Source: Synechococcus sp. PCC 7502 (GTDB taxonomy: Bacteria > Cyanobacteriota > Cyanobacteriia > Pseudanabaenales > Pseudanabaenaceae). From it: a DNA stretch of 64,000 nt. Below are positions 1 to 64,000 of this stretch, in pieces; position 1 is the stretch's first letter, and every line of letters begins with the position of its first letter. Both the position numbers and the translations under genes were made by a program. Location: NCBI RefSeq assembly GCF_000317085.1, contig NC_019702.1, positions 2,510,394-2,574,393 on the forward strand, written 5' to 3'. Under the pieces are notes generated by a model that was not told where the DNA came from, did not search any database, and was given only the letters and a program-made list of their open reading frames with translations.

Positions 1-718
1 CCCGACTATGTTGCTGAAAGTGCCGGAAATTACTGAATAATTTTGCTAATCTTTGCTTGATTGATTTTTGTCCCGATCGCATTGTGGGTTGAGTGCCAAT
101 CAGTAAGCGATCTCCCACATTTAGCTCCTTTCCCATCGTTACAGCCGAAACTAGATCGGTATGGCGATTTTCACAATCTGCTGGTAAATAGTAAACTAAC
201 ATTCTGGTGCGGTCTTCCCACAGACGGGAAAGTTTAGTACCTAACCAAGCATGATTTTCGTCAATATACTCTTCATGGATAGACCAAGTTTGATTAAATA
301 GCCGCAATTGTCCGATCGCCTCATGTCCCAACGCTGTGAAGGCAAATACGGGAGCAGACAAAGCGGAAACACTCATACTGACATGATCTACTAAGGTTCG
401 ATCTAGACGATCACCTAAATTACTATTAAATAAGCGATTAACCACCCGAATCTGCGGATTTAAAACCCTTGCCTGCATTAAAATTGTCAGGTTCTGAGCT
501 TCATCGGAGTTAGATAAAACCAAGGTGTGGGCAGATTGTATCCCCGCCTCTATAAGAGTAGAAGCTGCGTGCAGTTCGCCAATAATAATATTAGAACCTT
601 GATCGTCAGCAATTGGGCGATCGCTAATTCCTACAACTAGAGCTTCCTGTTGCCGTAGTAACCTCAGAATCTTATATCCGACTCGATTTAAGCCACAGAC
701 AATAATTAGAGGTTTCAT
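1..718 (-). CDS. TrkA-N domain (NAD-binding) K+ channel/transport protein, N-terminal part
   Basis: The reading frame opens with ATG at 716-718 and stays open to the left edge, so only about 239 N-terminal residues are present. It starts with a Rossmann fold (IIVCGLNRVGYKILRLL, glycine motif near residues 9-14), followed by the alternating strand/helix pattern of TrkA-N/RCK domains (SAHTLVLSNSDEAQNLTI). The sequence then looks like the second half of an RCK unit. A basic stretch (KSIKQRLAKLFSNF) sits near the edge, where cyanobacterial TrkA-N/ion-channel/TrkA-N proteins begin their membrane part. I infer a ligand-gated K+ channel or Trk-type regulator binding NAD(H). The channel part lies outside the window, so the full architecture is unproven. 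Confidence 0.75.
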   Translation of the reverse strand, partial: MKPLIIVCGLNRVGYKILRLLRQQEALVVGISDRPIADDQGSNIIIGELHAASTLIEAGIQSAHTLVLSNSDEAQNLTILMQARVLNPQIRVVNRLFNSNLGDRLDRTLVDHVSMSVSALSAPVFAFTALGHEAIGQLRLFNQTWSIHEEYIDENHAWLGTKLSRLWEDRTRMLVYYLPADCENRHTDLVSAVTMGKELNVGDRLLIGTQPTMRSGQKSIKQRLAKLFSNFRHFQQHSR

Positions 719-827
719 AGGTTACCAAAGGCAGAGACTAAGTTCCTTAGAAATTGTGATCTCTTTCAGGGGCGTTAAATGTAGCTTAAGGTACTTTTAC
801 CATTAACCTTAATCTAAACCTTAATTT

Positions 828-1850
828 CTACTTGGGAACAAAGGGTTTACCGTTGGGCATGATCGCACTCGTAAAATCAGCTCCATCCAGCTTAGCACCG
901 CTAAAGTTAGCTTTAGTTAGGTTAGCACCAATTAAAATAGCCCCTGTTAAATCTGCTCCCTTCAAAACCGCTCCCACTAAATTGGCATTACTAATATAGG
1001 CAGAGCTGAGGTTAGCACCCTCTAAAATTGTTCCCGTAAGATTAGCATTACTAAGGTATGCCTCACTTAAGTTGGCATTTTGAGCATTAGCCCGATCCAA
1101 ATTCGCTTCCCGTAAATTGGCTTGATAAAAGTTTGCACCTACAAGGGTGGATGTAGCCAAATCCGCTCCAGTTAGGTTAGCCGTATTTAAGTATGCTCCA
1201 GTTAGGTTTGCTTGTCTTAAATCAACATCTGTAAGGATAGCTCCAATTAAGTTGGCACTGCTCAAATTCGCCATACTCAAGTCCGCTAGGTGCATATTTG
1301 CACTACTCAAATCGGCTTCACTCAGGTCAGTCATACTCAGGTTGGCAGAGGTAAAATTCGCCTTACTCAAATAGGAACCAGTAAGATTAGTTTTTACCAA
1401 AATTGCCTCAGTTAGATTAGCACTGCTCAAGTTAGCTCTACTAAAGTCAGATTCACTAAAGTATGTCCCCGATAGATTCGCCATAATGAAATTCGCTGCG
1501 ATCGCCACCGCATTACCCAAATTTGCTCGGCTTAGGTTGGACTCACTCAAATAAGCACCACTCAAATCAGCCATAATAAAATTAGCCATGCTTAAGTTGG
1601 CATTGATTAGACTTGCTTCGGTCAGGTTCGCCTTACCTAAAATCGCCCCACTGAGATTCGCTTTACTTAAATTCGCTCTGCTTAAATTAATCGATCGCAG
1701 ATTCGCCAAACTCAAATTAATTGAACTTAAAGTAGCAGCACTCAAATCAGCATAGGATAAGTCAATTTTGCTGCGAAAAACCTCTGACCGCCAGTTATTC
1801 CAGATATGAATACCCTGTTTAATAAGGTCTAGTTGTTCTTCATTTGCCAT
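828..1850 (-). CDS. Pentapeptide repeat protein
   Basis: A 340-residue protein. From about residue 30 to 330 it consists almost entirely of A(N/D)LSxA-type pentapeptides, which fold as a right-handed quadrilateral beta-helix. The first 25 residues (MANEEQLDLIKQGIHIWNNW) are non-repetitive and resemble the cap common in cyanobacterial members. There is no signal peptide or membrane segment, so it is probably cytoplasmic. Residues near 91-115 and 118-142 are near-duplicates (NFIMADLSGAYLSESNLSRA against NFIMANLSGTYFSESDFSRA), showing growth by segmental duplication. Pentapeptide proteins include DNA mimics that protect gyrase, but most cyanobacterial members have no known role, and none can be assigned here. 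Confidence 0.9.
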   Translation of the reverse strand: MANEEQLDLIKQGIHIWNNWRSEVFRSKIDLSYADLSAATLSSINLSLANLRSINLSRANLSKANLSGAILGKANLTEASLINANLSMANFIMADLSGAYLSESNLSRANLGNAVAIAANFIMANLSGTYFSESDFSRANLSSANLTEAILVKTNLTGSYLSKANFTSANLSMTDLSEADLSSANMHLADLSMANLSSANLIGAILTDVDLRQANLTGAYLNTANLTGADLATSTLVGANFYQANLREANLDRANAQNANLSEAYLSNANLTGTILEGANLSSAYISNANLVGAVLKGADLTGAILIGANLTKANFSGAKLDGADFTSAIMPNGKPFVPK

Positions 1851-2292
1851 GACAGGAGTTATTTTACTTAGAACAAATCGGTGATGATATTATGCGTTAT
1901 TCATAAGCTGACTAGACTGTGCTTTAATCACCATATTAATTTACAGTTTTTTTACACTTCTTTTACAGTATTTTTAATAATACTTTTACATAACATATCT
2001 AAAAATCTTACCCAGTAGTTTTTTAAAATAATCACTAAAAAAATGATCAGGTAGATTTTAGTCAATTAATCTCAGATTGCAAAGCAAAATTAAAATGGGT
2101 TTGGGGTAAAGACCCAATTGAAGGCGCAGCCATCAAGCTCCCACCTATAAGTACTTGATAAATTTCAGTGTGTAAGTCCTATTAGTTGATCTACGCGAAT
2201 CGCTTGGATAAAATCAATTAGATAATTTAAGCAAATCTAGTCAGAGAATTGATTACAATGTAAAAGTTTACAAAACTATAAAGTCTAATCCT
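1851..2292. other. Intergenic region with a partial repeat element
   Basis: This 442-base AT-rich stretch lies between the divergent pentapeptide and ferritin-like genes and must hold both promoters. No ORF of convincing composition is visible. Bases 2097-2180 (ATGGGTTTGGGGTAAAGACC ... TCAGTGTGTAAGTCCTATT) resemble the central and right-hand parts of the elements at 8568-8653 and 35028-35087, so this is probably a decayed copy of the same short interspersed repeat. Confidence 0.45.
2097..2180 (+). repeat. Decayed copy of a MITE-like element
   Basis: The GGTTTGGGGTAAAG core and the right end GTGTGTAAGTCCTA match GGTTGGGGCAAAG and GTGCGTAAGTTCTA of the copy at 8568-8653. The left inverted repeat is not recognisable. 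The assignment rests on eye alignment of short blocks. Confidence 0.35.
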
Positions 2293-3162
2293 ATGACCGT
2301 TGCTCATCCCCGCAGATTTAGAAATCAACTCACGGCTCAGGCAGTTCTTGATCAGGTTGTGAGAACCCGTGAAATTCATATGATTACTCTTAATCGTTAC
2401 CGCTATAGCGAACAGCGCAGCTGTAAAGACCTAACTGAGTTAATTGAAAGCTTAAATGGTCAGCCCCGTGACCTAATTAAAGAGCTTTCCCACCATGTAT
2501 CTGACGAAGCTCGCCATGCTTGTTGGCTGACAGATTTGTTGTACGACTTGGGGGAAGAAATAGGTACTCCGCCCGGCTCATCCTATATTAATGAGTTTGA
2601 GCGGTTGATTAAAAATAATGCGGTGCTTGATCCAGAGGATGCCGTAATTGAGGCATTGGCAGCAATTAATGTCACTGAAAAGCGAGGCTGTGAGTATTTT
2701 TCTGCCCATATTAAGGCACTCAAAAATGCTGATCAAACCGATGAAAATATTAAAATTCGTGAAACAATTGCCAAGATTATGCCTGAAGAAGTGGGGCATG
2801 TACGGTGGGGGAATCGTAAATTAGCTGAAATTGCCCATAAAAGCCCAGAGCATAAGGTTAAAGTTGATGCAGCTAAACGTAAATATATGGCGATCGAACA
2901 GGCAGCTTTTGAATCAGGAATGGATGTCATGGCGGGAGCAGAGTTACGCCGACTAGAAAATCTGATTAAGGTTGTGGATACATTACCAGTGTGGCAACGT
3001 CCTCAATACCTAATGGAGCATTTACCCGAAACATTACTAGCACCGAGCTTGCAAAAAACTAGAATTGACATGATCCAGAAAGCATGGCAACGTGATCCAA
3101 TTAACTTTGTCCAAAAGTTTATTCCTATGTTTTTTAATGCTGACTTAAATTTAAAAAAATAA
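2293..3162 (+). CDS. Ferritin-like superfamily (putative di-iron) protein
   Basis: A soluble, largely helical 289-residue protein. Carboxylate/histidine motifs are spaced as in a four-helix ferritin-like bundle: RTREIHMITLNRYRYSEQ (helix 1), VSDEARHACWLTDLL with E-x-x-H (helix 2), VTEKRGCEYFSAHI (helix 3) and PEEVGHVRWGNRKLAEI with E-x-x-H (helix 4). Two E-x-x-H motifs plus additional Glu residues would suit a di-iron site. A C-terminal extension of about 100 residues (MDVMAGAELRRLENLIKVV onward) has no obvious motif. The family includes oxygenases, oxidases and iron stores; the substrate here is unknown. It is monocistronic, and a small hairpin follows at 3223-3242. Confidence 0.7.
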   Translation: MTVAHPRRFRNQLTAQAVLDQVVRTREIHMITLNRYRYSEQRSCKDLTELIESLNGQPRDLIKELSHHVSDEARHACWLTDLLYDLGEEIGTPPGSSYINEFERLIKNNAVLDPEDAVIEALAAINVTEKRGCEYFSAHIKALKNADQTDENIKIRETIAKIMPEEVGHVRWGNRKLAEIAHKSPEHKVKVDAAKRKYMAIEQAAFESGMDVMAGAELRRLENLIKVVDTLPVWQRPQYLMEHLPETLLAPSLQKTRIDMIQKAWQRDPINFVQKFIPMFFNADLNLKK

Positions 3163-3222
3163 GTAGAGAAGCATAGATAGGCTAAAGCTAGCAAGCCTAA
3201 AATTCTCTAAATCAAGGGTTAG

Positions 3223-3242
3223 AGCCTATTGAAAAGTAGGCT
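3223..3242 (+). terminator. Possible terminator hairpin after the ferritin-like gene
   Basis: A perfect 6-bp stem (AGCCTA/TAGGCT) with an 8-base loop is followed by a T-rich but interrupted tract (TCCTTTTCAGTTTT). It is weak as an intrinsic terminator but correctly placed for the upstream plus-strand gene. Confidence 0.4.
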
Positions 3243-3270
3243 ACTGTCCTTTTCAGTTTTAGGGGTCACG

Positions 3271-3308
3271 AAAAAAAATATAACGGGGAACCTAACCCTG
3301 CAACCCCG
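3271..3308 (-). terminator. Intrinsic terminator of the efflux operon
   Basis: Read on the minus strand, a CGGGG/CCCCG stem (3284-3308) is followed by TTATATTTTTTTT (3271-3283). It lies about 30 bases beyond the stop codon of the MFS gene, which suits a rho-independent terminator for that operon. Confidence 0.65.
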
Positions 3309-3339
3309 CTTTGTCCCTTGTTCTCGGAAACTGCAATAA

Positions 3340-4908
3340 CTAATGAACTGCCCCAGTGGCAGGTTTGACTTTTCTCAAAAACAACACCAGAACCGCACTA
3401 AATAGAAGTGAGTAACCAATAAATAGAAAGCAATCATTGTATGCCATTACATTTGCTTCTCGGCGTACCAGTCGATCTAACTGGGCGATCGCTTGATCAT
3501 GGGCAGTTATTGCTTCAGTACCCTTGGAGATAAATAGATTAGTAAGGTCATTAATTCGCTCCTGAGTCGGAAGATTAGCAAGGGAAACCGATTCCACCAA
3601 ATGATTGGAATGGAACTTTTCGCGAACCGATTGCAAGGTAGCCAAAACCGCAATCCCGATCGAACCACCCAGATTACGAGCAGCATTAAAAATAGCTGAA
3701 GCTGAGCCAATATTTTGAGGTTCAATGCCCACGGTAGCTATGCTCGCAAGGGGAATAATAGTTAAAGGCTGTCCTAACGCCCGCACTAAGAGGGGAAAAA
3801 CGAATTGTTCTGCGCCAGTATCGTGGGTAAGGCTGGAATTCATCAAACAACTGGTACCAAATAGGGTTAGCCCAACACAAATGATATGCCTAATATCAAA
3901 TCGCTTCATTAATTTAGGGAGAAATGGCACGATCGCCAATTGGGGAAAACCAATCCAGACCAGTGTTTGACCAATTTGCAGAGCATTGTAACCTTGAATC
4001 TGGGCGAGGTACAGTGGGAGTATATAAATTGAGCCGTATAAACCCAAACCAAGGGCGATCGCAATAATGGAAGATAACCCGAAATTCCGTCTCCCTAGTA
4101 ATCGTAAATTGAGTAAAGGTTGTTTCCGCATAAACTGAGTAATTACAAATAAGGGTAGAGCGATCGCTGCCACCATTCCCGCCACTTGAATTTCCTGAGA
4201 ACTGAACCAGTCCTTACGATTTCCCTCTTCCAAAAAAAATTCTAGGGAACCTAATCCGAAAGCCATCAAAGCTATCCCTAACCAGTCTCCCTGCTTTAAT
4301 AACTCCAAGCGTAAGGGCTTTTGTGCCAATCCATACCAAACTCCCGCCAACAAGATTATGGCTGGAAACACATTCAGATAGAAAATATATTGCCAGCTAA
4401 AGGTATCCGTAAGCCAACCACCTAAGGTGGGTCCTAAGGAAGGTGCGAGTACTGCCGACATGCCAAATAAAGCTTGACCAACGGGCTGTTTAACTGGGGG
4501 TAGGGTGGTCAAAATTACCGTAAAACTAATGGGAATCAATACTCCTACCGTAAATCCCTGCATGGTACGATAGAGAATCATTTGGGGTAAGTTGGTGGCA
4601 AAGGCACATAACACGGAAAAAATCAGAAATAAACTTGCATTAACTAATAAGTAGCGGCGCACCGAAAACACCTGAGATAACCAGCCAGTTAGGGGGATCA
4701 CGACAATTTCTGCCACTAAATAGCTCGTAGAAATCCAAGAGGCTTCATCGAGAGTGGCACTTAAGGAACCTGCAATCTCATTCAACGAAGCATTGGTAAT
4801 TTGAATATCTAAAATTGCCATAAAGCCCCCGATCAACGTGGCAATTACGCCGATCCAAGTTTTGATCGAAACCGCATCAGGATTTTTGGGTGTAGAGGGA
4901 TTAGCCAT
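3340..4908 (-). CDS. DHA2-family MFS drug efflux permease (EmrB/QacA type)
   Basis: A 522-residue inner-membrane protein with about 14 hydrophobic segments, the usual DHA2 size. It shows the motif typical of EmrB (LDIQITNASLNEIAGSLSA, residues ~33-51, with D in the first helix), the motif-A-like loop after helix 2, and the motif C region GPTLGGWLTDTFSWQYIF (~157-174). Four bases separate it from the upstream HlyD adaptor gene, so the two are co-transcribed and should form a pump that uses the proton gradient to move hydrophobic compounds across the envelope. A divergent MarR regulator lies upstream. The substrate cannot be read from the sequence. Confidence 0.93.
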   Translation of the reverse strand: MANPSTPKNPDAVSIKTWIGVIATLIGGFMAILDIQITNASLNEIAGSLSATLDEASWISTSYLVAEIVVIPLTGWLSQVFSVRRYLLVNASLFLIFSVLCAFATNLPQMILYRTMQGFTVGVLIPISFTVILTTLPPVKQPVGQALFGMSAVLAPSLGPTLGGWLTDTFSWQYIFYLNVFPAIILLAGVWYGLAQKPLRLELLKQGDWLGIALMAFGLGSLEFFLEEGNRKDWFSSQEIQVAGMVAAIALPLFVITQFMRKQPLLNLRLLGRRNFGLSSIIAIALGLGLYGSIYILPLYLAQIQGYNALQIGQTLVWIGFPQLAIVPFLPKLMKRFDIRHIICVGLTLFGTSCLMNSSLTHDTGAEQFVFPLLVRALGQPLTIIPLASIATVGIEPQNIGSASAIFNAARNLGGSIGIAVLATLQSVREKFHSNHLVESVSLANLPTQERINDLTNLFISKGTEAITAHDQAIAQLDRLVRREANVMAYNDCFLFIGYSLLFSAVLVLFLRKVKPATGAVH

Positions 4909-4912
4909 AGAC

Positions 4913-6232
4913 CTACTCCGTAATCACAGATACCGATGCCGACATGCCGGGAGTAATACGCTGATCATAGTCCTTGATACTCTCTGGCTCAAAAGTGATC
5001 TTGACGGGAACACGTTGCACAATTTTTGTAAAGTTGCCCGTGGCATTATCAGGCGGTAATAGGGAAAATCTGGCACCAGAGGCGGGAGCAAAACTATCAA
5101 CCTTACCCTTAAATACATGGCTCGGAAAAGCATCAATTTTAATTTCTACTTCCTGCCCCGATCTCATTTTTTCTAACTGAGTTTCCTTAAAATTCGCTAC
5201 GATCCAAGGCTTTTCTTCGACAATTGCCAACAAAGGCTGACTAACACTAACTCTCTGTCCTACTTCTACGGTTTTATTGCCAATCCTGCCCCGATTCGGT
5301 GAAATAATTTGCGTATAGGAAAGTTGCAGTTGGGCATTTTTAACATCTATTTCTGCCTTGGCGATCGCTGCTAAAGCTGCCTGATATTGTTGACGACTTG
5401 TTTCTATTTGCTGGTTATTTGACTCTGCCTCCTGTTGAATGCCTTGACTAGATTGGAACTTGGCTTGGGCATTATCTAAATTTGTCCTAGCTTCGAGTAC
5501 TTTGGCTTGAGCCTCTTGGATTTGTGCTTCGGCGGATTGCCTTTGGGCAACGAGGGAATTATAACTAGCTTGGGCAGCATCTAACTGTTGCTGAGCGATC
5601 GCTCCACTTTGTCTAAGTTGGGAATAACGTTGATAGTCCAGTTTTGCCTTAATTAAATTTGCCTGTACCTGTGCCAAGTTTGCCTGCCCAGCAGTTAGAA
5701 ATGCTTTTGCTTCGGTCAAAGTAGCTGTGGCTGTGGCAATCTCTGCTTTTGCTGATTGAATCGTGCCTGTTGCTTCTGTATTTTTACCAAGGGCATTAGT
5801 AGCCGCAACTTGAATATTGGACTTAGCCACATCAGCCTGACGTTGAACATTTTTCAGCGTAGCTTGTGCCTGTTGCAGGGCAATTTCATAATCTTGACGA
5901 TCCAATTGCACCAGAGGTATGCCTGCGGGAACTTCCTGATTATCTTCGACTAGGACTTTGACAACTGTCCCAGCAATACGCGAACTGACTGGCTGAATGT
6001 GCCCAATCACATAGGCATTATCGGTTTCTTGGTGACTAGAGGCATAGCTCCACCAGTGATAGCCTAAACCACTCAAGATCAATCCTCCTAGTCCTAAGGC
6101 TCCCCATAGAAGTAATGGACGATGGGATTTATGCACAGCCTCTTTACTAGGTTTACTAGGTGCTTCTGTTAAGGCTAAACTTGGCGACTCAGAACTAACT
6201 AATCCGTGATTATTGTGATTTATATTTGACAT
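4913..6232 (-). CDS. HlyD/EmrA-family membrane fusion protein
   Basis: A 439-residue periplasmic adaptor. A single N-terminal membrane helix (LLLWGALGLGGLILSGLGYH, ~40-60) is followed by the first half of a biotinyl-lipoyl-like domain (SRIAGTVVKVLVEDNQEVPA). Then comes a long Ala/Gln-rich coiled-coil hairpin (~115-300), the second lipoyl half (IISPNRGRIGNKTVEVGQRV) and a beta-barrel (PWIVANFKETQLEKM). The length and order are those of EmrA proteins. It is first in an operon with the MFS permease and probably links it to a TolC-like outer-membrane channel encoded elsewhere. Confidence 0.93.
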   Translation of the reverse strand: MSNINHNNHGLVSSESPSLALTEAPSKPSKEAVHKSHRPLLLWGALGLGGLILSGLGYHWWSYASSHQETDNAYVIGHIQPVSSRIAGTVVKVLVEDNQEVPAGIPLVQLDRQDYEIALQQAQATLKNVQRQADVAKSNIQVAATNALGKNTEATGTIQSAKAEIATATATLTEAKAFLTAGQANLAQVQANLIKAKLDYQRYSQLRQSGAIAQQQLDAAQASYNSLVAQRQSAEAQIQEAQAKVLEARTNLDNAQAKFQSSQGIQQEAESNNQQIETSRQQYQAALAAIAKAEIDVKNAQLQLSYTQIISPNRGRIGNKTVEVGQRVSVSQPLLAIVEEKPWIVANFKETQLEKMRSGQEVEIKIDAFPSHVFKGKVDSFAPASGARFSLLPPDNATGNFTKIVQRVPVKITFEPESIKDYDQRITPGMSASVSVITE

Positions 6233-6262
6233 ATATTTTTGTTAAATGCCTACCTATAAATA

Positions 6263-6288
6263 TAGTAAACTAAGCTGACTAATTTAGT
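6263..6288. promoter_or_regulatory. Palindromes between emrA-like and marR-like genes (candidate MarR operator)
   Basis: Two adjacent inverted repeats, TAGT-AA-ACTA (6263-6272) and ACTAA-T-TTAGT (6278-6288), share the TAGT/ACTA half-site and lie in the 109-base divergent intergenic region. MarR dimers usually bind 16-20-bp palindromes at such places. This is a positional inference only. Confidence 0.4.
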
Positions 6289-6341
6289 AAGGTTGCCTGA
6301 CAATTTTTTAAGCCCATATTTTTAACCAAAATTTTTCAACA

Positions 6342-6839
6342 ATGACGGAAACAATCTCTAATATTGATCTTCTTCATCTTCTCCAAGAACTCAGGCAACT
6401 GAATACAGCTAAGCTTTTGCTCAATGCCTACCGTCGCATTAATGAGTTTGGTACTTTGGAATTAAGACATTATGGACATAATGAAATTGCGATCGCCCAT
6501 GCAATTGTCCTACCCCATATTGATCTTGAGGGGACTAGGTTATGTGTTTTAGCGGAACGGGCTGGTGTAACGAAACAATCAATGACCCAACTAATCCAAG
6601 AACTGCATCAGCATAATTACATTTCTCGGCAATGTGACCCCACAGATAAAAGAGCGCAAATGATTACAATTACATCAAAGGGATGGCAGTTATTACAAGA
6701 CCTCGACCAAATCAAGCAAAAGATGGAAGGAGAGGTAAATAGAGTGTTGGGAACTGAAGATGCTAAGACTTTAAGAACCTATTTATTAAGCCTTATTGAT
6801 AAAAATACTGGATTTGGGCGATCTCTTGATCGTGGTTGA
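6342..6839 (+). CDS. MarR-family transcriptional regulator
   Basis: A 165-residue DNA-binding protein with the winged-helix pattern of MarR. The recognition helix region is LCVLAERAGVTKQSMTQLIQ (~66-85), followed by the wing QCDPTDKRAQMITITSKG, in which the D-x-R motif of the family wing is present (DPTDKRA). Helices at both ends provide dimerisation. It is divergent from the HlyD/MFS operon, with palindromes between, so it most likely represses that pump until a ligand binds. The ligand is unknown. Confidence 0.9.
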   Translation: MTETISNIDLLHLLQELRQLNTAKLLLNAYRRINEFGTLELRHYGHNEIAIAHAIVLPHIDLEGTRLCVLAERAGVTKQSMTQLIQELHQHNYISRQCDPTDKRAQMITITSKGWQLLQDLDQIKQKMEGEVNRVLGTEDAKTLRTYLLSLIDKNTGFGRSLDRG

Positions 6840-6888
6840 TTATAGCTTCAGTTCCCTTGGGGATAATTATGCTGCTTCATATTGCGCT

Positions 6889-7467
6889 TTATAATTCACT
6901 GCTCAAATCCCTTAACTTCGTAAACCTATAGGCACCAGTGATCGCTCCCCAAATTCCTGCTCCCGTATTCATATCTATGCCCTTGTCATAACTGAGAAAT
7001 TCTGACTTGGAAGCAGCAAAACCCAAGCTAACCTGTCTAGTCTCGCCTTGATAAGTAAAACAACATTTAGCATTGATGGGTAATTCAGCTTTAAAGGTTT
7101 CCTGCTCATATTTAACCTTGAGGGTGCAATCGGGCAAAGGTATCAAGTCATTAATACTTAACTGCTGAAGTTGCTCTGGTCTAGTAGCGGCACCTCTCCA
7201 GGCACTTGGTTCGATCAAAGCATAATAATCAGCCTGAATATTCCCATCTGTCTCTCGTAAATTAATAATTCTTTGGCGGTAGGGCTGATCGAGATTAATG
7301 ATATTAGCCTGTTCGGCAAAAAAGGCAATTCCATCTAAGAGTGATTGGGGTAACGGTATTTGCCATAGCCTTAAATTTACATACCACACAGGTTCTGCGA
7401 TCGCCTGCTCACGGTTACTAAATTCCCCCGCCATATATTGTGCCAAGGTTAAAAGCTGATTTCCCAT
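6889..7467 (-). CDS. CpcT/CpeT-type phycobiliprotein chromophore lyase
   Basis: A 192-residue protein with the hallmark N-terminus of the family (LAQYMAGEFSNREQAIAEP, then WYVNLRLWQIPLP) and the conserved YRQRI, the acidic/aromatic block and the C-terminal GIWGAITGAYRFTKL. CpcT attaches phycocyanobilin to Cys-153/155 of the beta subunits of phycocyanin and phycoerythrocyanin; CpeT has a similar role with phycoerythrin. No phycobiliprotein operon is adjacent, so the client subunit is unknown. It appears monocistronic. Assignment to CpcT rather than CpeT would need a phylogeny. Confidence 0.85.
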   Translation of the reverse strand: MGNQLLTLAQYMAGEFSNREQAIAEPVWYVNLRLWQIPLPQSLLDGIAFFAEQANIINLDQPYRQRIINLRETDGNIQADYYALIEPSAWRGAATRPEQLQQLSINDLIPLPDCTLKVKYEQETFKAELPINAKCCFTYQGETRQVSLGFAASKSEFLSYDKGIDMNTGAGIWGAITGAYRFTKLRDLSSEL

Positions 7468-7663
7468 TGATTTTGTAATTACTAACTAGGCTACTTTATG
7501 AGAATTATCTACCGAATTTTAGATAGTTAGAAATTTGATTGTAAAGATTTTTTCTATTTTTGAGCAAATCACTCAATTCATATATTGCTTAAACATGATT
7601 TCAAGCATTCAGATGTAATTCTGATCCTAGTGAACGAAATTAGATAATCTTGAGGTGAATTAC

Positions 7664-8221
7664 ATGATCAATATCGTAACTGGTAGTAGTTTTTTAAGTA
7701 CTTTAATTCCTAAATTTAAGAGTAATCTGACGGATTTAAAAACTAGCTCCTTTACTATCATTCTCAGTGGAGCTTTAGTTTTAGTATTACAATTCACGTC
7801 TCTAAATTCTGAAGCGATCGCTGCTCCTTTTTCTAAACAAATTGACGGCGTCAAAGTAGATATGGCAATTGATAAAGCTGCTGGAACTATTAAGGAAATT
7901 AGTCGTGATGTTCGAGATGGTAGAACAGATAAGGTAATTGATAAAGTTGCAGATACAACCAAAGGAATTTCTAAAGAAATAGGAGATCGTACTAAAAAAT
8001 TAGCCAAGAATGTTCAAGATGGCACCAAAGAAAATATTAGCAAAGTCGAGAATACAATTAAAAATACCAAAAATGATATTGGAGATGGGGTAAATAAAGC
8101 TAAAGAAATAGCTAGCGATCGTACGGATGAAGTTGCAGATAATACTAAAGATTTATCCGAAAAATCTGGTAACAAAATTGAAGAAATAGCTGATTCTGTC
8201 AAAGGTTTTCTAGGGCAGTAA
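7664..8221 (+). CDS. LEA-like/coiled-coil stress protein with N-terminal membrane anchor or signal
   Basis: ATG at 7664 is preferred over the in-frame GTG at 7655, because GAGGTG at 7652-7657 then serves as ribosome-binding site. After a hydrophobic segment (SFTIILSGALVLVLQFTSL) ending near AIAA, the rest is charged, Lys/Asp-rich, Cys-free and made of imperfect 11-residue-like repeats (KVIDKVADTTKGISKEIGD, KAKEIASDRTDEVADNTKDL). This composition resembles late-embryogenesis-abundant group 3 or apolipoprotein-like amphipathic helices. It is probably exported or membrane-tethered. It heads a run of four plus-strand stress-type genes. No family can be named with certainty. Confidence 0.65.
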   Translation: MINIVTGSSFLSTLIPKFKSNLTDLKTSSFTIILSGALVLVLQFTSLNSEAIAAPFSKQIDGVKVDMAIDKAAGTIKEISRDVRDGRTDKVIDKVADTTKGISKEIGDRTKKLAKNVQDGTKENISKVENTIKNTKNDIGDGVNKAKEIASDRTDEVADNTKDLSEKSGNKIEEIADSVKGFLGQ

Positions 8222-8278
8222 GAACGGGAGCAAGGTGTTTATATCTTTGGTTTATATCTTTGTAAATAGAGGAATTGT

Positions 8279-8527
8279 ATGTCATTTATTTGGTTTATTT
8301 TGATTGGATTAGTTGCAGGTGCTCTCGCTGGTCGTGTAGTACAAGGTAGCGGGTTCGGAATATTTGGCGATATCGTTGTCGGTATTATTGGTGCCTTACT
8401 TGGCGGCTGGTTATTCAGTCTTTTCGGCATCGCTACTGGTAGTGGCTTGATTGGCAGTTTGATTGTTGCCACTATTGGTGCAATTATCCTACTGTATGGA
8501 GTTCGTTTAGTTAAAGGAACTTCGTAA
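8279..8527 (+). CDS. GlsB/YeaQ/YmgE family stress membrane protein (transglycosylase-associated)
   Basis: An 82-residue protein with three hydrophobic segments rich in glycine: IWFILIGLVAGALAGRVVQG, GDIVVGIIGALLGGWLFSLF and LIGSLIVATIGAIILLYGV. Size, G-rich packing and the GSGFGIFGDIVVGIIGALLGG block are typical of the transglycosylase-associated (YeaQ/YmgE) family, small inner-membrane proteins induced by envelope, acid or osmotic stress in other bacteria. A GAGG ribosome-binding site precedes the ATG. The molecular role of the family is not established. Confidence 0.9.
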   Translation: MSFIWFILIGLVAGALAGRVVQGSGFGIFGDIVVGIIGALLGGWLFSLFGIATGSGLIGSLIVATIGAIILLYGVRLVKGTS

Positions 8528-8567
8528 TTCCTCTTTTGGCATTAACGCTCCAAAATCTTTCTAGCAC

Positions 8568-8653
8568 GACTTGTGCAGTATTAACGGAAAAACCCAAGTT
8601 TGGAAGGAGGTTGGGGCAAAGTCACTACTCTGTAAATTTGAGTGCGTAAGTTC
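8568..8653 (+). repeat. MITE-like interspersed element
   Basis: The segment is bounded by imperfect inverted repeats (GACTTGTGCA at 8568 and TGCGTAAGTTC ending at 8653). It contains the core AAACCCAAGTTTGGAAGGAG, which resembles AAACCAGATTTGGAAGGGAT in the copy at 35028-35087. It is 86 bases long and non-coding, and sits between two stress genes. Confidence 0.45.
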
Positions 8654-8825
8654 TAACCTAAAAACCTGTTGATAAGGCGAAACTCTAAATCCTATGCTGT
8701 TTAACTATTGGGAAATACCTGTTCCTACAGTTCCATAGCATTGAGATCTTCTCCCTTCTGTAGAGGGATTAATCACTTCAATTATTAATTTCAATTCAAA
8801 TTATTTGTAGTAAAGGAAAATACCC

Positions 8826-9326
8826 ATGAATACTCAAAATACACATCCTGTCGATCAAACCGATGCTAACCTCGATCCCCTCTCTGGGGAAACAGGTGCA
8901 CATCCTTTAGGAACAGGTGTTGGAGCCGCAGGTGCTGGTGCAGCAGCCACAGTAATTGGTGGCGTAGTTGGAGGACCTGTTGGAGCCGTAATTGGTGCAG
9001 TAGTTGGTTCTGTAGTTGGAGGTTTAGCTGGTAAGGGTACAGCCGAACAAATAAATCCCACCTTTGAGGAGAATCGTTGGGATGAAGTCTATAATTCTCG
9101 CTCGTATGTTGAAGCGGGAACAACTTACGATGACTATGAACCTGCCTATCGCATCGGTTATGACGGATATGAGCGTTACGGTAGAAGTGGGCAAAGTTAC
9201 AACGAAGTTGAGTCCAGTTTACAACGTGATTATGAAGCAAATCATAACGGAAACCTGTCTTGGGAAAAAGCTAAACATGGAGTAAGAGATGCTTGGGATA
9301 AAGCTGCTACATCTTTAAGGAGATAG
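8826..9326 (+). CDS. Glycine-zipper protein with acidic/aromatic C-terminal domain
   Basis: A 166-residue protein. Residues ~28-70 form two glycine-zipper hairpin helices (GVGAAGAGAAATVIGGVVGG, PVGAVIGAVVGSVVGGLAGK) able to insert in a membrane. The C-terminal ~90 residues are polar and Tyr/Glu-rich (WDEVYNSRSYVEAGTTYDDY), ending in SWEKAKHGVRDAWDKA. Related glycine-zipper proteins of unknown function are common in stress-induced loci. The lack of a signal sequence suggests an inner-membrane or peripheral location. AAAGGAAA lies upstream of the ATG. Confidence 0.7.
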   Translation: MNTQNTHPVDQTDANLDPLSGETGAHPLGTGVGAAGAGAAATVIGGVVGGPVGAVIGAVVGSVVGGLAGKGTAEQINPTFEENRWDEVYNSRSYVEAGTTYDDYEPAYRIGYDGYERYGRSGQSYNEVESSLQRDYEANHNGNLSWEKAKHGVRDAWDKAATSLRR

Positions 9327-9677
9327 TAGTCAATTAACTGAATCAATTTACTCCCTACGCAGTGAAAGATTAGCGTATTGGTAGAAGGGAGTATGTAGTG
9401 AGCTAAATAGTCCTTTGATACTCTCGCTGTTTAGAGCAATCAGAGGGCTAAGGTTTTCTCAATTCAATCCGACTAAACTCCCATGAAGTATAAGGTTGCC
9501 TCTAACTCATCAAAAAACTGGAAAATTTTTCTAACTTTTATAGATGGTAATGGATTTAAGCCCAACTCTAAATAGATCTCTGACACGCTAAATCAGAGAT
9601 TCATATCAGTTACTAACTGATTCTAATCAAGCTAAATATTTATTCATAACTTATTCATAACTAAGGAGCAAAAGACT
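9327..9677. other. Intergenic region with stem-loops
   Basis: This is 351 bases without a convincing ORF. It contains CTCCCTACGC ... GCGTA ... AGGGAG just after the upstream gene (about 9350-9390), a possible weak terminator. It also contains an 8-bp perfect inverted repeat ATCTCTGA/TCAGAGAT with a 9-base loop at 9576-9600, upstream of the next gene. The second could be an operator or a 5'-UTR hairpin. AAGGAG at 9662-9667 is the ribosome-binding site of the following gene. Confidence 0.4.
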
Positions 9678-10259
9678 ATGGTTGGTCAACACAAACGTGC
9701 TGTAGGTACATTTCCCACTTTTCAACAAACTGAAGCAGCACTACTACAATTAAAGAATAGTGGGTTTCCAATGGATCATGTTTCTGTTATTGGCAATGAT
9801 GTTAACCAGAATTCCAATTTAGCGGGAGCCAAACAGGGTAATAATCTTAAAGATGTGGATAACAGAGCGGATGAAGGTGCTACTAAAGGGGCACTCTCTG
9901 GAGCTACGGCTGGTGGGTTGGCTGGATTACTGGTGGGTTTAGGACTTATCGCTATTCCTGGTGTAGGTCCAGTGATAATGGCAGGTGCTGCCGCTACGGC
10001 ACTTGCTACTACTTTAACTGGTGGAGCTATTGGTACAGTTGCAGGAGGTCTTTTAGGAGGATTAGTTGGTTTAGGTATTCCTAAAGATCGTGCCAAAATA
10101 TTTAGCGATCGCGTGGATCAAGGTGATTATTTGGTCATGATTGATGAAGGTACAGATGAAGGAATTACGCAAGTTGAGTCGATCTTTAGACAACACGGCA
10201 TCCATGAATGGAGTATTTATAATTCCACTGGTAAAACAGATTCTTCAATAGGTAACTAA
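9678..10259 (+). CDS. DUF1269/YflT-like general stress protein with glycine-rich membrane hairpin
   Basis: A 193-residue protein. The N-terminal ~45 residues (AVGTFPTFQQTEAALLQLKN, then VSVIGNDV) match the alpha/beta domain of heat- and general-stress proteins of the YflT/DUF1269 kind. A glycine-rich double hydrophobic segment (~75-135: GATAGGLAGLLVGLGLIAIP and TALATTLTGGAIGTVAGGLL) follows. A second alpha/beta piece (YLVMIDEGTDEGITQVESIF) closes the fold. The last gene of the plus-strand stress cluster; strong AAGGAG ribosome-binding site. Its biochemical function is unknown in any organism I can recall. Confidence 0.75.
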   Translation: MVGQHKRAVGTFPTFQQTEAALLQLKNSGFPMDHVSVIGNDVNQNSNLAGAKQGNNLKDVDNRADEGATKGALSGATAGGLAGLLVGLGLIAIPGVGPVIMAGAAATALATTLTGGAIGTVAGGLLGGLVGLGIPKDRAKIFSDRVDQGDYLVMIDEGTDEGITQVESIFRQHGIHEWSIYNSTGKTDSSIGN

Positions 10260-10467
10260 TTTGCTGTCAGGTTATACCAAATCCAGAAAACGAAACTACA
10301 GTTGATCCATAGTAAGACTATACAATCTATTTCACGACTGAGGGATACGCTTGCGACTGAATCTAAGGCTGAGTTTAATTTAGAGCTTTTTATCCTAAAG
10401 TGGGATAAATTAGCAATTCTTGGCGATCGCATTGCAAATTAATTAAGAACCTTGGAACTCAATCCTG

Positions 10468-10866
10468 ATGAAGTTTATTTATAGTCCTCTGCCAGAATTT
10501 AGCGATCGCCCTACGGTTAATGAGTTGGTTGAAAAGTTATTAGAGCCTGAATTCAGTGAAGTAACTGAGGAACTTTTAGTTTTACCCTTAGCCGTAGGAG
10601 AGAACTTTCCCGATTGGAAATATGCCCAAGATATTTGCTTACGTTTAGCTGAACACAATAACAATCAAATACGTGCCAATGCTTGTTTAGGGCTTGCCTA
10701 TATTGCCCGTACAAAAGGAAAGTTAGAAAAACATCTAGTCAAACCGATTTTGCTAAGGGAACTGCGTAGTCAAACTGAGTGGCGGTGGCGAGTTGAAGAT
10801 GCAATCCAAGATATAAATATTTATTTGCAATGGCATTTAGCCTTTAAACATCTTGAGACATCTTGA
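10468..10866 (+). CDS. Small HEAT-repeat-like helical protein, function unknown
   Basis: A 132-residue, all-helical soluble protein. Its middle section (AQDICLRLAEHNNNQIRANACLGLAYIARTKGK, quoted here as the block around residues 52-84) has the two-helix pattern of a HEAT/ARM repeat. The C-terminal SQTEWRWRVEDAIQDINIYL resembles a capping helix pair. Similar small proteins are often scored as hypothetical or immunity-like. No catalytic motif is present, and it stands alone between the stress cluster and the DUF58 gene. Confidence 0.6.
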   Translation: MKFIYSPLPEFSDRPTVNELVEKLLEPEFSEVTEELLVLPLAVGENFPDWKYAQDICLRLAEHNNNQIRANACLGLAYIARTKGKLEKHLVKPILLRELRSQTEWRWRVEDAIQDINIYLQWHLAFKHLETS

Positions 10867-10960
10867 GAAATTAGATTAGAGAATTAATTGGCATAATCTT
10901 TATAAAGATCAGAGAATTGATGGTATTCAATCTGATATTTAATCTACAGGGCTAAGCAAG

Positions 10961-12289
10961 ATGATTCCCACCCAAAGGCTGTATTTATTACTAATTGCAG
11001 GCATAGCGATCGCCGCAGGGGTGGCAGGTATTTTTGATCCAGAGGTTAGGTTAATAGAATCCCTTAAAATTGTCTTGGGCTTTGACTTTACGGTTTTAGC
11101 GATCGCATTTTTAGATGCCCGCCATGTTAAATCCCATCGTGTAGAAGTCAGTAGGCAGCATCTCTCCCGACTATCGATCAATAGAGATAATCCTGTGCAA
11201 ATTTTGGTAACAGCCGCAGCGAAGCCCCAAAGAAATGCCATTGTTACTATTTGTGATGACTACCCTCAAAGCTTTAAGGTTTCCGATCGCCTCCTTACCG
11301 CATCTATTAGCCCTAACACCACCCAAACGATTACTTATACAGTTCGCCCCTTCAGTCGCGGAGAATTTAGCTGGGGAGATATGCAAATTCGCCAATTGGG
11401 AGCATGGGGATTAGCTTGGCATCAGTGGAAGGTAATTTCTCCCCAAAAAGTGTCTGTTTATCCCGACTTACTGGCATTGCGATCGCTCACAATTAAACTA
11501 ACTTTGCAATCCACGGGTGCAATGCGGAATAAAAAGCGATTTGGACTAGGTACAGAATTTTCGGAATTACGAGAATATGCCATAGGTGATGATCCGAGAT
11601 TAATTGACTGGAAAGCCACTGCGCGCCGTCAACGTCCTTTGATTCGAGTCCTTGAACCTGAGCAAGAGCAAACTCTGATCATTCTTTTAGATCGGGGACG
11701 CTTAATGACCCAAAAAGTGCAGAACTTAAATCGGTTTGACTATGGCTTAAATGCAACTTTGTGCTTAGCTTTAGCGGGTTTACATCGAGGTGATCGCGTG
11801 GGAATTGGCGTATTTGATCGACAAATGCACACTTGGATTCCCCCCGAACGAGGACAAAATCAACTATCTAAACTGATCGAAAGGCTTACTCCCATTCAGC
11901 CAGAAATTATTGAATCAGATTATGTCAATGCTGTTACTACCGTGGTTAATCAACAGAGTCGTCGAGCATTAGTGGTGGTGATTACGGATATTATTGATGG
12001 CACAGCCTCTAGTGAGCTTTTATCTGCCTTAGGAAAACTGCGATCACGATATTTACCCTTTTGTATTGCCCTGCGTGATCCTCAGGTTGATGTCATTGCT
12101 AATGCTCCTAGTTCTGATCTCCAATCCGCCTATACGCGCTCGGTTGCCCTGGATTTAATTGGTCAACGTCAGGTTGCCTTTGCATCACTACAACAAAAAG
12201 GAGTTTTGGTTTTAGATGCCCCTGCCAATCAAATTAGCGATCTTTTGGTTGATCGGTACCTCACCTTAAAGGCTCGCAATCAAATATAA
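10961..12289 (+). CDS. DUF58 (vWA-like) membrane protein
   Basis: A 442-residue protein with two N-terminal membrane segments (LYLLLIAGIAIAAGVAGIF and the segment around residues 35-50). The diagnostic DUF58 motif lies at ~198-222: GTEFSELREYAIGDDPRLID followed by WKATAR. A vWA-like domain follows (LIILLDRGRLM, LVVVITDIIDG). DUF58 proteins usually accompany MoxR ATPases and are thought to act as chaperone or assembly partners; no moxR gene is adjacent here. The predicted location is the inner membrane with a cytoplasmic domain. Confidence 0.88.
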   Translation: MIPTQRLYLLLIAGIAIAAGVAGIFDPEVRLIESLKIVLGFDFTVLAIAFLDARHVKSHRVEVSRQHLSRLSINRDNPVQILVTAAAKPQRNAIVTICDDYPQSFKVSDRLLTASISPNTTQTITYTVRPFSRGEFSWGDMQIRQLGAWGLAWHQWKVISPQKVSVYPDLLALRSLTIKLTLQSTGAMRNKKRFGLGTEFSELREYAIGDDPRLIDWKATARRQRPLIRVLEPEQEQTLIILLDRGRLMTQKVQNLNRFDYGLNATLCLALAGLHRGDRVGIGVFDRQMHTWIPPERGQNQLSKLIERLTPIQPEIIESDYVNAVTTVVNQQSRRALVVVITDIIDGTASSELLSALGKLRSRYLPFCIALRDPQVDVIANAPSSDLQSAYTRSVALDLIGQRQVAFASLQQKGVLVLDAPANQISDLLVDRYLTLKARNQI

Positions 12290-12357
12290 ATTAGTTACTC
12301 CCTTCCCACTATAAAAAACAGACTTAATTAAATGGGGTGAAGGGGTGAAACCCTCTT

Positions 12358-12375
12358 GTGGGGAGCAGCTCCCAC
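12358..12375. terminator. GC-rich inverted repeat between convergent genes
   Basis: The stem GGGAGC-A-GCTCCC lies within GTGGGGAGCAGCTCCCAC, in the 127-base gap between the convergent DUF58 and ald genes. There is no U-tract directly next to it, so it may be a dispersed palindrome rather than a terminator. The upstream GGGGTGAAGGGGTGAAACCC is a short direct repeat. Confidence 0.35.
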
Positions 12376-12416
12376 ACCCCTGACAGTATAATCCTTCACT
12401 GGACAAGGAGTAGTAA

Positions 12417-13502
12417 TTAACCTAAATCAGGAAATGTGGCACTAACCGCAGGATGAATAATTTTGCCATTTTTAACATTCAAACCCCCAGCTAAAACTGG
12501 ATCGAGTGCTAATGCTTGTAATCCGTGATCGGCGATCGCTAAAACGTAAGGCAGAGTTACATTAGCCAAAGCTTGAGTCGATGTCCACGGCACTGCTCCC
12601 GGAATATTAGGAACACCATAATGAAGCACCCCTTCAGACTCATAGACAGGATTAGTATGCGAAGTAGTGTGCATAGTTTCAATACAGCCGCCCTGATCCA
12701 CCGCCACATCCACAATGACGGAGTGCGATCGCATTTCTGCAACTAAGGATTTAGATACCAAAGTGGGAGCCTTTCTCCCCGCAATTAAAACTGCTCCAAT
12801 TACTAAGTCTGCATCTCTAACGGTTTCGGTAATATTACTAGAATTGCTAATTAATAATTCCGCCCGTGAGCCAAAAATTAGCTCTAATTCACTTAAGCGA
12901 TTAACATTAATATCTAAAATTTGCACCCTTGCGCCCATCCCCACCGCAATTCGGGCTGCCTCTGTGCCGACAATGCCACCACCTAAAATTACAACTCGTC
13001 CCGATCTCACTCCCGGAATCCCACCGAGAAGAACTCCCCGTCCGCCCTGTTGCCGAGTCAAAAAATGCGCGCCAAATTGCACAGCTAACCTGCCCGCAAT
13101 AATGCTCATGGGCGTAAGCAAAGGTAGTTGACCATTGTCGGTCTGCACAGTTTCGTAGGCAATACAAGTAGCCCCAGATTTGATTAAAGCTGCGGTTAAA
13201 AGGCGATCGGCAGCCAGATGTAAGTAGGTAAATAAAATTAAATTAGGATGAAGAAGATCATACTCAACCGCTAAAGGCTCCTTAACTTTGACTACCATGT
13301 CTTGGGCATAAATTTCAGCAGCAGTACTTACTAATTCTGCTCCCGCCGCTACATAGTCAGCATCACTAAAGCCTGAGCCAATGCCTGCCCCAATTTGGAT
13401 TTTAACTTGATGCGATCGCCCCACTAAACTAGATACCGCCGCAGGAGTTAAACCCACTCTATACTCTTGATCTTTAATTTCCTTGGGAACACCAATTCTC
13501 AT
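12417..13502 (-). CDS. ald: Alanine dehydrogenase
   Basis: A 361-residue enzyme for reversible NAD-dependent oxidative deamination of L-alanine to pyruvate. The N-terminus MRIGVPKEIKDQEYRVGLTP is the family signature and includes the substrate-binding Arg. The catalytic Lys (VVKVKEPL, ~residue 74) and His (FTYLHLAADR, ~96) are present. The nucleotide fold is VVILGGGIVGTEAARIAVGM (~170-189). The length is normal for the family (about 360-370). It is transcribed alone, probably for nitrogen or carbon balance. The C-terminus is intact (HPAVSATFPDLG). Confidence 0.96.
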   Translation of the reverse strand: MRIGVPKEIKDQEYRVGLTPAAVSSLVGRSHQVKIQIGAGIGSGFSDADYVAAGAELVSTAAEIYAQDMVVKVKEPLAVEYDLLHPNLILFTYLHLAADRLLTAALIKSGATCIAYETVQTDNGQLPLLTPMSIIAGRLAVQFGAHFLTRQQGGRGVLLGGIPGVRSGRVVILGGGIVGTEAARIAVGMGARVQILDINVNRLSELELIFGSRAELLISNSSNITETVRDADLVIGAVLIAGRKAPTLVSKSLVAEMRSHSVIVDVAVDQGGCIETMHTTSHTNPVYESEGVLHYGVPNIPGAVPWTSTQALANVTLPYVLAIADHGLQALALDPVLAGGLNVKNGKIIHPAVSATFPDLG

Positions 13503-13722
13503 TTTTACTACTTATTAAAATTATTAGGACTTATTGGAGATTATTCTTAGCTCTGAGAACGGAACAAAGCCATAGGGATTCTAGCAAGATCACAAATCTA
13601 TTTTAAACAGTAGGAAATTCTTACTCATTAGTTTTTAACATTTAGAGCTAACTAATTAACTAAAACCCATACACAGTCAATATTTGACAATCTAAAATAG
13701 GCAGAGTAAAGTTGATCATCCC

Positions 13723-14415
13723 ATGGAAACCTTAGATTTTATGGTTAAGTTACCCCTGACTGCTTCTTTAATTGCAATTGGAACTGCAATTGGTGTGGCG
13801 ATCGCTACAAGTCCTGTGTTTGCTATTTCTATTGCTGCCATAGATTTTACAGGTGATCCTAACTCTTCACCAAGTCTTGATTATCTTGATGGATTTCAGT
13901 TTACAGTAGGCACAAGTAATATCATCGTAGATCAACTGGGATACTATGATGCTCGACAGGATGGTCTGCTAGTTGCCCATGATGTTGGTATTTTTTTAGA
14001 ATCTAATCAACAATTAGTTGTTAGCACTACCGTCCCCAGTGGTACGGAGACAAATCTAAGCGGGTTTTTTCGATATGTAGGAATTAAGCCTACGATCTTA
14101 TTTGCAAATACAACTTACAGAGTTGCTGGTGTAAGCATTGCTAATCAAGACCCTTTTACCTACGATCCAACTGGGTTTTCCGTGAATCCTGCAATTATCT
14201 ATAAATCTGCTGCCTATACTCCGAATACCACAGTATTAGCGTTTCCTTCCAGTCTTGATGGCGGATTTATTGGCTATTTTGGCGCAAATTTCACTATTTC
14301 TGCCACTACTCCCGTTCCCTTTGAGTTTAATCCTGTCCTTGGATTGGGAATTTTGGGTGGCTTGTTTATTGCTAAAAAGATCAGTGGTAAGTTATTGAAA
14401 AAAGGGAAAAATTAG
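13723..14415 (+). CDS. Secreted protein with PFEFNP-type C-terminal sorting signal
   Basis: A 230-residue exported protein. Starts at ATG 13723 or 13741 are possible; both keep the signal peptide (LTASLIAIGTAIGVAIATSP, cleavage near VFA-IS). The body is beta-rich (DFTGDPNSSPSLDYLDGFQF) and resembles DUF4082/sugar-binding-like domains. The C-terminus is tripartite: a short motif TTPVPFEFNPVLGLG, a hydrophobic helix LGILGGLFIAKK and a basic tail KLLKKGKN. This layout matches the PEP-CTERM/exosortase principle with a cyanobacterial P-F-E-F-x-P variant. It is probably cell-surface or extracellular after processing. Confidence 0.7.
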   Translation: METLDFMVKLPLTASLIAIGTAIGVAIATSPVFAISIAAIDFTGDPNSSPSLDYLDGFQFTVGTSNIIVDQLGYYDARQDGLLVAHDVGIFLESNQQLVVSTTVPSGTETNLSGFFRYVGIKPTILFANTTYRVAGVSIANQDPFTYDPTGFSVNPAIIYKSAAYTPNTTVLAFPSSLDGGFIGYFGANFTISATTPVPFEFNPVLGLGILGGLFIAKKISGKLLKKGKN

Positions 14416-14435
14416 TGTAATTGAAACTTGAGCAA

Positions 14436-15344
14436 TTATTTCTCTTTGCGATAACCTAAATCCTGCAATTGACTGGGCTGCGATCGCCACTTAGGTTGAA
14501 CTTTAACAAACATCTCTAAATGAACAGAACCAAGGATCAGCTTTTGCATTTGCAGTCGGGCTTGGCTGCCAATTTCTTTGATCATTGCTCCTTTTTTGCC
14601 GATTAAAATGCCCTTTTGGGAATCTCTCTCCACATGAATAGTTGCCATCACTGTTGTAATTTTGACTTGCTCATCAACCTTATCAATGGTTACAGCTACG
14701 GAATGGGGAATTTCTTCTCGGGTTAATAATAAAATCTGTTCCCTAATTAGCTCTGCCATAATAAAACGTTCAGGCTGATCCGTAACTAGCTCTGGTGGAT
14801 AATAGTAAGGACCAAGGGGTAAGCGATCGCTCAATGCGGTTTTTAGCTGTTCCAAGCCAATATCATTGAGGGCGGAAAAACTTAATGGTTCCCATGGCTG
14901 CCCTTGAGCAAAATCTCTATAGGTTTGTAAAATTGCCTCGGAGGGTGCGCCATCAATTTTATTTAAACCCACTATGGCTGGTACCTTTGCCTTAGCAATA
15001 ATCTCCGCCACAAACCGATCTCCCGATCCCAATGCCACCGTACTATCTACTACCCATACCACTAAATCCACCGCCGAAATTGCCCCGATCGCATTATGGA
15101 CAATGGTTTCTCCCAAAAGGTGATGGGGTTTATGAATACCCGGAGTATCCACTAAAATGATCTGCGCTTGATCTAGGGTTAAAATTCCCTGTAACCGATT
15201 GCGGGTAGTTTGGGGTGTGGGTGAAGTAATGGCAATCTTCTGTCCGACTAGGGCATTAAGTAAGGTGGATTTTCCCACATTTGGTCTGCCAACTAAAGCC
15301 ACAAAACCCGATTTAAAACCCTCAGGTGCATTTGGGATAAGCAT
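14436..15344 (-). CDS. era: GTPase Era
   Basis: A 302-residue ribosome-assembly GTPase that binds the 3' end of 16S rRNA. G1 is GRPNVGKSTLLNAL (~18-31), G2 lies within SPTPQTTRNRLQGIL, G3 is DTPGIHKP and G4 is NKID. A C-terminal KH domain carries GILIGKKGAMIKEIGSQARL. The length is typical. The minus-strand order era-DUF2232-lgt continues from upstream with small gaps. Essential in most bacteria. Confidence 0.97.
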   Translation of the reverse strand: MLIPNAPEGFKSGFVALVGRPNVGKSTLLNALVGQKIAITSPTPQTTRNRLQGILTLDQAQIILVDTPGIHKPHHLLGETIVHNAIGAISAVDLVVWVVDSTVALGSGDRFVAEIIAKAKVPAIVGLNKIDGAPSEAILQTYRDFAQGQPWEPLSFSALNDIGLEQLKTALSDRLPLGPYYYPPELVTDQPERFIMAELIREQILLLTREEIPHSVAVTIDKVDEQVKITTVMATIHVERDSQKGILIGKKGAMIKEIGSQARLQMQKLILGSVHLEMFVKVQPKWRSQPSQLQDLGYRKEK

Positions 15345-15385
15345 TATTTTTTACTATTGATTTATTCTAAAAGCTTTTTTATAAG

Positions 15386-16009
15386 TTACTCTACAAGTGC
15401 CTGTAACCATTCGGGGGGAGGGCTGATCGGATTTCCCAAGCGATCGCATAGTAACCAAGCAGCAACATGAACCAAGATCATATAGGCAAAATTAGCAATG
15501 ACAATGCCAGCGATCGCCATCGTTTGAATTAACCATAGTTCGGGCTGTTCTAAAGAACCTACCAGCTGAAAACCCCACCGAATTAATTCCGTAACTTGGA
15601 TCGTACTGTAAGCCCAGAGATTTTCACCCAATAGTGCCGATAGTAACCAAAATTGAAATCCGACGCCTGCTGCACCTGCTAGGGTACCAAAGGTTAAAGT
15701 TACCACCCAAGGCGATCGCCGTTTCCACAAAAAACCTAACATCACTGCCATTAATCCGTGGGGAATTAAAAACTGAATGCTGCGGGTTGGACCCATCAAA
15801 ATAGTTAGCAGTAATACCGTCACTGTCATCGTCATCCATGCACACCGTTGTCCCCAGCGTAAATAACCAAGGGCAATGGGAATCGGATAGAGCATTCTTA
15901 AAAATGGACCTAGGGGGAAATAGTAATTGATTAAAAAAATAATACCCGTAGTGCTGGCAAGGAAGGCGGTCTCTACCATTGCTAAAGTAGAATTACGAGA
16001 TTTAGACAT
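15386..16009 (-). CDS. DUF2232 integral membrane protein
   Basis: A 207-residue protein with about six hydrophobic segments. The pattern near the start (GPFLRMLYPIPIALGYLRWG, then IQFLIPHGLMAVMLGFLWKR) is that of DUF2232 cyanobacterial proteins. It lies four bases after the lgt stop codon and 41 bases before era, so it is likely co-transcribed with both. The family is distantly like ECF transporter S components or YybS; its function is not established. Confidence 0.8.
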   Translation of the reverse strand: MSKSRNSTLAMVETAFLASTTGIIFLINYYFPLGPFLRMLYPIPIALGYLRWGQRCAWMTMTVTVLLLTILMGPTRSIQFLIPHGLMAVMLGFLWKRRSPWVVTLTFGTLAGAAGVGFQFWLLSALLGENLWAYSTIQVTELIRWGFQLVGSLEQPELWLIQTMAIAGIVIANFAYMILVHVAAWLLCDRLGNPISPPPEWLQALVE

Positions 16010-16013
16010 TACT

Positions 16014-16868
16014 CTATGACTTCCCTGAACTCATCATATTTTCTGTATCCCAAAATCTGCCATTGCGTCCGTACAACCACCATAAACCAATGACTCCTAG
16101 TGCGATCGCCGACAAACTAATTATTTGAGCAATCCGCAAAGAACCGAACATCAAACTATCCGTCCGCAAGCCTTCAATCCACACCCGCCCTAAACTATAG
16201 CTTATTAGGTAAACCATCACCATCGTACCTCGCTTTGCTTGGGGAAATTTGTTAAATACGGTGATTAAGATGCCAAATACCATCAGGTTCCACAGAGATT
16301 CATATAAAAAAGTAGGATGAAAATAAGGCTCAGCATAAAATTGGGATGGACGTTTATCGGGAGGAATAAATAATTTCCAAGGTAAATCCGTAGGCACCCC
16401 AAAAGCTTCGGAATTAAAAAAGTTACCCCACCGCCCGATCGCCTGTCCCAAAATTAAGGACGGCATACATAAATCCGCCAACTGCCATACTGATAATTTA
16501 TTGAGCTTGGCAAAAATAGTCGCCGCAATTACGCCACCGATAATAGCTCCATGAATGGCAATCCCGCCTTCCCAGATCGCAAACATTCGGGGCACAGAGG
16601 CACCGCCAATAATTGGCACCCAAGGTTGATCCTGAAACCGATCCCAAGTAAAAGCCACATAGTAAGCCCTAGCCATGGGAATTGCTCCCACTACCAACCA
16701 AATTACCAAGTCGCCGATTAAATCGGGATTCACACCTCGACGGCTTGCTAGTCTTTGTGCTAGAACCGTACCAATAATTACAGCGATCGCTATTAATAAA
16801 CCATACCATCGCACTGAAAAACTTCCTAATTGGACAGCAACAGCACCGGGAGAGGTAAAAACTAGCAT
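16014..16868 (-). CDS. lgt: Prolipoprotein diacylglyceryl transferase
   Basis: Transfers a diacylglyceryl group from phosphatidylglycerol to the lipobox Cys of prolipoproteins in the inner membrane. ATG at 16866-16868 (MLVFTSPGAVAVQLGSFSV) is chosen: it matches the normal N-terminus and gives 284 residues, whereas the open frame extends to 16952 over the divergent gene. The Lgt signature block lies in GGIAIHGAIIGGVIAATIFA and QAIGRWGNFFNSEAFG, with the catalytic HGG/HGA region and the invariant Arg and Asn. About seven hydrophobic helices are present. Confidence 0.95.
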   Translation of the reverse strand: MLVFTSPGAVAVQLGSFSVRWYGLLIAIAVIIGTVLAQRLASRRGVNPDLIGDLVIWLVVGAIPMARAYYVAFTWDRFQDQPWVPIIGGASVPRMFAIWEGGIAIHGAIIGGVIAATIFAKLNKLSVWQLADLCMPSLILGQAIGRWGNFFNSEAFGVPTDLPWKLFIPPDKRPSQFYAEPYFHPTFLYESLWNLMVFGILITVFNKFPQAKRGTMVMVYLISYSLGRVWIEGLRTDSLMFGSLRIAQIISLSAIALGVIGLWWLYGRNGRFWDTENMMSSGKS

Positions 16869-16940
16869 AGGCTTGAACTTAAAGTTGAGCTTAAAGAAGG
16901 TTATTCTATCATTGCTAGTTCCGAGCTTGATCATCAGAGC

Positions 16941-17264
16941 TTGCACCTGCAAACTTTGACCTTTGACTATGAATACTTGAGCTTTAGAGTTGAGGAAGAG
17001 CTATTAGAAATAATCGCCAAGGCTGTAAGAGAAAATGCCACATTTCTGGATTTGTCAGGGGAAAAAATCAAAACTATTACACCAGCGATCGCCCAAACTC
17101 AACACACATGGCGGATCGAAATGTTAAGGCGGGGTATAGATCATGAAAGTTTCCAAATTATTAGTGGTTTAAATCGGGCAGAAATCTTAGCCTATGACCT
17201 CAAAGTTAAGGAATATCTAGCTCTTCAACAAGCAATCGCCTTGGATAAATCAACAAAATTTTAA
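16941..17264 (+). CDS. Small protein with single LRR-like motif, possibly a gene remnant
   Basis: A 107-codon ORF with no ATG near its start; TTG at 16941 is the first plausible start, and the only in-frame ATG is about 60 codons in (EMLRRGID). Residues ~24-48 (IIAKAVRENATFLDLSGEKI) look like the first repeat of a cyanobacterial leucine-rich-repeat protein, but the following sequence does not continue the repeat. It could be the tail of a decayed LRR/Roc-type gene next to the broken island at 17.3-21.6 kb, or a short real gene. Function unknown. Confidence 0.45.
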   Translation: MHLQTLTFDYEYLSFRVEEELLEIIAKAVRENATFLDLSGEKIKTITPAIAQTQHTWRIEMLRRGIDHESFQIISGLNRAEILAYDLKVKEYLALQQAIALDKSTKF

Positions 17265-17768
17265 TTCTTGGCAGTCAATTTTTTTAAGTCAATAGCAGCT
17301 ACTATAACTTTTGTAGCCAATTTTTTATTCTATTTTCTAGAAATCGCACTTCATCACAAAATTGGCAAATACTCTTATAGTCAGCTTGTTCAGCTAATAT
17401 TTTTCGTCCTTGACTTTGTTGATTAACAACCCCTTTTTGAGTGGCAAAGGGAATAAAATACAACTCTTTTGGATCTCTTTCGTTTCGCACATCCTGCCAT
17501 TTCCATTCTTTAGGTAAACTATGTCCAGCGAGTACCCATACTTCTAGTTCTTGCCATGCATTTTCTGCTAAAAATAGGCGATCGCTTGCCAATATTTCCT
17601 TTGCCTTTGTCTCAATTTCATCAAGTCGTGATTTTCTATTCTGGTTGTCATCACGATCTACACAGAGTAAAAATAAATCTGTCATACCTTTACGCATATC
17701 GATAATTTCCTCAAGACACTCCCATTTCAAAGCTTCCCCAATTCCTCCTAAAAGCGGATCTTTTAGTA

Positions 17769-17776
17769 CGATAACT
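17769..17776. repeat. Target site duplication, left copy (CGATAACT)
   Basis: Identical to 18578-18585 and directly flanking the two ends of the IS1-family element. Eight bases is in the usual range for IS1-family duplications. Confidence 0.85.
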
Positions 17777-17835
17777 GGTAGTGATCAAGAGGGCATGATA
17801 GATAAAAAAAGGGGTAAAACAAAATAGAAGTAACT

Positions 17836-18138
17836 ATGGAAGTAAAATGTCCTTACTGTGAAAGTGACCAGATAGTTAAGAATGGCATAACCCGTCACAA
17901 AAAACAAAACTACAAATGTAAAAAGTGTAATCGTCAATTTGTGATTAATCCCAAAAACCAGCCAATAGCTGAATCCACAATTAAATTAGTCGATAATCTG
18001 CTGCTAGAACGTATATCCATGCGAGGGATTAAGCGTGTTGCCAAGGTGTCATTACAGTGGTTACAGAGTTATGTAAATGGTAAGTCTGTCAGTGTAGAGC
18101 CGCAAGTTAAGGTAATCCCTAAAAAAAAGCACGCCTGA
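17836..18138 (+). CDS. insA: IS1-family InsA (zinc-finger/helix-turn-helix protein)
   Basis: A 100-residue protein. A four-Cys zinc ribbon (VKCPYCESDQIVKNGITRHK, then YKCKKCNRQFV) is followed by a helix-turn-helix region (SMRGIKRVAKVSLQWLQSYV). In IS1 elements InsA binds the ends and represses transposition. The gene ends in a run of eight A (18121-18128), CCT-AAA-AAA-AAG, where a -1 slip would fuse it to InsB, as in IS1. Identical in sequence to the copy at 20618-20920. Confidence 0.92.
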   Translation: MEVKCPYCESDQIVKNGITRHKKQNYKCKKCNRQFVINPKNQPIAESTIKLVDNLLLERISMRGIKRVAKVSLQWLQSYVNGKSVSVEPQVKVIPKKKHA

Positions 18139-18569
18139 CCATTGAGTGCGATGAACTATGGTCATTTGTAGGGGATAAAAAATGTAAGGTATGGATTTGG
18201 TTAGCAATTGACCGAAATACTAGAGAAATTGTTGGAGTGTTTGTTGGTAGTCGAGACCAAGAAACAGCCTTGGGGTTATGGCAATCTTTACCAACCGTTT
18301 ATCGACAATGGGCTGTTTGTTATACTGACTTCTGGCAAGCTTATAGCTGTATTTTGCCTAAAAAACGCCATAAGGCTGTGGGCAAAGAGTCTGGACAGAC
18401 TAATCATATTGAAAGGTTCAATTGTACTTTAAGGCAAAGAATTTCTCGCCTTGTTAGAAAAACTCTTTCTTTTTCTAAGAAATTAGAAAATCATATCGGT
18501 GCTATTTGGATATTTATCCATCACTACAATTCTGAAATTCACTCTAAGTTCTGCATCATGCCCTCTTGA
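18129..18569 (+). CDS. insB: IS1-family InsB transposase domain, expressed by -1 frameshift
   Basis: This frame is entered from InsA by a -1 shift on the A-run at 18121-18128. The catalytic residues of the IS1 DDE transposase are visible: ECDELWSFVGDKK (first Asp), CYTDFWQAY (second Asp) and QTNHIERFNCTLRQR (Glu). No own ribosome-binding site or ATG is obvious, consistent with synthesis only as InsAB'. The ORF ends nine bases before the right end of the element. Confidence 0.88.
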   Translation, partial: ARLTIECDELWSFVGDKKCKVWIWLAIDRNTREIVGVFVGSRDQETALGLWQSLPTVYRQWAVCYTDFWQAYSCILPKKRHKAVGKESGQTNHIERFNCTLRQRISRLVRKTLSFSKKLENHIGAIWIFIHHYNSEIHSKFCIMPS

Positions 18570-18577
18570 TCACTACC

Positions 18578-18585
18578 CGATAACT
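18578..18585. repeat. Target site duplication, right copy (CGATAACT)
   Basis: The second copy of the 8-base duplication; its partner is at 17769-17776. Confidence 0.85.
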
Positions 18586-18682
18586 TTTGTATTCGACTTA
18601 CCTAAAGCTTTAAATATCTTCTGGATAATAGGCTTAAGTACATATTGATCTTTACGAAAATCCTCAGGAATAATCAACACAT

Positions 18683-19505
18683 TCATTGACTCTCTTCCTC
18701 ATCCGCCAGAAAATAAGTAGTATCTTCTAGCCAACCCGATTCTAGTAAACGACCAAGGGTTTTATCTTTGGTAATGCGCTCTGCATCTGGAAGATTAAGA
18801 ATGGGAGTAATGCGGGATTCGGTATGTTTAGGTAGTCGGTAAATGAGCGAGGCAGAGTCCCAGTTATCAGGGCTGAGATAATGTAAAAGTAAGGGCGAAT
18901 GGGTAGTGAGCAAAACCTGCTTGGGGCTATCCGTTTTTTGGCTTCGAGCGACTTCCTGTTCTAATAATTGCATTAATAAAGATAGTCGGGTGGGATGGAT
19001 ACCATTTTCTGGTTCCTCAAAAAAGTAGAAGTTGGAAGAGTTCTCACTCAAAAGTGCAGCAAGTATTCCCAAAAATCGTAATGTGCCATCAGAAGCACTA
19101 AACGCAGAGGTTTTATGTCCATTCTCTTCAACAAGATGTAATAAGATTTTGCCTGTAAAGTCTGAAGGAAAATCAAAATCTTTAGCATCCATTGGGGTGA
19201 GTTCTTGTAGCCAGCTTAGTAAAATTGCTTTGCGTTCTGGATCTCTGCAAATATCTTGCATAACTGATGAGAGATTTTCTCCGCGATCTCCCAACATCGT
19301 CTGTCCAGAAATGGAAGGTTGTCTCATCGCATCGGGACTAAATTCAAAGAAACGCACATCACTCAAAGCATTGAGAGCTATTTGAGAAAGGTATCGAGCG
19401 AGTGGTTCATGCACAAAAGGATTAGTTTTAGTATTTTGCCACAAAGCGGGAACACGTCTTAGTACCGCTAACGGATATTCATGTCGGTGAAACTTAATAT
19501 ATATA
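18683..19505 (-). pseudogene. ABC-type AAA ATPase, C-terminal part (island operon gene 1)
   Basis: About 270 codons are open from the IS end at 19506 to TGA at 18683-18685. The fragment contains the C-terminal motifs of the predicted-ATPase (AAA_21/AAA_15) class: SASDGTLRFLGILAALL (signature-like), NFYFFEEPENGIHPTRLSLL (Walker B and D-loop) and LLTTHSPLLLHYL (H-loop His). The N-terminal Walker A part is absent. Across the IS cluster the frame continues into 21099-21209. The stop overlaps the Toprim-like ATG. Such ATPase/Toprim pairs act in phage defence in other bacteria. As it stands it cannot hydrolyse ATP. Confidence 0.8.
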
Positions 19506-20411
19506 GAGCCTGTTTCATATCTATTATGAGCAAGATTTATGATGCTTAGAAAATGCTAAATCCATACTCAAGTAGCCTAACAGATAAAGAATGGGAAATT
19601 ATAGAACCATTGCTCCCAAAGAAAAAGCAAACTAGACCGCCAACTTGGACAAAAAGACAAATTTTAGACGGCATACTCTACCAACTCAAAAACGGTTGTA
19701 ATTGGCGAGATATGCCCCGAGACTTACCACCATTCTCTACAGTGTATCGATACTACAAGGAGTGGAAAGATACAGGTACATTTACTGCGATTATGGAAGC
19801 TTTGCATGCAACAGCCCGTGAACAGTCAAAAAAAATCAAAATGGACAACTTTAATCATCATTGACTCACAAGCAGTGAAAAATACTTGTAATGCAAGTAT
19901 AGAATCCAAGGGCTTCTGCTCCTACAAAGCAACTAACGGGATCAAAAGACATTTAGCCGTTGACACTCTGGGATTTCCTTTCTTTACCTATTTAACAAGA
20001 GCAAGTGTATCAGATGACCAAGGACTGATTGAGATGTTAACGTTTAACATTGATTACTTCAAATCGAAGCCAGATGACATTACCCTAACTACGATATTGC
20101 TGGATAGTGGTTATCATATCGAAAAATTGACGACTGATTTACAGAAGGTTTATCCTGAGATTATGACTAAGATTAGGTTTGAAATTTCTCCTAAGATATC
20201 AAAGCAACAGAAGGCAGAAAAAGGTCTGTCTGGGTTTGTAGTTGTGCCGACAAGGTGGGTAATTGAAAGGTCAAATGCTTGGGTTGAAAGATGCAAAATC
20301 TTAGTTAAGAACTTTGAGAGAACTCTCGTTAATGCTACAGCTAAACTCAATCTTTGCTTTATTCGCTTGATGCTAAAAAGAATTGCTACTCATGAGATAT
20401 GAAACAGGCTC
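19506..20411 (+). mobile_element. IS5-family insertion sequence, complete copy
   Basis: A 906-base element bounded by a perfect 17-base inverted repeat (GAGCCTGTTTCATATCT at the left; its complement at 20395-20411) and flanked on both sides by TATA (19502-19505 and 20412-20415). It carries a transposase in two overlapping frames. The left flank is the ATPase gene, while the right flank is the inside of an IS1-family copy, so the element sits at a rearrangement junction. Confidence 0.9.
19553..20402 (+). CDS. IS5-family DDE transposase in two overlapping frames
   Basis: Frame 1 (19553-19864) encodes the N-terminal DUF4096-like domain (LTDKEWEIIEPLLPKKKQ, NGCNWRDMPRDLPPFSTVYR). Frame 2 (19806-20402) encodes the catalytic domain with TLIIIDSQAVKNT (first Asp), ILLDSGYH (second Asp) and RWVIERSNAWVERCK (Glu with the Y-2-R-like context). 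The frames differ by +1 and overlap over an A-rich run near 19829-19843, which would suit programmed frameshifting known in the IS427 group. Nothing else appears broken, so the element may be functional. Confidence 0.85.
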
Positions 20412-20630
20412 TATAAGCTTGCCAGAAGTCAGTATAACAAACAGCCCATTGTCGATAAACGGTTGGTAAAGATTGCCATAACCCCAAGGCTGTTTCTTGG
20501 TCTCGACTACCAACAAACACTCCAACAATTTCTCTAGTATTTCGGTCAATTGCTAACCAAATCCATACCTTACATTTTTTATCCCCTACAAATGACCATG
20601 TTCATCGCACTCAATGGTTAGGCGTGCTTT
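20412..20630 (-). pseudogene. insB: IS1-family insB, truncated and frameshifted
   Basis: Compared with 18129-18360, the segment encoding the first catalytic Asp reads GATGAACATGG here but GATGAACTATGG there: one base is missing. The reading frame is lost just after ECDE. The 3' half, including the second Asp tail and the Glu, is absent. Confidence 0.8.
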
Positions 20631-20920
20631 TTTTTAGGGATTACCTTAACTTGCGGCTCTACACTGACAGACTTACCATTTACATAACTCTGTAACCACT
20701 GTAATGACACCTTGGCAACACGCTTAATCCCTCGCATGGATATACGTTCTAGCAGCAGATTATCGACTAATTTAATTGTGGATTCAGCTATTGGCTGGTT
20801 TTTGGGATTAATCACAAATTGACGATTACACTTTTTACATTTGTAGTTTTGTTTTTTGTGACGGGTTATGCCATTCTTAACTATCTGGTCACTTTCACAG
20901 TAAGGACATTTTACTTCCAT
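20618..20920 (-). CDS. insA: IS1-family InsA, second copy
   Basis: Its 100 residues are identical to InsA at 17836-18138, including the zinc ribbon and the terminal A-run. The stop codon is TAA instead of TGA. Because the InsB partner is broken, this copy could only supply the repressor/end-binding function. Confidence 0.85.
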   Translation of the reverse strand: MEVKCPYCESDQIVKNGITRHKKQNYKCKKCNRQFVINPKNQPIAESTIKLVDNLLLERISMRGIKRVAKVSLQWLQSYVNGKSVSVEPQVKVIPKKKHA

Positions 20921-20979
20921 AGTTACTTCTATTTTGTTTTACCCCTTTTTTTATCTATCATGCCCTCTTGATCACTACC

Positions 20980-21098
20980 GTAAAATCTTAGTTAAGAACT
21001 ATGAGAGGACTCTTTTTAATGCTAAAACGAAATTGAACCTCTGTTTCCTAAGGCTAATGCTCATAAGGCTTGCACAAAATTAGATCTCAAATAGGCTC
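20980..21098 (+). mobile_element. Remnant of a diverged IS5-family element (right end)
   Basis: The sequence AAAATCTTAGTTAAGAACTA and what follows parallels the end of the complete IS5-family transposase (KILVKNFERTLVNATAKLNL), but with many substitutions. It ends AGATCTCAAATAGGCTC against AGATATGAAACAGGCTC, followed by TATA. It is a separate, older element. The truncated IS1 copy abuts it, so IS1 had inserted into it. Confidence 0.8.
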
Positions 21099-21209
21099 TA
21101 TATCATCTAATACTTTTAAAGTTTCAAGAATTTCTGGATGTTTCTCTCTAAGTACTTTGCCGAACTGTTTGATATTTAGCATATGATCTGGAAGCTTAAG
21201 TTCTAGAAT
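21099..21209 (-). pseudogene. Internal fragment of the AAA ATPase gene
   Basis: Thirty-seven open codons (ILELKLPDHMLNIKQFGKVL, then REKHPEILETLKVLDDI). Joining this segment to 18683-19505 with a single TATA gives DDIYIKFHRHEYPLAVL without a stop or frame change, showing that both belong to one gene. Upstream, the frame meets TAA at 21210-21212, so the N-terminal (Walker A) region has been lost or replaced. Confidence 0.7.
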
Positions 21210-21557
21210 TTACTCACACCGCAGAGCGGTGGGGTATTTACCCTCTTTGTTCAATAAAACTAAATCCACAATAGATTTTAACCAATCGTATCTATTGATA
21301 TCTTGCACCGATGATTTCAAAGTAATGCTTTCAACACTAAGCATATGAGGTATTACTCTTAGATCTACAAACTGCTGTTCTAACGCATTAAATCTAAGAT
21401 AGGTTAATTGAGCATAAGCCATGTGTGGATCAGCTTCTGAAAATTCATCCCAGTTTTTGTACGGATGGTCATGAAGAAAATACACATTGATTGAATCATA
21501 AAGAACACCTATAAATATTGATTCTTCTAAATTCCAACAATAGTACTTGCTATTCAT
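21210..21557 (-). CDS. Hypothetical protein, possible remnant
   Basis: A 115-residue ORF starting at ATG 21557 (MNSKYYCWNLEESIFIGVLY). Rich in aromatic residues; the second half is helical (AYAQLTYLRFNALEQQFVDL). There is no recognised motif and no P-loop. Its 3' end includes a 6-bp perfect hairpin (CACCGC-AGA-GCGGTG, 21217-21231). The same frame continues beyond the stop into the ATPase fragment, so the C-terminus may be artificial. It could be an immunity-like or accessory protein of the island, but there is no direct support. Confidence 0.45.
   Translation of the reverse strand: MNSKYYCWNLEESIFIGVLYDSINVYFLHDHPYKNWDEFSEADPHMAYAQLTYLRFNALEQQFVDLRVIPHMLSVESITLKSSVQDINRYDWLKSIVDLVLLNKEGKYPTALRCE
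21217..21231. repeat. Perfect GC-rich hairpin at island junction
   Basis: CACCGC-AGA-GCGGTG lies in otherwise AT-rich DNA, preceded by TTTACT and followed by GGGGTATTTAC. It sits where the hypothetical ORF runs into the ATPase fragment. It resembles the subterminal hairpins of IS200/IS605-type or palindrome-associated elements, but no transposase is present. Confidence 0.4.
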
Positions 21558-21918
21558 GATATTTCCTGAAAGTGACCGAGATAGATAATTAGTATTATGC
21601 TGAAGCTTTGAGTATATCTACCTTAACTGGGGTGATTATACCTGAGCTGTTTGCTTAATACAACTAACAGGAATTTTAAGTAGAGACATTCCACATAAAG
21701 ACTTAAAGCAGTATTTTATCAATTCGTGATCGCAACCTCACCACTAAAACAACGCCATTGTATTTATAAATTTAAGACTTTTTAATTTTTGTTCGCTTTA
21801 TAGCTTTGTCTTTCCAGATTAAAAATACTACGGTATTATCATGTAAATACAATAGATTTTTATCTAAAGTTAAAATGCCAACCTCAGTATTTGGCAAGTT
21901 AAGTAAAGGAGTAAATTT
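21558..21918. other. Intergenic region, promoter of the rhodanese operon
   Basis: This is 361 AT-rich bases between divergent genes with no convincing ORF. TAAAGGAG at about 21904-21911 is a strong ribosome-binding site for the rhodanese gene at 21919. No repeat or RNA structure is evident. Confidence 0.5.
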
Positions 21919-22308
21919 ATGGCACATACGGAAAAATTTCAAAAGTTAGCTGATGAGGCAAAAGCGAAGATTCAAGAAATCTCCATTGAAGAGTTCACAT
22001 CTCTGGATAAAAAAGAAGAAACACCACCAATTTTAATTGATGTGAGAGAAGAAAGTGAATGGCAAAAAGCCCATATTGAAGGGGCAATTCACCTTAGTCG
22101 AGGCGTAATTGAACTCAAAATTGAAGAAGCTGTTCCTGATTTGGATGCTCCCATTGTTTGCTATTGCGGCGGCGGCAATCGCTCGGCTCTAGTGGCAGAA
22201 AGCTTGCAAAAATTAGGCTATACCAATGTTCAGTCCTTAATTGGGGGATTTAAGGCTTGGGAAAAGGCTGAACTACCGATCGCTACTCCAGAAAAAAATG
22301 CTAACTAA
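21919..22308 (+). CDS. Rhodanese-domain sulfurtransferase
   Basis: A 129-residue single-domain rhodanese. PPILIDVREESEWQKAHIEG (~36-55) is the conserved DVRE strand-loop. The active-site loop is CYCGGGNRSALVAE (~81-94), where the second Cys would carry the persulfide. GYTNVQSLIGGFKAWEKA is the CH2-like motif. A helical N-terminal extension of about 25 residues precedes the domain. The gene overlaps the next by 11 bases, so they are co-translated, pointing to shared sulfur metabolism. The acceptor is unknown. Confidence 0.92.
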   Translation: MAHTEKFQKLADEAKAKIQEISIEEFTSLDKKEETPPILIDVREESEWQKAHIEGAIHLSRGVIELKIEEAVPDLDAPIVCYCGGGNRSALVAESLQKLGYTNVQSLIGGFKAWEKAELPIATPEKNAN

Positions 22309-23485
22309 AATTAAATCTATTAACTCTCAATCAAGCCTTTCCCTGGCTCAATCTTTAGCACAAGAATTTGCAACTACAGCGATCGCCAGAGATAAAAGCG
22401 GTGGCACTCCTAAATATGAGCGTGATCTCATCCGTGCAAGTGGGTTACTAAAAATTGCGATTCCTAAAATTTATGGTGGATGGGAATTACCTTGGCATGA
22501 GGTATTTAAAATTAGCCGAGAATTTGCCAAAGTTGATAGTGCGATCGCCCATGTCTATTCCTATCATCACCTCGGTGTAACTATCCCCCATATTTTCGGT
22601 TCGGAGGAGCAGAAGGCAAAATTCTACACAGAAACAATCAATAATAATTGGTTTTGGTGTAATGCGCTCAATCCTCTGGATCGCCGAGCAACGCTCACTA
22701 GAGATGGTAAAATCTGGCGGTTAAATGGCATTAAAAGCTTTTGTTCGGGTTCCAAAGATTCTGATATTTTGCCAATTACGGCTGTTAATGTCGAAACCTC
22801 AGAACTAACAGTATTAGCAATTCCAACTAACCGTGAAGGCGTAACTATTCATGACGATTGGGATAATATTGGACAGCGTCAAACCGATAGCGGTAGCATT
22901 AGCTTTGCCCAAGTGGAAGTATTCCCCCAAGAAATATTTGGTAATCGTAGTCAAAGCGATCGCCCTTTTAAAACGATAAGAGCCTGCTTGACACAATTAA
23001 ATCTTGCCAATATTTATCTAGGCATTGCGATCGGAGCCTTTGAGTCGGCAAGGGAATATACCCAAACCCAAACTCAACCTTCGCTGAATTCGGGTGTAGA
23101 TAGTGCGACGCAAGACCCCTATATTCTGGAAAAGTATGGAGATATGTGGGTGAATCTGCAAGCTACAGAGGCACTTGTCGATCGCGCAGGATTAGCATTA
23201 CAAGCATCATGGGAGCAAGAATGGGAACTCACTGCTCAACAAAGAGGTGAAACGGCGATCGCAATCGTTACAGCTAAAGTTGCAGCTCACAAAGTTGGGT
23301 TAGACGTTACCAGTCGTATTTTTGAAGTGATGGGGGCGCATTCTAGTTCAAGTAAGTATGGATTTGATCGCTATTGGCGTAATTTACGCACTTTTACACT
23401 CCATGATCCTGTGGAATATAAGATTAAAGCGATCGGCGATTTTGCCCTTAATGCTCAACTCCCTAAGCCCGATTTCTATATCTAA
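22298..23485 (+). CDS. Acyl-CoA dehydrogenase-fold flavin monooxygenase (DszC/SfnB-like)
   Basis: The start is set at ATG 22298 (MLTKIKSINSQSSLSLAQSL), giving 395 residues; the frame opens earlier, but that part is inside the rhodanese gene. An N-terminal helical domain (GLLKIAIPKIYGGWELPWHE), a middle beta domain (NGIKSFCSGSKDSDILPITA) and a C-terminal helical domain ending RNLRTFTLHDPVEYKIKAIG are as in DszC/SfnB proteins. These use reduced flavin and oxygen to oxidise organosulfur compounds such as dimethyl sulfone or dibenzothiophene. The general acyl-CoA dehydrogenase catalytic Glu is not evident. The neighbouring rhodanese supports a role in organic sulfur use; substrate unknown. Confidence 0.82.
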   Translation: MLTKIKSINSQSSLSLAQSLAQEFATTAIARDKSGGTPKYERDLIRASGLLKIAIPKIYGGWELPWHEVFKISREFAKVDSAIAHVYSYHHLGVTIPHIFGSEEQKAKFYTETINNNWFWCNALNPLDRRATLTRDGKIWRLNGIKSFCSGSKDSDILPITAVNVETSELTVLAIPTNREGVTIHDDWDNIGQRQTDSGSISFAQVEVFPQEIFGNRSQSDRPFKTIRACLTQLNLANIYLGIAIGAFESAREYTQTQTQPSLNSGVDSATQDPYILEKYGDMWVNLQATEALVDRAGLALQASWEQEWELTAQQRGETAIAIVTAKVAAHKVGLDVTSRIFEVMGAHSSSSKYGFDRYWRNLRTFTLHDPVEYKIKAIGDFALNAQLPKPDFYI

Positions 23486-23706
23486 ATTATTTGTACAGCC
23501 TGATTAGGTCTCAGTAGCCTCATAAAGACTTTCAGCACAGACCACAACAGACCACAACATCTCAATTAGATTAAAATTCGTTCTTTAGGTGGTTCAGACA
23601 ATCTTCATAATTGAGCTTTGGCTTGTCAAAATTGATATCGTGCTTATCATAATTCATAGATTAACTAAATTAGCTCCTATTCAATCTCCCAGAGGCTAGG
23701 ACAAAA

Positions 23707-24924
23707 TTACTTTTTTTTGAGAATCACCAGAGTAATGTCATCGTAAATGCGGTGCTTACCAATATGCGATCGCACATCAGCGATGATAAGATTTTGGATT
23801 TCGTTAGCGGATAAATGACGATGTTGCTGTAAAAGGTGACAGAGCCGTTCTAAGCCATAGAGTTCACGATTGGAGTTTTCTGCTTCAGTAATGCCATCGG
23901 TATAAACTGCAAGTAGATCGCCCGCCTCCATATACATAGAACTTTCGCTTAAAAAGGGACGAATATCCTCTTCCATACCAATGGGGAAACCTAGATCGAT
24001 AGTATCAAAGAGTTCAATCTTGCCGTTTTGACGTACCAGCAACAGCATTTCATGTTGCCCACTTACCGTAACCTTACCGTGATCATAGTCAATGAGAGAT
24101 AGGGTCATAGACTTACTAGTAGCCATGCGCTGAATATTGCCGTATAAGGTTTGATTGAGAGCATGTAAAAAGACAGCAGGATCGTTGATATTAGCATTGA
24201 GTAAGGCTCGCACTGTCGTTTGTACCATGAGCATAATCGTGCCACTTTCTAAACCATGTCCCGTAACATCACCTATGCCGATCTTGACCCTTCCTCCTTG
24301 GTGTAGTACGTCATAATAGTCGCCACCAACCTTTTCTGCAGGTTCCATAAAACCGACAATTTCTAGTTCTGGATTTTGGCATAGCTCATCGGTTTTCGGT
24401 AAAATCATTTGCTGGAGTTGCCTAGAAATATTTAATTCCGTACTAAATCGTAGATTCTCGGCTTTAATTTGCTCGTATAGAGCTTGAATTTCTTCACTTT
24501 CTTTTTGATACTGTGCCACAACTGCTTCTAAGGCATTGAGTAATTTCGTTCCTGCGGCTGTAACGATTGTCCGTAAATAGGGATTATTGGCTTGTAACTC
24601 ACTGGCGGGACAAGAGATCAGCGATCGCACCGCACTAATAAAATCACAAACTTGGCGATCGACAAACAGTGGTTCCCCAAAGTATATCTTCTGTAAAGAT
24701 TGAGAAGGATTTCCCTGTAAACCCATGCTGGCATCTCCGTAAATAAGTCCCCGATGTGCTTTTCCCATAAGGTCAGCTAGGTTACTTAATTGTTCACGCA
24801 CAGCCTGCTGCTCCGTAATGTATTCTGGGCTAGCCAACCGTAGGGCAAACATGGCAATCCGTTGGGATAGCATGCGTTGGCGACCACTAATATTCACACT
24901 GACAGCATTCATGTTTACATCCAT
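23707..24924 (-). CDS. PilJ-type sensor domain fused to PP2C/SpoIIE phosphatase
   Basis: A 405-residue protein. Residues ~1-130 match the type IV pili methyl-accepting N-terminal domain (VNISGRQRMLSQRIAMFALR). A coiled-coil linker (~135-185) leads to a SpoIIE/RsbU-type phosphatase with the metal-binding motifs VGGDYYDVL, IGDVTGHGLESG, AVYTDGITEAEN and YDDITLVIL. There is no transmembrane segment. RsbU-like phosphatases dephosphorylate anti-sigma antagonists; the sensor domain may read a small ligand such as nitrate (as NIT-like domains do), but that is inference. It stands alone. Confidence 0.9.
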   Translation of the reverse strand: MDVNMNAVSVNISGRQRMLSQRIAMFALRLASPEYITEQQAVREQLSNLADLMGKAHRGLIYGDASMGLQGNPSQSLQKIYFGEPLFVDRQVCDFISAVRSLISCPASELQANNPYLRTIVTAAGTKLLNALEAVVAQYQKESEEIQALYEQIKAENLRFSTELNISRQLQQMILPKTDELCQNPELEIVGFMEPAEKVGGDYYDVLHQGGRVKIGIGDVTGHGLESGTIMLMVQTTVRALLNANINDPAVFLHALNQTLYGNIQRMATSKSMTLSLIDYDHGKVTVSGQHEMLLLVRQNGKIELFDTIDLGFPIGMEEDIRPFLSESSMYMEAGDLLAVYTDGITEAENSNRELYGLERLCHLLQQHRHLSANEIQNLIIADVRSHIGKHRIYDDITLVILKKK

Positions 24925-25092
24925 ATTTCTCTCAAACTGACTTAATAGTACTCATTTTTGCTGTGATCACCTAATTTAGTATGGGTTTGACATGGAGTCT
25001 AATAACCGTGATTTGACAGCCCGTCTTTTGACTTTTAGATCAACGTAGTTTCACAATAGATGTAATTTTGATTATCTGGAGAAAATGCTGAA

Positions 25093-25428
25093 GTGAAAAA
25101 AGTTATATCTGTAGTGCTGCTATGTATGTTTCTGCTGGGATTTAGCCAGCCCGCCTTTGCCGTGGATTTAGAATCTGGAGCAAAAATCTTTAAAGCTAAC
25201 TGTGCTGCTTGTCATGCTTTAGGACGCAACAATGTGGTGGCAGCTAAAACCTTAAAAAAAGATGCCCTAGAACAATATGGAATGTATTCTGTTGATGCCA
25301 TTATCACCCAAGTAACCAAGGGTAAAAATGCCATGCCAGCGTTTGGTAAGAAACTGAAAGCTGATGAAATTGAAAACGTTGCTAATTATGTTTTAGCTCA
25401 GGCTGACGCTGGTTGGAAGAAAAAGTAG
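25093..25428 (+). CDS. petJ: Cytochrome c6
   Basis: A 111-residue precursor. GTG start at 25093 (an ATG eight bases earlier is out of frame). The signal peptide [19 protein letters not shown] sends it to the thylakoid lumen. The haem motif is [11 protein letters not shown] (~38-48), the axial Met lies in [10 protein letters not shown], and the C-terminal helix is [19 protein letters not shown]. It carries electrons from cytochrome b6f to photosystem I or terminal oxidase. The size is standard. The TPR gene follows after 15 bases. Confidence 0.95.
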
Positions 25429-25443
25429 GTAGATAAAAAGCTA

Positions 25444-26349
25444 GTGATCCAAAAAGTTAGGGTTGTATTCAGAGTTCTAGTTGCAGTATTTGTGATCGGG
25501 ACTCTTTTATTTTTTTCTGCTGCTTTCGCCTATTCAGCCAATTCTTCTAGTAGTTCCCAATCCAGTGATTTTGACAGGGGAATTCAGCAAATTCTAACTA
25601 ATGATTTTTCTGCTGCGATCGCCAGTTTTAGTAAGTCCATTGATAGCAAGACTAGTGTAACTTCTGCATATGCTAATCGGTGTTTAGCATACCTGCACCT
25701 GCAAAAGTATAAACTGGCAATATCAGACTGCACGATCGCCATTAATACCCAAAGTAATCCCGAATCCTCCTTAAATCGAGGCTTGGCATATTACAATTTG
25801 GGAAAATACCGAGAGGCAATCGGTGATTTCGATCAAGTTTTAACGATTAACCCGGATTTTCGCGCCTACTATAATCGAGGACTGGCAAGGTTTGCCTTAA
25901 ATCAATTACCACAGGCGATCGCTGACTATGATTTAGCTATAAACGTAATCAACCATAATGATCCGCAATTATCGGAAATATATAATGAGCGGGGCTTAAC
26001 TTACTTTTTCCTCAAAGATATGGGTGCCGCCTTACAAAACTATACCCAGGCAATCTTAGCCAATCATCAAAGCGATCGGGCATACTTTAATCGGGGCTGT
26101 GCCTACCAAAAACAAAGAAACTATGTTGCTGCTGCCCAAGATTTTAGTCAAGCTCTTAGGATCAATGCCCATAATCCTGAAGCTTTAATCAGTCGGGCGA
26201 TCGCCTTTCAGAATCTAGGAAAAAAATCTGAGGCAATTGCCGATCTTAATGCTGCTGCCCAAGAGTTTTTAGCAAAAGGACTAATGGATGACTATGCCTA
26301 CGCCCTTGATCTAGCAAAACAGTTAAGTGATCGCACTACTACAGCCTAA
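25444..26349 (+). CDS. TPR-repeat exported or membrane-anchored protein
   Basis: 301 residues from a GTG start. The hydrophobic segment VLVAVFVIGTLLFFSAAFAY may be a signal peptide or an anchor. From about residue 40 to 280 there are about seven tetratricopeptide repeats, with pattern residues such as SLNRGLAYYNLGKYREAIGD and YYNRGLARFALNQLPQAIAD. TPR arrays bind proteins. Fifteen bases after petJ, so probably co-transcribed; a role in lumenal or periplasmic assembly is possible but not shown. Confidence 0.88.
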   Translation: MIQKVRVVFRVLVAVFVIGTLLFFSAAFAYSANSSSSSQSSDFDRGIQQILTNDFSAAIASFSKSIDSKTSVTSAYANRCLAYLHLQKYKLAISDCTIAINTQSNPESSLNRGLAYYNLGKYREAIGDFDQVLTINPDFRAYYNRGLARFALNQLPQAIADYDLAINVINHNDPQLSEIYNERGLTYFFLKDMGAALQNYTQAILANHQSDRAYFNRGCAYQKQRNYVAAAQDFSQALRINAHNPEALISRAIAFQNLGKKSEAIADLNAAAQEFLAKGLMDDYAYALDLAKQLSDRTTTA

Positions 26350-26356
26350 AAATAGC

Positions 26357-27085
26357 TTAAAAAGTATCAGATTGTGATTGTAGATACTCTAAAAAATCGA
26401 ATACCTCTGATGCACTTAACTGATCACGGGAACTCTTTTTATACTTGCGTTGGAGATAATCTTTTCCCTGTTGTTTTGTCCAGCCAATTCTTTCCATTTC
26501 TACCATAATTTGTGACAACTGACTGGATAGATCAATGGGTTCTGATTTATGTTGCTCTGGTTTTGCGGACTTTACAGCCGTAGGGCTTTCATATTTATCC
26601 GCATAACTATCAAGGGCTTGTTGTTGAAACTGCTGGGATTTATTTGCCTTACCAGATACTTCAGGTTCATATTTTTCTGTGTATTTAGGCTGAATATAAC
26701 TAGAAGGCTGCTCCTTAGATTCGTTAGCAGATTGATTAGATGCAAAGGATGATTCAAAAGTTGTACTGGTGGCAACAGATTCTAAAAGATGTGCTGCTGA
26801 CTTTGTTGGTGCTTTAAGGGCGGGTTGGTTGATTTGCGGCATCAACGTGGCTTGGATACCATAACTACTCTCAAAGGTAATGCCAAGGGTAGTTAAAGCT
26901 CGTTTTATCGCTCGATCCTCTGCAGTTTCCAGATCGGAGTCTACCGCCGTAGCTGTACTCAAAACCAGATCGTGATCTTTAATAATCGCTCGAAAGGTAT
27001 GCAGCCCATCAACTTTAGCCAGCATTTCGGTTACGATACTACCTTGGGGATATTGGGAACGGAACTGAGAAAATACCATTTCCAT
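26357..27085 (-). CDS. Possible Rad52/ERF-like protein with disordered linker, function unknown
   Basis: 242 residues in three parts. Residues ~1-75: a small alpha/beta domain (VDGLHTFRAIIKDHDLVLST, then ETAEDRAIKRALTTLGI); the A-E-D-R-A-x-x-R-A-L block resembles the end of Rad52/ERF-type single-strand annealing domains. Residues ~80-195: low-complexity Ser/Gln/Lys linker. Residues ~197-240: helical module (ERIGWTKQQGKDYLQRKY, LSASEVFDFLEYLQSQ) like C-terminal modules of such proteins. I have no proof of DNA binding; cyanobacterial homologs are usually called hypothetical. Confidence 0.55.
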   Translation of the reverse strand: MEMVFSQFRSQYPQGSIVTEMLAKVDGLHTFRAIIKDHDLVLSTATAVDSDLETAEDRAIKRALTTLGITFESSYGIQATLMPQINQPALKAPTKSAAHLLESVATSTTFESSFASNQSANESKEQPSSYIQPKYTEKYEPEVSGKANKSQQFQQQALDSYADKYESPTAVKSAKPEQHKSEPIDLSSQLSQIMVEMERIGWTKQQGKDYLQRKYKKSSRDQLSASEVFDFLEYLQSQSDTF

Positions 27086-27175
27086 GATTTATCAACAATT
27101 CAATACGGTTCTATAGTAAATCTGTTACTGAATCTATAGCGAACCACCTAGACCTAATAGTAGCATTTACAGGGT

Positions 27176-28960
27176 TTAAAGCTCAAAATCATCGTCATCA
27201 TCGCTAAAAGTTGCCAGTTCAGCCTGAATATCTCGAAAGAAGTCGGATTCTGTAATTTGTGATACTTGTTTTTGGCGCTTCACCTCATCGATTTCAATTT
27301 TTAAGTCTTCTAACTGTTGTTTTAAGGATGTTTCTGCCAGTTTTGCTTTGGTATAGTCATCGGCAATACCTTCGTAATAAAGAATATTTTGATCGGCATC
27401 ACGGACAATTCTGACGCTTTCTCTGATCCATATAATCGAGCGATCGCGTCGGTAAGCTTGGTATTCAAAACCTGAAACCTCATCAGAGTTGGTCTCAGAA
27501 AAAAGTAAATTCAGTTCAGTTAAGCAATTGGGACTAACATATAAACTTTCCCCCGTTTGCTCTAAATGGGTAATCAAATCCTGCGGTGATTCATAACCAA
27601 ACATCTCTGCAAAAGACGGATTCACACTTAAAAATTTCCCCTTAGGAGTCATTTGAAAAATTCCTTCTACCGCATTTTCAAAAATACTGCGATAGTTTGC
27701 CTCGGCAATCCTCAATTCGTCGGCAATGAGACGGTACCTTTGTTCGCTGGCTTTAAGTCTGTCCACATAAATAAACGCAGTCATCCCCAGTCCTGTACTA
27801 ACTACACCTATAATCGGCGGTATAAGGGGAATCCACCAACTAAGTACAATAAATGCGCCATAATCACTCAGGGCGATCGCTCCCACAGTTAAAATTACAC
27901 CACTGAGGTTAGCTAGCCAAAATTGTTGAGCCGTGCGAAAATTTCGTAGTTGCCATGTAAAAATACCGATTCCAACAGTCCAAACAATAATCCATAGGTA
28001 TTCCCAAGGTTTCTCCCAAGTCGTAATACCTTCTCTCCCATCGATCGCAGCAGCTAAAACTTGACTAGCAACTTGAGCATGAATTTCCACACCCGCCGTT
28101 TGGCTAAAGCTAGTGCCAAAGTTACGATCTAAAGGAGTAGAGAAAAAGTCCTTTAAACTCACTGCCGTCACCCCAATTAGCACTAGGCGATCGCTAAATA
28201 AATCTTGGGGAATCTTATTTTGCAGCACATCTCGTAAACTAACCGTGCGAAATCTTGGCTCAGAACGGCGGTAATTTAATAAAACTTGATCACCTAAATC
28301 CTCAGCCCCCACATAACCACCATCATTACTCTTAAAATAATGGGGAGATTGCACAGCTTGGGGATAGCGCACATTAGGTTCGGCATTCAGAAACTCTAAT
28401 GCTGTATATAATCCTAAGCCTAAAATTGACTGCCCTTTTTCTAGCTCTGCCCCCCAAAAGCCCCGTCGAACTACACCATCATTATCAATAATTAGCTCAG
28501 CTGCACTTACCTGTCCTTGATCTTGGAGGGTTGGAGGAGGAGCGATCGCCCCAGTCCCAGATTTAATTGTTCTGACTCCCACAAGATTAGGAGTAGTCTT
28601 AAACACTTTAACTAATTCATCATGTCCAGGTTCAACGGGTAGATCTCGCACAATATCCAACCCAATTGCCCTAGGTTTTTGTTGACGGATTTTTGTAATT
28701 AACTCAGCAAGAATGCGATCGCTTATGGGATATTTTTCTAAGGTTTGAAGGTCAATTTCATCAATGCCAACAATAATTACCCGTTGATCTTGAGGTTCAC
28801 TAGGACGTAACTGTAACAACTGATCATAGGCAAACAGTTCAGAAAGTTGCAAAAACCCCAATGCCCTTAAAGCAATAACCAATAATACGGTAATTGGCGT
28901 TACTACCAGAACCCCTCGCCACGCCCAAATTTGGTTACGGATTTTTGCACGCATTAGCAA
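27176..28960 (-). CDS. CHASE2 receptor with PAS domain and no output domain
   Basis: 594 residues. An N-terminal membrane helix (VVTPITVLLVIALRALGFLQ) is followed by an extracytoplasmic CHASE2 domain (~45-310, e.g. RVIIVGIDEIDLQTL, DRLVLIGVTAVSLKDFFSTP). Three more membrane helices (~325-405), a PAS/PAC domain (YRSIFENAVEGIFQMTPKGK, ~430-550) and a C-terminal coiled coil with acidic tail complete it. No kinase, GGDEF, cyclase or phosphatase follows, unlike most CHASE2 proteins. The DUF928 gene ends five bases upstream, so the two are co-transcribed. It probably signals through an unlinked partner. Confidence 0.9.
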   Translation of the reverse strand: MLMRAKIRNQIWAWRGVLVVTPITVLLVIALRALGFLQLSELFAYDQLLQLRPSEPQDQRVIIVGIDEIDLQTLEKYPISDRILAELITKIRQQKPRAIGLDIVRDLPVEPGHDELVKVFKTTPNLVGVRTIKSGTGAIAPPPTLQDQGQVSAAELIIDNDGVVRRGFWGAELEKGQSILGLGLYTALEFLNAEPNVRYPQAVQSPHYFKSNDGGYVGAEDLGDQVLLNYRRSEPRFRTVSLRDVLQNKIPQDLFSDRLVLIGVTAVSLKDFFSTPLDRNFGTSFSQTAGVEIHAQVASQVLAAAIDGREGITTWEKPWEYLWIIVWTVGIGIFTWQLRNFRTAQQFWLANLSGVILTVGAIALSDYGAFIVLSWWIPLIPPIIGVVSTGLGMTAFIYVDRLKASEQRYRLIADELRIAEANYRSIFENAVEGIFQMTPKGKFLSVNPSFAEMFGYESPQDLITHLEQTGESLYVSPNCLTELNLLFSETNSDEVSGFEYQAYRRDRSIIWIRESVRIVRDADQNILYYEGIADDYTKAKLAETSLKQQLEDLKIEIDEVKRQKQVSQITESDFFRDIQAELATFSDDDDDFEL

Positions 28961-28965
28961 CTCAG

Positions 28966-29640
28966 TTAGTTAATCGGTTTGCAGCATTTTAGCAGGGGCT
29001 GGTTAGCGATCGCTTCAAATTTCACGGATTTCAATAATTCTCGCATCTGCACTGTGGCTTCTGGGGCTTTATCATCAACAAGAGTTTTAAGCATATCTAG
29101 CCAAATACCCTCTTGAGCATAGGTTTCTGCCGTTTGAGGCTGGCTATTAACCTTTGCACTTAAGCTGACTCGCCGCACAAATCCCTTAAGCTCGTTTGTC
29201 CCCTCAGTATTTCTAATTACCACCCGCCACTGATAATTTTTGCCAGTCTCTAAATTAGGAGCATCATTGGGCAGATTAAATTGGACAATACCACCAGTTG
29301 CTGTTAAATCAAAAGTAGTTTGAAAAACCTTATCATCCTGTTGATCAAATAGCTGAAATAGGGCTTTACCTTCTTTCATACTGGGAACATAAAATAAAAA
29401 ACTAGGCTTTGCCGACGCGGTTAAGGGAATAGTATCAGCAGGAACCAGAACAATAGGGCAGTTACTTTTACATGAATCCGATCTAGTGGTTCCCCCCAAG
29501 GAGTTTTGGGGAATACCCATGCCTGTGCGAGGTTTGTAAAAAAATCTCTGAAACTGACTAGGGTTGGCACTGCTCTCCAGACTTGGGGCAAGAAGAACAG
29601 CTAATAATAAAGAGCTAACTAGTAAAGGCTTGGCGATCAT
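28966..29640 (-). CDS. DUF928 exported protein
   Basis: The start is set at ATG 29640 with TAGGAG eight bases upstream; the frame itself opens at 29676. Signal peptide IAKPLLVSSLLLAVLLAPSL is followed by the DUF928 pattern: GMGIPQNSLGGTTRSDSC, PIVLVPADTIPLTASAKPSF, LFYVPSMKEGKALFQLFD and, further on, YQWRVVIRN. It is typically periplasmic, with a beta-sandwich reminiscent of fibronectin folds. DUF928 genes often sit next to CHASE2 genes in cyanobacteria, as here, so the product may be a periplasmic partner for the receptor. Activity unknown. Confidence 0.88.
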   Translation of the reverse strand: MIAKPLLVSSLLLAVLLAPSLESSANPSQFQRFFYKPRTGMGIPQNSLGGTTRSDSCKSNCPIVLVPADTIPLTASAKPSFLFYVPSMKEGKALFQLFDQQDDKVFQTTFDLTATGGIVQFNLPNDAPNLETGKNYQWRVVIRNTEGTNELKGFVRRVSLSAKVNSQPQTAETYAQEGIWLDMLKTLVDDKAPEATVQMRELLKSVKFEAIANQPLLKCCKPIN

Positions 29641-29850
29641 GGTTTTACTCCTAGGGAGAAAATTAAGCATAAACATCGATTGGAACTATAACCTACAATA
29701 TCGATTAAGGCAGATTAAAGCTGTGAGTTATATCACGAGACTTAATACTATTAATCACCCAATAAAATAACTAGTATCTAAATTTCAGAAAAATCTTAAT
29801 CTTTACTCTTGTCATTTTTGGTAACTCTGCTAATATGTATAAACCCCAAA

Positions 29851-29923
29851 GGGCGATTAACTCAGTTGGTAGAGTGGCTCGTTTACACCGAGTTTGTCGG
29901 GGGTTCGAGTCCCTCATCGCCCA
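29851..29923 (+). tRNA. tRNA-Val (anticodon TAC)
   Basis: A 73-base cloverleaf. The acceptor stem GGGCGAT pairs with ATCGCCC, discriminator A. The anticodon arm is CTCG-TTTACAC-CGAG with TAC. The T arm is GGGGG-TTCGAGT-CCCTC-like. CCA is not encoded. It lies about 35 bases downstream of the kdpC stop in the opposite orientation. Confidence 0.95.
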
Positions 29924-29958
29924 TAGCTATTCGTATCTTAATCTTTTGAGTAAATTCC

Positions 29959-30600
29959 CTAAGATTTAAGCAGGGTATCCAGTGCTAGATTTAACTTCAG
30001 CACATTTACTCCTTCTTCGCCAAAAATGCCAAGGAAACGTCCATCGGTATTCTGCTGAATCAAAACCTCCAACTGATTAGGGGATATTTTTCGACTTTGG
30101 GCAATTCGAGTAATTTGTGCTTTGGCAGCGAGCGGGGTAATGTGAGGATCAAGGCTAGAGCCGGAGGTATAAACTAAATCTGCGGTGGGCGTAATGCCAG
30201 CTTTTTGGAGTCGGGGAATCTCGCCTGCGATCGCTTTTTGGGGGTTTGGATCAGGTTTACCTTTGATGCGATCAATCAAATCAGGATTACTCGGAGCTAA
30301 ATTACTTGCCCCAGATACCCCCGTTTTCAGGATTCCAGCTTGATCATCTTTGGGATTGGCAGTGCTGTAGTTGGTAGTGCTAGGGCGGCTGTTAAAATAG
30401 CGATCGCTAGTAAAAGGCTGTCCAATTAAACCAGAGCCAATAACTTCACCTTGGGCATTACGAATTAAACTACCATTTGCCTGATTGGGGAATAATCCCT
30501 GTCCGATAGCTAACATAGAAAAGGGATAAATTACTGCTACCAAGAGCCAAATGATGATGGTAAAGCGGAGAGCTTTAGTAAGTTCACGAATGGGGTTCAT
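29959..30600 (-). CDS. kdpC: K+-transporting ATPase subunit C
   Basis: 213 residues with one N-terminal membrane helix (ALRFTIIIWLLVAVIYPFSM). Conserved KdpC blocks are GSGLIGQPFTSDRYFNSRPS (~55-74), ASGASNLAPSNPDLIDRI-like text (here SGASNLAPSNPDLIDRIK) and TSGSSLDPHITPLAAKAQI. KdpC stabilises the KdpFABC pump and links the channel-like KdpA to the P-type ATPase KdpB. Last gene of the operon, 15 bases after the kdpF-like gene. Confidence 0.96.
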   Translation of the reverse strand: MNPIRELTKALRFTIIIWLLVAVIYPFSMLAIGQGLFPNQANGSLIRNAQGEVIGSGLIGQPFTSDRYFNSRPSTTNYSTANPKDDQAGILKTGVSGASNLAPSNPDLIDRIKGKPDPNPQKAIAGEIPRLQKAGITPTADLVYTSGSSLDPHITPLAAKAQITRIAQSRKISPNQLEVLIQQNTDGRFLGIFGEEGVNVLKLNLALDTLLKS

Positions 30601-30615
30601 AGGTTTTCTTTGATT

Positions 30616-30906
30616 CTAAAATTTCTCTGGTTGAAACATGACAAAAAAGAGGTAGATGGAAAAACTCACAGTTACAATTCCCAAAATTCCAATGGCATAA
30701 GCCTGCGATCGCCCTAAAATTTCAGAGTTAACAGCATAGATTGCTGGAGCAATAATCAGGTTTAAGCACACCAACAGAAATAATTTGAGCGATCGGGAAT
30801 GCTTAGGACGAGTTAAAGAAAGTAAATGCTGCTTTAATTCATTTTTAAGTTCATTTTTAAATTGATTAGCAAATTGATTAGTAGAATTAGGCTTAATCTG
30901 AGTCAT
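30616..30906 (-). CDS. kdpF: KdpF-like subunit with extended cytoplasmic N-terminus
   Basis: ATG 30906 is chosen, because GGAG lies nine bases upstream; an in-frame ATG at 30921 overlaps the kdpB stop (TAATG). About 96 residues: a polar, Lys/Gln-rich N-terminal half, one hydrophobic helix (KLFLLVCLNLIIAPAIYAV) and a second (AIGILGIVTVSFSIYLFFVM) ending FQPEKF, the C-terminal mark of KdpF. Classical KdpF has about 30 residues and one helix, so this is a longer variant. Position between kdpB and kdpC supports the call. Confidence 0.75.
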   Translation of the reverse strand: MTQIKPNSTNQFANQFKNELKNELKQHLLSLTRPKHSRSLKLFLLVCLNLIIAPAIYAVNSEILGRSQAYAIGILGIVTVSFSIYLFFVMFQPEKF

Positions 30907-30920
30907 GTGTACATTCTCCA

Positions 30921-33017
30921 TTAGGTAATTGGCAGTAGAATATCGATAAATTTAATTGCCACAAACGGAGCGATAACTCCACCCAGTCCATAGATCAAAA
31001 TATTCCGTTGTAGAAGTTGATCCGCAGTCAAAGGACGAAATTTTACTCCAGTTAGGGCGATGGGAATTAGGGCAGGAATAATTAAAGCATTGTAAATAAG
31101 TGCAGAGAGAATTGCTGATTGCGGACTTTTTAGACCCATGATATTTAATGCTCCAATTCCAGCACTGGCAAAGATCGTGGGAATAATCGCAAAGTATTTA
31201 GCAATATCATTGGCAATGGAAAAAGTGGTTAATGCTCCCCGCGTGATTAGTAATTGCTTCCCGATCGCTACAAGATCAATCAGTTTAGTTGGGTCAGAAT
31301 CTAAATCCACCATGTTGGCAGCTTCCTTTGCGGCTTGGGTGCCAGAATTCATGGCTACGCCTACATTTGCTTGAGCCAGAGCAGGAGCGTCATTGGTGCC
31401 ATCCCCTGTCATCGCTACTAGCTTTCCTTGAGCTTGTTCATTGCGAATAACTTCAATTTTATCTTCGGGAGTAGCTTCGGCAATGAAATCATCGACCCCC
31501 GCTTCGGCGGCAATTACTGAAGCTGTAATGCCATTATCCCCAGTCAGCATGATGGTTCTCACTCCCATACGCCGCAGTTGATCAAATCTTTCGCGCAAGC
31601 CCGGTTTAACAATATCCTTGAGATAAATTACCCCATACAACTCATTCCCTTGACATAAACCTAAAGGCGTTCCACCGAGCCTGGATACTTGTTCATAGGC
31701 ATCATCAAATTCCTTTGGTACATTGCCACCGCGCGATCGCACAAAACCTCTAATTGCTTCGGTTGCGCCTTTACGCACTTCAGTTTGATCTGGCAAGTTA
31801 GTTCCACTCATGCGAGTTCTAGCGGAGAAATCAATTCCTTCAGCTTTACTAGGGTCAAAGTGTAAAGTTGCTCCCAATCTGTCTGCTAATTGCACAATGG
31901 ATTTACCTTCAGGGGTTTGATCGAAAAGGCTGGCTGCTAAAGCTACGGATGCCACTTGATCAATAGAATGTCCATTCACAGGGATGAATTGATCTGCTAG
32001 GCGGTTACCTAAGGTGATAGTTCCAGTTTTATCCAACACCAATGTATTAATATCTCCACAAGCCTCCACTGCTCGACCAGATGTGGCAATTACATTAAAC
32101 TGAGCTACCCGATCCATGCCTGCAATGCCGATCGCACTTAAAAGTCCACCAATAGTTGTAGGAATTAGAGCTACTAATAAAGAAACTAGAATAGCGATCG
32201 TCGTGGGAGTTTTTACATAGTTGGCAATGGGAGGAATCGTGGCTACTACGATTAGAAAGACCTGTGTTAGCACAGCCAAAAGAACCGTCAAGGCAATTTC
32301 GTTAGGAGTTTTCGTGCGTTCTGCGCCTTCAACTAAGGCAATCATCCGATCAATAAAACCTTTACCTGGGTCGGTAGTAATCCGAATAGTTAATTCATCG
32401 GAAACTATGCGCGTTCCACCCGTCACCGAACTTGCAATATCCGTCCCCGGTTGTTTGAGTACTGGTGCTGACTCCCCTGTAATTGCAGACTCATCCACTG
32501 ATGCCACTCCATCAATCACTTCCCCATCGGCGGGAATCATTTCACCTATTATTACTTTGACTAAGTCCCCCCGTCGCAGTTCCGTAGAGCTAATATTTTG
32601 GATGGAGCCATCGGGTAGAACCTTACGGGCAAGGGTATCAGTGCGGGTAGTTCTTAAGGAGTCAGCCTGTGCTTTTCCTCTACCTTCAGCGATCGCTTCG
32701 GCAAAGTTAGCAAAAATTACTGTAAAAAACAGAATGATTGTAATTAATCCATTGAGAATACGTTCTTGATTCACATCCCTTGCAACGGTGCCAAATAAAT
32801 TGGGATCAATAGTGACAAGAAAGGTGACAATCGTGCCAATCCAGACTAAGAACATCACTGGGTTTCTAGCAGCAATTCTGGGATTGAGCTTCACAAAAGC
32901 TGATTTAATCGCCCTAGGATATAGCCCTACCATTGAGGCTTTGGGGGTATGTCTGCGAGAGTCACGAGTACCACTGGGAACCTTACTAGGAATTTTAGGA
33001 GAAGATGGAGTATTCAT
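30921..33017 (-). CDS. kdpB: K+-transporting P-type ATPase subunit B
   Basis: 698 residues, the normal length. P-type ATPase marks: TGES in [15 protein letters not shown], phosphorylation motif [11 protein letters not shown], nucleotide-binding region ([17 protein letters not shown]) and hinge [20 protein letters not shown]. Hydrolyses ATP to drive K+ uptake through KdpA. The gene follows kdpA after 176 bases and is translationally coupled to the kdpF-like gene. No kdpD/kdpE two-component genes are seen nearby, so control must come from elsewhere. Confidence 0.97.
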
Positions 33018-33193
33018 TTTTTCTCTAAACTATTAAGAAGTATGGAAGAATATTGGAAAGAATGAAAGAGAATTGAGTATTCTGTGTAGAGATACCTTAT
33101 TAGGAAGTTGAAATGAAGTTGAGATCGAAAAAAGTATTATTTTCAACTAGAATTCACACTTAAATTTTTCACTTTAAACTTAGTTAAATTTAG

Positions 33194-34897
33194 TTAGTAA
33201 CTAAGTTGAAAAGCTTCAGCAATTGGTCCTAAAGCTAATACAGGAAAGAAAGTCAAGGCAGCCATAATCAAAATCACTCCCGCAGTCACAGATGTGAATA
33301 GAATCGTATCAGTGCGAAGTGTACCTGCAGTCATGGCAACGGTTTGTTTACGGGACATGCCATCTGCCAATAAAAGTAGGGCAACTATGGGAATATATCG
33401 ACCTCCCAATAAACTGACGGAAGTACTAAGGTTCCACCATAATCCTGTGGCGGCAGGTTGACTATCCACTAATCCTTCAAACCCAGAACCATTATTTGCT
33501 GCGGCTGAAGCATATTCATAAATTACTTGGGAGAGTCCATGAAAACCGGGGTTGCTGATTCCTGCTAGTTGATCGGGAAATGCTAGGGCGATCGCTCCGG
33601 GGATGAGGATAAAAATTGGATGCACTAGCAAAATCAAAAAACTAGTTAGGACTACTTCCTGCTTTTCAATCTTCCGTCCCAAAAATTCGGGAGTTCTACC
33701 TACCATTAACCCAGTGACAAATACCGCCAAAATTGAATAGGCATATAGGTATGCGGTTCCCGTCCCCTGTCCACCCCAAAGAATTTGCAAAAACAAATTA
33801 GATAAAAATACAAACCCACCATTTGACATAAAAGAATCAAGCATAGAATTAACAGCACCAGTCATAGTTCCACTGGTCGTCACCGCAAATAAAGCCGACT
33901 GTGCCCAACCAAATCGTACTTCTTTACCTTCTAAATTTGGACTTTGCCCACCAAGTAGGGTATTGACCAGAGGGTTCCCTTGATACTCACCAACTCCCGT
34001 AACGATAATGAAAGCGACATAGATAATGAACACCAAACCAAACAATAACCACGATTGTTTACGATTATTAGTGATCTCACCATAGGTGAAAATCAGTGCT
34101 GTAGGAATCGAAATCATCGCCAAAATCTGAATTAGATTCGTGAAGTTATTAGGATTCTCAAAGGGATGGGCGGAGTTAATGGCAAAGAACCCTCCACCAT
34201 TTTCACCAAGTTGCTTGATGATCTCAAAATGTGCCACTGGTCCGATGGCTATTGCCTGACTCAGATTAGGATTTTCTAAGGTGGGGACAATAATAGGTAC
34301 AGATAGGGTCTCAGGCACGCCAGCCGCCATAAATACGATCGCCCCGACAATACTAATCGGTAATAAAATCCGCGTAATCGCTAGGGTTAAATCACTATAA
34401 AAATTACCCAAGGGTCTGCCCGTTAAACCTCGGATAAAAGCGATCGCCACCGCAATCCCCGTTCCCGCAGAGGTAAAAAACATAAACCCTAGTCCCAGAG
34501 TTTGAGTGAAGTAACTGAGAGTAGTTTCCCCTGAATAATGCTGCTGATTGGTATTAGTCATAAAGGAAATAGTTGTATGCAGAGCCGTATCCCAAGTGGG
34601 AGCAGGTAAACCCGTAGGATTTAAGGGTAGTAATCCTTGCAACATCAGCATTAAAAATAAAAACACTGACATAATCAAGTTGCTGTATAAAACTCCCCCA
34701 GCATATTGCCAGCCATTCTTAGGGTTTTCGGGATTAATTCCACTCAACCGAAAAATTAATGCTTCAATTGGTCTCAAAACTGGATCAAGTAAGGTCTTTT
34801 GTCCTAAATAAACCTTGGCGATATAACTACCAAAAATCGGGGCGATCGCCACAATCAATATCAGTGTTAGCCCTATTTGTAGCCATCCTTGTAGCAT
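33194..34897 (-). CDS. kdpA: K+-transporting ATPase subunit A
   Basis: 567-residue membrane protein with four channel-like repeats. Selectivity-filter-type motifs: [11 protein letters not shown] (~112-122), [19 protein letters not shown] (~230-248), [12 protein letters not shown] (~340) and [12 protein letters not shown] (~464-475). It binds K+ with micromolar affinity and forms the entry path of the Kdp pump. First gene of the operon; its promoter must lie in the region after 34898. Confidence 0.97.
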
Positions 34898-35233
34898 AGA
34901 TTAATTCCACTAATTCGATCTAATCATTAACTTAGTCCTTCCATCATTGACGATTTTCTCAAGTTTGCACAGGTATAAAAAGATATAACTTGAGTTTAGG
35001 GAAATGTTTAGATGTTGTTTAGGTCAAGACTTACGCAATACAATATAAGAAAAAAACCAGATTTGGAAGGGATTTGGGGCTTTGCTCTATATGTATCGGC
35101 ATGGGCGATAGTGGTATGACTAACCTATCAGAACGGGTTGACGGGCTACTTTATGCAGAGCATCCAGCCCCATCTCCCGTTAAAAATCGAGTCGGTATAT
35201 TAAACTAGCCTTGAATTAATTGAGTATCTGGTC
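34898..35233. other. Intergenic region upstream of kdpA with a repeat element
   Basis: The sequence between kdpA and the small ORF at 35234 holds the kdp promoter region and a MITE-like element at 35028-35087. A plus-strand reading from 35118 (MTNLSERVDGLLYAEHPAPS) reaches a stop after about 30 codons and looks like a gene remnant. No clear operator is seen. Confidence 0.4.
35028..35087 (+). repeat. MITE-like interspersed element, partial copy
   Basis: Begins GACTTACGCAATA and contains AAAAAAACCAGATTTGGAAG followed by GGATTTGGGGC. The order of these blocks matches the element at 8568-8653. The right inverted repeat is not found. Confidence 0.4.
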
Positions 35234-35356
35234 ATGAATATAGAACTTGTATCCCTTCAGCTACCCGCCAGCCTCTACGAAAAATTGCAAACAATAGCGA
35301 TCACCGAGAATACTGATATTGTTGGTGCGATCGCCTCTCAACGAGGATTACTTTGA
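35234..35356 (+). pseudogene. Short antitoxin-like ORF, probably a remnant
   Basis: Forty residues: MNIELVSLQLPASLYEKLQT followed by IAITENTDIVGAIASQRGLL. The beginning matches the ribbon-helix-helix-like N-terminus common in cyanobacterial antitoxins (LPxxLYxxLQxxA), but no toxin gene follows and the C-terminal toxin-binding part is lacking. May be a decayed toxin-antitoxin gene. Confidence 0.3.
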
Positions 35357-35373
35357 CATCCCAGCACTAGAAT

Positions 35374-37140
35374 TTAAATAATTAAACGCCGATCTTGTAT
35401 TAATAAACTTTCTAATTCCAAAGCAGGTAGAGCTTTACTAAAGAGATGTCCTTGAATTAAATCGCAGTTGTTTTCTACTAAGATATCTAGCTCATCTTTG
35501 GTTTCGACACCTTCTGCTAAAACTCTTAAGTGCATACTATGTCCCAGTTGAATCATGGCAATGACGATCGCTTTATTCTTAGAATTAATTGCCATATTGC
35601 GGACAAAACCTTGATCAATCTTCAGCGTGTTTAATGGAAATTGTTGCAAATAGCTTAAAGACGAATAGCCAGTACCAAAATCATCGAGGGAAATTTCTAC
35701 GCCCAAGGATTTAAAGTAATTAAGCCGAGCAATGCTACCTTCAATATCTTGGACAATCGTGCTTTCAGTTAGTTCCAAGTCTAGATAATTGGGGTTAAGG
35801 TCTGTTTTGGTTAAAATATCATCTAACATCTGTCCCAAGCTTGCCTGTTGAAATTGCCGAGGCGATAGATTAACTGACACTTTAATTAGCTCAGAACCCT
35901 GCCGATTAAGTAGATGATGCCAAGCTTTCATTTGCTGACAGGCTGACAGGATCACCCATTCACCAATCACCATAATTGCGCCATTGCGTTCAGCCAAGGG
36001 AATAAATTTATGCCAAGGCACAGAGCCATACTTAGGATGCTCCCATCGCAGTAAAGCTTCTACTCCTTTGATTTTGCCAGTTTTTAAGCAAACTTGGGGT
36101 TGGTAATAAAGCTCAAGCTGGTTACGTTCTATGGCTTTATATAAATCTATTTCCAGCTCTAGGGAATCTTCAGGCTCTTGGATATTAGCATTATAGACTC
36201 CAAAGGTATTACCACCGGAAATTTTTGCCTGTTGCAGGGCTGTGGTTGCACTTTGCATCAGCGTATCTAAATTTTGACCATGTTCAGGAAAGAAGGCAGA
36301 CCCAATACTGGCATTAATACGGATTTCTTGGCGATCAATGACAAAGGACTGAGATAGTGAATCGAGAATAGATTGGGAAAGACTTTCAACTTTAGATTCA
36401 AGAGATGATTCAAGAGGCGATTTAAGAGATGGTTGAGGATTTTGATCCTTAATCAGAATGGCAAACTCATCAGCATTGAGTCGAGCTAGGCTGTAATCAT
36501 TGTTAACTAAAGCTTTTCCTAGTCTTTGCGCTACTAGTTGCAACAGAGCATCGGCAAATAAATAGCCTTTGGTTCTATTAATCCGTTTAAAGCGATCTAG
36601 ATCAATTATTAAAATAGCTAAGGGAACTCTAGTAGCGATCGCTCGGTTAAAATTTTCTTTGAAGGCATAGCGATTGAGTAATCCCGTCAGACTATCCCGT
36701 TGGCTTAGGTAGTTTAGCTTCTCTTCGGCGGTTTGCAGACTACGGATTAGGTCTTGGGTTGTGGTTTGATAGAGGTTTTTTTGCAGACGGGTAGCGATCG
36801 CCTCTAGGAGATCATTTTGTCCAATGGGTTTAGTTATATAGTCATCGGCACCAAGATTCATTCCTAATCTGTGACTGGCTCGATCGGCTTTAGCTGTCAT
36901 AAACATAAATGGAGTAGAGGCAAGCCCATCAGAACTTCGCAATTCCTGTAATACACCATAGCCATCAAGATTGGGCATGATAATGTCGCAGATGATTAAA
37001 TCGGGTTGATAGTTCCGTGCCAACTGCATACCTATTAATCCATCTTCTGCCCCTAGGGATTCAAAGCCATGATTTTCTAAAATTTCTAAAATATCTTCTC
37101 GGACTGATTGTTCATCTTCGATTACTAGAATTTTAGGCAT
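35374..37140 (-). CDS. Response regulator with degenerate GGDEF and intact EAL domain
   Basis: 588 residues: receiver domain (PDLIICDIIMPNLDGYGVLQ with the phospho-Asp near residue 53, KPIGQND with Lys), GGDEF domain (~140-315) and EAL domain (~330-580). The GGDEF site reads LARLNADEFAILI, so the first two glycines are lost and cyclase activity is unlikely. The EAL domain keeps EALLRW, ELTEST, DDFGTGYSSLSYL and QGHLFSKAL, so c-di-GMP phosphodiesterase activity is expected. No histidine kinase is adjacent. Confidence 0.92.
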   Translation of the reverse strand: MPKILVIEDEQSVREDILEILENHGFESLGAEDGLIGMQLARNYQPDLIICDIIMPNLDGYGVLQELRSSDGLASTPFMFMTAKADRASHRLGMNLGADDYITKPIGQNDLLEAIATRLQKNLYQTTTQDLIRSLQTAEEKLNYLSQRDSLTGLLNRYAFKENFNRAIATRVPLAILIIDLDRFKRINRTKGYLFADALLQLVAQRLGKALVNNDYSLARLNADEFAILIKDQNPQPSLKSPLESSLESKVESLSQSILDSLSQSFVIDRQEIRINASIGSAFFPEHGQNLDTLMQSATTALQQAKISGGNTFGVYNANIQEPEDSLELEIDLYKAIERNQLELYYQPQVCLKTGKIKGVEALLRWEHPKYGSVPWHKFIPLAERNGAIMVIGEWVILSACQQMKAWHHLLNRQGSELIKVSVNLSPRQFQQASLGQMLDDILTKTDLNPNYLDLELTESTIVQDIEGSIARLNYFKSLGVEISLDDFGTGYSSLSYLQQFPLNTLKIDQGFVRNMAINSKNKAIVIAMIQLGHSMHLRVLAEGVETKDELDILVENNCDLIQGHLFSKALPALELESLLIQDRRLII

Positions 37141-37277
37141 TTGGCTCTAGTGTAATGAATGGCAAGTGAATTGCAGCTAACTTAATATTGCTGACATTAT
37201 ATTAACGCTGCCCACGGGATTAGGCAAAAGTTTGATTATGACTCACCTATTGCTGTAATATATTAATCCTATGATCT

Positions 37278-37357
37278 GCGGTCATGGCGGAATTGGTATA
37301 CGCGCTACTTTGAGGTGGTAGTGGGCAACCGTGGGAGTTCGAGTCTCCCTGACCGCA
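37278..37357 (+). tRNA. tRNA-Leu (anticodon GAG)
   Basis: An 80-base class II tRNA. Acceptor GCGGTCA pairs with TGACCGC, discriminator A. The anticodon arm is CTACT-TTGAGGT-GGTAG with GAG. A short variable arm (TGGGCAACCGT) and T arm GGGAG-TTCGAGT-CTCCC follow. CCA is not encoded. It is convergent with mltG. Confidence 0.94.
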
Positions 37358-37358
37358 C

Positions 37359-38420
37359 TTAGTTTTTACTACTATTTTTATCAGAATTTTTAGCTTTTTG
37401 TTCCAATTCTTGCGCAACAGCTTGGATTGCCACCTGATGTTCGGCAAAGGTACGACTAAAAATATGACTGCCATCATAGCGAGCCACAAAAAATAAGTAG
37501 CCATGAACTTGGGGATTTAAAGCAGCTTCAAGACTTTTTAGTCCTGGTGCAGCGATCGCTCCCGGTGGCAAGCCCTTATTCAGATAGGTATTATAGGGAG
37601 ATGGAGTCCGAACTTGCTTGAAGGTAAGAGGCTGATCGGGGGTTTGCTTAATATTTAAGCCATACTCAACGGTGGGGTCTGACTCTAGGCGCATTCCTAG
37701 CTTTAATCTTGATTGAAAAACCCCAGCGATAATGCTCCGCTCTTGATCTAAAACTGCTTCTTTTTCAACAATACTGGCAAAGGTCACCCAATCCTTAAGA
37801 TTTATACTGCCTGATTTAGTATGAATTAAAGGTAACGCCACCTCTTCAAACCGTGAAAGCATCATGGCAATAATTTGATCGGGGGTAGCTTGTCCATGAA
37901 TTTGATAGGTATCAGGAAACAAAAAACCCTCAAGACTACTAATTTTAGAGGGCAGCCAAGGTCTTTGCTTTAGGTTAGTTTTTGTAGCTTTAATAAAATC
38001 TCTGGCGGGAAAAAATCCCTTCTGCTCAAAATAAGTTGCCATCTGGGCGATCGTCCAACCTTCGGGAATGGTAAAAACTACTTCTTCAGGGATTTGGGTC
38101 TGGATTTGATCTAAAACTTCAAACAGGGAATGACTAGGGGAAAATTTATAAATTCCTGCCCTTAAAGCGGTGCGATCGCCCTTAATTTCTAAATATTTTA
38201 ACCATATCCGCAGTGCCAAGCCAGAACGAATTACCCCCGCAGTTTCCAGCTTAGAGGCAATTTCTTGGGTAGGTTCGCCCTTATTGATGATCAGTTTAAT
38301 TTTGTTTACTTCTAGGTTTAATTCTGGATTCGGAGATGCGATCGCCCACAACCACCACAACCCAGAGCTAGTTATTACCAAAGCGATAACCAATAGGAGG
38401 TTAGTCTTCTTCGTCATCAA
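37359..38420 (-). CDS. mltG: Endolytic peptidoglycan transglycosylase MltG
   Basis: 353 residues, anchored by an N-terminal helix (LLLVIALVITSSGLWWLWAI). A LysM-like region (FTIPEGWTIAQMATYFEQKG) precedes the YceG catalytic domain with the active Glu in SIVEKEAVLDQERSIIAGVF and RLESDPTVEYGL, then TPSPYNTYLNKGLPPGAIAA. It cuts nascent glycan strands in the periplasm and is thought to terminate them. Its start lies inside the 3' end of the DUF3727 gene (20-base overlap), a pairing common in cyanobacteria. Confidence 0.95.
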   Translation of the reverse strand: MMTKKTNLLLVIALVITSSGLWWLWAIASPNPELNLEVNKIKLIINKGEPTQEIASKLETAGVIRSGLALRIWLKYLEIKGDRTALRAGIYKFSPSHSLFEVLDQIQTQIPEEVVFTIPEGWTIAQMATYFEQKGFFPARDFIKATKTNLKQRPWLPSKISSLEGFLFPDTYQIHGQATPDQIIAMMLSRFEEVALPLIHTKSGSINLKDWVTFASIVEKEAVLDQERSIIAGVFQSRLKLGMRLESDPTVEYGLNIKQTPDQPLTFKQVRTPSPYNTYLNKGLPPGAIAAPGLKSLEAALNPQVHGYLFFVARYDGSHIFSRTFAEHQVAIQAVAQELEQKAKNSDKNSSKN

Positions 38421-38928
38421 TCATATGCTCTTCAACATAGGGCTGAATCATTTCTAATTCGTCTTCAGTTAGCAATTCGTATTGACCATTACTGCCCAAT
38501 TTAGCAAAAAACATCACTGGACTGAGGGGGGTAAATATGGAATAGGGCTGCTCTTCGTGAAGAAATTTAGCTAGTTCTTGGTATTCTTCAAAGCTATCAT
38601 CATCCAAATCTACGGTAAAAATTTCCTCTTCGTCAAAATCTGGTAGCTCACCCTCAACGGTTAAAGTAAAAGCTGTGCGCTTTAGTTTTAAGTTCTGCTC
38701 TGATAGAACAGCCTGGGCTGTAGAAAATACTGCTGCTAGCTCATCCGCTTCCAAGTCAACTAAAATTTCATCATCTTCATCTTCGCCCTGTTCCCACGCA
38801 AAAATCTGTACAGAGTTATCAATGGGTTGCAGCAAAAAATACTCTACGTCATCAACAGCAATGGTATCTTCTATGTTGCATACTAGGGTTCCGCCCGTCT
38901 CATCAGTCAGTATTATTGTCGAGTCCAT
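38401..38928 (-). CDS. DUF3727 (DUF1292-like) acidic protein
   Basis: 175 residues, strongly acidic. Begins STIILTDETGGTLVCNIEDT, with VDDVEYFLLQPIDNSVQIFA typical of DUF1292; the DUF3727 part ends SPVMFFAKLGSNGQYELLTE. Probably soluble and cytoplasmic. Overlap with mltG implies translational coupling; a regulatory or chaperone role in cell-wall or tRNA functions is not demonstrated. Confidence 0.85.
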   Translation of the reverse strand: MDSTIILTDETGGTLVCNIEDTIAVDDVEYFLLQPIDNSVQIFAWEQGEDEDDEILVDLEADELAAVFSTAQAVLSEQNLKLKRTAFTLTVEGELPDFDEEEIFTVDLDDDSFEEYQELAKFLHEEQPYSIFTPLSPVMFFAKLGSNGQYELLTEDELEMIQPYVEEHMIDDEED

Positions 38929-39131
38929 AGGTATTAAAAAATTTTGTGATCAACGTTCAAAGCTCTGTTGGCTTCAAAATTATGACAGTTTTTGGCACAC
39001 TATTTCTATTTTTAGCTTCTATCTTCAGAAAAAAGTCTAATTTGAAATCTCTTTGGGGTATCAATTTAGATTTATTTTGGATTTGCTATACACTGTGATT
39101 GCGTCTTTAGGTATCTTCTTTAACTATAAAA

Positions 39132-39968
39132 ATGGGCAGTAAAATCAAATTGTTGGTATTAGACATAGACGGCACGATCAATGGTAGTTCTAACCAAGTT
39201 AATGCTCCAGTCAAAGCCGCAGTCAAGGCAGCCCAAGCACAGGGGGTAAAGGTGGCGATCGCTACGGGGCGAATGTATAGATCGGCATTGCGATTTCATC
39301 GAGAAATTGGCGCAGACTGTCCCTTGATTTCTTACCAAGGCGCATTTATTAAAGACCCAGAGGCAGATAAATTAGTAGGACATTGGCCCGTAGAAGTACC
39401 TCTTGCTTTAGCTTTAATCGATCACTTTAGCCAGTTTGATTTTAGCGATCGCCTGTCGGTGCATTTATATCTGGATGATTGTTTATACGTTAAGGAAATT
39501 ACCCCAGATTCTGCCATCTATGCCGAGCGATCAGGAGTAGAACCTATAGCAGTTGGTAACCTTCAGGAATTTCTTAAAACTAATGCCCATAATCCTCCTA
39601 CGAAAATACTGGCATTGACTGATCATCCTGAACCGATTAACTATATGTTTGATACCCTGATTCAGCAATTTTCGCCCCAACAATTGTATTTAACCAAGTC
39701 CCAAGCAACATTTTTTGAAGCGACCAATCCCATTGCCAATAAAGGTACCGCCGTTAAGTATTTAGCGGAAAAGATTTTAGGCTTAGATGCAAGTGCTGTT
39801 ATGACTGTGGGCGATAACTTTAATGATGTGGAAATGATTCAGTATGCAGGAGTTGGTGTAGCGATGGGAAATGCACCCTTGGGTTTGCAAAAGTTAGCGG
39901 ATTGGGTGGCACCAGATGTAGAGCAGGATGGGGTAGTTGCTGCCATTGAGCAGTTTATTTTAGTTTAG
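39132..39968 (+). CDS. Cof-type HAD-IIB phosphatase
   Basis: 278 residues. HAD motif I LLVLDIDGTINGSS (nucleophile Asp and the second Asp), motif II AIATGRMYRSAL, the type IIB cap (~85-195), motif III Lys in ANKGTAVKYLAE and motif IV GDNFNDVEMIQYAGVGVAMG. These enzymes remove phosphate from sugar phosphates or cofactors such as FMN and PLP. The substrate is not predictable. Single gene, convergent with prmC. Confidence 0.93.
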   Translation: MGSKIKLLVLDIDGTINGSSNQVNAPVKAAVKAAQAQGVKVAIATGRMYRSALRFHREIGADCPLISYQGAFIKDPEADKLVGHWPVEVPLALALIDHFSQFDFSDRLSVHLYLDDCLYVKEITPDSAIYAERSGVEPIAVGNLQEFLKTNAHNPPTKILALTDHPEPINYMFDTLIQQFSPQQLYLTKSQATFFEATNPIANKGTAVKYLAEKILGLDASAVMTVGDNFNDVEMIQYAGVGVAMGNAPLGLQKLADWVAPDVEQDGVVAAIEQFILV

Positions 39969-39996
39969 TTTTAACTAAATTGGGCTAAATTTTTTG

Positions 39997-40845
39997 CTAA
40001 ATTTTCAGAGCAGAGACAAATCTTTCGATGCCATTGTGATCAAGATGGATTTGAATATTTTGATAGTTGCCGTTAATTTCTAGGAGCGATCGCACGGTTT
40101 GTGCCTGTCCTGCCATCACTTCAATTAGCCAATGCCCACCCCTAATTAAATACTCGGGTGCGGTTTGAATTAAGTAACGAATGCAATCTAGTCCATCTGT
40201 ACCGCCATCTAATGCCAAGTGGGGTTCATGGTTACAAACTTCTGGCTCAAGTTGCTTAACCTCTACCGTAGGAATATAGGGTGGATTAGAGATCATGCCT
40301 GTAATTTGAGATTTAAGATGATCTAAAGGCTCAAACCAAAACCCTTGATAAAACTGGATCGGAATTTCTAGGGGATACTTGTCGGCATTACGTTGAGCGA
40401 TCGCTAAGGCACCATGGCTATAATCCACCGCATAAACTTGAGAATTTTTTAGTTCTAATGCTAAACCAATGGCGATCGCCCCACTACCAGTACCTAAATC
40501 CACCCAAATAGCTGCTGAGTTAGGATCACTTTGGTCTAAAACCAGATCAATTAAAATTTCTGTCTCTGGACGGGGGATCAAAACATCAGCATTAACCACC
40601 AATTCTAAATTCCGCCAGTGAGTTTTACCAATTAGGTACTGAATGGGAGTTTTGGCAATTATTCGTTGCTGCCACATCTGATCAAGTTTTACAACTTGAG
40701 ACTGATCTAACTCAAGGGTTCCCAACTTTAAGTGCAGCCGCTCCGCCCCAGTCATCCCCAAGACTAACCAATCTAATTCAGCCCCAGAGATATTATGGGA
40801 TTTTGCTTCAACCTCCGATCGCCTGTACCATTGCCCAAAATTCAT
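39997..40845 (-). CDS. prmC: Release factor glutamine N5-methyltransferase
   Basis: 282 residues. SAM-binding motif VDLGTGSGAIAIGLALEL (~118-135) and catalytic MISNPPYIPTVEV (NPPY motif, ~185) that binds the Gln of the GGQ loop of release factors 1 and 2. N-terminal helical substrate-binding domain contains GKTHWRNLELVVNADVLIPR and PETE. Length is standard. The start overlaps the stop of the Uma2 gene by one base (TAATG). Confidence 0.95.
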   Translation of the reverse strand: MNFGQWYRRSEVEAKSHNISGAELDWLVLGMTGAERLHLKLGTLELDQSQVVKLDQMWQQRIIAKTPIQYLIGKTHWRNLELVVNADVLIPRPETEILIDLVLDQSDPNSAAIWVDLGTGSGAIAIGLALELKNSQVYAVDYSHGALAIAQRNADKYPLEIPIQFYQGFWFEPLDHLKSQITGMISNPPYIPTVEVKQLEPEVCNHEPHLALDGGTDGLDCIRYLIQTAPEYLIRGGHWLIEVMAGQAQTVRSLLEINGNYQNIQIHLDHNGIERFVSALKI

Positions 40846-41501
40846 TAAGAGCTAAGGGATTGAGACTTAATCCACTGGCGAAAATCATAGATCACGCTAT
40901 TTTCACTCCTGTTTTGCCGATCCGCTAGGACTTGATTTACCTTAGCTGCTGTGAGCATTGGAAAAGCTAAACTAAATGCAAATATTTTATAATCATCCCC
41001 AATTTGAAGCTGAAAAAACTGTAATCCCTCATTAGGGTTATAACGCCACACTTCAGGAATACCTAGTTGTTGATAAATTTCCATGCGCTGAGTAGAGGGA
41101 CTAGTAATATCTACTTCGATAACTAAATCTGGTGGTAGATTGGGGGGAAGTTGGGGATTGAGTCCTTTTAGGTAGTGAGCATTGTGAATATAAAAGCAGG
41201 TATCAGGTTCCACTCCACGAGCTAAATCTTCTCGCTCCAAAGTGGTTGATCCCATATCTACAATCTCTAAACCCAGTTCCTCGGTTAGTACGATAACGAT
41301 CCTAGTAAGTAATCGGTTAATGATTTCATGGATTTTAGATGGCATTTTAATGCTTAGAAGTCCTTGATTATAGGTCAGGCGAATTCCACGGTGATCGCCC
41401 ATATCCCTTTTCAGGTTTTGGTAAGTCTGCCAACTAACATGGGGGAGAGAAACTAACTGAGTAAAAGTAGATTGGGACTGATTAACCAAACTATTAATCA
41501 C
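40845..41501 (-). CDS. Uma2-family (DUF820) putative restriction-endonuclease-fold protein
   Basis: 218 residues from a GTG start. Uma2 marks: GIRLTYNQGLLSIKMPSKIH, HEIINRLLTRIV, ARGVEPDTCFYIHNA (Glu-Pro-Asp), PPDLVIEVDITSPST (E-V-D) and GIPEVWRYNP. This PD-(D/E)XK fold family is greatly expanded in cyanobacteria; functions are unproven. Translationally coupled with prmC, possibly by chance. Confidence 0.9.
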   Translation of the reverse strand: MINSLVNQSQSTFTQLVSLPHVSWQTYQNLKRDMGDHRGIRLTYNQGLLSIKMPSKIHEIINRLLTRIVIVLTEELGLEIVDMGSTTLEREDLARGVEPDTCFYIHNAHYLKGLNPQLPPNLPPDLVIEVDITSPSTQRMEIYQQLGIPEVWRYNPNEGLQFFQLQIGDDYKIFAFSLAFPMLTAAKVNQVLADRQNRSENSVIYDFRQWIKSQSLSS

Positions 41502-41533
41502 GATTGAAATTTACTCCAGCAATAGCTAATACT

Positions 41534-42835
41534 CTAAACAGACACTTCCTGCCACTCTAACCTTTCTAGGGTAATGGAGCGTTCCAAAGCCCGTTCAAAG
41601 CTATCTAGTTTAGGTTCAATTTGTAAAGGCTCGCCGACGTAACCTTGAATTGCTTCTTGGGTTTTTAAGCCATTGCCCGTAATATAGACAACTGTAACTT
41701 CATCGGGATCGATTTTACCTGCTTCCACAAGTTTCTTAAGTACAGCGATCGTCGTACCCCCAGCAGTTTCAGTGAATATGCCTTCGGTTTCGGCTAGTAA
41801 TTTCATTGCTTCAATAATTTCGGCATCAGTGACCGACTCAATATTACCGTTAGTTTTGCGGGCAATATCTAGGGCATAAACTCCATCCGCAGGATTGCCG
41901 ATCGCAATGCTCTTGGCAATGGTCTTAGGCTTCACAGGGGTAACAAAATCCCGTCCTTCACGGAAAGCTGTAGCAATGGGAGAACAACCATCAGCTTGGG
42001 CACCACTGAATCTAACGGGTTTATCATCTACTAAGCCAACTTTAACAAACTCTTGGAAACCCTTATAGATTTTGGTAAACAATGAACCAGATGCCAAAGG
42101 CGCAACAATGTGATCGGGTAACTGCCATCCCAACTGCTCCGCTACTTCATAGCCCAAGGTTTTAGAACCCTCTGAGTAGTAAGGACGCAGATTAATATTT
42201 ACAAATCCCCAACCGTGGGTGTTAGCAACTTCGGAACAGAGGCGATTAACTTGGTCATAGTTACCTTGCACGGCAAAAACCTTGGGGGCATAAACTACAG
42301 TACCCAATACTTTGCCTGCTTCTAAATCTGCAGGAATAAATACACAACAATCTAAACCAGCATGGGCAGCGATCGCCGCCGTTGAGTTAGCCAAATTTCC
42401 TGTACTAGCACAGGCAACTGTACTAAACCCTAGCTCACGGGCACGGCTTAAAGCCACAGATACTACCCGATCTTTAAAGCTTAGAGTAGGCATATTGACG
42501 GCATCATTTTTGATGTAGAGATTTTTGATACCTAGTCTTCGTGCCAAGCGATTAGCCTTTAATAAAGGGGTCATACCCGTTCCGACATCTATATAGTTGT
42601 CAGTTTGGACAGGTAAAAAATGACGATAACGCCAGATCGAATTTGGTCCAGCCGCAATGGTTTCTCGACTTACCTTAGAAGCGATCGCTGCATAGTCATA
42701 ATCAACTTCTAGGGGACCAAAACACATTTCACATACATGCATGGCTTTAGGTTCATACTTAGACCCACATTCTTTACACTTGAGATGACTGAACGTCTGC
42801 GTAACACTAGCAGGGGAATTGATGATGGATGTCAT
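41534..42835 (-). CDS. thrC: Threonine synthase
   Basis: 433 residues; converts O-phosphohomoserine to threonine with PLP. A four-Cys zinc-ribbon N-terminus (CKECGSKYEPKAMHVCEMCF) is followed by the PLP-lysine region PTLSFKDRVVSVALSRA (~115) and the phosphate-binding loop ACASTGNLANSTAAIAAHAG (~140-159). C-terminal GIFTETAGGTTIAVLKK is also conserved. The zinc-ribbon form is common in cyanobacteria. Confidence 0.96.
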   Translation of the reverse strand: MTSIINSPASVTQTFSHLKCKECGSKYEPKAMHVCEMCFGPLEVDYDYAAIASKVSRETIAAGPNSIWRYRHFLPVQTDNYIDVGTGMTPLLKANRLARRLGIKNLYIKNDAVNMPTLSFKDRVVSVALSRARELGFSTVACASTGNLANSTAAIAAHAGLDCCVFIPADLEAGKVLGTVVYAPKVFAVQGNYDQVNRLCSEVANTHGWGFVNINLRPYYSEGSKTLGYEVAEQLGWQLPDHIVAPLASGSLFTKIYKGFQEFVKVGLVDDKPVRFSGAQADGCSPIATAFREGRDFVTPVKPKTIAKSIAIGNPADGVYALDIARKTNGNIESVTDAEIIEAMKLLAETEGIFTETAGGTTIAVLKKLVEAGKIDPDEVTVVYITGNGLKTQEAIQGYVGEPLQIEPKLDSFERALERSITLERLEWQEVSV

Positions 42836-43021
42836 AGTAGATGTCCCTAAATATACCTAGCTAATAGACTAACACAAGTTAAAGAAGTAAGTATCGCCAA
42901 ACACAAAATTTTCCACTAAATCTTTATTAGTTTTATTAGCTAGCTATGGATCGGTACTCAGGATTTATGGTATCTTGACTTGATGCAAACAATAATTCTA
43001 AAAAAGGTTAAGTAGTTCACA

Positions 43022-43213
43022 ATGGCTAAACGCCGCAATCAAAAAAAGGAAAAGGCTCTTCGCAACCAAGCCTATGCTCGTAAATTTCGTAAACGTACAC
43101 CGATTGGACGCTTTGGACGTAAACGCTTTGGCGGCGGTCGCTTTGGCGAAGGTGAAGACAGTGAAAATGAGACTGAAAACGTTGAAGAAGGTGCAGAAAG
43201 CGGTACTAGATAA
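43022..43213 (+). CDS. Small basic protein with acidic tail, conserved-looking
   Basis: 63 residues: a very basic N-terminal half (MAKRRNQKKEKALRNQAYAR, then KFRKRTPIGRFGRKRFGGGR) and an acidic C-terminal tail (EGEDSENETENVEEGAESG). Such a charge layout suggests RNA or ribosome binding. The ATG follows an AAGGTTAAG stretch. It stands immediately upstream of tsaB on the same strand (52-base gap), hinting at a link to tRNA modification or translation. No named family is recognised. Confidence 0.7.
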   Translation: MAKRRNQKKEKALRNQAYARKFRKRTPIGRFGRKRFGGGRFGEGEDSENETENVEEGAESGTR

Positions 43214-43265
43214 TCTGGGCACAAATTCTGGATCATACTTACTAGTCGCAGCAATATAAAATTCA

Positions 43266-43694
43266 ATGCCCCAAACTGCTCTAGCGATAGATAGCACCAC
43301 TGAAGTTTTAGAACTAGCGATCGCCCAAGTTAGTCCAGAAGTTAATCCTCTAATATGCCTTAATTATCAAAAATGGACGTTAGGACGTGATCTGTCAGTA
43401 CAGATTCATACCTGTCTAGCGGAGGTGATGAGTGCTTATCAGTGGAGTGATTTGGCTTTCTTGGCGATCGCCTCTGGCGTAGGAAGTTTCACTAGTACTC
43501 GCATTGGCATAGTTGTAGCTAGAACTCTAGGTGAACAACTTGGGATTCCTGTTTATGCCATTAGTTGCAATGACATTAATTCTCAAGCCAAAGAAAATAA
43601 CCTACCAATTATGAGCCTGATTAAAATTGGACACAATCACTGGGTTACTGGGGAATATCGCCATTGGTCAGAGGCTTTACCACTGTATTCCTAG
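43266..43694 (+). CDS. tsaB: TsaB-like t6A biosynthesis protein (short form)
   Basis: 142 residues with the N-terminal ASKHA fold of TsaB: ALAIDSTTEVLELAIAQ, IHTCLAEVMSAYQWSDLAFL and the key block IASGVGSFTSTRIGIVVART. TsaB supports TsaD in making N6-threonylcarbamoyladenosine on tRNAs. Bacterial TsaB is usually 200-230 residues; here the C-terminal lobe is reduced, with a plain stop after LPLYS and no remaining frame downstream. Reduced versions occur in cyanobacteria, so it may still work. Confidence 0.8.
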   Translation: MPQTALAIDSTTEVLELAIAQVSPEVNPLICLNYQKWTLGRDLSVQIHTCLAEVMSAYQWSDLAFLAIASGVGSFTSTRIGIVVARTLGEQLGIPVYAISCNDINSQAKENNLPIMSLIKIGHNHWVTGEYRHWSEALPLYS

Positions 43695-43811
43695 TATTTT
43701 TCTCGTATTTTTAATATGTGGGTAATATGTCAATCCAATCTATTAAAAGTTAGTTCCAAATTAACCAAATAGCCCTAAACTAGTCAACAGCCCAAATTTG
43801 TATTTGATCAA

Positions 43812-44825
43812 ATGCTTCAAGAACTTACAAATCTTCCCGTCACCGCCCAAGAAGGCTTAATGCTATACGAAGACATGGTATTAGGACGTACATTTGAAGA
43901 TAAATGTGCCGAGATGTATTACCGTGGCAGAATGTTTGGGTTTGTCCACCTTTACAATGGGCAGGAAGCGGTGGCAACTGGTGTAATTAGAGCGATGCGT
44001 CGGGATCATGACTATGTATGTAGCACCTACCGAGATCACGTCCATGCTTTAAGTGCAGGAGTTACCGCCAACGAAGTCATGGCAGAGTTATTTGGTAAAT
44101 CCACGGGGTGTAGCAAAGGGCGGGGCGGCTCTATGCACATATTCTCAGGGAAGCATAATTTTTTAGGTGGCTTTGCATTTGTGGCAGAGGGGATTCCTGT
44201 AGCAGCAGGGGCAGCATTTCAAAGTAAGTACCGTCGTGAGGTGATGAATGATCCTACTGCCGATCACGTGACTGCTTGCTTCTTTGGCGATGGGGCAACT
44301 AACAATGGACAGTTTTTTGAAACTTTAAATATGGCTGCACTCTGGAGTTTGCCAATTATTTTTGTCGTGGAAAATAACAAGTGGGCGATCGGGATGGAGC
44401 ATGTCCGTGCCACCTCTGACATTGCCATTTATAAAAAGGCGGCTGTATTTGGAATGCCCGGTTTTGAAGTTGATGGCATGGATGTGTTAGCAGTGCGTCA
44501 AGTCACACAGGAAGCAATACGTCGAGCCAGAGCAGGAGAAGGTCCAACCCTCTTGGAATGTATGACTTATAGATTTAGAGGTCACTCACTTGCTGATCCC
44601 GATGAGTTAAGACCTAAAACTGAGAAAGATGAGTGGTTTGGCCGAGACCCAATTAAAATTTTAGCTGCCAAATTATTATCCGCAGGTCTAACTTCTGAAC
44701 AGGAATTAAAAGCCATAGATAAAAAGATTCAAACTTTGGTAGAAGATTCCGTTAAGTTTGCAGAGTCTTCACCTGAGCCAAGCCCCGATGAGTTATATCG
44801 CTTCCAGTTTGCTGAAGATGAATAG
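43812..44825 (+). CDS. pdhA: Pyruvate dehydrogenase E1 component, alpha subunit
   Basis: 337 residues; the TPP-dependent half of E1, which decarboxylates pyruvate to make acetyl-CoA. The TPP motif [20 protein letters not shown] (~158-177) with [10 protein letters not shown], and the loop [15 protein letters not shown] (~255) are present; [20 protein letters not shown] is conserved. Its partner pdhB is not in the window, as usual in cyanobacteria. Confidence 0.96.
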
Positions 44826-44858
44826 CTAATTGAATTTTTAGCTTTGGGTTTTCGTTAA

Positions 44859-46712
44859 TTACGAACTCTGATAACTGGCTGCTTGTAAGACAAACATCTG
44901 ATGATACAAACCTTTTAATCTCATTAGTTCCTGATGCGTACCAACTTCCATAATTTTGCCCTGATCTAAAACCACAATTCGATCTGCCATTTGCACTGTG
45001 GAAAAGCGATGACTGACCAGAAAAGTAATTCTGCCCTTAGTTAGCTCTCGAAATCTTTGGAATAAATCATGTTCGGCGATCGCATCCACTGCAGCCGTGG
45101 GTTCATCTAATATTAAAATCTGTGCTGAGGTCATAAATGCTCGTGCAAGCCCAATTTTTTGCCACTGTCCCCCTGAAAGTTCTACACCTCCAGTAAAAAT
45201 CTTGCCTAAAATCGTTTGGTAGCCTTGATCTAGTTCCGAAATTACCTCCGTTGCTCCTGCGGCGATCGCTGACTGTTGAATTTTTGCCTGATTTTGATAT
45301 TCCTTTAAGTCTCCAAACCCAATATTGTTCTCCACACTTAAGGCATAGTGGGCAAAGTCTTGAAATAAAACGCCAATTTGCGATCGCAACTCCTGTAAAT
45401 CAAATTCTGCTAAGGGAATGCCATCAATGGTAATTTCCCCTGCATCTAGGTCATAAAACCTTGCCAGCAGCTTTAATAAAGTTGTTTTACCTGAGCCATT
45501 TACGCCCACAAGAGCTATACATTCATGGGGCTGGATTGTTAAGTTAATATTTTCTAGGGCAGGATGACTAGAGCCTTCATACTTAAAGGTCAGATTTTTA
45601 ATCTCTAACCCCGACCGAATTGGCATGGGAAAAGGGCGATCACCTTGACTAATAATTTGCGGTTTTAAGCTTAAAAATTCAAAATACTGAGAAACATAGA
45701 GGTTATATTCATAGATAGTAGCGATATTCTGTAAAATCCCTTGAATTGCATTTTGAGCCTGCTGGAAGGCACCGCCATACATGGTCAAATCTCCCACCGT
45801 AATTAAGCGTTGCACCGCCTGCCAAATCACTAACCCATAGGCTCCGTAAAATCCTAAACTTGCCACGATCGCAATGCCAAATCTGGCTAAAGCCTGCTGT
45901 AATGCTAGTATTCTGGATTCTTGATTAAAACTATCCCGAATTTCTTGGTACTGGTTTAAAAAATACTGCCCTAAATTAAATAACCGAATTTCCTTGGCAA
46001 AGTTGGGATCAGTTAAAATTTCACCAAAATAATCCCCTAACCTTTTACTTTGGGTTTGTCGTCGCATCATCCAAAATCTCCGACTGGAATAATTTACCCC
46101 CACCCAAAAAGTTGGTAAAGAGGTAATTATTAATAGCAAGACAACTAGGGGGCTAAACCTGATCAATATACTCACCAGTCCGATTAAACCGATGATCTGC
46201 CCTACTAATTGGGTTAGATTACCAACAACTCTTAAAGGATAAAAGCTCCCACTTTGCTGCGCTCGACTTAGGGTGTCATAAAACTCGGCAGATTCAAAAT
46301 GGGTAAGGTCTAAACGGGTGGCTTGATCTAATAACTTACCATTGGCATAGAGGGTAAAGCGATCACTCAAAACCTGAGATACATAACTATTGCCCTGTTG
46401 CAAAGCTTCCTGAAGCAAAGATAGCCCTAAGCCTAAACCAGCCAACATTAATAAGGGCAGAATCTCTAAACTAGAGTTACCTTGGGTGTGATTAAGAGTA
46501 AAAATAATGCGATCAACAACCAACTTAGTGACATAAAGCTGTCCCACAGGAATTAATGCCCCTGCCAAAGTTAGGATTAAATTAATAATTAACCACCCAG
46601 AGGCTGCTTGCCAAACCAGATGGAGTAACTTGGGGACATTTTTCAACAATACCTGTAATGATATTAAAGCTCTCATAGCACGCTTAGGTTGATCGGATTT
46701 AGAACGTGCCAT
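44859..46712 (-). CDS. ABC exporter, fused membrane and ATP-binding domains
   Basis: 617 residues, half-size exporter. Six-helix membrane domain (~15-330), then nucleotide-binding domain with Walker A VGVNGSGKTTLLKLLARFYD, Q-loop LFQDFAHYA, signature ELSGGQWQKIGLARAF, Walker B ILILDEPTAAVD and H-loop VSHRFSTV. It probably works as a homodimer to export lipid, peptide or drug. The signature has W where R is more common (GGQWQ), a form seen in bacteriocin- or antibiotic-type exporters. No substrate gene adjoins. Confidence 0.93.
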   Translation of the reverse strand: MARSKSDQPKRAMRALISLQVLLKNVPKLLHLVWQAASGWLIINLILTLAGALIPVGQLYVTKLVVDRIIFTLNHTQGNSSLEILPLLMLAGLGLGLSLLQEALQQGNSYVSQVLSDRFTLYANGKLLDQATRLDLTHFESAEFYDTLSRAQQSGSFYPLRVVGNLTQLVGQIIGLIGLVSILIRFSPLVVLLLIITSLPTFWVGVNYSSRRFWMMRRQTQSKRLGDYFGEILTDPNFAKEIRLFNLGQYFLNQYQEIRDSFNQESRILALQQALARFGIAIVASLGFYGAYGLVIWQAVQRLITVGDLTMYGGAFQQAQNAIQGILQNIATIYEYNLYVSQYFEFLSLKPQIISQGDRPFPMPIRSGLEIKNLTFKYEGSSHPALENINLTIQPHECIALVGVNGSGKTTLLKLLARFYDLDAGEITIDGIPLAEFDLQELRSQIGVLFQDFAHYALSVENNIGFGDLKEYQNQAKIQQSAIAAGATEVISELDQGYQTILGKIFTGGVELSGGQWQKIGLARAFMTSAQILILDEPTAAVDAIAEHDLFQRFRELTKGRITFLVSHRFSTVQMADRIVVLDQGKIMEVGTHQELMRLKGLYHQMFVLQAASYQSS

Positions 46713-46745
46713 GATCAGGTTTTAGCTTAGTTTTTAGTTAAGATT

Positions 46746-47669
46746 CTAGCTGTTAATAATTTGGGTTAATGCCCCAGTAATCTCTGGATATTGAAACTTA
46801 AACCCATTCTTTTCCGATTTAACAGGTAAAACTTTCTGCCCATCTAAAATTAGGGTTGCTGATTCTCCATACAAAAACTGCAAACTAGCAGCAGGGGCGG
46901 GAATAAAGGCAGGGCGATCAAGTACCTGAGCCAGAGCTTTAGTAAATTCTAAATTAGTCACTGGTTTAGGTGCAGTTCCATTCAGGGCATTTTCAATTTG
47001 GGGATTAGCGATCGCAAATAAAATTAAACTAATCAAATCCTCAATGTGAATCCATGAAAACCACTGCTTGCCCGAACCTAATTTTCCACCTAACCCTAAT
47101 TTGAATATTGGCAAAATCCGATCTAAAACTCCACCTTTACCTAAAACAATTCCCGTACGCAGTTTTACCACTCGCACCTTGGCTTGAATGACTAGCTCGG
47201 TTTCTGCTTCCCATAGTTTGCAAACTTCTGCTAAAAAGTCATTGCCACCTAGGCTATATTCATCGAAGCTTTTAGATAAATCAGTGCCATAAAACCCGAT
47301 CGCTGAACCATTAATTAAAACTTTAGGCTTATTACTAAGAGAATTAATTGCGGTAACAATTACACGGGTGCTAAGCTGCCGAGTCTGGATAATTTCTTGC
47401 TTACGCTTAGGTGTCCAAGGTTCACCAAAAATGGGAGTGCCAGCTAGATTAATTACAGCATCTGCTCCAGCAAGTACCTTTATCCAATTCCCTGCCTGTA
47501 AAGGGGTATAACCAACTACTGCTACCTTTGGGAAATAAATGCTCGGAAACTGACGGCTTGCTCTTTTGGAATCCCGTGCTAAAAGTATGATTTCATGCCC
47601 AAGGGTGTGTAGTTTCTCAATTAATTTCACCCCAATAAACCCAGTGCCACCTGCTACAACAACTTTCAT
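46746..47669 (-). CDS. TIGR01777-family SDR epimerase-like protein
   Basis: 307 residues. Starts with the Rossmann motif MKVVVAGGTGFIGVKLIEKL; the central block PKVLINGSAIGFYGTDLSKS holds the Y-containing site, and QWFSWIHIEDLISLILFAI and ALNGTAPKPVTNLEFTKALA are typical. A C-terminal DUF1731-like domain ends the protein. Members (SDR39U1/YfcH) are annotated as nucleoside-diphosphate-sugar epimerases, but their substrate is not established. A role in plastids and cyanobacteria has been suggested for cell or chloroplast division relatives; not provable here. Confidence 0.9.
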   Translation of the reverse strand: MKVVVAGGTGFIGVKLIEKLHTLGHEIILLARDSKRASRQFPSIYFPKVAVVGYTPLQAGNWIKVLAGADAVINLAGTPIFGEPWTPKRKQEIIQTRQLSTRVIVTAINSLSNKPKVLINGSAIGFYGTDLSKSFDEYSLGGNDFLAEVCKLWEAETELVIQAKVRVVKLRTGIVLGKGGVLDRILPIFKLGLGGKLGSGKQWFSWIHIEDLISLILFAIANPQIENALNGTAPKPVTNLEFTKALAQVLDRPAFIPAPAASLQFLYGESATLILDGQKVLPVKSEKNGFKFQYPEITGALTQIINS

Positions 47670-47800
47670 GCCTATTTCTCTAATTTTTTCCTAATTCCAA
47701 GTCGTTGTCATTTTACTGGACAATCACTTGAGCGTATAGCCATGTCGTCAGTACATTTCTGGACACAATAGCATCTCAAAATAACCTTGCCAGTTTCTGG

Positions 47801-48262
47801 CTATGCCACAGCTAAGGTAGATTGAGCCGAATTGATTAAGGGTTGCAGGAGTGCCAATTGTTCAGGAGTTAATTCTTTTTTTAAGGTTTGGTTTAATAAT
47901 TTAAATGAAGCTATGTACACTGCTTGTAGATCATAAGCGGGAGAAATTTGCTCTAACCAATCTAGTAATCGAGTTTTGAGAAAAGCAGAATCATCGGTCA
48001 AGATCGCCATAGCCGCATAACGTACTACTAAGATTAGATTTTTGATCGCAATTTCCAAAATCTTTGGAGCAACCTCTGGTAATTGGGCTTCAAGCTGATC
48101 GGCTATAGTCTGCATAATCTTGATTTCGCGATCGCGCAGGAGCTTGTATAAACTTAGGCGGCGAGGCATAGATTTAACGGCAGCCTCAAATGCACCGATT
48201 TCTTCGGGAGTAAGATAACGGTTTTCAGCTTGGTAAACTAGATTCTTAGTTTCAGTATTCAC
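47801..48262 (-). CDS. Phycobilisome-type globin without bilin cysteine
   Basis: 153 residues, all helical. ENRYLTPEEIGAFEAAVKSM and RLSLYKLLRDREIKIMQTIA match the phycobilisome-protein (PF00502-type) fold, with YAAMAILTDDSAFLKTRLLD in the central region. There is no cysteine at all, so no bilin can be attached by thioether. Cys-less members may bind bilin non-covalently or act as assembly, NblB-like or regulatory factors. Monocistronic, divergent from the phosphoesterase gene. Confidence 0.72.
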   Translation of the reverse strand: MNTETKNLVYQAENRYLTPEEIGAFEAAVKSMPRRLSLYKLLRDREIKIMQTIADQLEAQLPEVAPKILEIAIKNLILVVRYAAMAILTDDSAFLKTRLLDWLEQISPAYDLQAVYIASFKLLNQTLKKELTPEQLALLQPLINSAQSTLAVA

Positions 48263-48402
48263 AAAAATTTATACTCAGGGTGGTTATACGCAGGGATGTC
48301 CTTGGTTATCAATATATCATTTTGGCGATTACCGCACATATACAAACTCTAGTTACAAGCGGGTAAGTTCTATGATCTTCCATAATCCTCCCCATAATTT
48401 TC

Positions 48403-49272
48403 ATGGCTAAACCGAAAATCAAAATTGCGATCGTTGGTGATATTCACGATCAATGGACACAGGCAGATCATCAAGCTTTAAGTCAGTTAAATGTAGATTT
48501 AGTTTTATTTGTGGGCGATATTGGTAATGAATCAATTGCCTTAGTAAAAGCGATCGCTGAGCTTGAACTCCCTAAGGCAGTAATTTTAGGTAATCATGAT
48601 GCTTGGTATGCGATCCGTAAAAAGAAAAAAGTTCCGCTAATTCATAGAGAAGATGGGGTTAAAAAACAATTAGAACTATTAGGAAATGTCCATGTGGGCT
48701 TTAGCTATTTAGATTTTGCGGAACTTGGTTTAAGTGTAGTTGGGGCGCGTCCATTTAGTTGGGGTGGTCAAAAATGGAAAAATACAGACTTTTATAGCGA
48801 TCGCTTCGGTGTTAAAAATTTTAATGAATCTGTGGCTTTGATCATGACATCGGTACAGAAATGCGCCCACAATCACATTATTTTTCTAGGACACAATGGT
48901 GCATCTGGTTTAGGCGATCGCCCCTGGGATATTTGTGGCATTGATTGGCAAACTGGGGGCGGGGATTACGGTGATCCAGACTTAGCAGATGTAATCTCTA
49001 AAACCCAAAATTTAGGTAAAAATATTGCTTTTGTGGCATTTGGACACATGCACCACCAAATCAAAAGCCATCGGGATCGGTCAAGAACTGCTGTAGTTAA
49101 AGATCAAAGGTCAGTGGTGCATATTAATGCAGCCTCTGTGCCTAGAATTATAGATGATTTCCATAATTTCACGCTCGTCACCCTAGAGAACCTAAAAGTA
49201 ACTGAAGTAGCATTAGTATGGATTAATCCAAATTTGGGTACAACTTCAGCGCAAATTAGTTACCAAATCTGA
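48403..49272 (+). CDS. TIGR04168-family metallophosphoesterase
   Basis: 289 residues with a calcineurin-like fold: IAIVGDIHDQWTQADHQAL (D-x-H), LVLFVGDIGNES (G-D), VILGNHDAWYA (G-N-H-D), HIIFLGHNGASGLG (H) and VAFGHMHHQIK (G-H-x-H). All metal ligands are present. The C-terminal part (SVVHINAASVPRI) is typical of a cyanobacteria/plant group. The physiological substrate is unknown. Confidence 0.92.
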   Translation: MAKPKIKIAIVGDIHDQWTQADHQALSQLNVDLVLFVGDIGNESIALVKAIAELELPKAVILGNHDAWYAIRKKKKVPLIHREDGVKKQLELLGNVHVGFSYLDFAELGLSVVGARPFSWGGQKWKNTDFYSDRFGVKNFNESVALIMTSVQKCAHNHIIFLGHNGASGLGDRPWDICGIDWQTGGGDYGDPDLADVISKTQNLGKNIAFVAFGHMHHQIKSHRDRSRTAVVKDQRSVVHINAASVPRIIDDFHNFTLVTLENLKVTEVALVWINPNLGTTSAQISYQI

Positions 49273-49326
49273 ATTTTGGTTAGGATGTTTTGATGAAGGC
49301 TATTGGTTTTTAAGGACTAGAGGTTT

Positions 49327-49767
49327 ATGACAGCTATACCTAAAACATTGCACACGGATTTTAAGCTCACTGGGGAACCATTGGATATTTCACTGGCATA
49401 CACAGCCGCAGATGATCCTCAAAATGGGGCAGTGGTACTAATGAGTGGAATGGTGCGAAATCAAACTGCAGGAAGGGCAGTTACGTACTTAGACTATCAG
49501 GCATACGAATCCATGTCGCTGCAAATATTCAGGCAAATTGCCCAAGATTGCCAAATCCAGTATCCAGAAATTAGCCGTGTCGTCATTCATCATCGACTGG
49601 GACAGCTTAAGGTGGGAGAAATTAGTGTGTTAATAGCAGTGGGATCACCCCATCGAGCCGCAGCCTTTAATGCCTGTAGTTATGCCATTAATGCCCTGAA
49701 ACAAAATGCTCCCATCTGGAAAAAAGAATATTGGTTAGATGGCACAAGTAGCTGGGTCAATATTTAA
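49327..49767 (+). CDS. moaE: Molybdopterin synthase large subunit
   Basis: 146 residues. MoaE marks: GAVVLMSGMVRNQTAGRAVT, LDYQAYESM, VVIHHRLGQLKVGEISVLIA and KQNAPIWKKEYWLDG with the catalytic Lys pair. It converts precursor Z to molybdopterin, receiving sulfur from MoaD. No other mo genes lie nearby. 54 bases after the phosphoesterase gene, same strand. Confidence 0.95.
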   Translation: MTAIPKTLHTDFKLTGEPLDISLAYTAADDPQNGAVVLMSGMVRNQTAGRAVTYLDYQAYESMSLQIFRQIAQDCQIQYPEISRVVIHHRLGQLKVGEISVLIAVGSPHRAAAFNACSYAINALKQNAPIWKKEYWLDGTSSWVNI

Positions 49768-49782
49768 TTGACTAATAATTGC

Positions 49783-50529
49783 TTAATAGCTGTTGACTAA
49801 CCTGCGTTTAGATTTATTACCAGACTTATCCAAAACCGAAACACTAACTTCAGACAAAGGTAGCGATCGCACGGCATTGGTAAAAGTATTGATCTGATAT
49901 ACCGTTGAAGTATCTATATTAAGCGCAGTTAACCAGCCACTTTTAGGATGATAGGCACCCGTATCTATACCCAGCCAGCCAGCACCTTGAGCAATATCGC
50001 CCGCATTTAGTCCAGGAAAGACAAAGGTAATAGTATGCCCCGTAATAATAGTTTTGTTGGCAAAGTAAGGTTCTTTACTCCGATGAAACGGCTCCCGAAT
50101 CCAGCAAAATTCCGTAGAACTTTGAGCGTTAATCTCCAATTTAGGATTTAAACCTGCATGGACTAGCCAGAAATCTCCCAAATCTAAGTATAGAGGTAAA
50201 TTTTGCATCCATTCTAAATGTGCCTCTAACATCTCAGAACTACTATAGCTTTCCAAAGTGCGTGATCCACCATTGATCAGCCAGCCCTGCCACACTGCCG
50301 ATGAATTAGGATAGGAAAAAGCCTCAATACACATCTGCTCATGGTTTCCGAGAATACAGCTATGCTGATTTTTGATCACCCAATCGACAACGTCAGCACT
50401 TTGAGCACCGCGATCGATTAAGTCACCCAGAAAAAATAGCTGATCGTCGGCGGTCAAGTTAATTTGATTTAACAGCAACATCAAGCCGTCAAATTGTCCA
50501 TGCACATCTCCGATTACATATCGACTCAA
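49783..50529 (-). CDS. Serine/threonine-type protein phosphatase (PPP family)
   Basis: 248 residues. PPP signatures MSRYVIGDVHGQFDGLMLLL (GDxHG), FFLGDLIDRGAQSADVVDWV (GDxxDRG) and SCILGNHEQMCIEAF (GNHE), plus the C-terminal His in TIITGHTITF and FWLVHAGLNPKLE. Related to bacterial PrpA/ApaH-like enzymes that remove phosphate from proteins or cleave Ap4A. The substrate is unknown. A 16-base gap separates it from the convergent moaE. Confidence 0.92.
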   Translation of the reverse strand: MSRYVIGDVHGQFDGLMLLLNQINLTADDQLFFLGDLIDRGAQSADVVDWVIKNQHSCILGNHEQMCIEAFSYPNSSAVWQGWLINGGSRTLESYSSSEMLEAHLEWMQNLPLYLDLGDFWLVHAGLNPKLEINAQSSTEFCWIREPFHRSKEPYFANKTIITGHTITFVFPGLNAGDIAQGAGWLGIDTGAYHPKSGWLTALNIDTSTVYQINTFTNAVRSLPLSEVSVSVLDKSGNKSKRRLVNSY

Positions 50530-50619
50530 AGCAGGCTCCCAAAAACTCTAGCTATACTGTTTATCTTATAAGTTTATTTTAACAAGTCTATACTTATAAG
50601 CCTTGATCGGCTCTTAATA

Positions 50620-51540
50620 TTAAACGGGTGTAATCCAATGGCGGTACTGAGGTAATAGCCCATGAATTGCTTTACTAAATAGGTCTTGCAGTTGTTGAGT
50701 AATTTTACCAACCTTGCCATCCCCCAAGTAGCGATGATCAAATTGGGTAATTGCGGCAATTTCTGTAGCAGTACCCGCAAAAAATGCTTCATCAGCAACA
50801 TAAAGTTCGGTGCGATCTATAGGACGAGAAATTACTTTTAAGCCTAATTCCTTGGTTGCTAGTTCAACTATGGTGTCACGGGTGATGCCTTCTAAAATAT
50901 TTTCGGTGATGGCACTGGTAATTAACTGATTACCTCGCACTAGAAATAAATTCATGGCACTGCCTTCGGCGACATGTCCTTCATTAGTTAATACCACCAC
51001 ATCGTCATAGCCGCAGAGATGTCCATCGGTTTTGGCAAGGGCAGTATTGACATAAGCTCCATTGACTTTGGCACGGGCGGGTATGGCATTATCATCTAAT
51101 CTGCGCCATGCCGATACACCCACATGTAAACCCTTAGTTGTGTCTATGTAGCCATCCATTGGTACTGTAAATAGACAAAAATCATCTTGGGTATCTTTCA
51201 CGGTCAAGATTGGTCCAATGCGTAGATCGGATTTATAGACAATCGGGCGAATATAGGTGGCAGAGCTACATTGATTGCGTTTGAGAAGGTCTAAGGTTAA
51301 AGCACACATTTCTTCGTGGTTAAGTGGTGATCGCAGGCGTAAAATCCGACAGCTATTCATCAATCTGGCATAATGTTCAGGCATTCTAAATACACCCATC
51401 TGCTGAGACTCAGGTAACCAGTAGGCTTTTAATCCCTCAAATACAGCGGTTCCATAGAGAAAAGCATGGGTACGCACACTGATAGTTGCCTGATCTAGTG
51501 GTACAAATTGTCCACGCAGATACGCATATTGTTCCGACAT
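50620..51540 (-). CDS. ilvE: Branched-chain amino acid aminotransferase
   Basis: The start is set at ATG 51540 (MSEQYAYLRGQFVPLDQATI) with GAGG eight bases upstream; a TTG four codons earlier is less likely. 306 residues, PLP fold type IV. PLP Lys in RAKVNGAYVNTALAK (~155), EGSAMNLFLVRGNQLITSA and GITRDTIVELATKELGLKVI are family blocks. Performs the last step of Leu, Ile and Val synthesis. Confidence 0.95.
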   Translation of the reverse strand: MSEQYAYLRGQFVPLDQATISVRTHAFLYGTAVFEGLKAYWLPESQQMGVFRMPEHYARLMNSCRILRLRSPLNHEEMCALTLDLLKRNQCSSATYIRPIVYKSDLRIGPILTVKDTQDDFCLFTVPMDGYIDTTKGLHVGVSAWRRLDDNAIPARAKVNGAYVNTALAKTDGHLCGYDDVVVLTNEGHVAEGSAMNLFLVRGNQLITSAITENILEGITRDTIVELATKELGLKVISRPIDRTELYVADEAFFAGTATEIAAITQFDHRYLGDGKVGKITQQLQDLFSKAIHGLLPQYRHWITPV

Positions 51541-51707
51541 ATTTAACCTCAAATATTATTAATAGTATTTCATGATATAGCAATCACAAGTGATCTGTGA
51601 GAGGGGTTAAGAGATGAACCTCCACCTGCTCAATCCGTTTATATGAGGATCCTGTATGAATTGTGGATTAATACCTCATTGAAGTTTTTGTGAACTTTTA
51701 CAGACTT

Positions 51708-52781
51708 TTACACATATATCCATCTTCGGATTTGATCAGATTGGTGTGCTAAGTCCATTAATAACTGGGATTGGATCCCTTCCCCTAAACTAGGAGTAAA
51801 GCTAGTACCCTCATTAATTGCCTTAACAAAGCGATCGCCCAGAGCTATAAAAGGTGCCAGTCTCCCATCCTTATATACTTCAGGTAATTCATATTCTGAT
51901 GGAATTGGGATAATTTCTAACTCTTGATGGGGGGGAGCATAGTACAAATTAAAGCCGTGAACATAATCCTTGAGGTTTTTACTCCCTAAAACTAGAGTAC
52001 CGCGATCGCCATAGATGGTTAACCAATGCCCACTACCTGCGTATGCTACTGTACTGATAGCAATATTAACGGGTACGCCATCGCTTAATTCCAAGAGAAT
52101 ATTACAGGTATCATCGGCATCGACTAGCTGCATAGTGCCATTACGATCTGGACGTTCAGGAATTGTCGTTTTTAGCTGGGCAGTTAAACCTTTCACTTCG
52201 CCAAAGAGCCAACGCACATAGTCAAAGGTATGGGAACCAAGTGCGCCTAAAGCTCCGCCACCTTGGGATTTTTGGCTATACCAATTCCATTGACGATTAG
52301 CGTCTGCTCTACCTGATACCTGCCATTCCACATAAATAGAACGGATTTTACCAATATGTTCTTGTTCTAGTAGATATTTCAAATAACGCCAGCTTGGGAC
52401 AAACCGAAACTCAAAATCTACACCCACGGTTAATCCTCGTGATTCGACTAACTGCTGGAGGGCGATCGCTTCGGACACATTCAAGGTTACAGGCTTTTCC
52501 AATAAAATATGCTTACCTGCTTCTAAGGCAAGTTTAGCGGCTTCATAATGCAAGAATGGCGGAGTAGAAATTGAAATAATATGAATGTCTGGGTTGGCGT
52601 ATAAATCTTCTAGGCGATCGCAGGCAAAGGGAATATTAAATTTTTGAGCAATCTGTTGTGCTTTTTTTAAATCATAGTGATATAAACCTAAAACTTTGGT
52701 GCCCGTGCAGGCTTGCCAACCGGGAATATGAATAAGCTGTCCAAATCCAGTACCGACAATGCCTACGCCCAGACTGTTCAT
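51708..52781 (-). CDS. Gfo/Idh/MocA-family oxidoreductase
   Basis: 357 residues. N-terminal NAD(P) fold LGVGIVGTGFGQLIHIPGWQ, the EKPV motif in AGKHILLEKPVTLNVSEA (catalytic Lys) and a C-terminal alpha/beta domain (GGGALGALGSHTFDYVRWLF with the His). Acts on a sugar, inositol or bilin-like substrate; biliverdin reductases belong to this superfamily, but nothing here proves that. The start overlaps the stop of the RodZ-like gene (ATGA), so co-translated. Confidence 0.9.
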   Translation of the reverse strand: MNSLGVGIVGTGFGQLIHIPGWQACTGTKVLGLYHYDLKKAQQIAQKFNIPFACDRLEDLYANPDIHIISISTPPFLHYEAAKLALEAGKHILLEKPVTLNVSEAIALQQLVESRGLTVGVDFEFRFVPSWRYLKYLLEQEHIGKIRSIYVEWQVSGRADANRQWNWYSQKSQGGGALGALGSHTFDYVRWLFGEVKGLTAQLKTTIPERPDRNGTMQLVDADDTCNILLELSDGVPVNIAISTVAYAGSGHWLTIYGDRGTLVLGSKNLKDYVHGFNLYYAPPHQELEIIPIPSEYELPEVYKDGRLAPFIALGDRFVKAINEGTSFTPSLGEGIQSQLLMDLAHQSDQIRRWIYV

Positions 52782-53626
52782 TGTTGCCCCTCAGGTAATA
52801 GGGAAAGTTTAGTTGTAATATTAGTGGGCTTAAAATTAGAATCAAAGGTTTTCTGCACCACTTCACCCGCCTGTCCTAAAGCCTGGGGAGGATAATTATT
52901 AAATACTAATAAAACCGCCGCCGCATTGCCCGCCCTCAAAGTGATATTTTTGTTGGCTGTCCAAGTTTTACTTGACCCCTCCGAGAGGATACCCTCAAAT
53001 TTAACTTCTCCATCAACTTCAACCCGCATCCAAGATTCTCCTTTCATTGCTACTCCCACATTTACAGGCTTCTGCTGAGGTAGTAAAGGTTGGGATTTAT
53101 TTAATAGCGGTTGAATCAGAGTAGAGTTAGATTTGGGAATTAACTGATTAAAAATAGAACCACTCGGAGGATTAGAATTTAGCTTTGCGGCATTACTTAA
53201 TTGAACTTCGCTATCGCTGATTGTATTGTAATTAGCGTTGGGATTAAGCACATTGGACAATGCCCCAATTGAGGCGGAAATTACGACTATATAAATTAGG
53301 TAAAGATGCAGAGGGCGTAATTCCGAAGACTTGAACCAACTGGACTTAGGCACAGAATTTACTAGGGGAAACTGCTCGGCGATTTGGGAAACTCCCAGTA
53401 CATTTCCATACTTGCGAATAAATCCTTGAATATATACTGGTTCTGGTAAACGGCTAATATTTCCTTCCTCGATCGCCTGCAAATGTCGTTGGGAAATTAG
53501 GGTGATTTGGTTAATTTTTTGCAAAGATATTTTTTTTTGTTCACGGATACGCTTAAGTTGAGAGCCAATCTCCGCCAATTTTAACGCTTGCTGTTCTTTA
53601 CTACTGACTTTCATGATCTCTGTCAA
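52778..53626 (-). CDS. RodZ-like protein (HTH_25, membrane helix, DUF4115)
   Basis: 282 residues. N-terminal Cro/CI-like helix-turn-helix of the RodZ type (LAEIGSQLKRIREQKKISLQ and RHLQAIEEGNISRLPEPVYI), one membrane helix (LYLIYIVVISASIGALSNVL, ~128-147), a Ser/Asn/Pro linker and a C-terminal DUF4115 beta-domain (SWMRVEVDGEVKFEGILSEG). RodZ links MreB to the wall-synthesis machinery. The gene is coupled to a Gfo/Idh oxidoreductase rather than to ispG, where rodZ often lies in proteobacteria. Confidence 0.9.
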   Translation of the reverse strand: MTEIMKVSSKEQQALKLAEIGSQLKRIREQKKISLQKINQITLISQRHLQAIEEGNISRLPEPVYIQGFIRKYGNVLGVSQIAEQFPLVNSVPKSSWFKSSELRPLHLYLIYIVVISASIGALSNVLNPNANYNTISDSEVQLSNAAKLNSNPPSGSIFNQLIPKSNSTLIQPLLNKSQPLLPQQKPVNVGVAMKGESWMRVEVDGEVKFEGILSEGSSKTWTANKNITLRAGNAAAVLLVFNNYPPQALGQAGEVVQKTFDSNFKPTNITTKLSLLPEGQQ

Positions 53627-53701
53627 TTATTGGTCTTAGGAGGCTGATGTAATATTAATATATTTTAATACTGTTAATTTTAATGCTGTTACGGAATACT
53701 A

Positions 53702-54412
53702 CTAAAGACCTAAAGCTGCTAATTCTTGTTGATCCAAAAGACGATAGGCTCCTGGTGCTAAATTATTTAGATTGACCGTGGCGATCGCTACTCGGTGCAG
53801 TTCTAGGACTGGATTACCTAAAATTTCAGCTACACGGCGAATTTGGCGGTTGCGTCCTTCTTTTAAGGTAATTTGAAGTTTAGTACTGTGGGCTTGACTT
53901 GCTAAGACTTGGACTTGGGCAGGTAGGGTTAATTTTCCATCTAATTCTATGCCCTGCCGCCACTGATCTAGGATCCGATCGCTGGGATGTCCTTGGACAA
54001 TTACTTCATAGACTTTAGGGACATGGTGACGGGGATGGGTGAGACGATTGGCAAAATCCCCATCATTAGTTAGAAGTAATGCCCCACTACTATCATAATC
54101 AAGGCGACCTACGGAATAGAGATGCTGATAGTTCGGTGGTAACAGTTCCTGAATAGTTCTACGTCCTTGGGGATCATGGCGACTACAAATATAACCCTTG
54201 AGCTTGTGCAGAAGCAGGTACTCTAGTTGAGGTTTAATATTAATTAGTTTGCCATCTACGGTAATGCGATCGCTATTGGGATCGGCTTTTGTTCCCAAGG
54301 TTGTAATTAGTTGGTTATTAATTCTTACCCGTCCACTGGCAATTAAATCCTCAGACTTGCGGCGGGAGGCAATGCCATAACTTGCTAAAATTTTTTGTAA
54401 ACGTTCTGCCAT
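53702..54412 (-). CDS. RsuA/RluB-family 16S/23S rRNA pseudouridine synthase
   Basis: ATG 54412 (MAERLQKILASYGIASRRKS) is preferred to the in-frame ATG 54427 because the family starts here. 236 residues: S4 domain (~1-60), then the catalytic domain with SVGRLDYDSSGALLLTNDGD (catalytic Asp) and KVYEVIVQGHPS, and EGRNRQIRRVAEILGNPV. Position in 23S versus 16S rRNA cannot be decided; RluB-like features dominate. Confidence 0.93.
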   Translation of the reverse strand: MAERLQKILASYGIASRRKSEDLIASGRVRINNQLITTLGTKADPNSDRITVDGKLINIKPQLEYLLLHKLKGYICSRHDPQGRRTIQELLPPNYQHLYSVGRLDYDSSGALLLTNDGDFANRLTHPRHHVPKVYEVIVQGHPSDRILDQWRQGIELDGKLTLPAQVQVLASQAHSTKLQITLKEGRNRQIRRVAEILGNPVLELHRVAIATVNLNNLAPGAYRLLDQQELAALGL

Positions 54413-54488
54413 AGCAATGTGTATCAATCAATACTAAAACCTAAAATTCAGGAAATGTATTATAAATAGTTATATGTTATAGGAATTC

Positions 54489-57425
54489 ATGAAATTAAAG
54501 GCTGCAAACAAGTTATTAAGTGAGCCAGAAATTGAGAACTTGGGAGAACTCAAGCCATTTTATTTTGAATTACTAAAACAGCAGAAATTACGATCAAAGC
54601 TAGAAAAGTTTCGCAAAAGTGAAGATAATGGCATCGGTGTTTTTATTCTATCAAAGGAAGGATACTTTATTGATGCCAGCTATGGATTTTCTGAGCTGTT
54701 AGGTTATTCCACAGAAGAATTGAGAAATATCCAAATCGAGAGCTTAATTCTTCCCGAAGAGAGACCAAAGCTACAGACAACTATATTCAAGTTAGTTTCA
54801 GGGCAATCCCATCAAGAGGACTCACGCCATTGTTGCATTACTAAGGATGGGCAGTTAGTGAGTTTGGCATTGAATCTGTTTTTATTAGATCAAAGATTAA
54901 GTCCGGGAACTGAAATACATCTGATTGTCAAATTTGAAGACCATACCATTGGCGATCGCCTCGAAAAATCTCTACAAGCTTCAGTACAAACCTGTCAATA
55001 CCTGTTTGATGGTTCTACGGTTCCGCAAATAATTTATAATCTCCAAACCTTAGCTGTGATCGCAGTTAACGATGCGGCAATATATCACTATGGTTATGAT
55101 CGCTCTGAGTTCCTCACCCAAGATATGAGTGTGCTTGCTCCATTAGGACATAGCTTTGATCAATTCTGTGAGCAGCATCTTAAGAAAAGCGGACAGCTTA
55201 TAGATGTGGAAGTTAAAAGTCTGGAACTAATCTATAATGACTTGCCTGCCCAAATTCTATCCATCCGAGATATCACGGAGCAGAGGCGCACCAAACAGGC
55301 TTTAGATGCCCTAAGGCAGGCAGAAGAGGACTATCGAGGTATTTTTGAAAATGCGGTGGAAGGAATATTCCAAACTTCGGAATCAGGAAAGTACTTAAAA
55401 GTAAATCCGATGTTGGCATCCATCTATGGCTACGATTCTCCGGAGGATTTGATGAATGGCATTACCGATATTGCTAACCAATTATATGTTAATCCCCAAA
55501 GGCGACTGGAGTTTGTAGAGTTGCTGAAACAACAGGATGCAGTATTGGGGTTTGATTCGGAAGTCTATCGTAAGGATGGCAGTAAGGTCTGGATTTCTGA
55601 AAATGTGCGGTCAATTCGAGATACCTCTGGCAAGCTTTTAAGATATGAAGGCACAGTTGTTGACATCACAGAAGTGAAACTGTCGGAAGAAGCTCTACGT
55701 CTAAGTGAAGAACGATTTCGACTCACCTTTAACTATGCTCCCATTGGCATGATGATTAAGGCTCTGAATGGGCAATCTGTGCAGGTAAATCAGGCGATCG
55801 CTCAAATTTTAGGCTATACCCCCAGTGAACTCTTAGAACTCACCTGCGTGGATATTACCCATCCTGAAGATTTGCCCACTAGCTTAGAAATGCGCCAAAG
55901 ATTATTGGCAGGTGAATTTCCCAGTTATCAAATTCCTAAAAGATATATTCGCAAGGATGGCACATTTGTAGATACTTTACTGCATGTTTCTCTCACTAGG
56001 GATGGAAATGGAGAGCCAATTCACTTTATTGATCAAATTGAAGATGTCAGCGATCGCAAGCGTGCAGAGGAAAAAATCTCCTATCTGGCGTTCCATGATC
56101 CTTTGACGGGATTACCCAATCGGGCTTTATTTAACGATCGCCTCAATCAAGCTTTGGCACTAGCCAGCAGATTACATCAGGAGCAATCCAATTTCAAAAC
56201 TCTATTAGCAGTAATGTTTATTGATTTGGATCGGTTTAAGGTTGTCAATGATTCCCTTGGTCATGCTATGGGCGATCGCCTACTGCAATTAGTGGCAGAG
56301 AGATTTACTAGAAATATGCGTAAAAGTGACACCATTGCCCGCATGGGTGGGGATGAGTTTATGCTTCTATTACCTGAAGTGAAGCAAGTGGAAGATGTAG
56401 TCAAAGTTGCGGAAAAGATTCTAAAATCATTATCCCAGCCATTCCATTTGGATCACCATGAAATGTATATCACTGCCAGTATTGGTATTTGCCTATATCC
56501 CCATGATGGTGATGATGGTGACACGTTACTGAAAAATGCTGATGTAGCAATGTATCGGGCAAAAGAACAAGGGCGTAATCATTATCAGATTTTTACCCAA
56601 TCTATGCATGAACGGGCATTTGAATGGATGTTTATGGAAAGTTCCATCCGTCGAGCGATCGCCCAAGATGAGTTTCTGGTTTACTATCAGCCACAGTTAG
56701 ATTTACAAACGGGGAAAGTGATTTCCATGGAAGCTCTAATTCGCTGGCAAACTGAATCTGGATTTATTCCTCCCAATCAGTTTATTCCCATTGCCGAAGA
56801 GTATGGCTTAATTATTCCCATTGGCGAATGGGTATTACGCACTGCCTGCACCCAAAATAAGCTATGGCAAAACATGGGATTACCACCTATTCAGATTGCT
56901 GTTAATTTTTCTGCTAAGCAATTCCAAGACCCACAGCTATTACAAAAAGTAAGTCGGATCATTGCTGAAACCAGACTTGCGCCCCGATACCTAGAAATTG
57001 AAATTACTGAAAGTGCGGTGATGAAAGATGAGTATGCCGCCGCCGAAACCTTGCAAAGTTTAAAAAATATGGGCGTTCGCATCTCCATTGATGATTTTGG
57101 TAAAGGCTATTCTTCGCTCAGTCATTTAAAGAAATTTCCCGTGCAGAAGCTGAAAATAGATGCTGCTTTTATTCGAGAAATTCCCCGCAATAAAGATGAT
57201 GCCGCCATTACTACGGCAATTATAGCGATCGCCCACACGTTAAATTTGAAAGCGATCGCCGAAGGTGTAGAGACCCCAGAACAATTAGAATTTTTGCGCG
57301 CTCTTGGTTGTGATGGGATTCAAGGCTATATATTTAGTCCTGCAGTCACGACCGAGGTGGCAACAAAAATTTTGCATGATCAAAGACATTTTCTCGCTTC
57401 AGATTTGATCAAAGGTAAGATTTAA
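54489..57425 (+). CDS. Multi-PAS GGDEF-EAL signalling protein
   Basis: 978 residues, no membrane helix. PAS-like domains at ~45-150, ~160-265, ~280-395 and ~405-525 (e.g. YRGIFENAVEGIFQTSESGK, FRLTFNYAPIGMMIKALNGQ), then a GGDEF domain with an intact ARMGGDEFMLLLPE and an EAL domain with EALIRWQTE, EITESAVMKDE, DDFGKGYSSLSHLK and QGYIFSPAV. Both c-di-GMP synthesis and breakdown are possible. The third PAS resembles the PAS of the CHASE2 protein at 27176-28960. Ribosome-binding site AGGA at 54480-54483. Confidence 0.93.
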   Translation: MKLKAANKLLSEPEIENLGELKPFYFELLKQQKLRSKLEKFRKSEDNGIGVFILSKEGYFIDASYGFSELLGYSTEELRNIQIESLILPEERPKLQTTIFKLVSGQSHQEDSRHCCITKDGQLVSLALNLFLLDQRLSPGTEIHLIVKFEDHTIGDRLEKSLQASVQTCQYLFDGSTVPQIIYNLQTLAVIAVNDAAIYHYGYDRSEFLTQDMSVLAPLGHSFDQFCEQHLKKSGQLIDVEVKSLELIYNDLPAQILSIRDITEQRRTKQALDALRQAEEDYRGIFENAVEGIFQTSESGKYLKVNPMLASIYGYDSPEDLMNGITDIANQLYVNPQRRLEFVELLKQQDAVLGFDSEVYRKDGSKVWISENVRSIRDTSGKLLRYEGTVVDITEVKLSEEALRLSEERFRLTFNYAPIGMMIKALNGQSVQVNQAIAQILGYTPSELLELTCVDITHPEDLPTSLEMRQRLLAGEFPSYQIPKRYIRKDGTFVDTLLHVSLTRDGNGEPIHFIDQIEDVSDRKRAEEKISYLAFHDPLTGLPNRALFNDRLNQALALASRLHQEQSNFKTLLAVMFIDLDRFKVVNDSLGHAMGDRLLQLVAERFTRNMRKSDTIARMGGDEFMLLLPEVKQVEDVVKVAEKILKSLSQPFHLDHHEMYITASIGICLYPHDGDDGDTLLKNADVAMYRAKEQGRNHYQIFTQSMHERAFEWMFMESSIRRAIAQDEFLVYYQPQLDLQTGKVISMEALIRWQTESGFIPPNQFIPIAEEYGLIIPIGEWVLRTACTQNKLWQNMGLPPIQIAVNFSAKQFQDPQLLQKVSRIIAETRLAPRYLEIEITESAVMKDEYAAAETLQSLKNMGVRISIDDFGKGYSSLSHLKKFPVQKLKIDAAFIREIPRNKDDAAITTAIIAIAHTLNLKAIAEGVETPEQLEFLRALGCDGIQGYIFSPAVTTEVATKILHDQRHFLASDLIKGKI

Positions 57426-57429
57426 GGTT

Positions 57430-57894
57430 TTAAATCGCAGGGAAACCAGAGCGAATATCCTCAACGATGCCATCACGGAGTACAACTTCCACTTGCATCA
57501 AGCCAATTAGGTTATCACCCTTACTTACAGGGAAAAAGCTATCTAATTGTCCTTGGTTGACTTCCTGTTCTAGCTCTAAAATCTGAACTTGACTTAACTG
57601 TTGGAGAGCTTGGTTTTTTTGTTCCAGAAATTCTGACTTGCGCTCATTGATCTGGGAACGAATGGACTCAATTTCCCCCAATACCGCAGGTCCAGGTGGC
57701 TTAATGCTTTGGCGTTCAATTTCCGCAATCATTCTCTGTCCTTGGGACTCAACCTGTTGAATTTGGCTATCAAGTTGTTGGATTTGGACTTGCAGTTGTT
57801 GTTGCATTTCATCCTTCCAACGGGGCGTGACGATTACTTTGATATTAACTACACGCTTGAGCAGAAGTTGATTAGCAAAATCTATGGAATTCAT
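57430..57894 (-). CDS. YlqD-family coiled-coil protein
   Basis: 154 residues. N-terminal LLLKRVVNIKVIVTPRWKDE, long coiled coil (QQLQVQIQQLDSQIQQVESQ onward to ~115), C-terminal beta-like block VSKGDNLIGLMQVEVVLRDG, all typical of YlqD. In Bacillus ylqD lies among ribosome-maturation genes, but its role is unknown. It is 18 bases downstream of the acyl-CoA synthetase gene's start-side neighbour on the same strand and convergent with the PAS-GGDEF-EAL gene at a 4-base gap. Confidence 0.85.
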   Translation of the reverse strand: MNSIDFANQLLLKRVVNIKVIVTPRWKDEMQQQLQVQIQQLDSQIQQVESQGQRMIAEIERQSIKPPGPAVLGEIESIRSQINERKSEFLEQKNQALQQLSQVQILELEQEVNQGQLDSFFPVSKGDNLIGLMQVEVVLRDGIVEDIRSGFPAI

Positions 57895-57912
57895 ATAGTT
57901 GGAATTACTAGG

Positions 57913-59787
57913 TTAGACAAACATCTTGTTAATAATATCTTGGTAATGCTCATTTACAACATTGCGCTTAATTTTGAAGGTTTGAGTCATCATGCCATTG
58001 GCGATCGCAAAGGGTTCTGGAATAAAACTAAAGACATTAATGCGATCATTAACGCTGTAGCCCGAACGATTTTTGATTTCCCGATTTAATTCTTCCCGAA
58101 AAATAGATCTAATTTCTACAGTTTCCAAATTCACAGTAGCAAGGTCAGAATTTGGCGAAATTAAGTTCGCTGCTTCCAATGCCGCTAGATTTGGCACAAT
58201 TAAAGCCCCCAGTTGTTTTTGATCCTGCCCCACTACAATGATTTGATCAATAAATGGACTACGCAAACAGGCATCCTCGATCGCTTGGGGTTCAATATTT
58301 TCGCCATTAGATAGCACAATCGTATCCTTTGCCCGTCCTGTAATTACCAAGTCATCCCAAGGGGTAACATAACCCAAGTCACCACTATCAAACCAACCTT
58401 CGGGATCGATCGCCTTAGCTGTAGCGGTGGGATTTTTATAGTAACCTTGCATAATTTGTGGTCCCCGCAGGGTGACAATACCTTGACAATAGGCTGGGAC
58501 AGATTGACGGGTAATTTGATCGATAATTTTGGTTTCAGTTTTTGGTAAAGGTTGTCCATCGCCATTGCGAATATTACGGTGGGGACGGCGAGTATGGGTA
58601 ATCGGTGAAGTTTCGGTCAAACCATAGCCACTGAGAATGGGAATATTAACAATTTCATAGAAGTCTTCCAGATGTAAAGCGATCGATCCACCTCCACTTA
58701 CCACTAACTCTAAACATCCACCTGTTGCTTCCCGTACTTTTTTATAAACTAGGCGATCGCCCAGTAAATGCACTGGAGTTAATGCCAACATTGTTAAGCC
58801 AGCTATTAACTTTTCACCTAAAGTAGGAGCGAGATTCTCTAAATCTAGTCCCTGCCAAATTCTGCGGGCTTTAATATATGCCAAACTCACCTTAAAAAAG
58901 AAATTAATTAATTTTTGCTTGCTTGCTGGTTGCTCTCGAAATTGCTTCTGCACGCCTTCATAGATTGATTCCCATAGCCTTGGTACTGCCACCATGTAAT
59001 TTGCTTGAAAATCCTTAAGGTCTTTTTTAATAGAGCGCAGATTAGTATAAATTTGCGTGCAGCCTTGGGAAAAAATGTAATATTCAAATGATCGCTCGTA
59101 GGAATGCCAAGTTGGTAAAATACTCATCACTTTTTTGCTGGGTTCTACCACAAACACGTCCAAGGCTCCATTAATTTGATATAAAAGATTACCGTGGCTA
59201 AGCATTACGCCCTTGGGATTGCCGCCCGTACCAGAGGTATAGATTAAAGTCGCAAGATGTTTAGGTGTAATTTCAGGATTGCCTAAATCTTTGCTAGCTC
59301 CCAGTTCGATGACTTCAGAAAAGTTATAAGCTCCTTCTGGGGGATTTTCATCGGATAGCAAAATAATTTGTTTAATCGGTAAATCTTGTAGTTCGGGCTG
59401 AAGTTTATTTAGGGTTGCCAGATTCTCTATAACTAAAGCAGTGCTATCGCTATGTTCCAGAATGTATAACAGTTCTCGCCGTTCCGCTTGGGAGCTACGG
59501 GTGGCATTGATCGCCCCGATCGCTAAAATTCCTTGATCGGCAATTAACCAACGCGCAGAGTTATCGGCAATTAAAGCCACATGATCTTCTGATTTAATTC
59601 CAAGCGATCGCAATCCCGCCCCAAACCTTGTCATTTGCTCCACCAAATCTCTATAGGTAAGCTTGAGGGCATTATGGGCATGGGGATCATAAACTGCCAA
59701 AATATCAGGATATGCCAAAGCCGTCTTTTGCCAAACATCCCAAAGATTCTGCGCTTGAGAGTGATCTAGGGGTTTTGTATTAGTCAT
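57913..59787 (-). CDS. Long-chain acyl-CoA/acyl-ACP synthetase (AMP-binding)
   Basis: 624 residues of the ANL superfamily. P-loop-like YTSGTGGNPKGVMLSHGNLL (~185), GYGLTETSPITHTRR (~390), DSGDLGYVTPWDD and GRAKDTIVLSNGENIEP. It activates fatty acids with ATP; cyanobacterial relatives (Aas) also recycle free fatty acids onto ACP. Length matches Aas-type proteins. The ylqD gene follows after 18 bases on the same strand. Confidence 0.93.
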   Translation of the reverse strand: MTNTKPLDHSQAQNLWDVWQKTALAYPDILAVYDPHAHNALKLTYRDLVEQMTRFGAGLRSLGIKSEDHVALIADNSARWLIADQGILAIGAINATRSSQAERRELLYILEHSDSTALVIENLATLNKLQPELQDLPIKQIILLSDENPPEGAYNFSEVIELGASKDLGNPEITPKHLATLIYTSGTGGNPKGVMLSHGNLLYQINGALDVFVVEPSKKVMSILPTWHSYERSFEYYIFSQGCTQIYTNLRSIKKDLKDFQANYMVAVPRLWESIYEGVQKQFREQPASKQKLINFFFKVSLAYIKARRIWQGLDLENLAPTLGEKLIAGLTMLALTPVHLLGDRLVYKKVREATGGCLELVVSGGGSIALHLEDFYEIVNIPILSGYGLTETSPITHTRRPHRNIRNGDGQPLPKTETKIIDQITRQSVPAYCQGIVTLRGPQIMQGYYKNPTATAKAIDPEGWFDSGDLGYVTPWDDLVITGRAKDTIVLSNGENIEPQAIEDACLRSPFIDQIIVVGQDQKQLGALIVPNLAALEAANLISPNSDLATVNLETVEIRSIFREELNREIKNRSGYSVNDRINVFSFIPEPFAIANGMMTQTFKIKRNVVNEHYQDIINKMFV

Positions 59788-59925
59788 GGGGATTTATTAA
59801 ATAGATTTACTATGAATCATTAAAAAGGAAATTCAGTCCCTCGGTTTTGGTAATTGTGTCACTTTTTAATCTGGCTAAATTCCGACTAAATTCTGACTAA
59901 ATTCGGAAGTGTATAGTTGGCAAAA

Positions 59926-60272
59926 CTATAATCTTGCAAATCTAATTTGGTTCTCAGTGATGACCACATAATTATCTGGTAGCCGATCTAAATGTTTGGC
60001 TAAAAGCTTCGATAAAACTACAATTTTATTCGAGTATCTTTCATCTGTGAGCCGCATTAATACTACGCCTCTATGCGATCGCTGATCCCGATAACTCTTC
60101 TCGCCAAAGTCTTTATCATTAGTAGTATCCAGTTCTCTGAAAAAGCTTTTTGTAACACCGCATCATCAGAAATCCCCCGTGCCTGATCATAAATAGAAAA
60201 TACCTCATATCCTTGACCTTGAAGCCATTTAGCAACTTTCGAGCCAGTACATTCATCTACCAGAAATTGCAT
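59926..60272 (-). pseudogene. DUF5615 PIN-like toxin, frameshifted
   Basis: The N-terminal half reads MQFLVDECTGSKVAKWLQGQ and GYEVFSIYDQARGISDDAVL, with the Asp/Glu residues of the PIN-like fold, up to ENWIL. A one-base loss near 60122-60127 then breaks the frame. In the next frame the family continues without a stop: NDKDFGEKSYRDQRSHRGVV ... RLPDNYVVITENQIRFARL, ending TAG 59926-59928. The gene follows a DUF433 antitoxin gene with the stop directly next to the ATG. The toxin is probably inactive. Confidence 0.82.
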
Positions 60273-60506
60273 CTAGGCTGACTCCAGCAACGGAATAAAC
60301 GTAGTTTCACGCAGAAATTGTGCCGCAAATAACAAGCAAGCCATAATATCTTCTTGAGTCAACCCGTCATATTCATCCAGAATATCGGCAATAGTTGAGC
60401 CATTACCCAATAGGTTCAAGATGTATTCTACGGTCAGTCTTGTTCCGCGAATTACGGACTTACCAACCATAATTTTGGGATTAGTAATAATGCGATCTAG
60501 ACTCAT
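60273..60506 (-). CDS. DUF433 antitoxin
   Basis: ATG 60506 with GGAG seven bases upstream is chosen over the TTG at 60518. 77 residues: SLDRIITNPKIMVGKSVIRG, TRLTVEYILNLLGNGSTIAD, ILDEYDGLTQEDIMACLLFA, the full DUF433 pattern with winged-helix fold. Pairs with the downstream DUF5615 toxin. It should bind DNA and repress its own operon. Intact although the toxin is broken. Confidence 0.92.
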   Translation of the reverse strand: MSLDRIITNPKIMVGKSVIRGTRLTVEYILNLLGNGSTIADILDEYDGLTQEDIMACLLFAAQFLRETTFIPLLESA

Positions 60507-60574
60507 GTTCGACTCCAATAGTTATGTTATGTACTTATGTTTTATTAAGATAATTTTATGGTTTAGCGTTTCAG

Positions 60575-62350
60575 TTAATTATTTAGCTGTTCTAGTTCCT
60601 GTTTAAGGTTTTGTGCCTGAGTTAATAAAGATTCGGCAAAAATAATCGCACTGTCAGTGGTTTTATCTTTCTCTTTAGTATTTTTCTCACTCATCACCCC
60701 ACCCGCCAGATTTGCCAGTTCTTGCTTACGTTGGCTTGGATTCAGTAACTCAACTTCTACTATCGTTCTTTCGCTTTTGCTGCTATTACTATTAACCTCT
60801 ACAAATTTTTTACTGACTTGGAAATGATGATCGGCGATCGCAGCCACAATTGGTTGGTGAGTTACACATAGTACCTGATGCCCTTGTCCTAGTTGAAATA
60901 ATCGTTGAGCGATCGCTTGGGACACTCGACCTGAAACTCCCACATCAATTTCATCAAACACTAATAATGGCGTTAAACCTTGGGTAGATTTGGCAAAACA
61001 GGTTTTCAGAGCTAATAAAAATCGACTAATTTCTCCACCTGAAGCAGTTTCCGCCAAAGGTTGTAAAGGTTCACCCAAGTTAGGACTAAATTCAAAACTG
61101 ACCTGATCGGCACCACTACTATTAGGAACCTGCTCCGTAATTTTTACCTGAAATTGGACTTTTTCCATTGCCAAGGATTTAAGAGCATTAATTAGCTGTT
61201 GTTCTAGTTCTTTTGCGGCAGTGTGACGGAGTTTGGTTAATTTGGCACAGGCTTTGGTTAATTTACTTAGGCTTTCACTGGCAATTTTTTCTAGCACTTC
61301 TAAGGGTTGATTATTGGCATTAATTTCCGCCAACTGCTTTTCTAGCTTATGTTTATGGGCGATCGCTTCTCTTAATCCAGTCGGTGAATTGGAACCATAC
61401 TTACGGCAAATTTGTTTGAGTTGTCTTATGCGATCTTCGATCCTTTCTAGGCGATCGGGGTCACTATCAATGTTGGCACCATAGTTATTAATTTGGCGGG
61501 ATGCCTCTTGTACCTGCGCTAAAGCACTGGAAACTAGTTCTAAAATTCCTTCTAAGTTGGGATCGACTGCCACCATATCAATTAATACTGCTTCTGCATC
61601 TGCCAATAGCTCCGCGCAATCCCCCCTAGTTTCACCCGCATACAATGCTTCATATACCTGATAACTTTGCTGCTGTAAATCAACACTGTGGGATAATCTC
61701 AGGCGTTCGCTCTCTAGGTGATTTAATTCTTCAGGGTCTTCTAAGTCTGCTGCTTCTAGTTCTTGGAGTTGATACTGGAGCATATCAAGTTGTTGTAATC
61801 TATGGCGATCGCTTTCTTGTCTTTCTATAACTGCGTTTTTAGCCTTTTGATAATTTTCAAACAGTTTAGTAATTATTTGTCTTTGACTAATTAATTCCAC
61901 CCCACCAAAACTATCTAGCCATTCCCGTTGCATGGAGGCTCTTCCTAAAAGCACTGTCTGTCCCTGTGCCGTAATTTCTACTAATTTCTCCCGTAATTCC
62001 TGAATTTGTTGCTTATTTACGACTACGCCATTAATTCGGGTACGATTACTTTTTGCCGTAATTTCTCGACTACAGATAATTTGATTTTCCTCAATTAAAT
62101 CAATTTCTTGACTGGCTAACCACTCCGTCACTACGGAATTAGGCTTAAAAACTGCCTCGATCGCCGCCCGTTCTGTCCCTGTTCGCATAAACTTTGCCGT
62201 AATTTTCCCACCCAAAGCCGCATCTAGGGCATCTAAAATAATGGACTTACCTGCCCCTGTTTCACCTGTGAGGATATTTAAGCCTGGGTGGAGTTCTAAT
62301 TCCAGATAATCAATTAGAGCAAAGTTTTGAATTTTTAAACTCAAGAGCAT
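60575..62350 (-). CDS. recN: DNA repair protein RecN
   Basis: 591 residues, SMC-like ATPase. Walker A NILTGETGAGKSIILDALDA (~27-46), two coiled-coil arms (~155-230 and ~300-380), signature TASGGEISRFLLALKTCFAK and Walker B LLVFDEIDVGVSGRVSQAIA, with H-loop LCVTHQPIVAA. Acts early in double-strand break repair. Length is close to the family norm of about 550-570, with a C-terminal extension of ~30 residues. Confidence 0.96.
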   Translation of the reverse strand: MLLSLKIQNFALIDYLELELHPGLNILTGETGAGKSIILDALDAALGGKITAKFMRTGTERAAIEAVFKPNSVVTEWLASQEIDLIEENQIICSREITAKSNRTRINGVVVNKQQIQELREKLVEITAQGQTVLLGRASMQREWLDSFGGVELISQRQIITKLFENYQKAKNAVIERQESDRHRLQQLDMLQYQLQELEAADLEDPEELNHLESERLRLSHSVDLQQQSYQVYEALYAGETRGDCAELLADAEAVLIDMVAVDPNLEGILELVSSALAQVQEASRQINNYGANIDSDPDRLERIEDRIRQLKQICRKYGSNSPTGLREAIAHKHKLEKQLAEINANNQPLEVLEKIASESLSKLTKACAKLTKLRHTAAKELEQQLINALKSLAMEKVQFQVKITEQVPNSSGADQVSFEFSPNLGEPLQPLAETASGGEISRFLLALKTCFAKSTQGLTPLLVFDEIDVGVSGRVSQAIAQRLFQLGQGHQVLCVTHQPIVAAIADHHFQVSKKFVEVNSNSSKSERTIVEVELLNPSQRKQELANLAGGVMSEKNTKEKDKTTDSAIIFAESLLTQAQNLKQELEQLNN

Positions 62351-62641
62351 GGGGCTTGTTGTTGTTGGCTACTCCAAAGTTTAACAGAGCTTTAGCTATG
62401 AGAAAGTTTACTAAAAAATCTCACGCATTGATAGACCTAAATGCCTGCTACGGTCGTAAAACGGGAACCTCGTTAGAAATTCTGACATCATTTGTTTGAT
62501 ATACTTAAAACAGGTTACGGAAACTCCATAAATTCCAATTCCTGTCGAAGTCCAGACTATGCCCACTGCTACACCACAAAAAGCGATCGCTAGTTAATTA
62601 AGTTTATTACTTGTTGGGTTTTGTAGCCCTAGGGGGTAAGA

Positions 62642-63052
62642 GTGAATAGAAACTTAAACTTGGTTAAAAATGGACTTATTGCCGCAGCATTGATGAATAT
62701 CGGCGGTGTTCTCGTGTTTTCACGGGGATTTACTAATGTGGCTATTAACAATGCCGATCCCATTGTAATGTCGAATTTTGGACTCCTCATGATTATTGTG
62801 TGGGGGCTAACTTACCTTAGTGCTGCATTCATTCACTCAAACATCAAATGGCTGGTTGGAGCCTTTGCTATAGAGAAACTGGTCTATGTTGTAGCTTGGA
62901 TTCAGTGGATTTTGGGAAATAGTCTTGCACCACTTTATTCCAAGGACGTTTTTGCTGGGATTTTTTATAGTATTTACGGGCTAAATGATTTAGTATTTAT
63001 GCTGTTTTTTGCTTGGGTATTTTTATCTATGCACGCTGAAAACCATACCTAA
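62642..63052 (+). CDS. Small integral membrane protein, function unknown
   Basis: 136 residues from a GTG start preceded by AGGGGG (about seven bases). Four hydrophobic segments: GLIAAALMNIGGVLVFSRGF, FGLLMIIVWGLTYLSAAFIH, WLVGAFAIEKLVYVVAWIQW and YGLNDLVFMLFFAWVFLSMH. It has no recognised motif. The 290-base region before it contains only a 12-codon ORF. Confidence 0.75.
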   Translation: MNRNLNLVKNGLIAAALMNIGGVLVFSRGFTNVAINNADPIVMSNFGLLMIIVWGLTYLSAAFIHSNIKWLVGAFAIEKLVYVVAWIQWILGNSLAPLYSKDVFAGIFYSIYGLNDLVFMLFFAWVFLSMHAENHT

Positions 63053-63206
63053 CAGATCGCTCATCTATGGCTGCCAGTGGCACAATTATCCGTAAGTTGA
63101 CTCAAACACAATTTTTGATGGGTGGTGTTAAAGAGGGCAGGATCGTATTTTGCTTTAATTTGATTAGGGCTTGTTTTTGATCGCTACTCAAAAGTTAGCA
63201 GAGTCT

Positions 63207-64000
63207 TTAAGTGGCTTGAGGTTGATGGTGTTTATGCCAGTGATCGGCAATATCGATGCGCCGACAGAGCCAAACCTGTTCATGATTCTGCACATAATCA
63301 AGGAATCTTGCTAAAGCTGCTGCCCGCCCTGGTCTCCCTGCAAGGCGACAATGTAAACCAATACTCATCATTTTAGGTGCCGTTTCCCCCTCAGCATACA
63401 AAACATCAAATGCATCACGCAAATAGGCAAAAAACTGATCTCCACTATTAAACCCTTGGGCTGTAGCAAAGCGCATATCGTTATTATCAAGGGTATAGGG
63501 AATTACTAGATGGGGTTTATGGGTATTCTGCGAGTTGGGATAAATCCAATAGGGTAGATCATCGGCATAGCTATCGGAATCATAGAGAAAACCGCCTTCT
63601 TCGATTACGAGCTTTTGAGAATTGGCACTAGTTCTACCCGTGTACCAGCCCAGGGGACGACTACCAGTGACTTCGGTATGAATGGCGATCGCTTTGTGTA
63701 AATGCTCCCGTTCCACCACCTCGGGTAAATATTTATAGTCAATCCAGCGATAACCATGACTGGCAATTTCCCAGTCTGCCTCTTGCATAGCTGCCACAGC
63801 CTCAGGGTTACGAGCTAAAGCCATAGCCACCCCATAGACAGTAATTGGAATCTGCCGTTGGCTAAATAACCGATGCAATCGCCAAAAACCCGCCCGACTG
63901 CCATATTCATACATCGATTCCATGTTCATGTGCCGCATTCCCGCAAATGGTTCTGCCCCAATAATTTCTGAGAGGAAGGTTTCTGAAGCACTATCACCAT
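63207..64000 (-). CDS. PuuE/allantoinase-like polysaccharide deacetylase, C-terminal part
   Basis: The frame is open to the right edge, so the N-terminus is missing; about 264 residues are present. GDSASETFLSEIIGAEPFAG followed by MRHMNMESMYEYGSRAGFWR is the pattern of PuuE-like (urate/allantoin catabolism) polysaccharide deacetylases. Further NodB-fold blocks: IASHGYRWIDYKYLPEVVER (S-H-G) and PKMMSIGLHCRLAGRPGRAA. It is metal dependent in the family and hydrolyses allantoin-type amides. No other purine-breakdown genes are visible. Confidence 0.88.
   Translation of the reverse strand, partial: GDSASETFLSEIIGAEPFAGMRHMNMESMYEYGSRAGFWRLHRLFSQRQIPITVYGVAMALARNPEAVAAMQEADWEIASHGYRWIDYKYLPEVVEREHLHKAIAIHTEVTGSRPLGWYTGRTSANSQKLVIEEGGFLYDSDSYADDLPYWIYPNSQNTHKPHLVIPYTLDNNDMRFATAQGFNSGDQFFAYLRDAFDVLYAEGETAPKMMSIGLHCRLAGRPGRAAALARFLDYVQNHEQVWLCRRIDIADHWHKHHQPQAT

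Follow-up and report, generated by a model that had tools for sequence, protein, structure and literature searches.

The CHASE2 adenylate/guanylate cyclases CyaD1, CyaD2 and CyaK of S. meliloti depend on the outer-membrane envelope protein NsrA, which is reported to pass the signal (PMC13001267), and in Leptolyngbya Dgc2 a CHASE2 domain, membrane helices and a PAS domain precede a terminal GGDEF domain (PMC10581220). In magnetotactic bacteria a CHASE2-adenylate cyclase gene follows mtxA; the MtxA protein of Magnetospirillum (4z29) is exported and combines an Ig-like with a helical (TPR) part, and an mtxA deletion is reported to have no clear phenotype under standard conditions (PMC4439547). 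The receptor studied here is encoded in a window of 64,000 nucleotides, the whole stretch of DNA that was analysed, from Synechococcus sp. PCC 7502. It shares the CHASE2 input with the S. meliloti cyclases and the order of CHASE2, membrane helices and PAS with Dgc2; unlike them it has neither the cyclase nor the final GGDEF domain, and PAS and a conserved tail make up its end. Its upstream neighbour encodes a DUF928 protein. The label NOSP7 presumably stands for Nostoc punctiforme. A five-gene array of that organism, discussed for its WD40 proteins, includes a single CHASE2 sensor and a single DUF928 protein; the DUF928-CHASE2 neighbourhood is thereby already in print, and the excerpt on the array names no tail or ATPase (PMC5587647).

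The receptor is read from the reverse strand, as are the DUF928 and slr1353-family genes beside it, in an open reading frame of 594 aa (27176..28960). Its same-genus ortholog starts at an ATG two codons downstream of the TTG, which makes the ATG at 28954 the probable start. The sequence-only reading had placed the end of the DUF928 gene five bases before the receptor; the adjacency and a DUF928 start at 29640 held, while the gap is likely 11 rather than 5 bases, given the ATG start. The same reading had described CHASE2, four membrane helices, PAS and a coiled coil that no kinase, GGDEF or cyclase follows; Pfam, NCBIfam, hydropathy and an AF2 model confirmed this architecture, in which the end is helical and catalytic domains are absent. 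An N-terminal membrane helix (residues 15-33, 28862..28918; hydropathy and AF2 model) is followed by the mostly extracytoplasmic CHASE2 domain (residues 24-331, 27968..28891; PF05226, E 1.8e-65) and by three further membrane helices (residues 317-400, 27761..28012, in the AF2 model; hydropathy finds 347-397). The model helices at 15-33, 317-340, 344-373 and 380-431 give, together with hydropathy, the layout of CHASE2 receptors, in which CHASE2 stands between one and three membrane helices. The PAS domain (residues 420-545, 27326..27703) was recognised by the PAS S-box model (TIGR00229, 2.7e-15) and by PF13426 (3.4e-08), with further Pfam PAS models inside 422-537, and it is above profile cut-off in both Pfam and NCBIfam. 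After the membrane helices the AF2 model shows PAS strands over 435-532 and then helices at 536-565 and 573-582. The conserved tail spans residues 540-594 (27179..27343) and consists of a coil of the form L..EID...R...V and then ITESDFFRDIQAEL; over the last ~60 residues the pLDDT of the model is low, 36-51 by blocks. Beyond the PAS domain there was no Pfam match at E<=0.1, and neither Pfam nor NCBIfam gave a C-terminal kinase, GGDEF or cyclase domain; whole-length HK and GGDEF models of NCBIfam match through the PAS part, far under their cut-offs. Foldseek returned a single match at E<=0.001 for the receptor model, and the rows listed were mainly PAS domains.

The DUF928 protein (28966..29640; PF06051, 4.2e-38) scores 131.4 bits against a curated cut-off of 26. 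Its open frame begins at 29676, and its ortholog starts at the Met that corresponds to 29640; the N-terminus carries a hydrophobic, signal peptide-like stretch. In the AF2 model (pLDDT 83) it forms a beta-sandwich with three helices, for which Foldseek found eight matches at E<=0.001, to weak Ig-like and lipid-binding folds. The best VIA match was MtxA (4z29; Z 7.6, rmsd 4.2, 139 aligned), although a Z of less than 8 can reflect no more than a widespread arrangement. As with mtxA, a CHASE2 gene comes after the DUF928 gene, and the modelled sandwich with helices may share the fold of the MtxA C-terminal domain; there was no sequence match to 4z29, and because of the Z below 8 and this missing match we treat the likeness as a lead. 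Downstream of the receptor lies an slr1353-family gene (26357..27085; NF058667, 1.2e-35), possibly co-transcribed with it, and ~1.4 kb past that gene Pfam finds a PilJ-type sensor domain joined to a SpoIIE phosphatase (23707-24924). The genes at 29959-34897 on the same strand we take to be kdpC, kdpB and kdpA, with a small ORF between kdpB and kdpC.

Both CHASE2 and DUF928 were present in 38 of 38 genomes of the window's family, and among the 150 CHASE2 matches listed for these genomes at least 51 lie within 1.3 kb of DUF928. The pairing used these 150 CHASE2 rows and 90 DUF928 rows with weaker DUF928 rows omitted, and pairs may be undercounted. DUF928 is upstream and on the same strand in 43 of the 51, counted by eye, and the gene order thus supports the DUF928-CHASE2 pair as a recurrent unit. 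By Pfam, 28 of the 51 CHASE2 proteins carry Guanylate_cyc, 16 GGDEF (EAL in 3) and 3 HisKA/HATPase/Response_reg, and CHAT (L108) and a protein kinase (L114) occur once each, placed before CHASE2. A catalytic or CHAT domain is therefore found in 49 of 51, and the two with PAS and no output are the window receptor and its same-genus ortholog.

This distribution, and the nesting of the receptor's CHASE2 part among cyclases, are what would be expected if the receptor were a CHASE2-cyclase or CHASE2-GGDEF protein that had been truncated, had lost its function and was decaying. We find that reading hardly credible in view of the ortholog from another species of this genus, which at 81% identity shares both the architecture and the kind of end. 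On its contig (L073, 6.5 kb) the order is DUF928, receptor and slr1353-like gene (the last identified by eye), as in the window, with different flanking genes. Of four receptor segments compared with the ortholog, the coil and tail ranked first in identity (86%) and last in dN (0.072 at a dS of 1.27, against dN 0.118 and dS 1.67 for the whole protein; dS is near saturation), and the tail belongs to a widespread module (see below). On these grounds truncation was rejected: the receptor does not simply stop, as had been read, and its end is itself a conserved module. The earlier reading had named, as evidence against itself, homologs with a C-terminal output domain that truncation had removed here. 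Half of this was borne out: relatives with outputs were indeed found, but in this receptor the conserved module has taken the output's place.

A tree of 100 CHASE2 rows places the window receptor and its ortholog inside a 31-row clade (support 100/99), in which all labelled other members (9) are cyclases and the rest are unlabelled. Their neighbours are proteins of genomes G001 and G005, the former a cyclase. Output labels in this tree were set by locus and length class, many rows being unlabelled ('oth'), among them truncated window and ortholog copies; some proteins are repeated and some long branches flagged. Because the window CHASE2 nests inside the cyclase clade, the receptor evidently arose from a DUF928-linked CHASE2-cyclase whose cyclase gave way to a module of PAS and tail. 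The remaining 14 CHASE2-tail rows branch elsewhere in the tree, where one fork is open, and along the starred branches the tail label must change at least twice. Since the window receptor stands apart from these proteins, the tail was captured at least twice by a CHASE2 front end.

When the last 50 aa of the receptor were used as a single query, 117 of 291 cyanobacterial genomes matched (E<=0.01), with up to 70% identity outside the genus. A tail profile of 50 rows, in which five positions (L, E, D, V, F) do not vary, matched in 123 of the 291 (E<=1e-3). The window tail fits this profile, which we name the ITESD-FF tail module, with E 1.5e-21; it is one of the 50 rows, and the single-sequence search preceded the profile. 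As a control, the reversed profile matched 0 of 2149 ORFs and the true profile 115. A second sample of 339 genomes of the phylum, partly overlapping the first and searched at a stricter cut-off (E<=1e-6), gave the tail in 41. One tail match (G033:C2:3118817-3118963) was reported with an in-frame TAG by the single-sequence search, but not so by the profile search. Forty tail loci were picked by hand from single-sequence matches for diversity and, in some cases, for two tails, not for the ATPase described below. They encode 48 tail proteins, of which 47 have the tail at most 35 residues from the C-terminus and one, L236, has a receiver domain after it; the tail mostly follows HAMP or PAS (Pfam: HAMP 35, dCache_1 23, PAS up to 18; also HisKA 4, HATPase_c 2, Response_reg 5). 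A full-receptor search of named genomes gave 15 loci, matched via the PAS part and hence uninformative. By blastp the window PAS is, outside the genus, closest to the PAS domains of such PAS-tail proteins, and its PAS-tail stretch is collinear with theirs, near full-length matches being 43-52% identical. None of the Pfam, NCBIfam and PDB models searched here was found to cover the tail (best E 0.19 in a PDB search with the tail profile), and in the titles and abstract openings listed from open-licence literature we found no description of the tail or its ATPase link.

An all-against-all comparison of genes at the 40 loci gave as commonest tail neighbour one subfamily (A6) of ~250-aa proteins like MinD/ParA, with 20 members in 19 loci. 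All 20 carry RGGTGKS, and the P-loop (Walker A-type) motif together with a MinD-like profile match places them in the MinD/ParA superfamily (PDB 1hyq, E 3.9e-22; 4v03, E 2.5e-19, the latter being FlhG in our reading of "site-determining protein"). The window's genome has one such ATPase (G000:C3:1127502-1128251, 250 aa, HSYRGGTGKSN; E 7e-117, the next of nine matches being 2e-11), 1.4 Mb from the receptor. It falls below the NCBIfam minD cut-offs (79.9 against 201.75 bits for minD_arch, 50.9 against 212.9 for minD_bact), and neither of the two members scanned reached any NCBIfam cut-off.

The ATPase is found in 121 of 291 genomes (E<=1e-50), and its distribution follows that of the tail closely: 116 genomes have both, 7 the tail only, 5 the ATPase only and 163 neither (Fisher 2.5e-65, ignoring relatedness). 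Within the window's family, represented by 34 of the 291 genomes, the counts are 7, 2, 0 and 25 in the same order (p 6.7e-06, likewise ignoring relatedness). One of the two tail-only family genomes rests on a weak match, and the other is that of the same-genus ortholog, which is 85% complete and in which the ATPase was not found. At genus level, with the single-sequence tail set, 59 of 130 genera have both, 2 the tail only, 4 the ATPase only and 65 neither; the tallies by genus and by family were made by hand, and a genome with no listed match was counted as lacking. Each of the 41 genomes with a tail in the second sample, 17 of them outside the first, has the ATPase, which occurs alone in 5. 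For 29 of the 61 tails an ATPase gene is no more than 5 kb away, against a crude expectation of 0.16. One protein of 749 aa (L289:6079-8328) contains both partners, the tail at residues 378-425 (profile E 4.3e-11) and the ATPase at 489-741 (7e-109), along with HisKA-like and receiver domains; its tail is outside the 50 profile rows.

Sixteen distinct CHASE2-tail proteins, the window's included, were collected from eight families, a selected set in which loci had been chosen for a tail ORF of ~600 aa or a nearby ATPase. Seven have an ATPase gene downstream on their own strand, at a distance of 48-556 bases, and nine have no ATPase within 1 kb: in one it is 8.9 kb away, and in eight, the window receptor among them, it is absent from the stretch fetched. 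DUF928 is within 0.9 kb of 11 of the 16: the window receptor and its ortholog share its strand, while for the other nine it is divergent upstream. It is near six of the seven with an adjoining ATPase. Since both genes adjoin CHASE2-tail genes, DUF928, CHASE2-tail receptor and ATPase make up one locus in other cyanobacteria. In L313, which L308 resembles, a Ser/Thr kinase precedes the tail, and L297 has no Pfam domain besides CHASE2. Several of these proteins repeat the second half of the tail (LQxKAxxLR): 25 profile matches were counted in 15 proteins, the window receptor being left out, against 0.05 in shuffled ends. A hand-made regular expression, written after viewing the sequences and replaced by the profile count, gave 11 repeats in the same 15 proteins against 0.01 shuffled, and 8 of the proteins had none.

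The tail might instead be a generic coiled-coil element for dimerisation or localisation, with the ATPase merely co-inherited in receptor-rich lineages. It does begin as a coiled coil, co-occurrence tests made with no tree correction can mislead, and some tail proteins have another output; because the tail is also found with HisKA, Response_reg or a Ser/Thr kinase, it need not be the sole output of a receptor. We regard this explanation as unlikely nevertheless, though it is the one to be taken most seriously: the invariant residues exceed the conservation of a coil, presence and absence of tail and ATPase nearly match within a single family, almost half of the tails in the second sample are close to an ATPase gene and one protein fuses both, and the LQxKAxxLR part is repeated in several CHASE2-tail proteins.

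We therefore favour, with a probability of about 0.7, a reading in which the DUF928-CHASE2 pair does the sensing for a signalling system of three parts and the tail is an output that acts on the MinD/ParA-like ATPase. The DUF928 protein, apparently exported and Ig-like, and the CHASE2 domain would form an envelope sensor, sensing together in the periplasm, and the signal would travel along the membrane helices into PAS and the coiled coil. The last ~50 residues would then be the output and recruit or regulate the soluble ATPase. The contact between tail and ATPase, the direction of signalling and the downstream act of the ATPase are what we infer from the genomic patterns. Of the earlier proposal of a periplasmic pair that signals by direct contact, the recurrent pair stands and a receptor with no enzyme of its own fits signalling by contact; the partner has changed, the MinD-like ATPase encoded elsewhere being best supported.

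It had also been suggested that the GGDEF-EAL protein at 54489-57425, with its similar PAS, might be that partner. The likeness is real (44.9% over 138 aa), and this protein and the SpoIIE-type phosphatase are both encoded in the window, either of which the receptor could in principle reach by contact. Nine PAS-tail proteins elsewhere, however, have PAS domains closer to that of the receptor (47-53%; other PAS-tail proteins rank below the GGDEF-EAL pair), and the one same-genus contig, over its 6.5 kb, has DUF928, receptor and slr1353-like gene side by side, amid other genes. We hold a partner within the window to be very improbable and return to the ATPase as the favoured target.

Near ATPase or tail genes lie genes for glutaminase, for symporters of the glutamate type along with solute-binding proteins, and for ABC exporters. 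Glutaminase makes up 12 of 32 immediate upstream same-strand genes at tail loci, and a cluster that joins RGGTGKS ATPase, glutaminase and tail receptor recurs (L198, L199, L203, L207, L211, L215, L217-L221, L230), which may link the system to glutamine/glutamate. Tail receptors also adjoin a Na:dicarboxylate symporter (6/32) and a family-3 solute-binding protein (6/31) in L200, L201, L202, L205, L210 and L212, loci assigned from six-member clusters, L200 having been checked. In L291 (annotated) and in L292, L290 and L286 (by clustering) the ATPase is grouped with ABC exporters (one with a C39 peptidase domain), HlyD, a TolC-like OEP, a cNMP-binding protein and DUF7005. The fusion locus (L289:1-8775) is a cluster of receiver, HisKA, PAS and tail proteins with the tail-ATPase fusion and a transporter, presumably SulP-like. 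One tail receptor upstream of an ATPase gene (L305:5608-7422) has a Nif11 domain at its extreme N-terminus, before dCache-HAMP.

Apparent orphan receptors, usually set aside as output-less, can hide a shared module, here one present in 123 of 291 and 41 of 339 genomes. If the ATPase link holds, a MinD-like ATPase joins the short list of receptor outputs, many tail matches gain a named candidate partner, and exchange of the receptor end explains the wiring of DUF928-CHASE2 sensors to cyclase, GGDEF, kinase or ATPase. Beyond this locus we lean, by a small measure, towards a wider and so far undescribed class, in which many kinds of cyanobacterial receptor (CHASE2, Cache-HAMP, PAS, GAF) would converge through a shared, sometimes repeated C-terminal motif on one dedicated MinD-like ATPase, a nucleotide-dependent switch that would replace or stand beside a kinase, cyclase or chemotaxis complex.

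The ATPase belongs to the same superfamily as MinD and FlhG (1hyq, 4v03), and it differs from MinD in carrying RGGTGKS throughout its subfamily and in scoring below the minD cut-offs. Among the 24 Pfam families found in the 48 tail proteins there was no MCP signalling domain. In methyl-accepting chemoreceptors with CheW/CheA, inputs of many kinds share one cytoplasmic end and work with a soluble partner that uses ATP. The tail receptors resemble them in outline, with a candidate ATPase partner, diverse Cache, HAMP and PAS inputs and a common cytoplasmic end.
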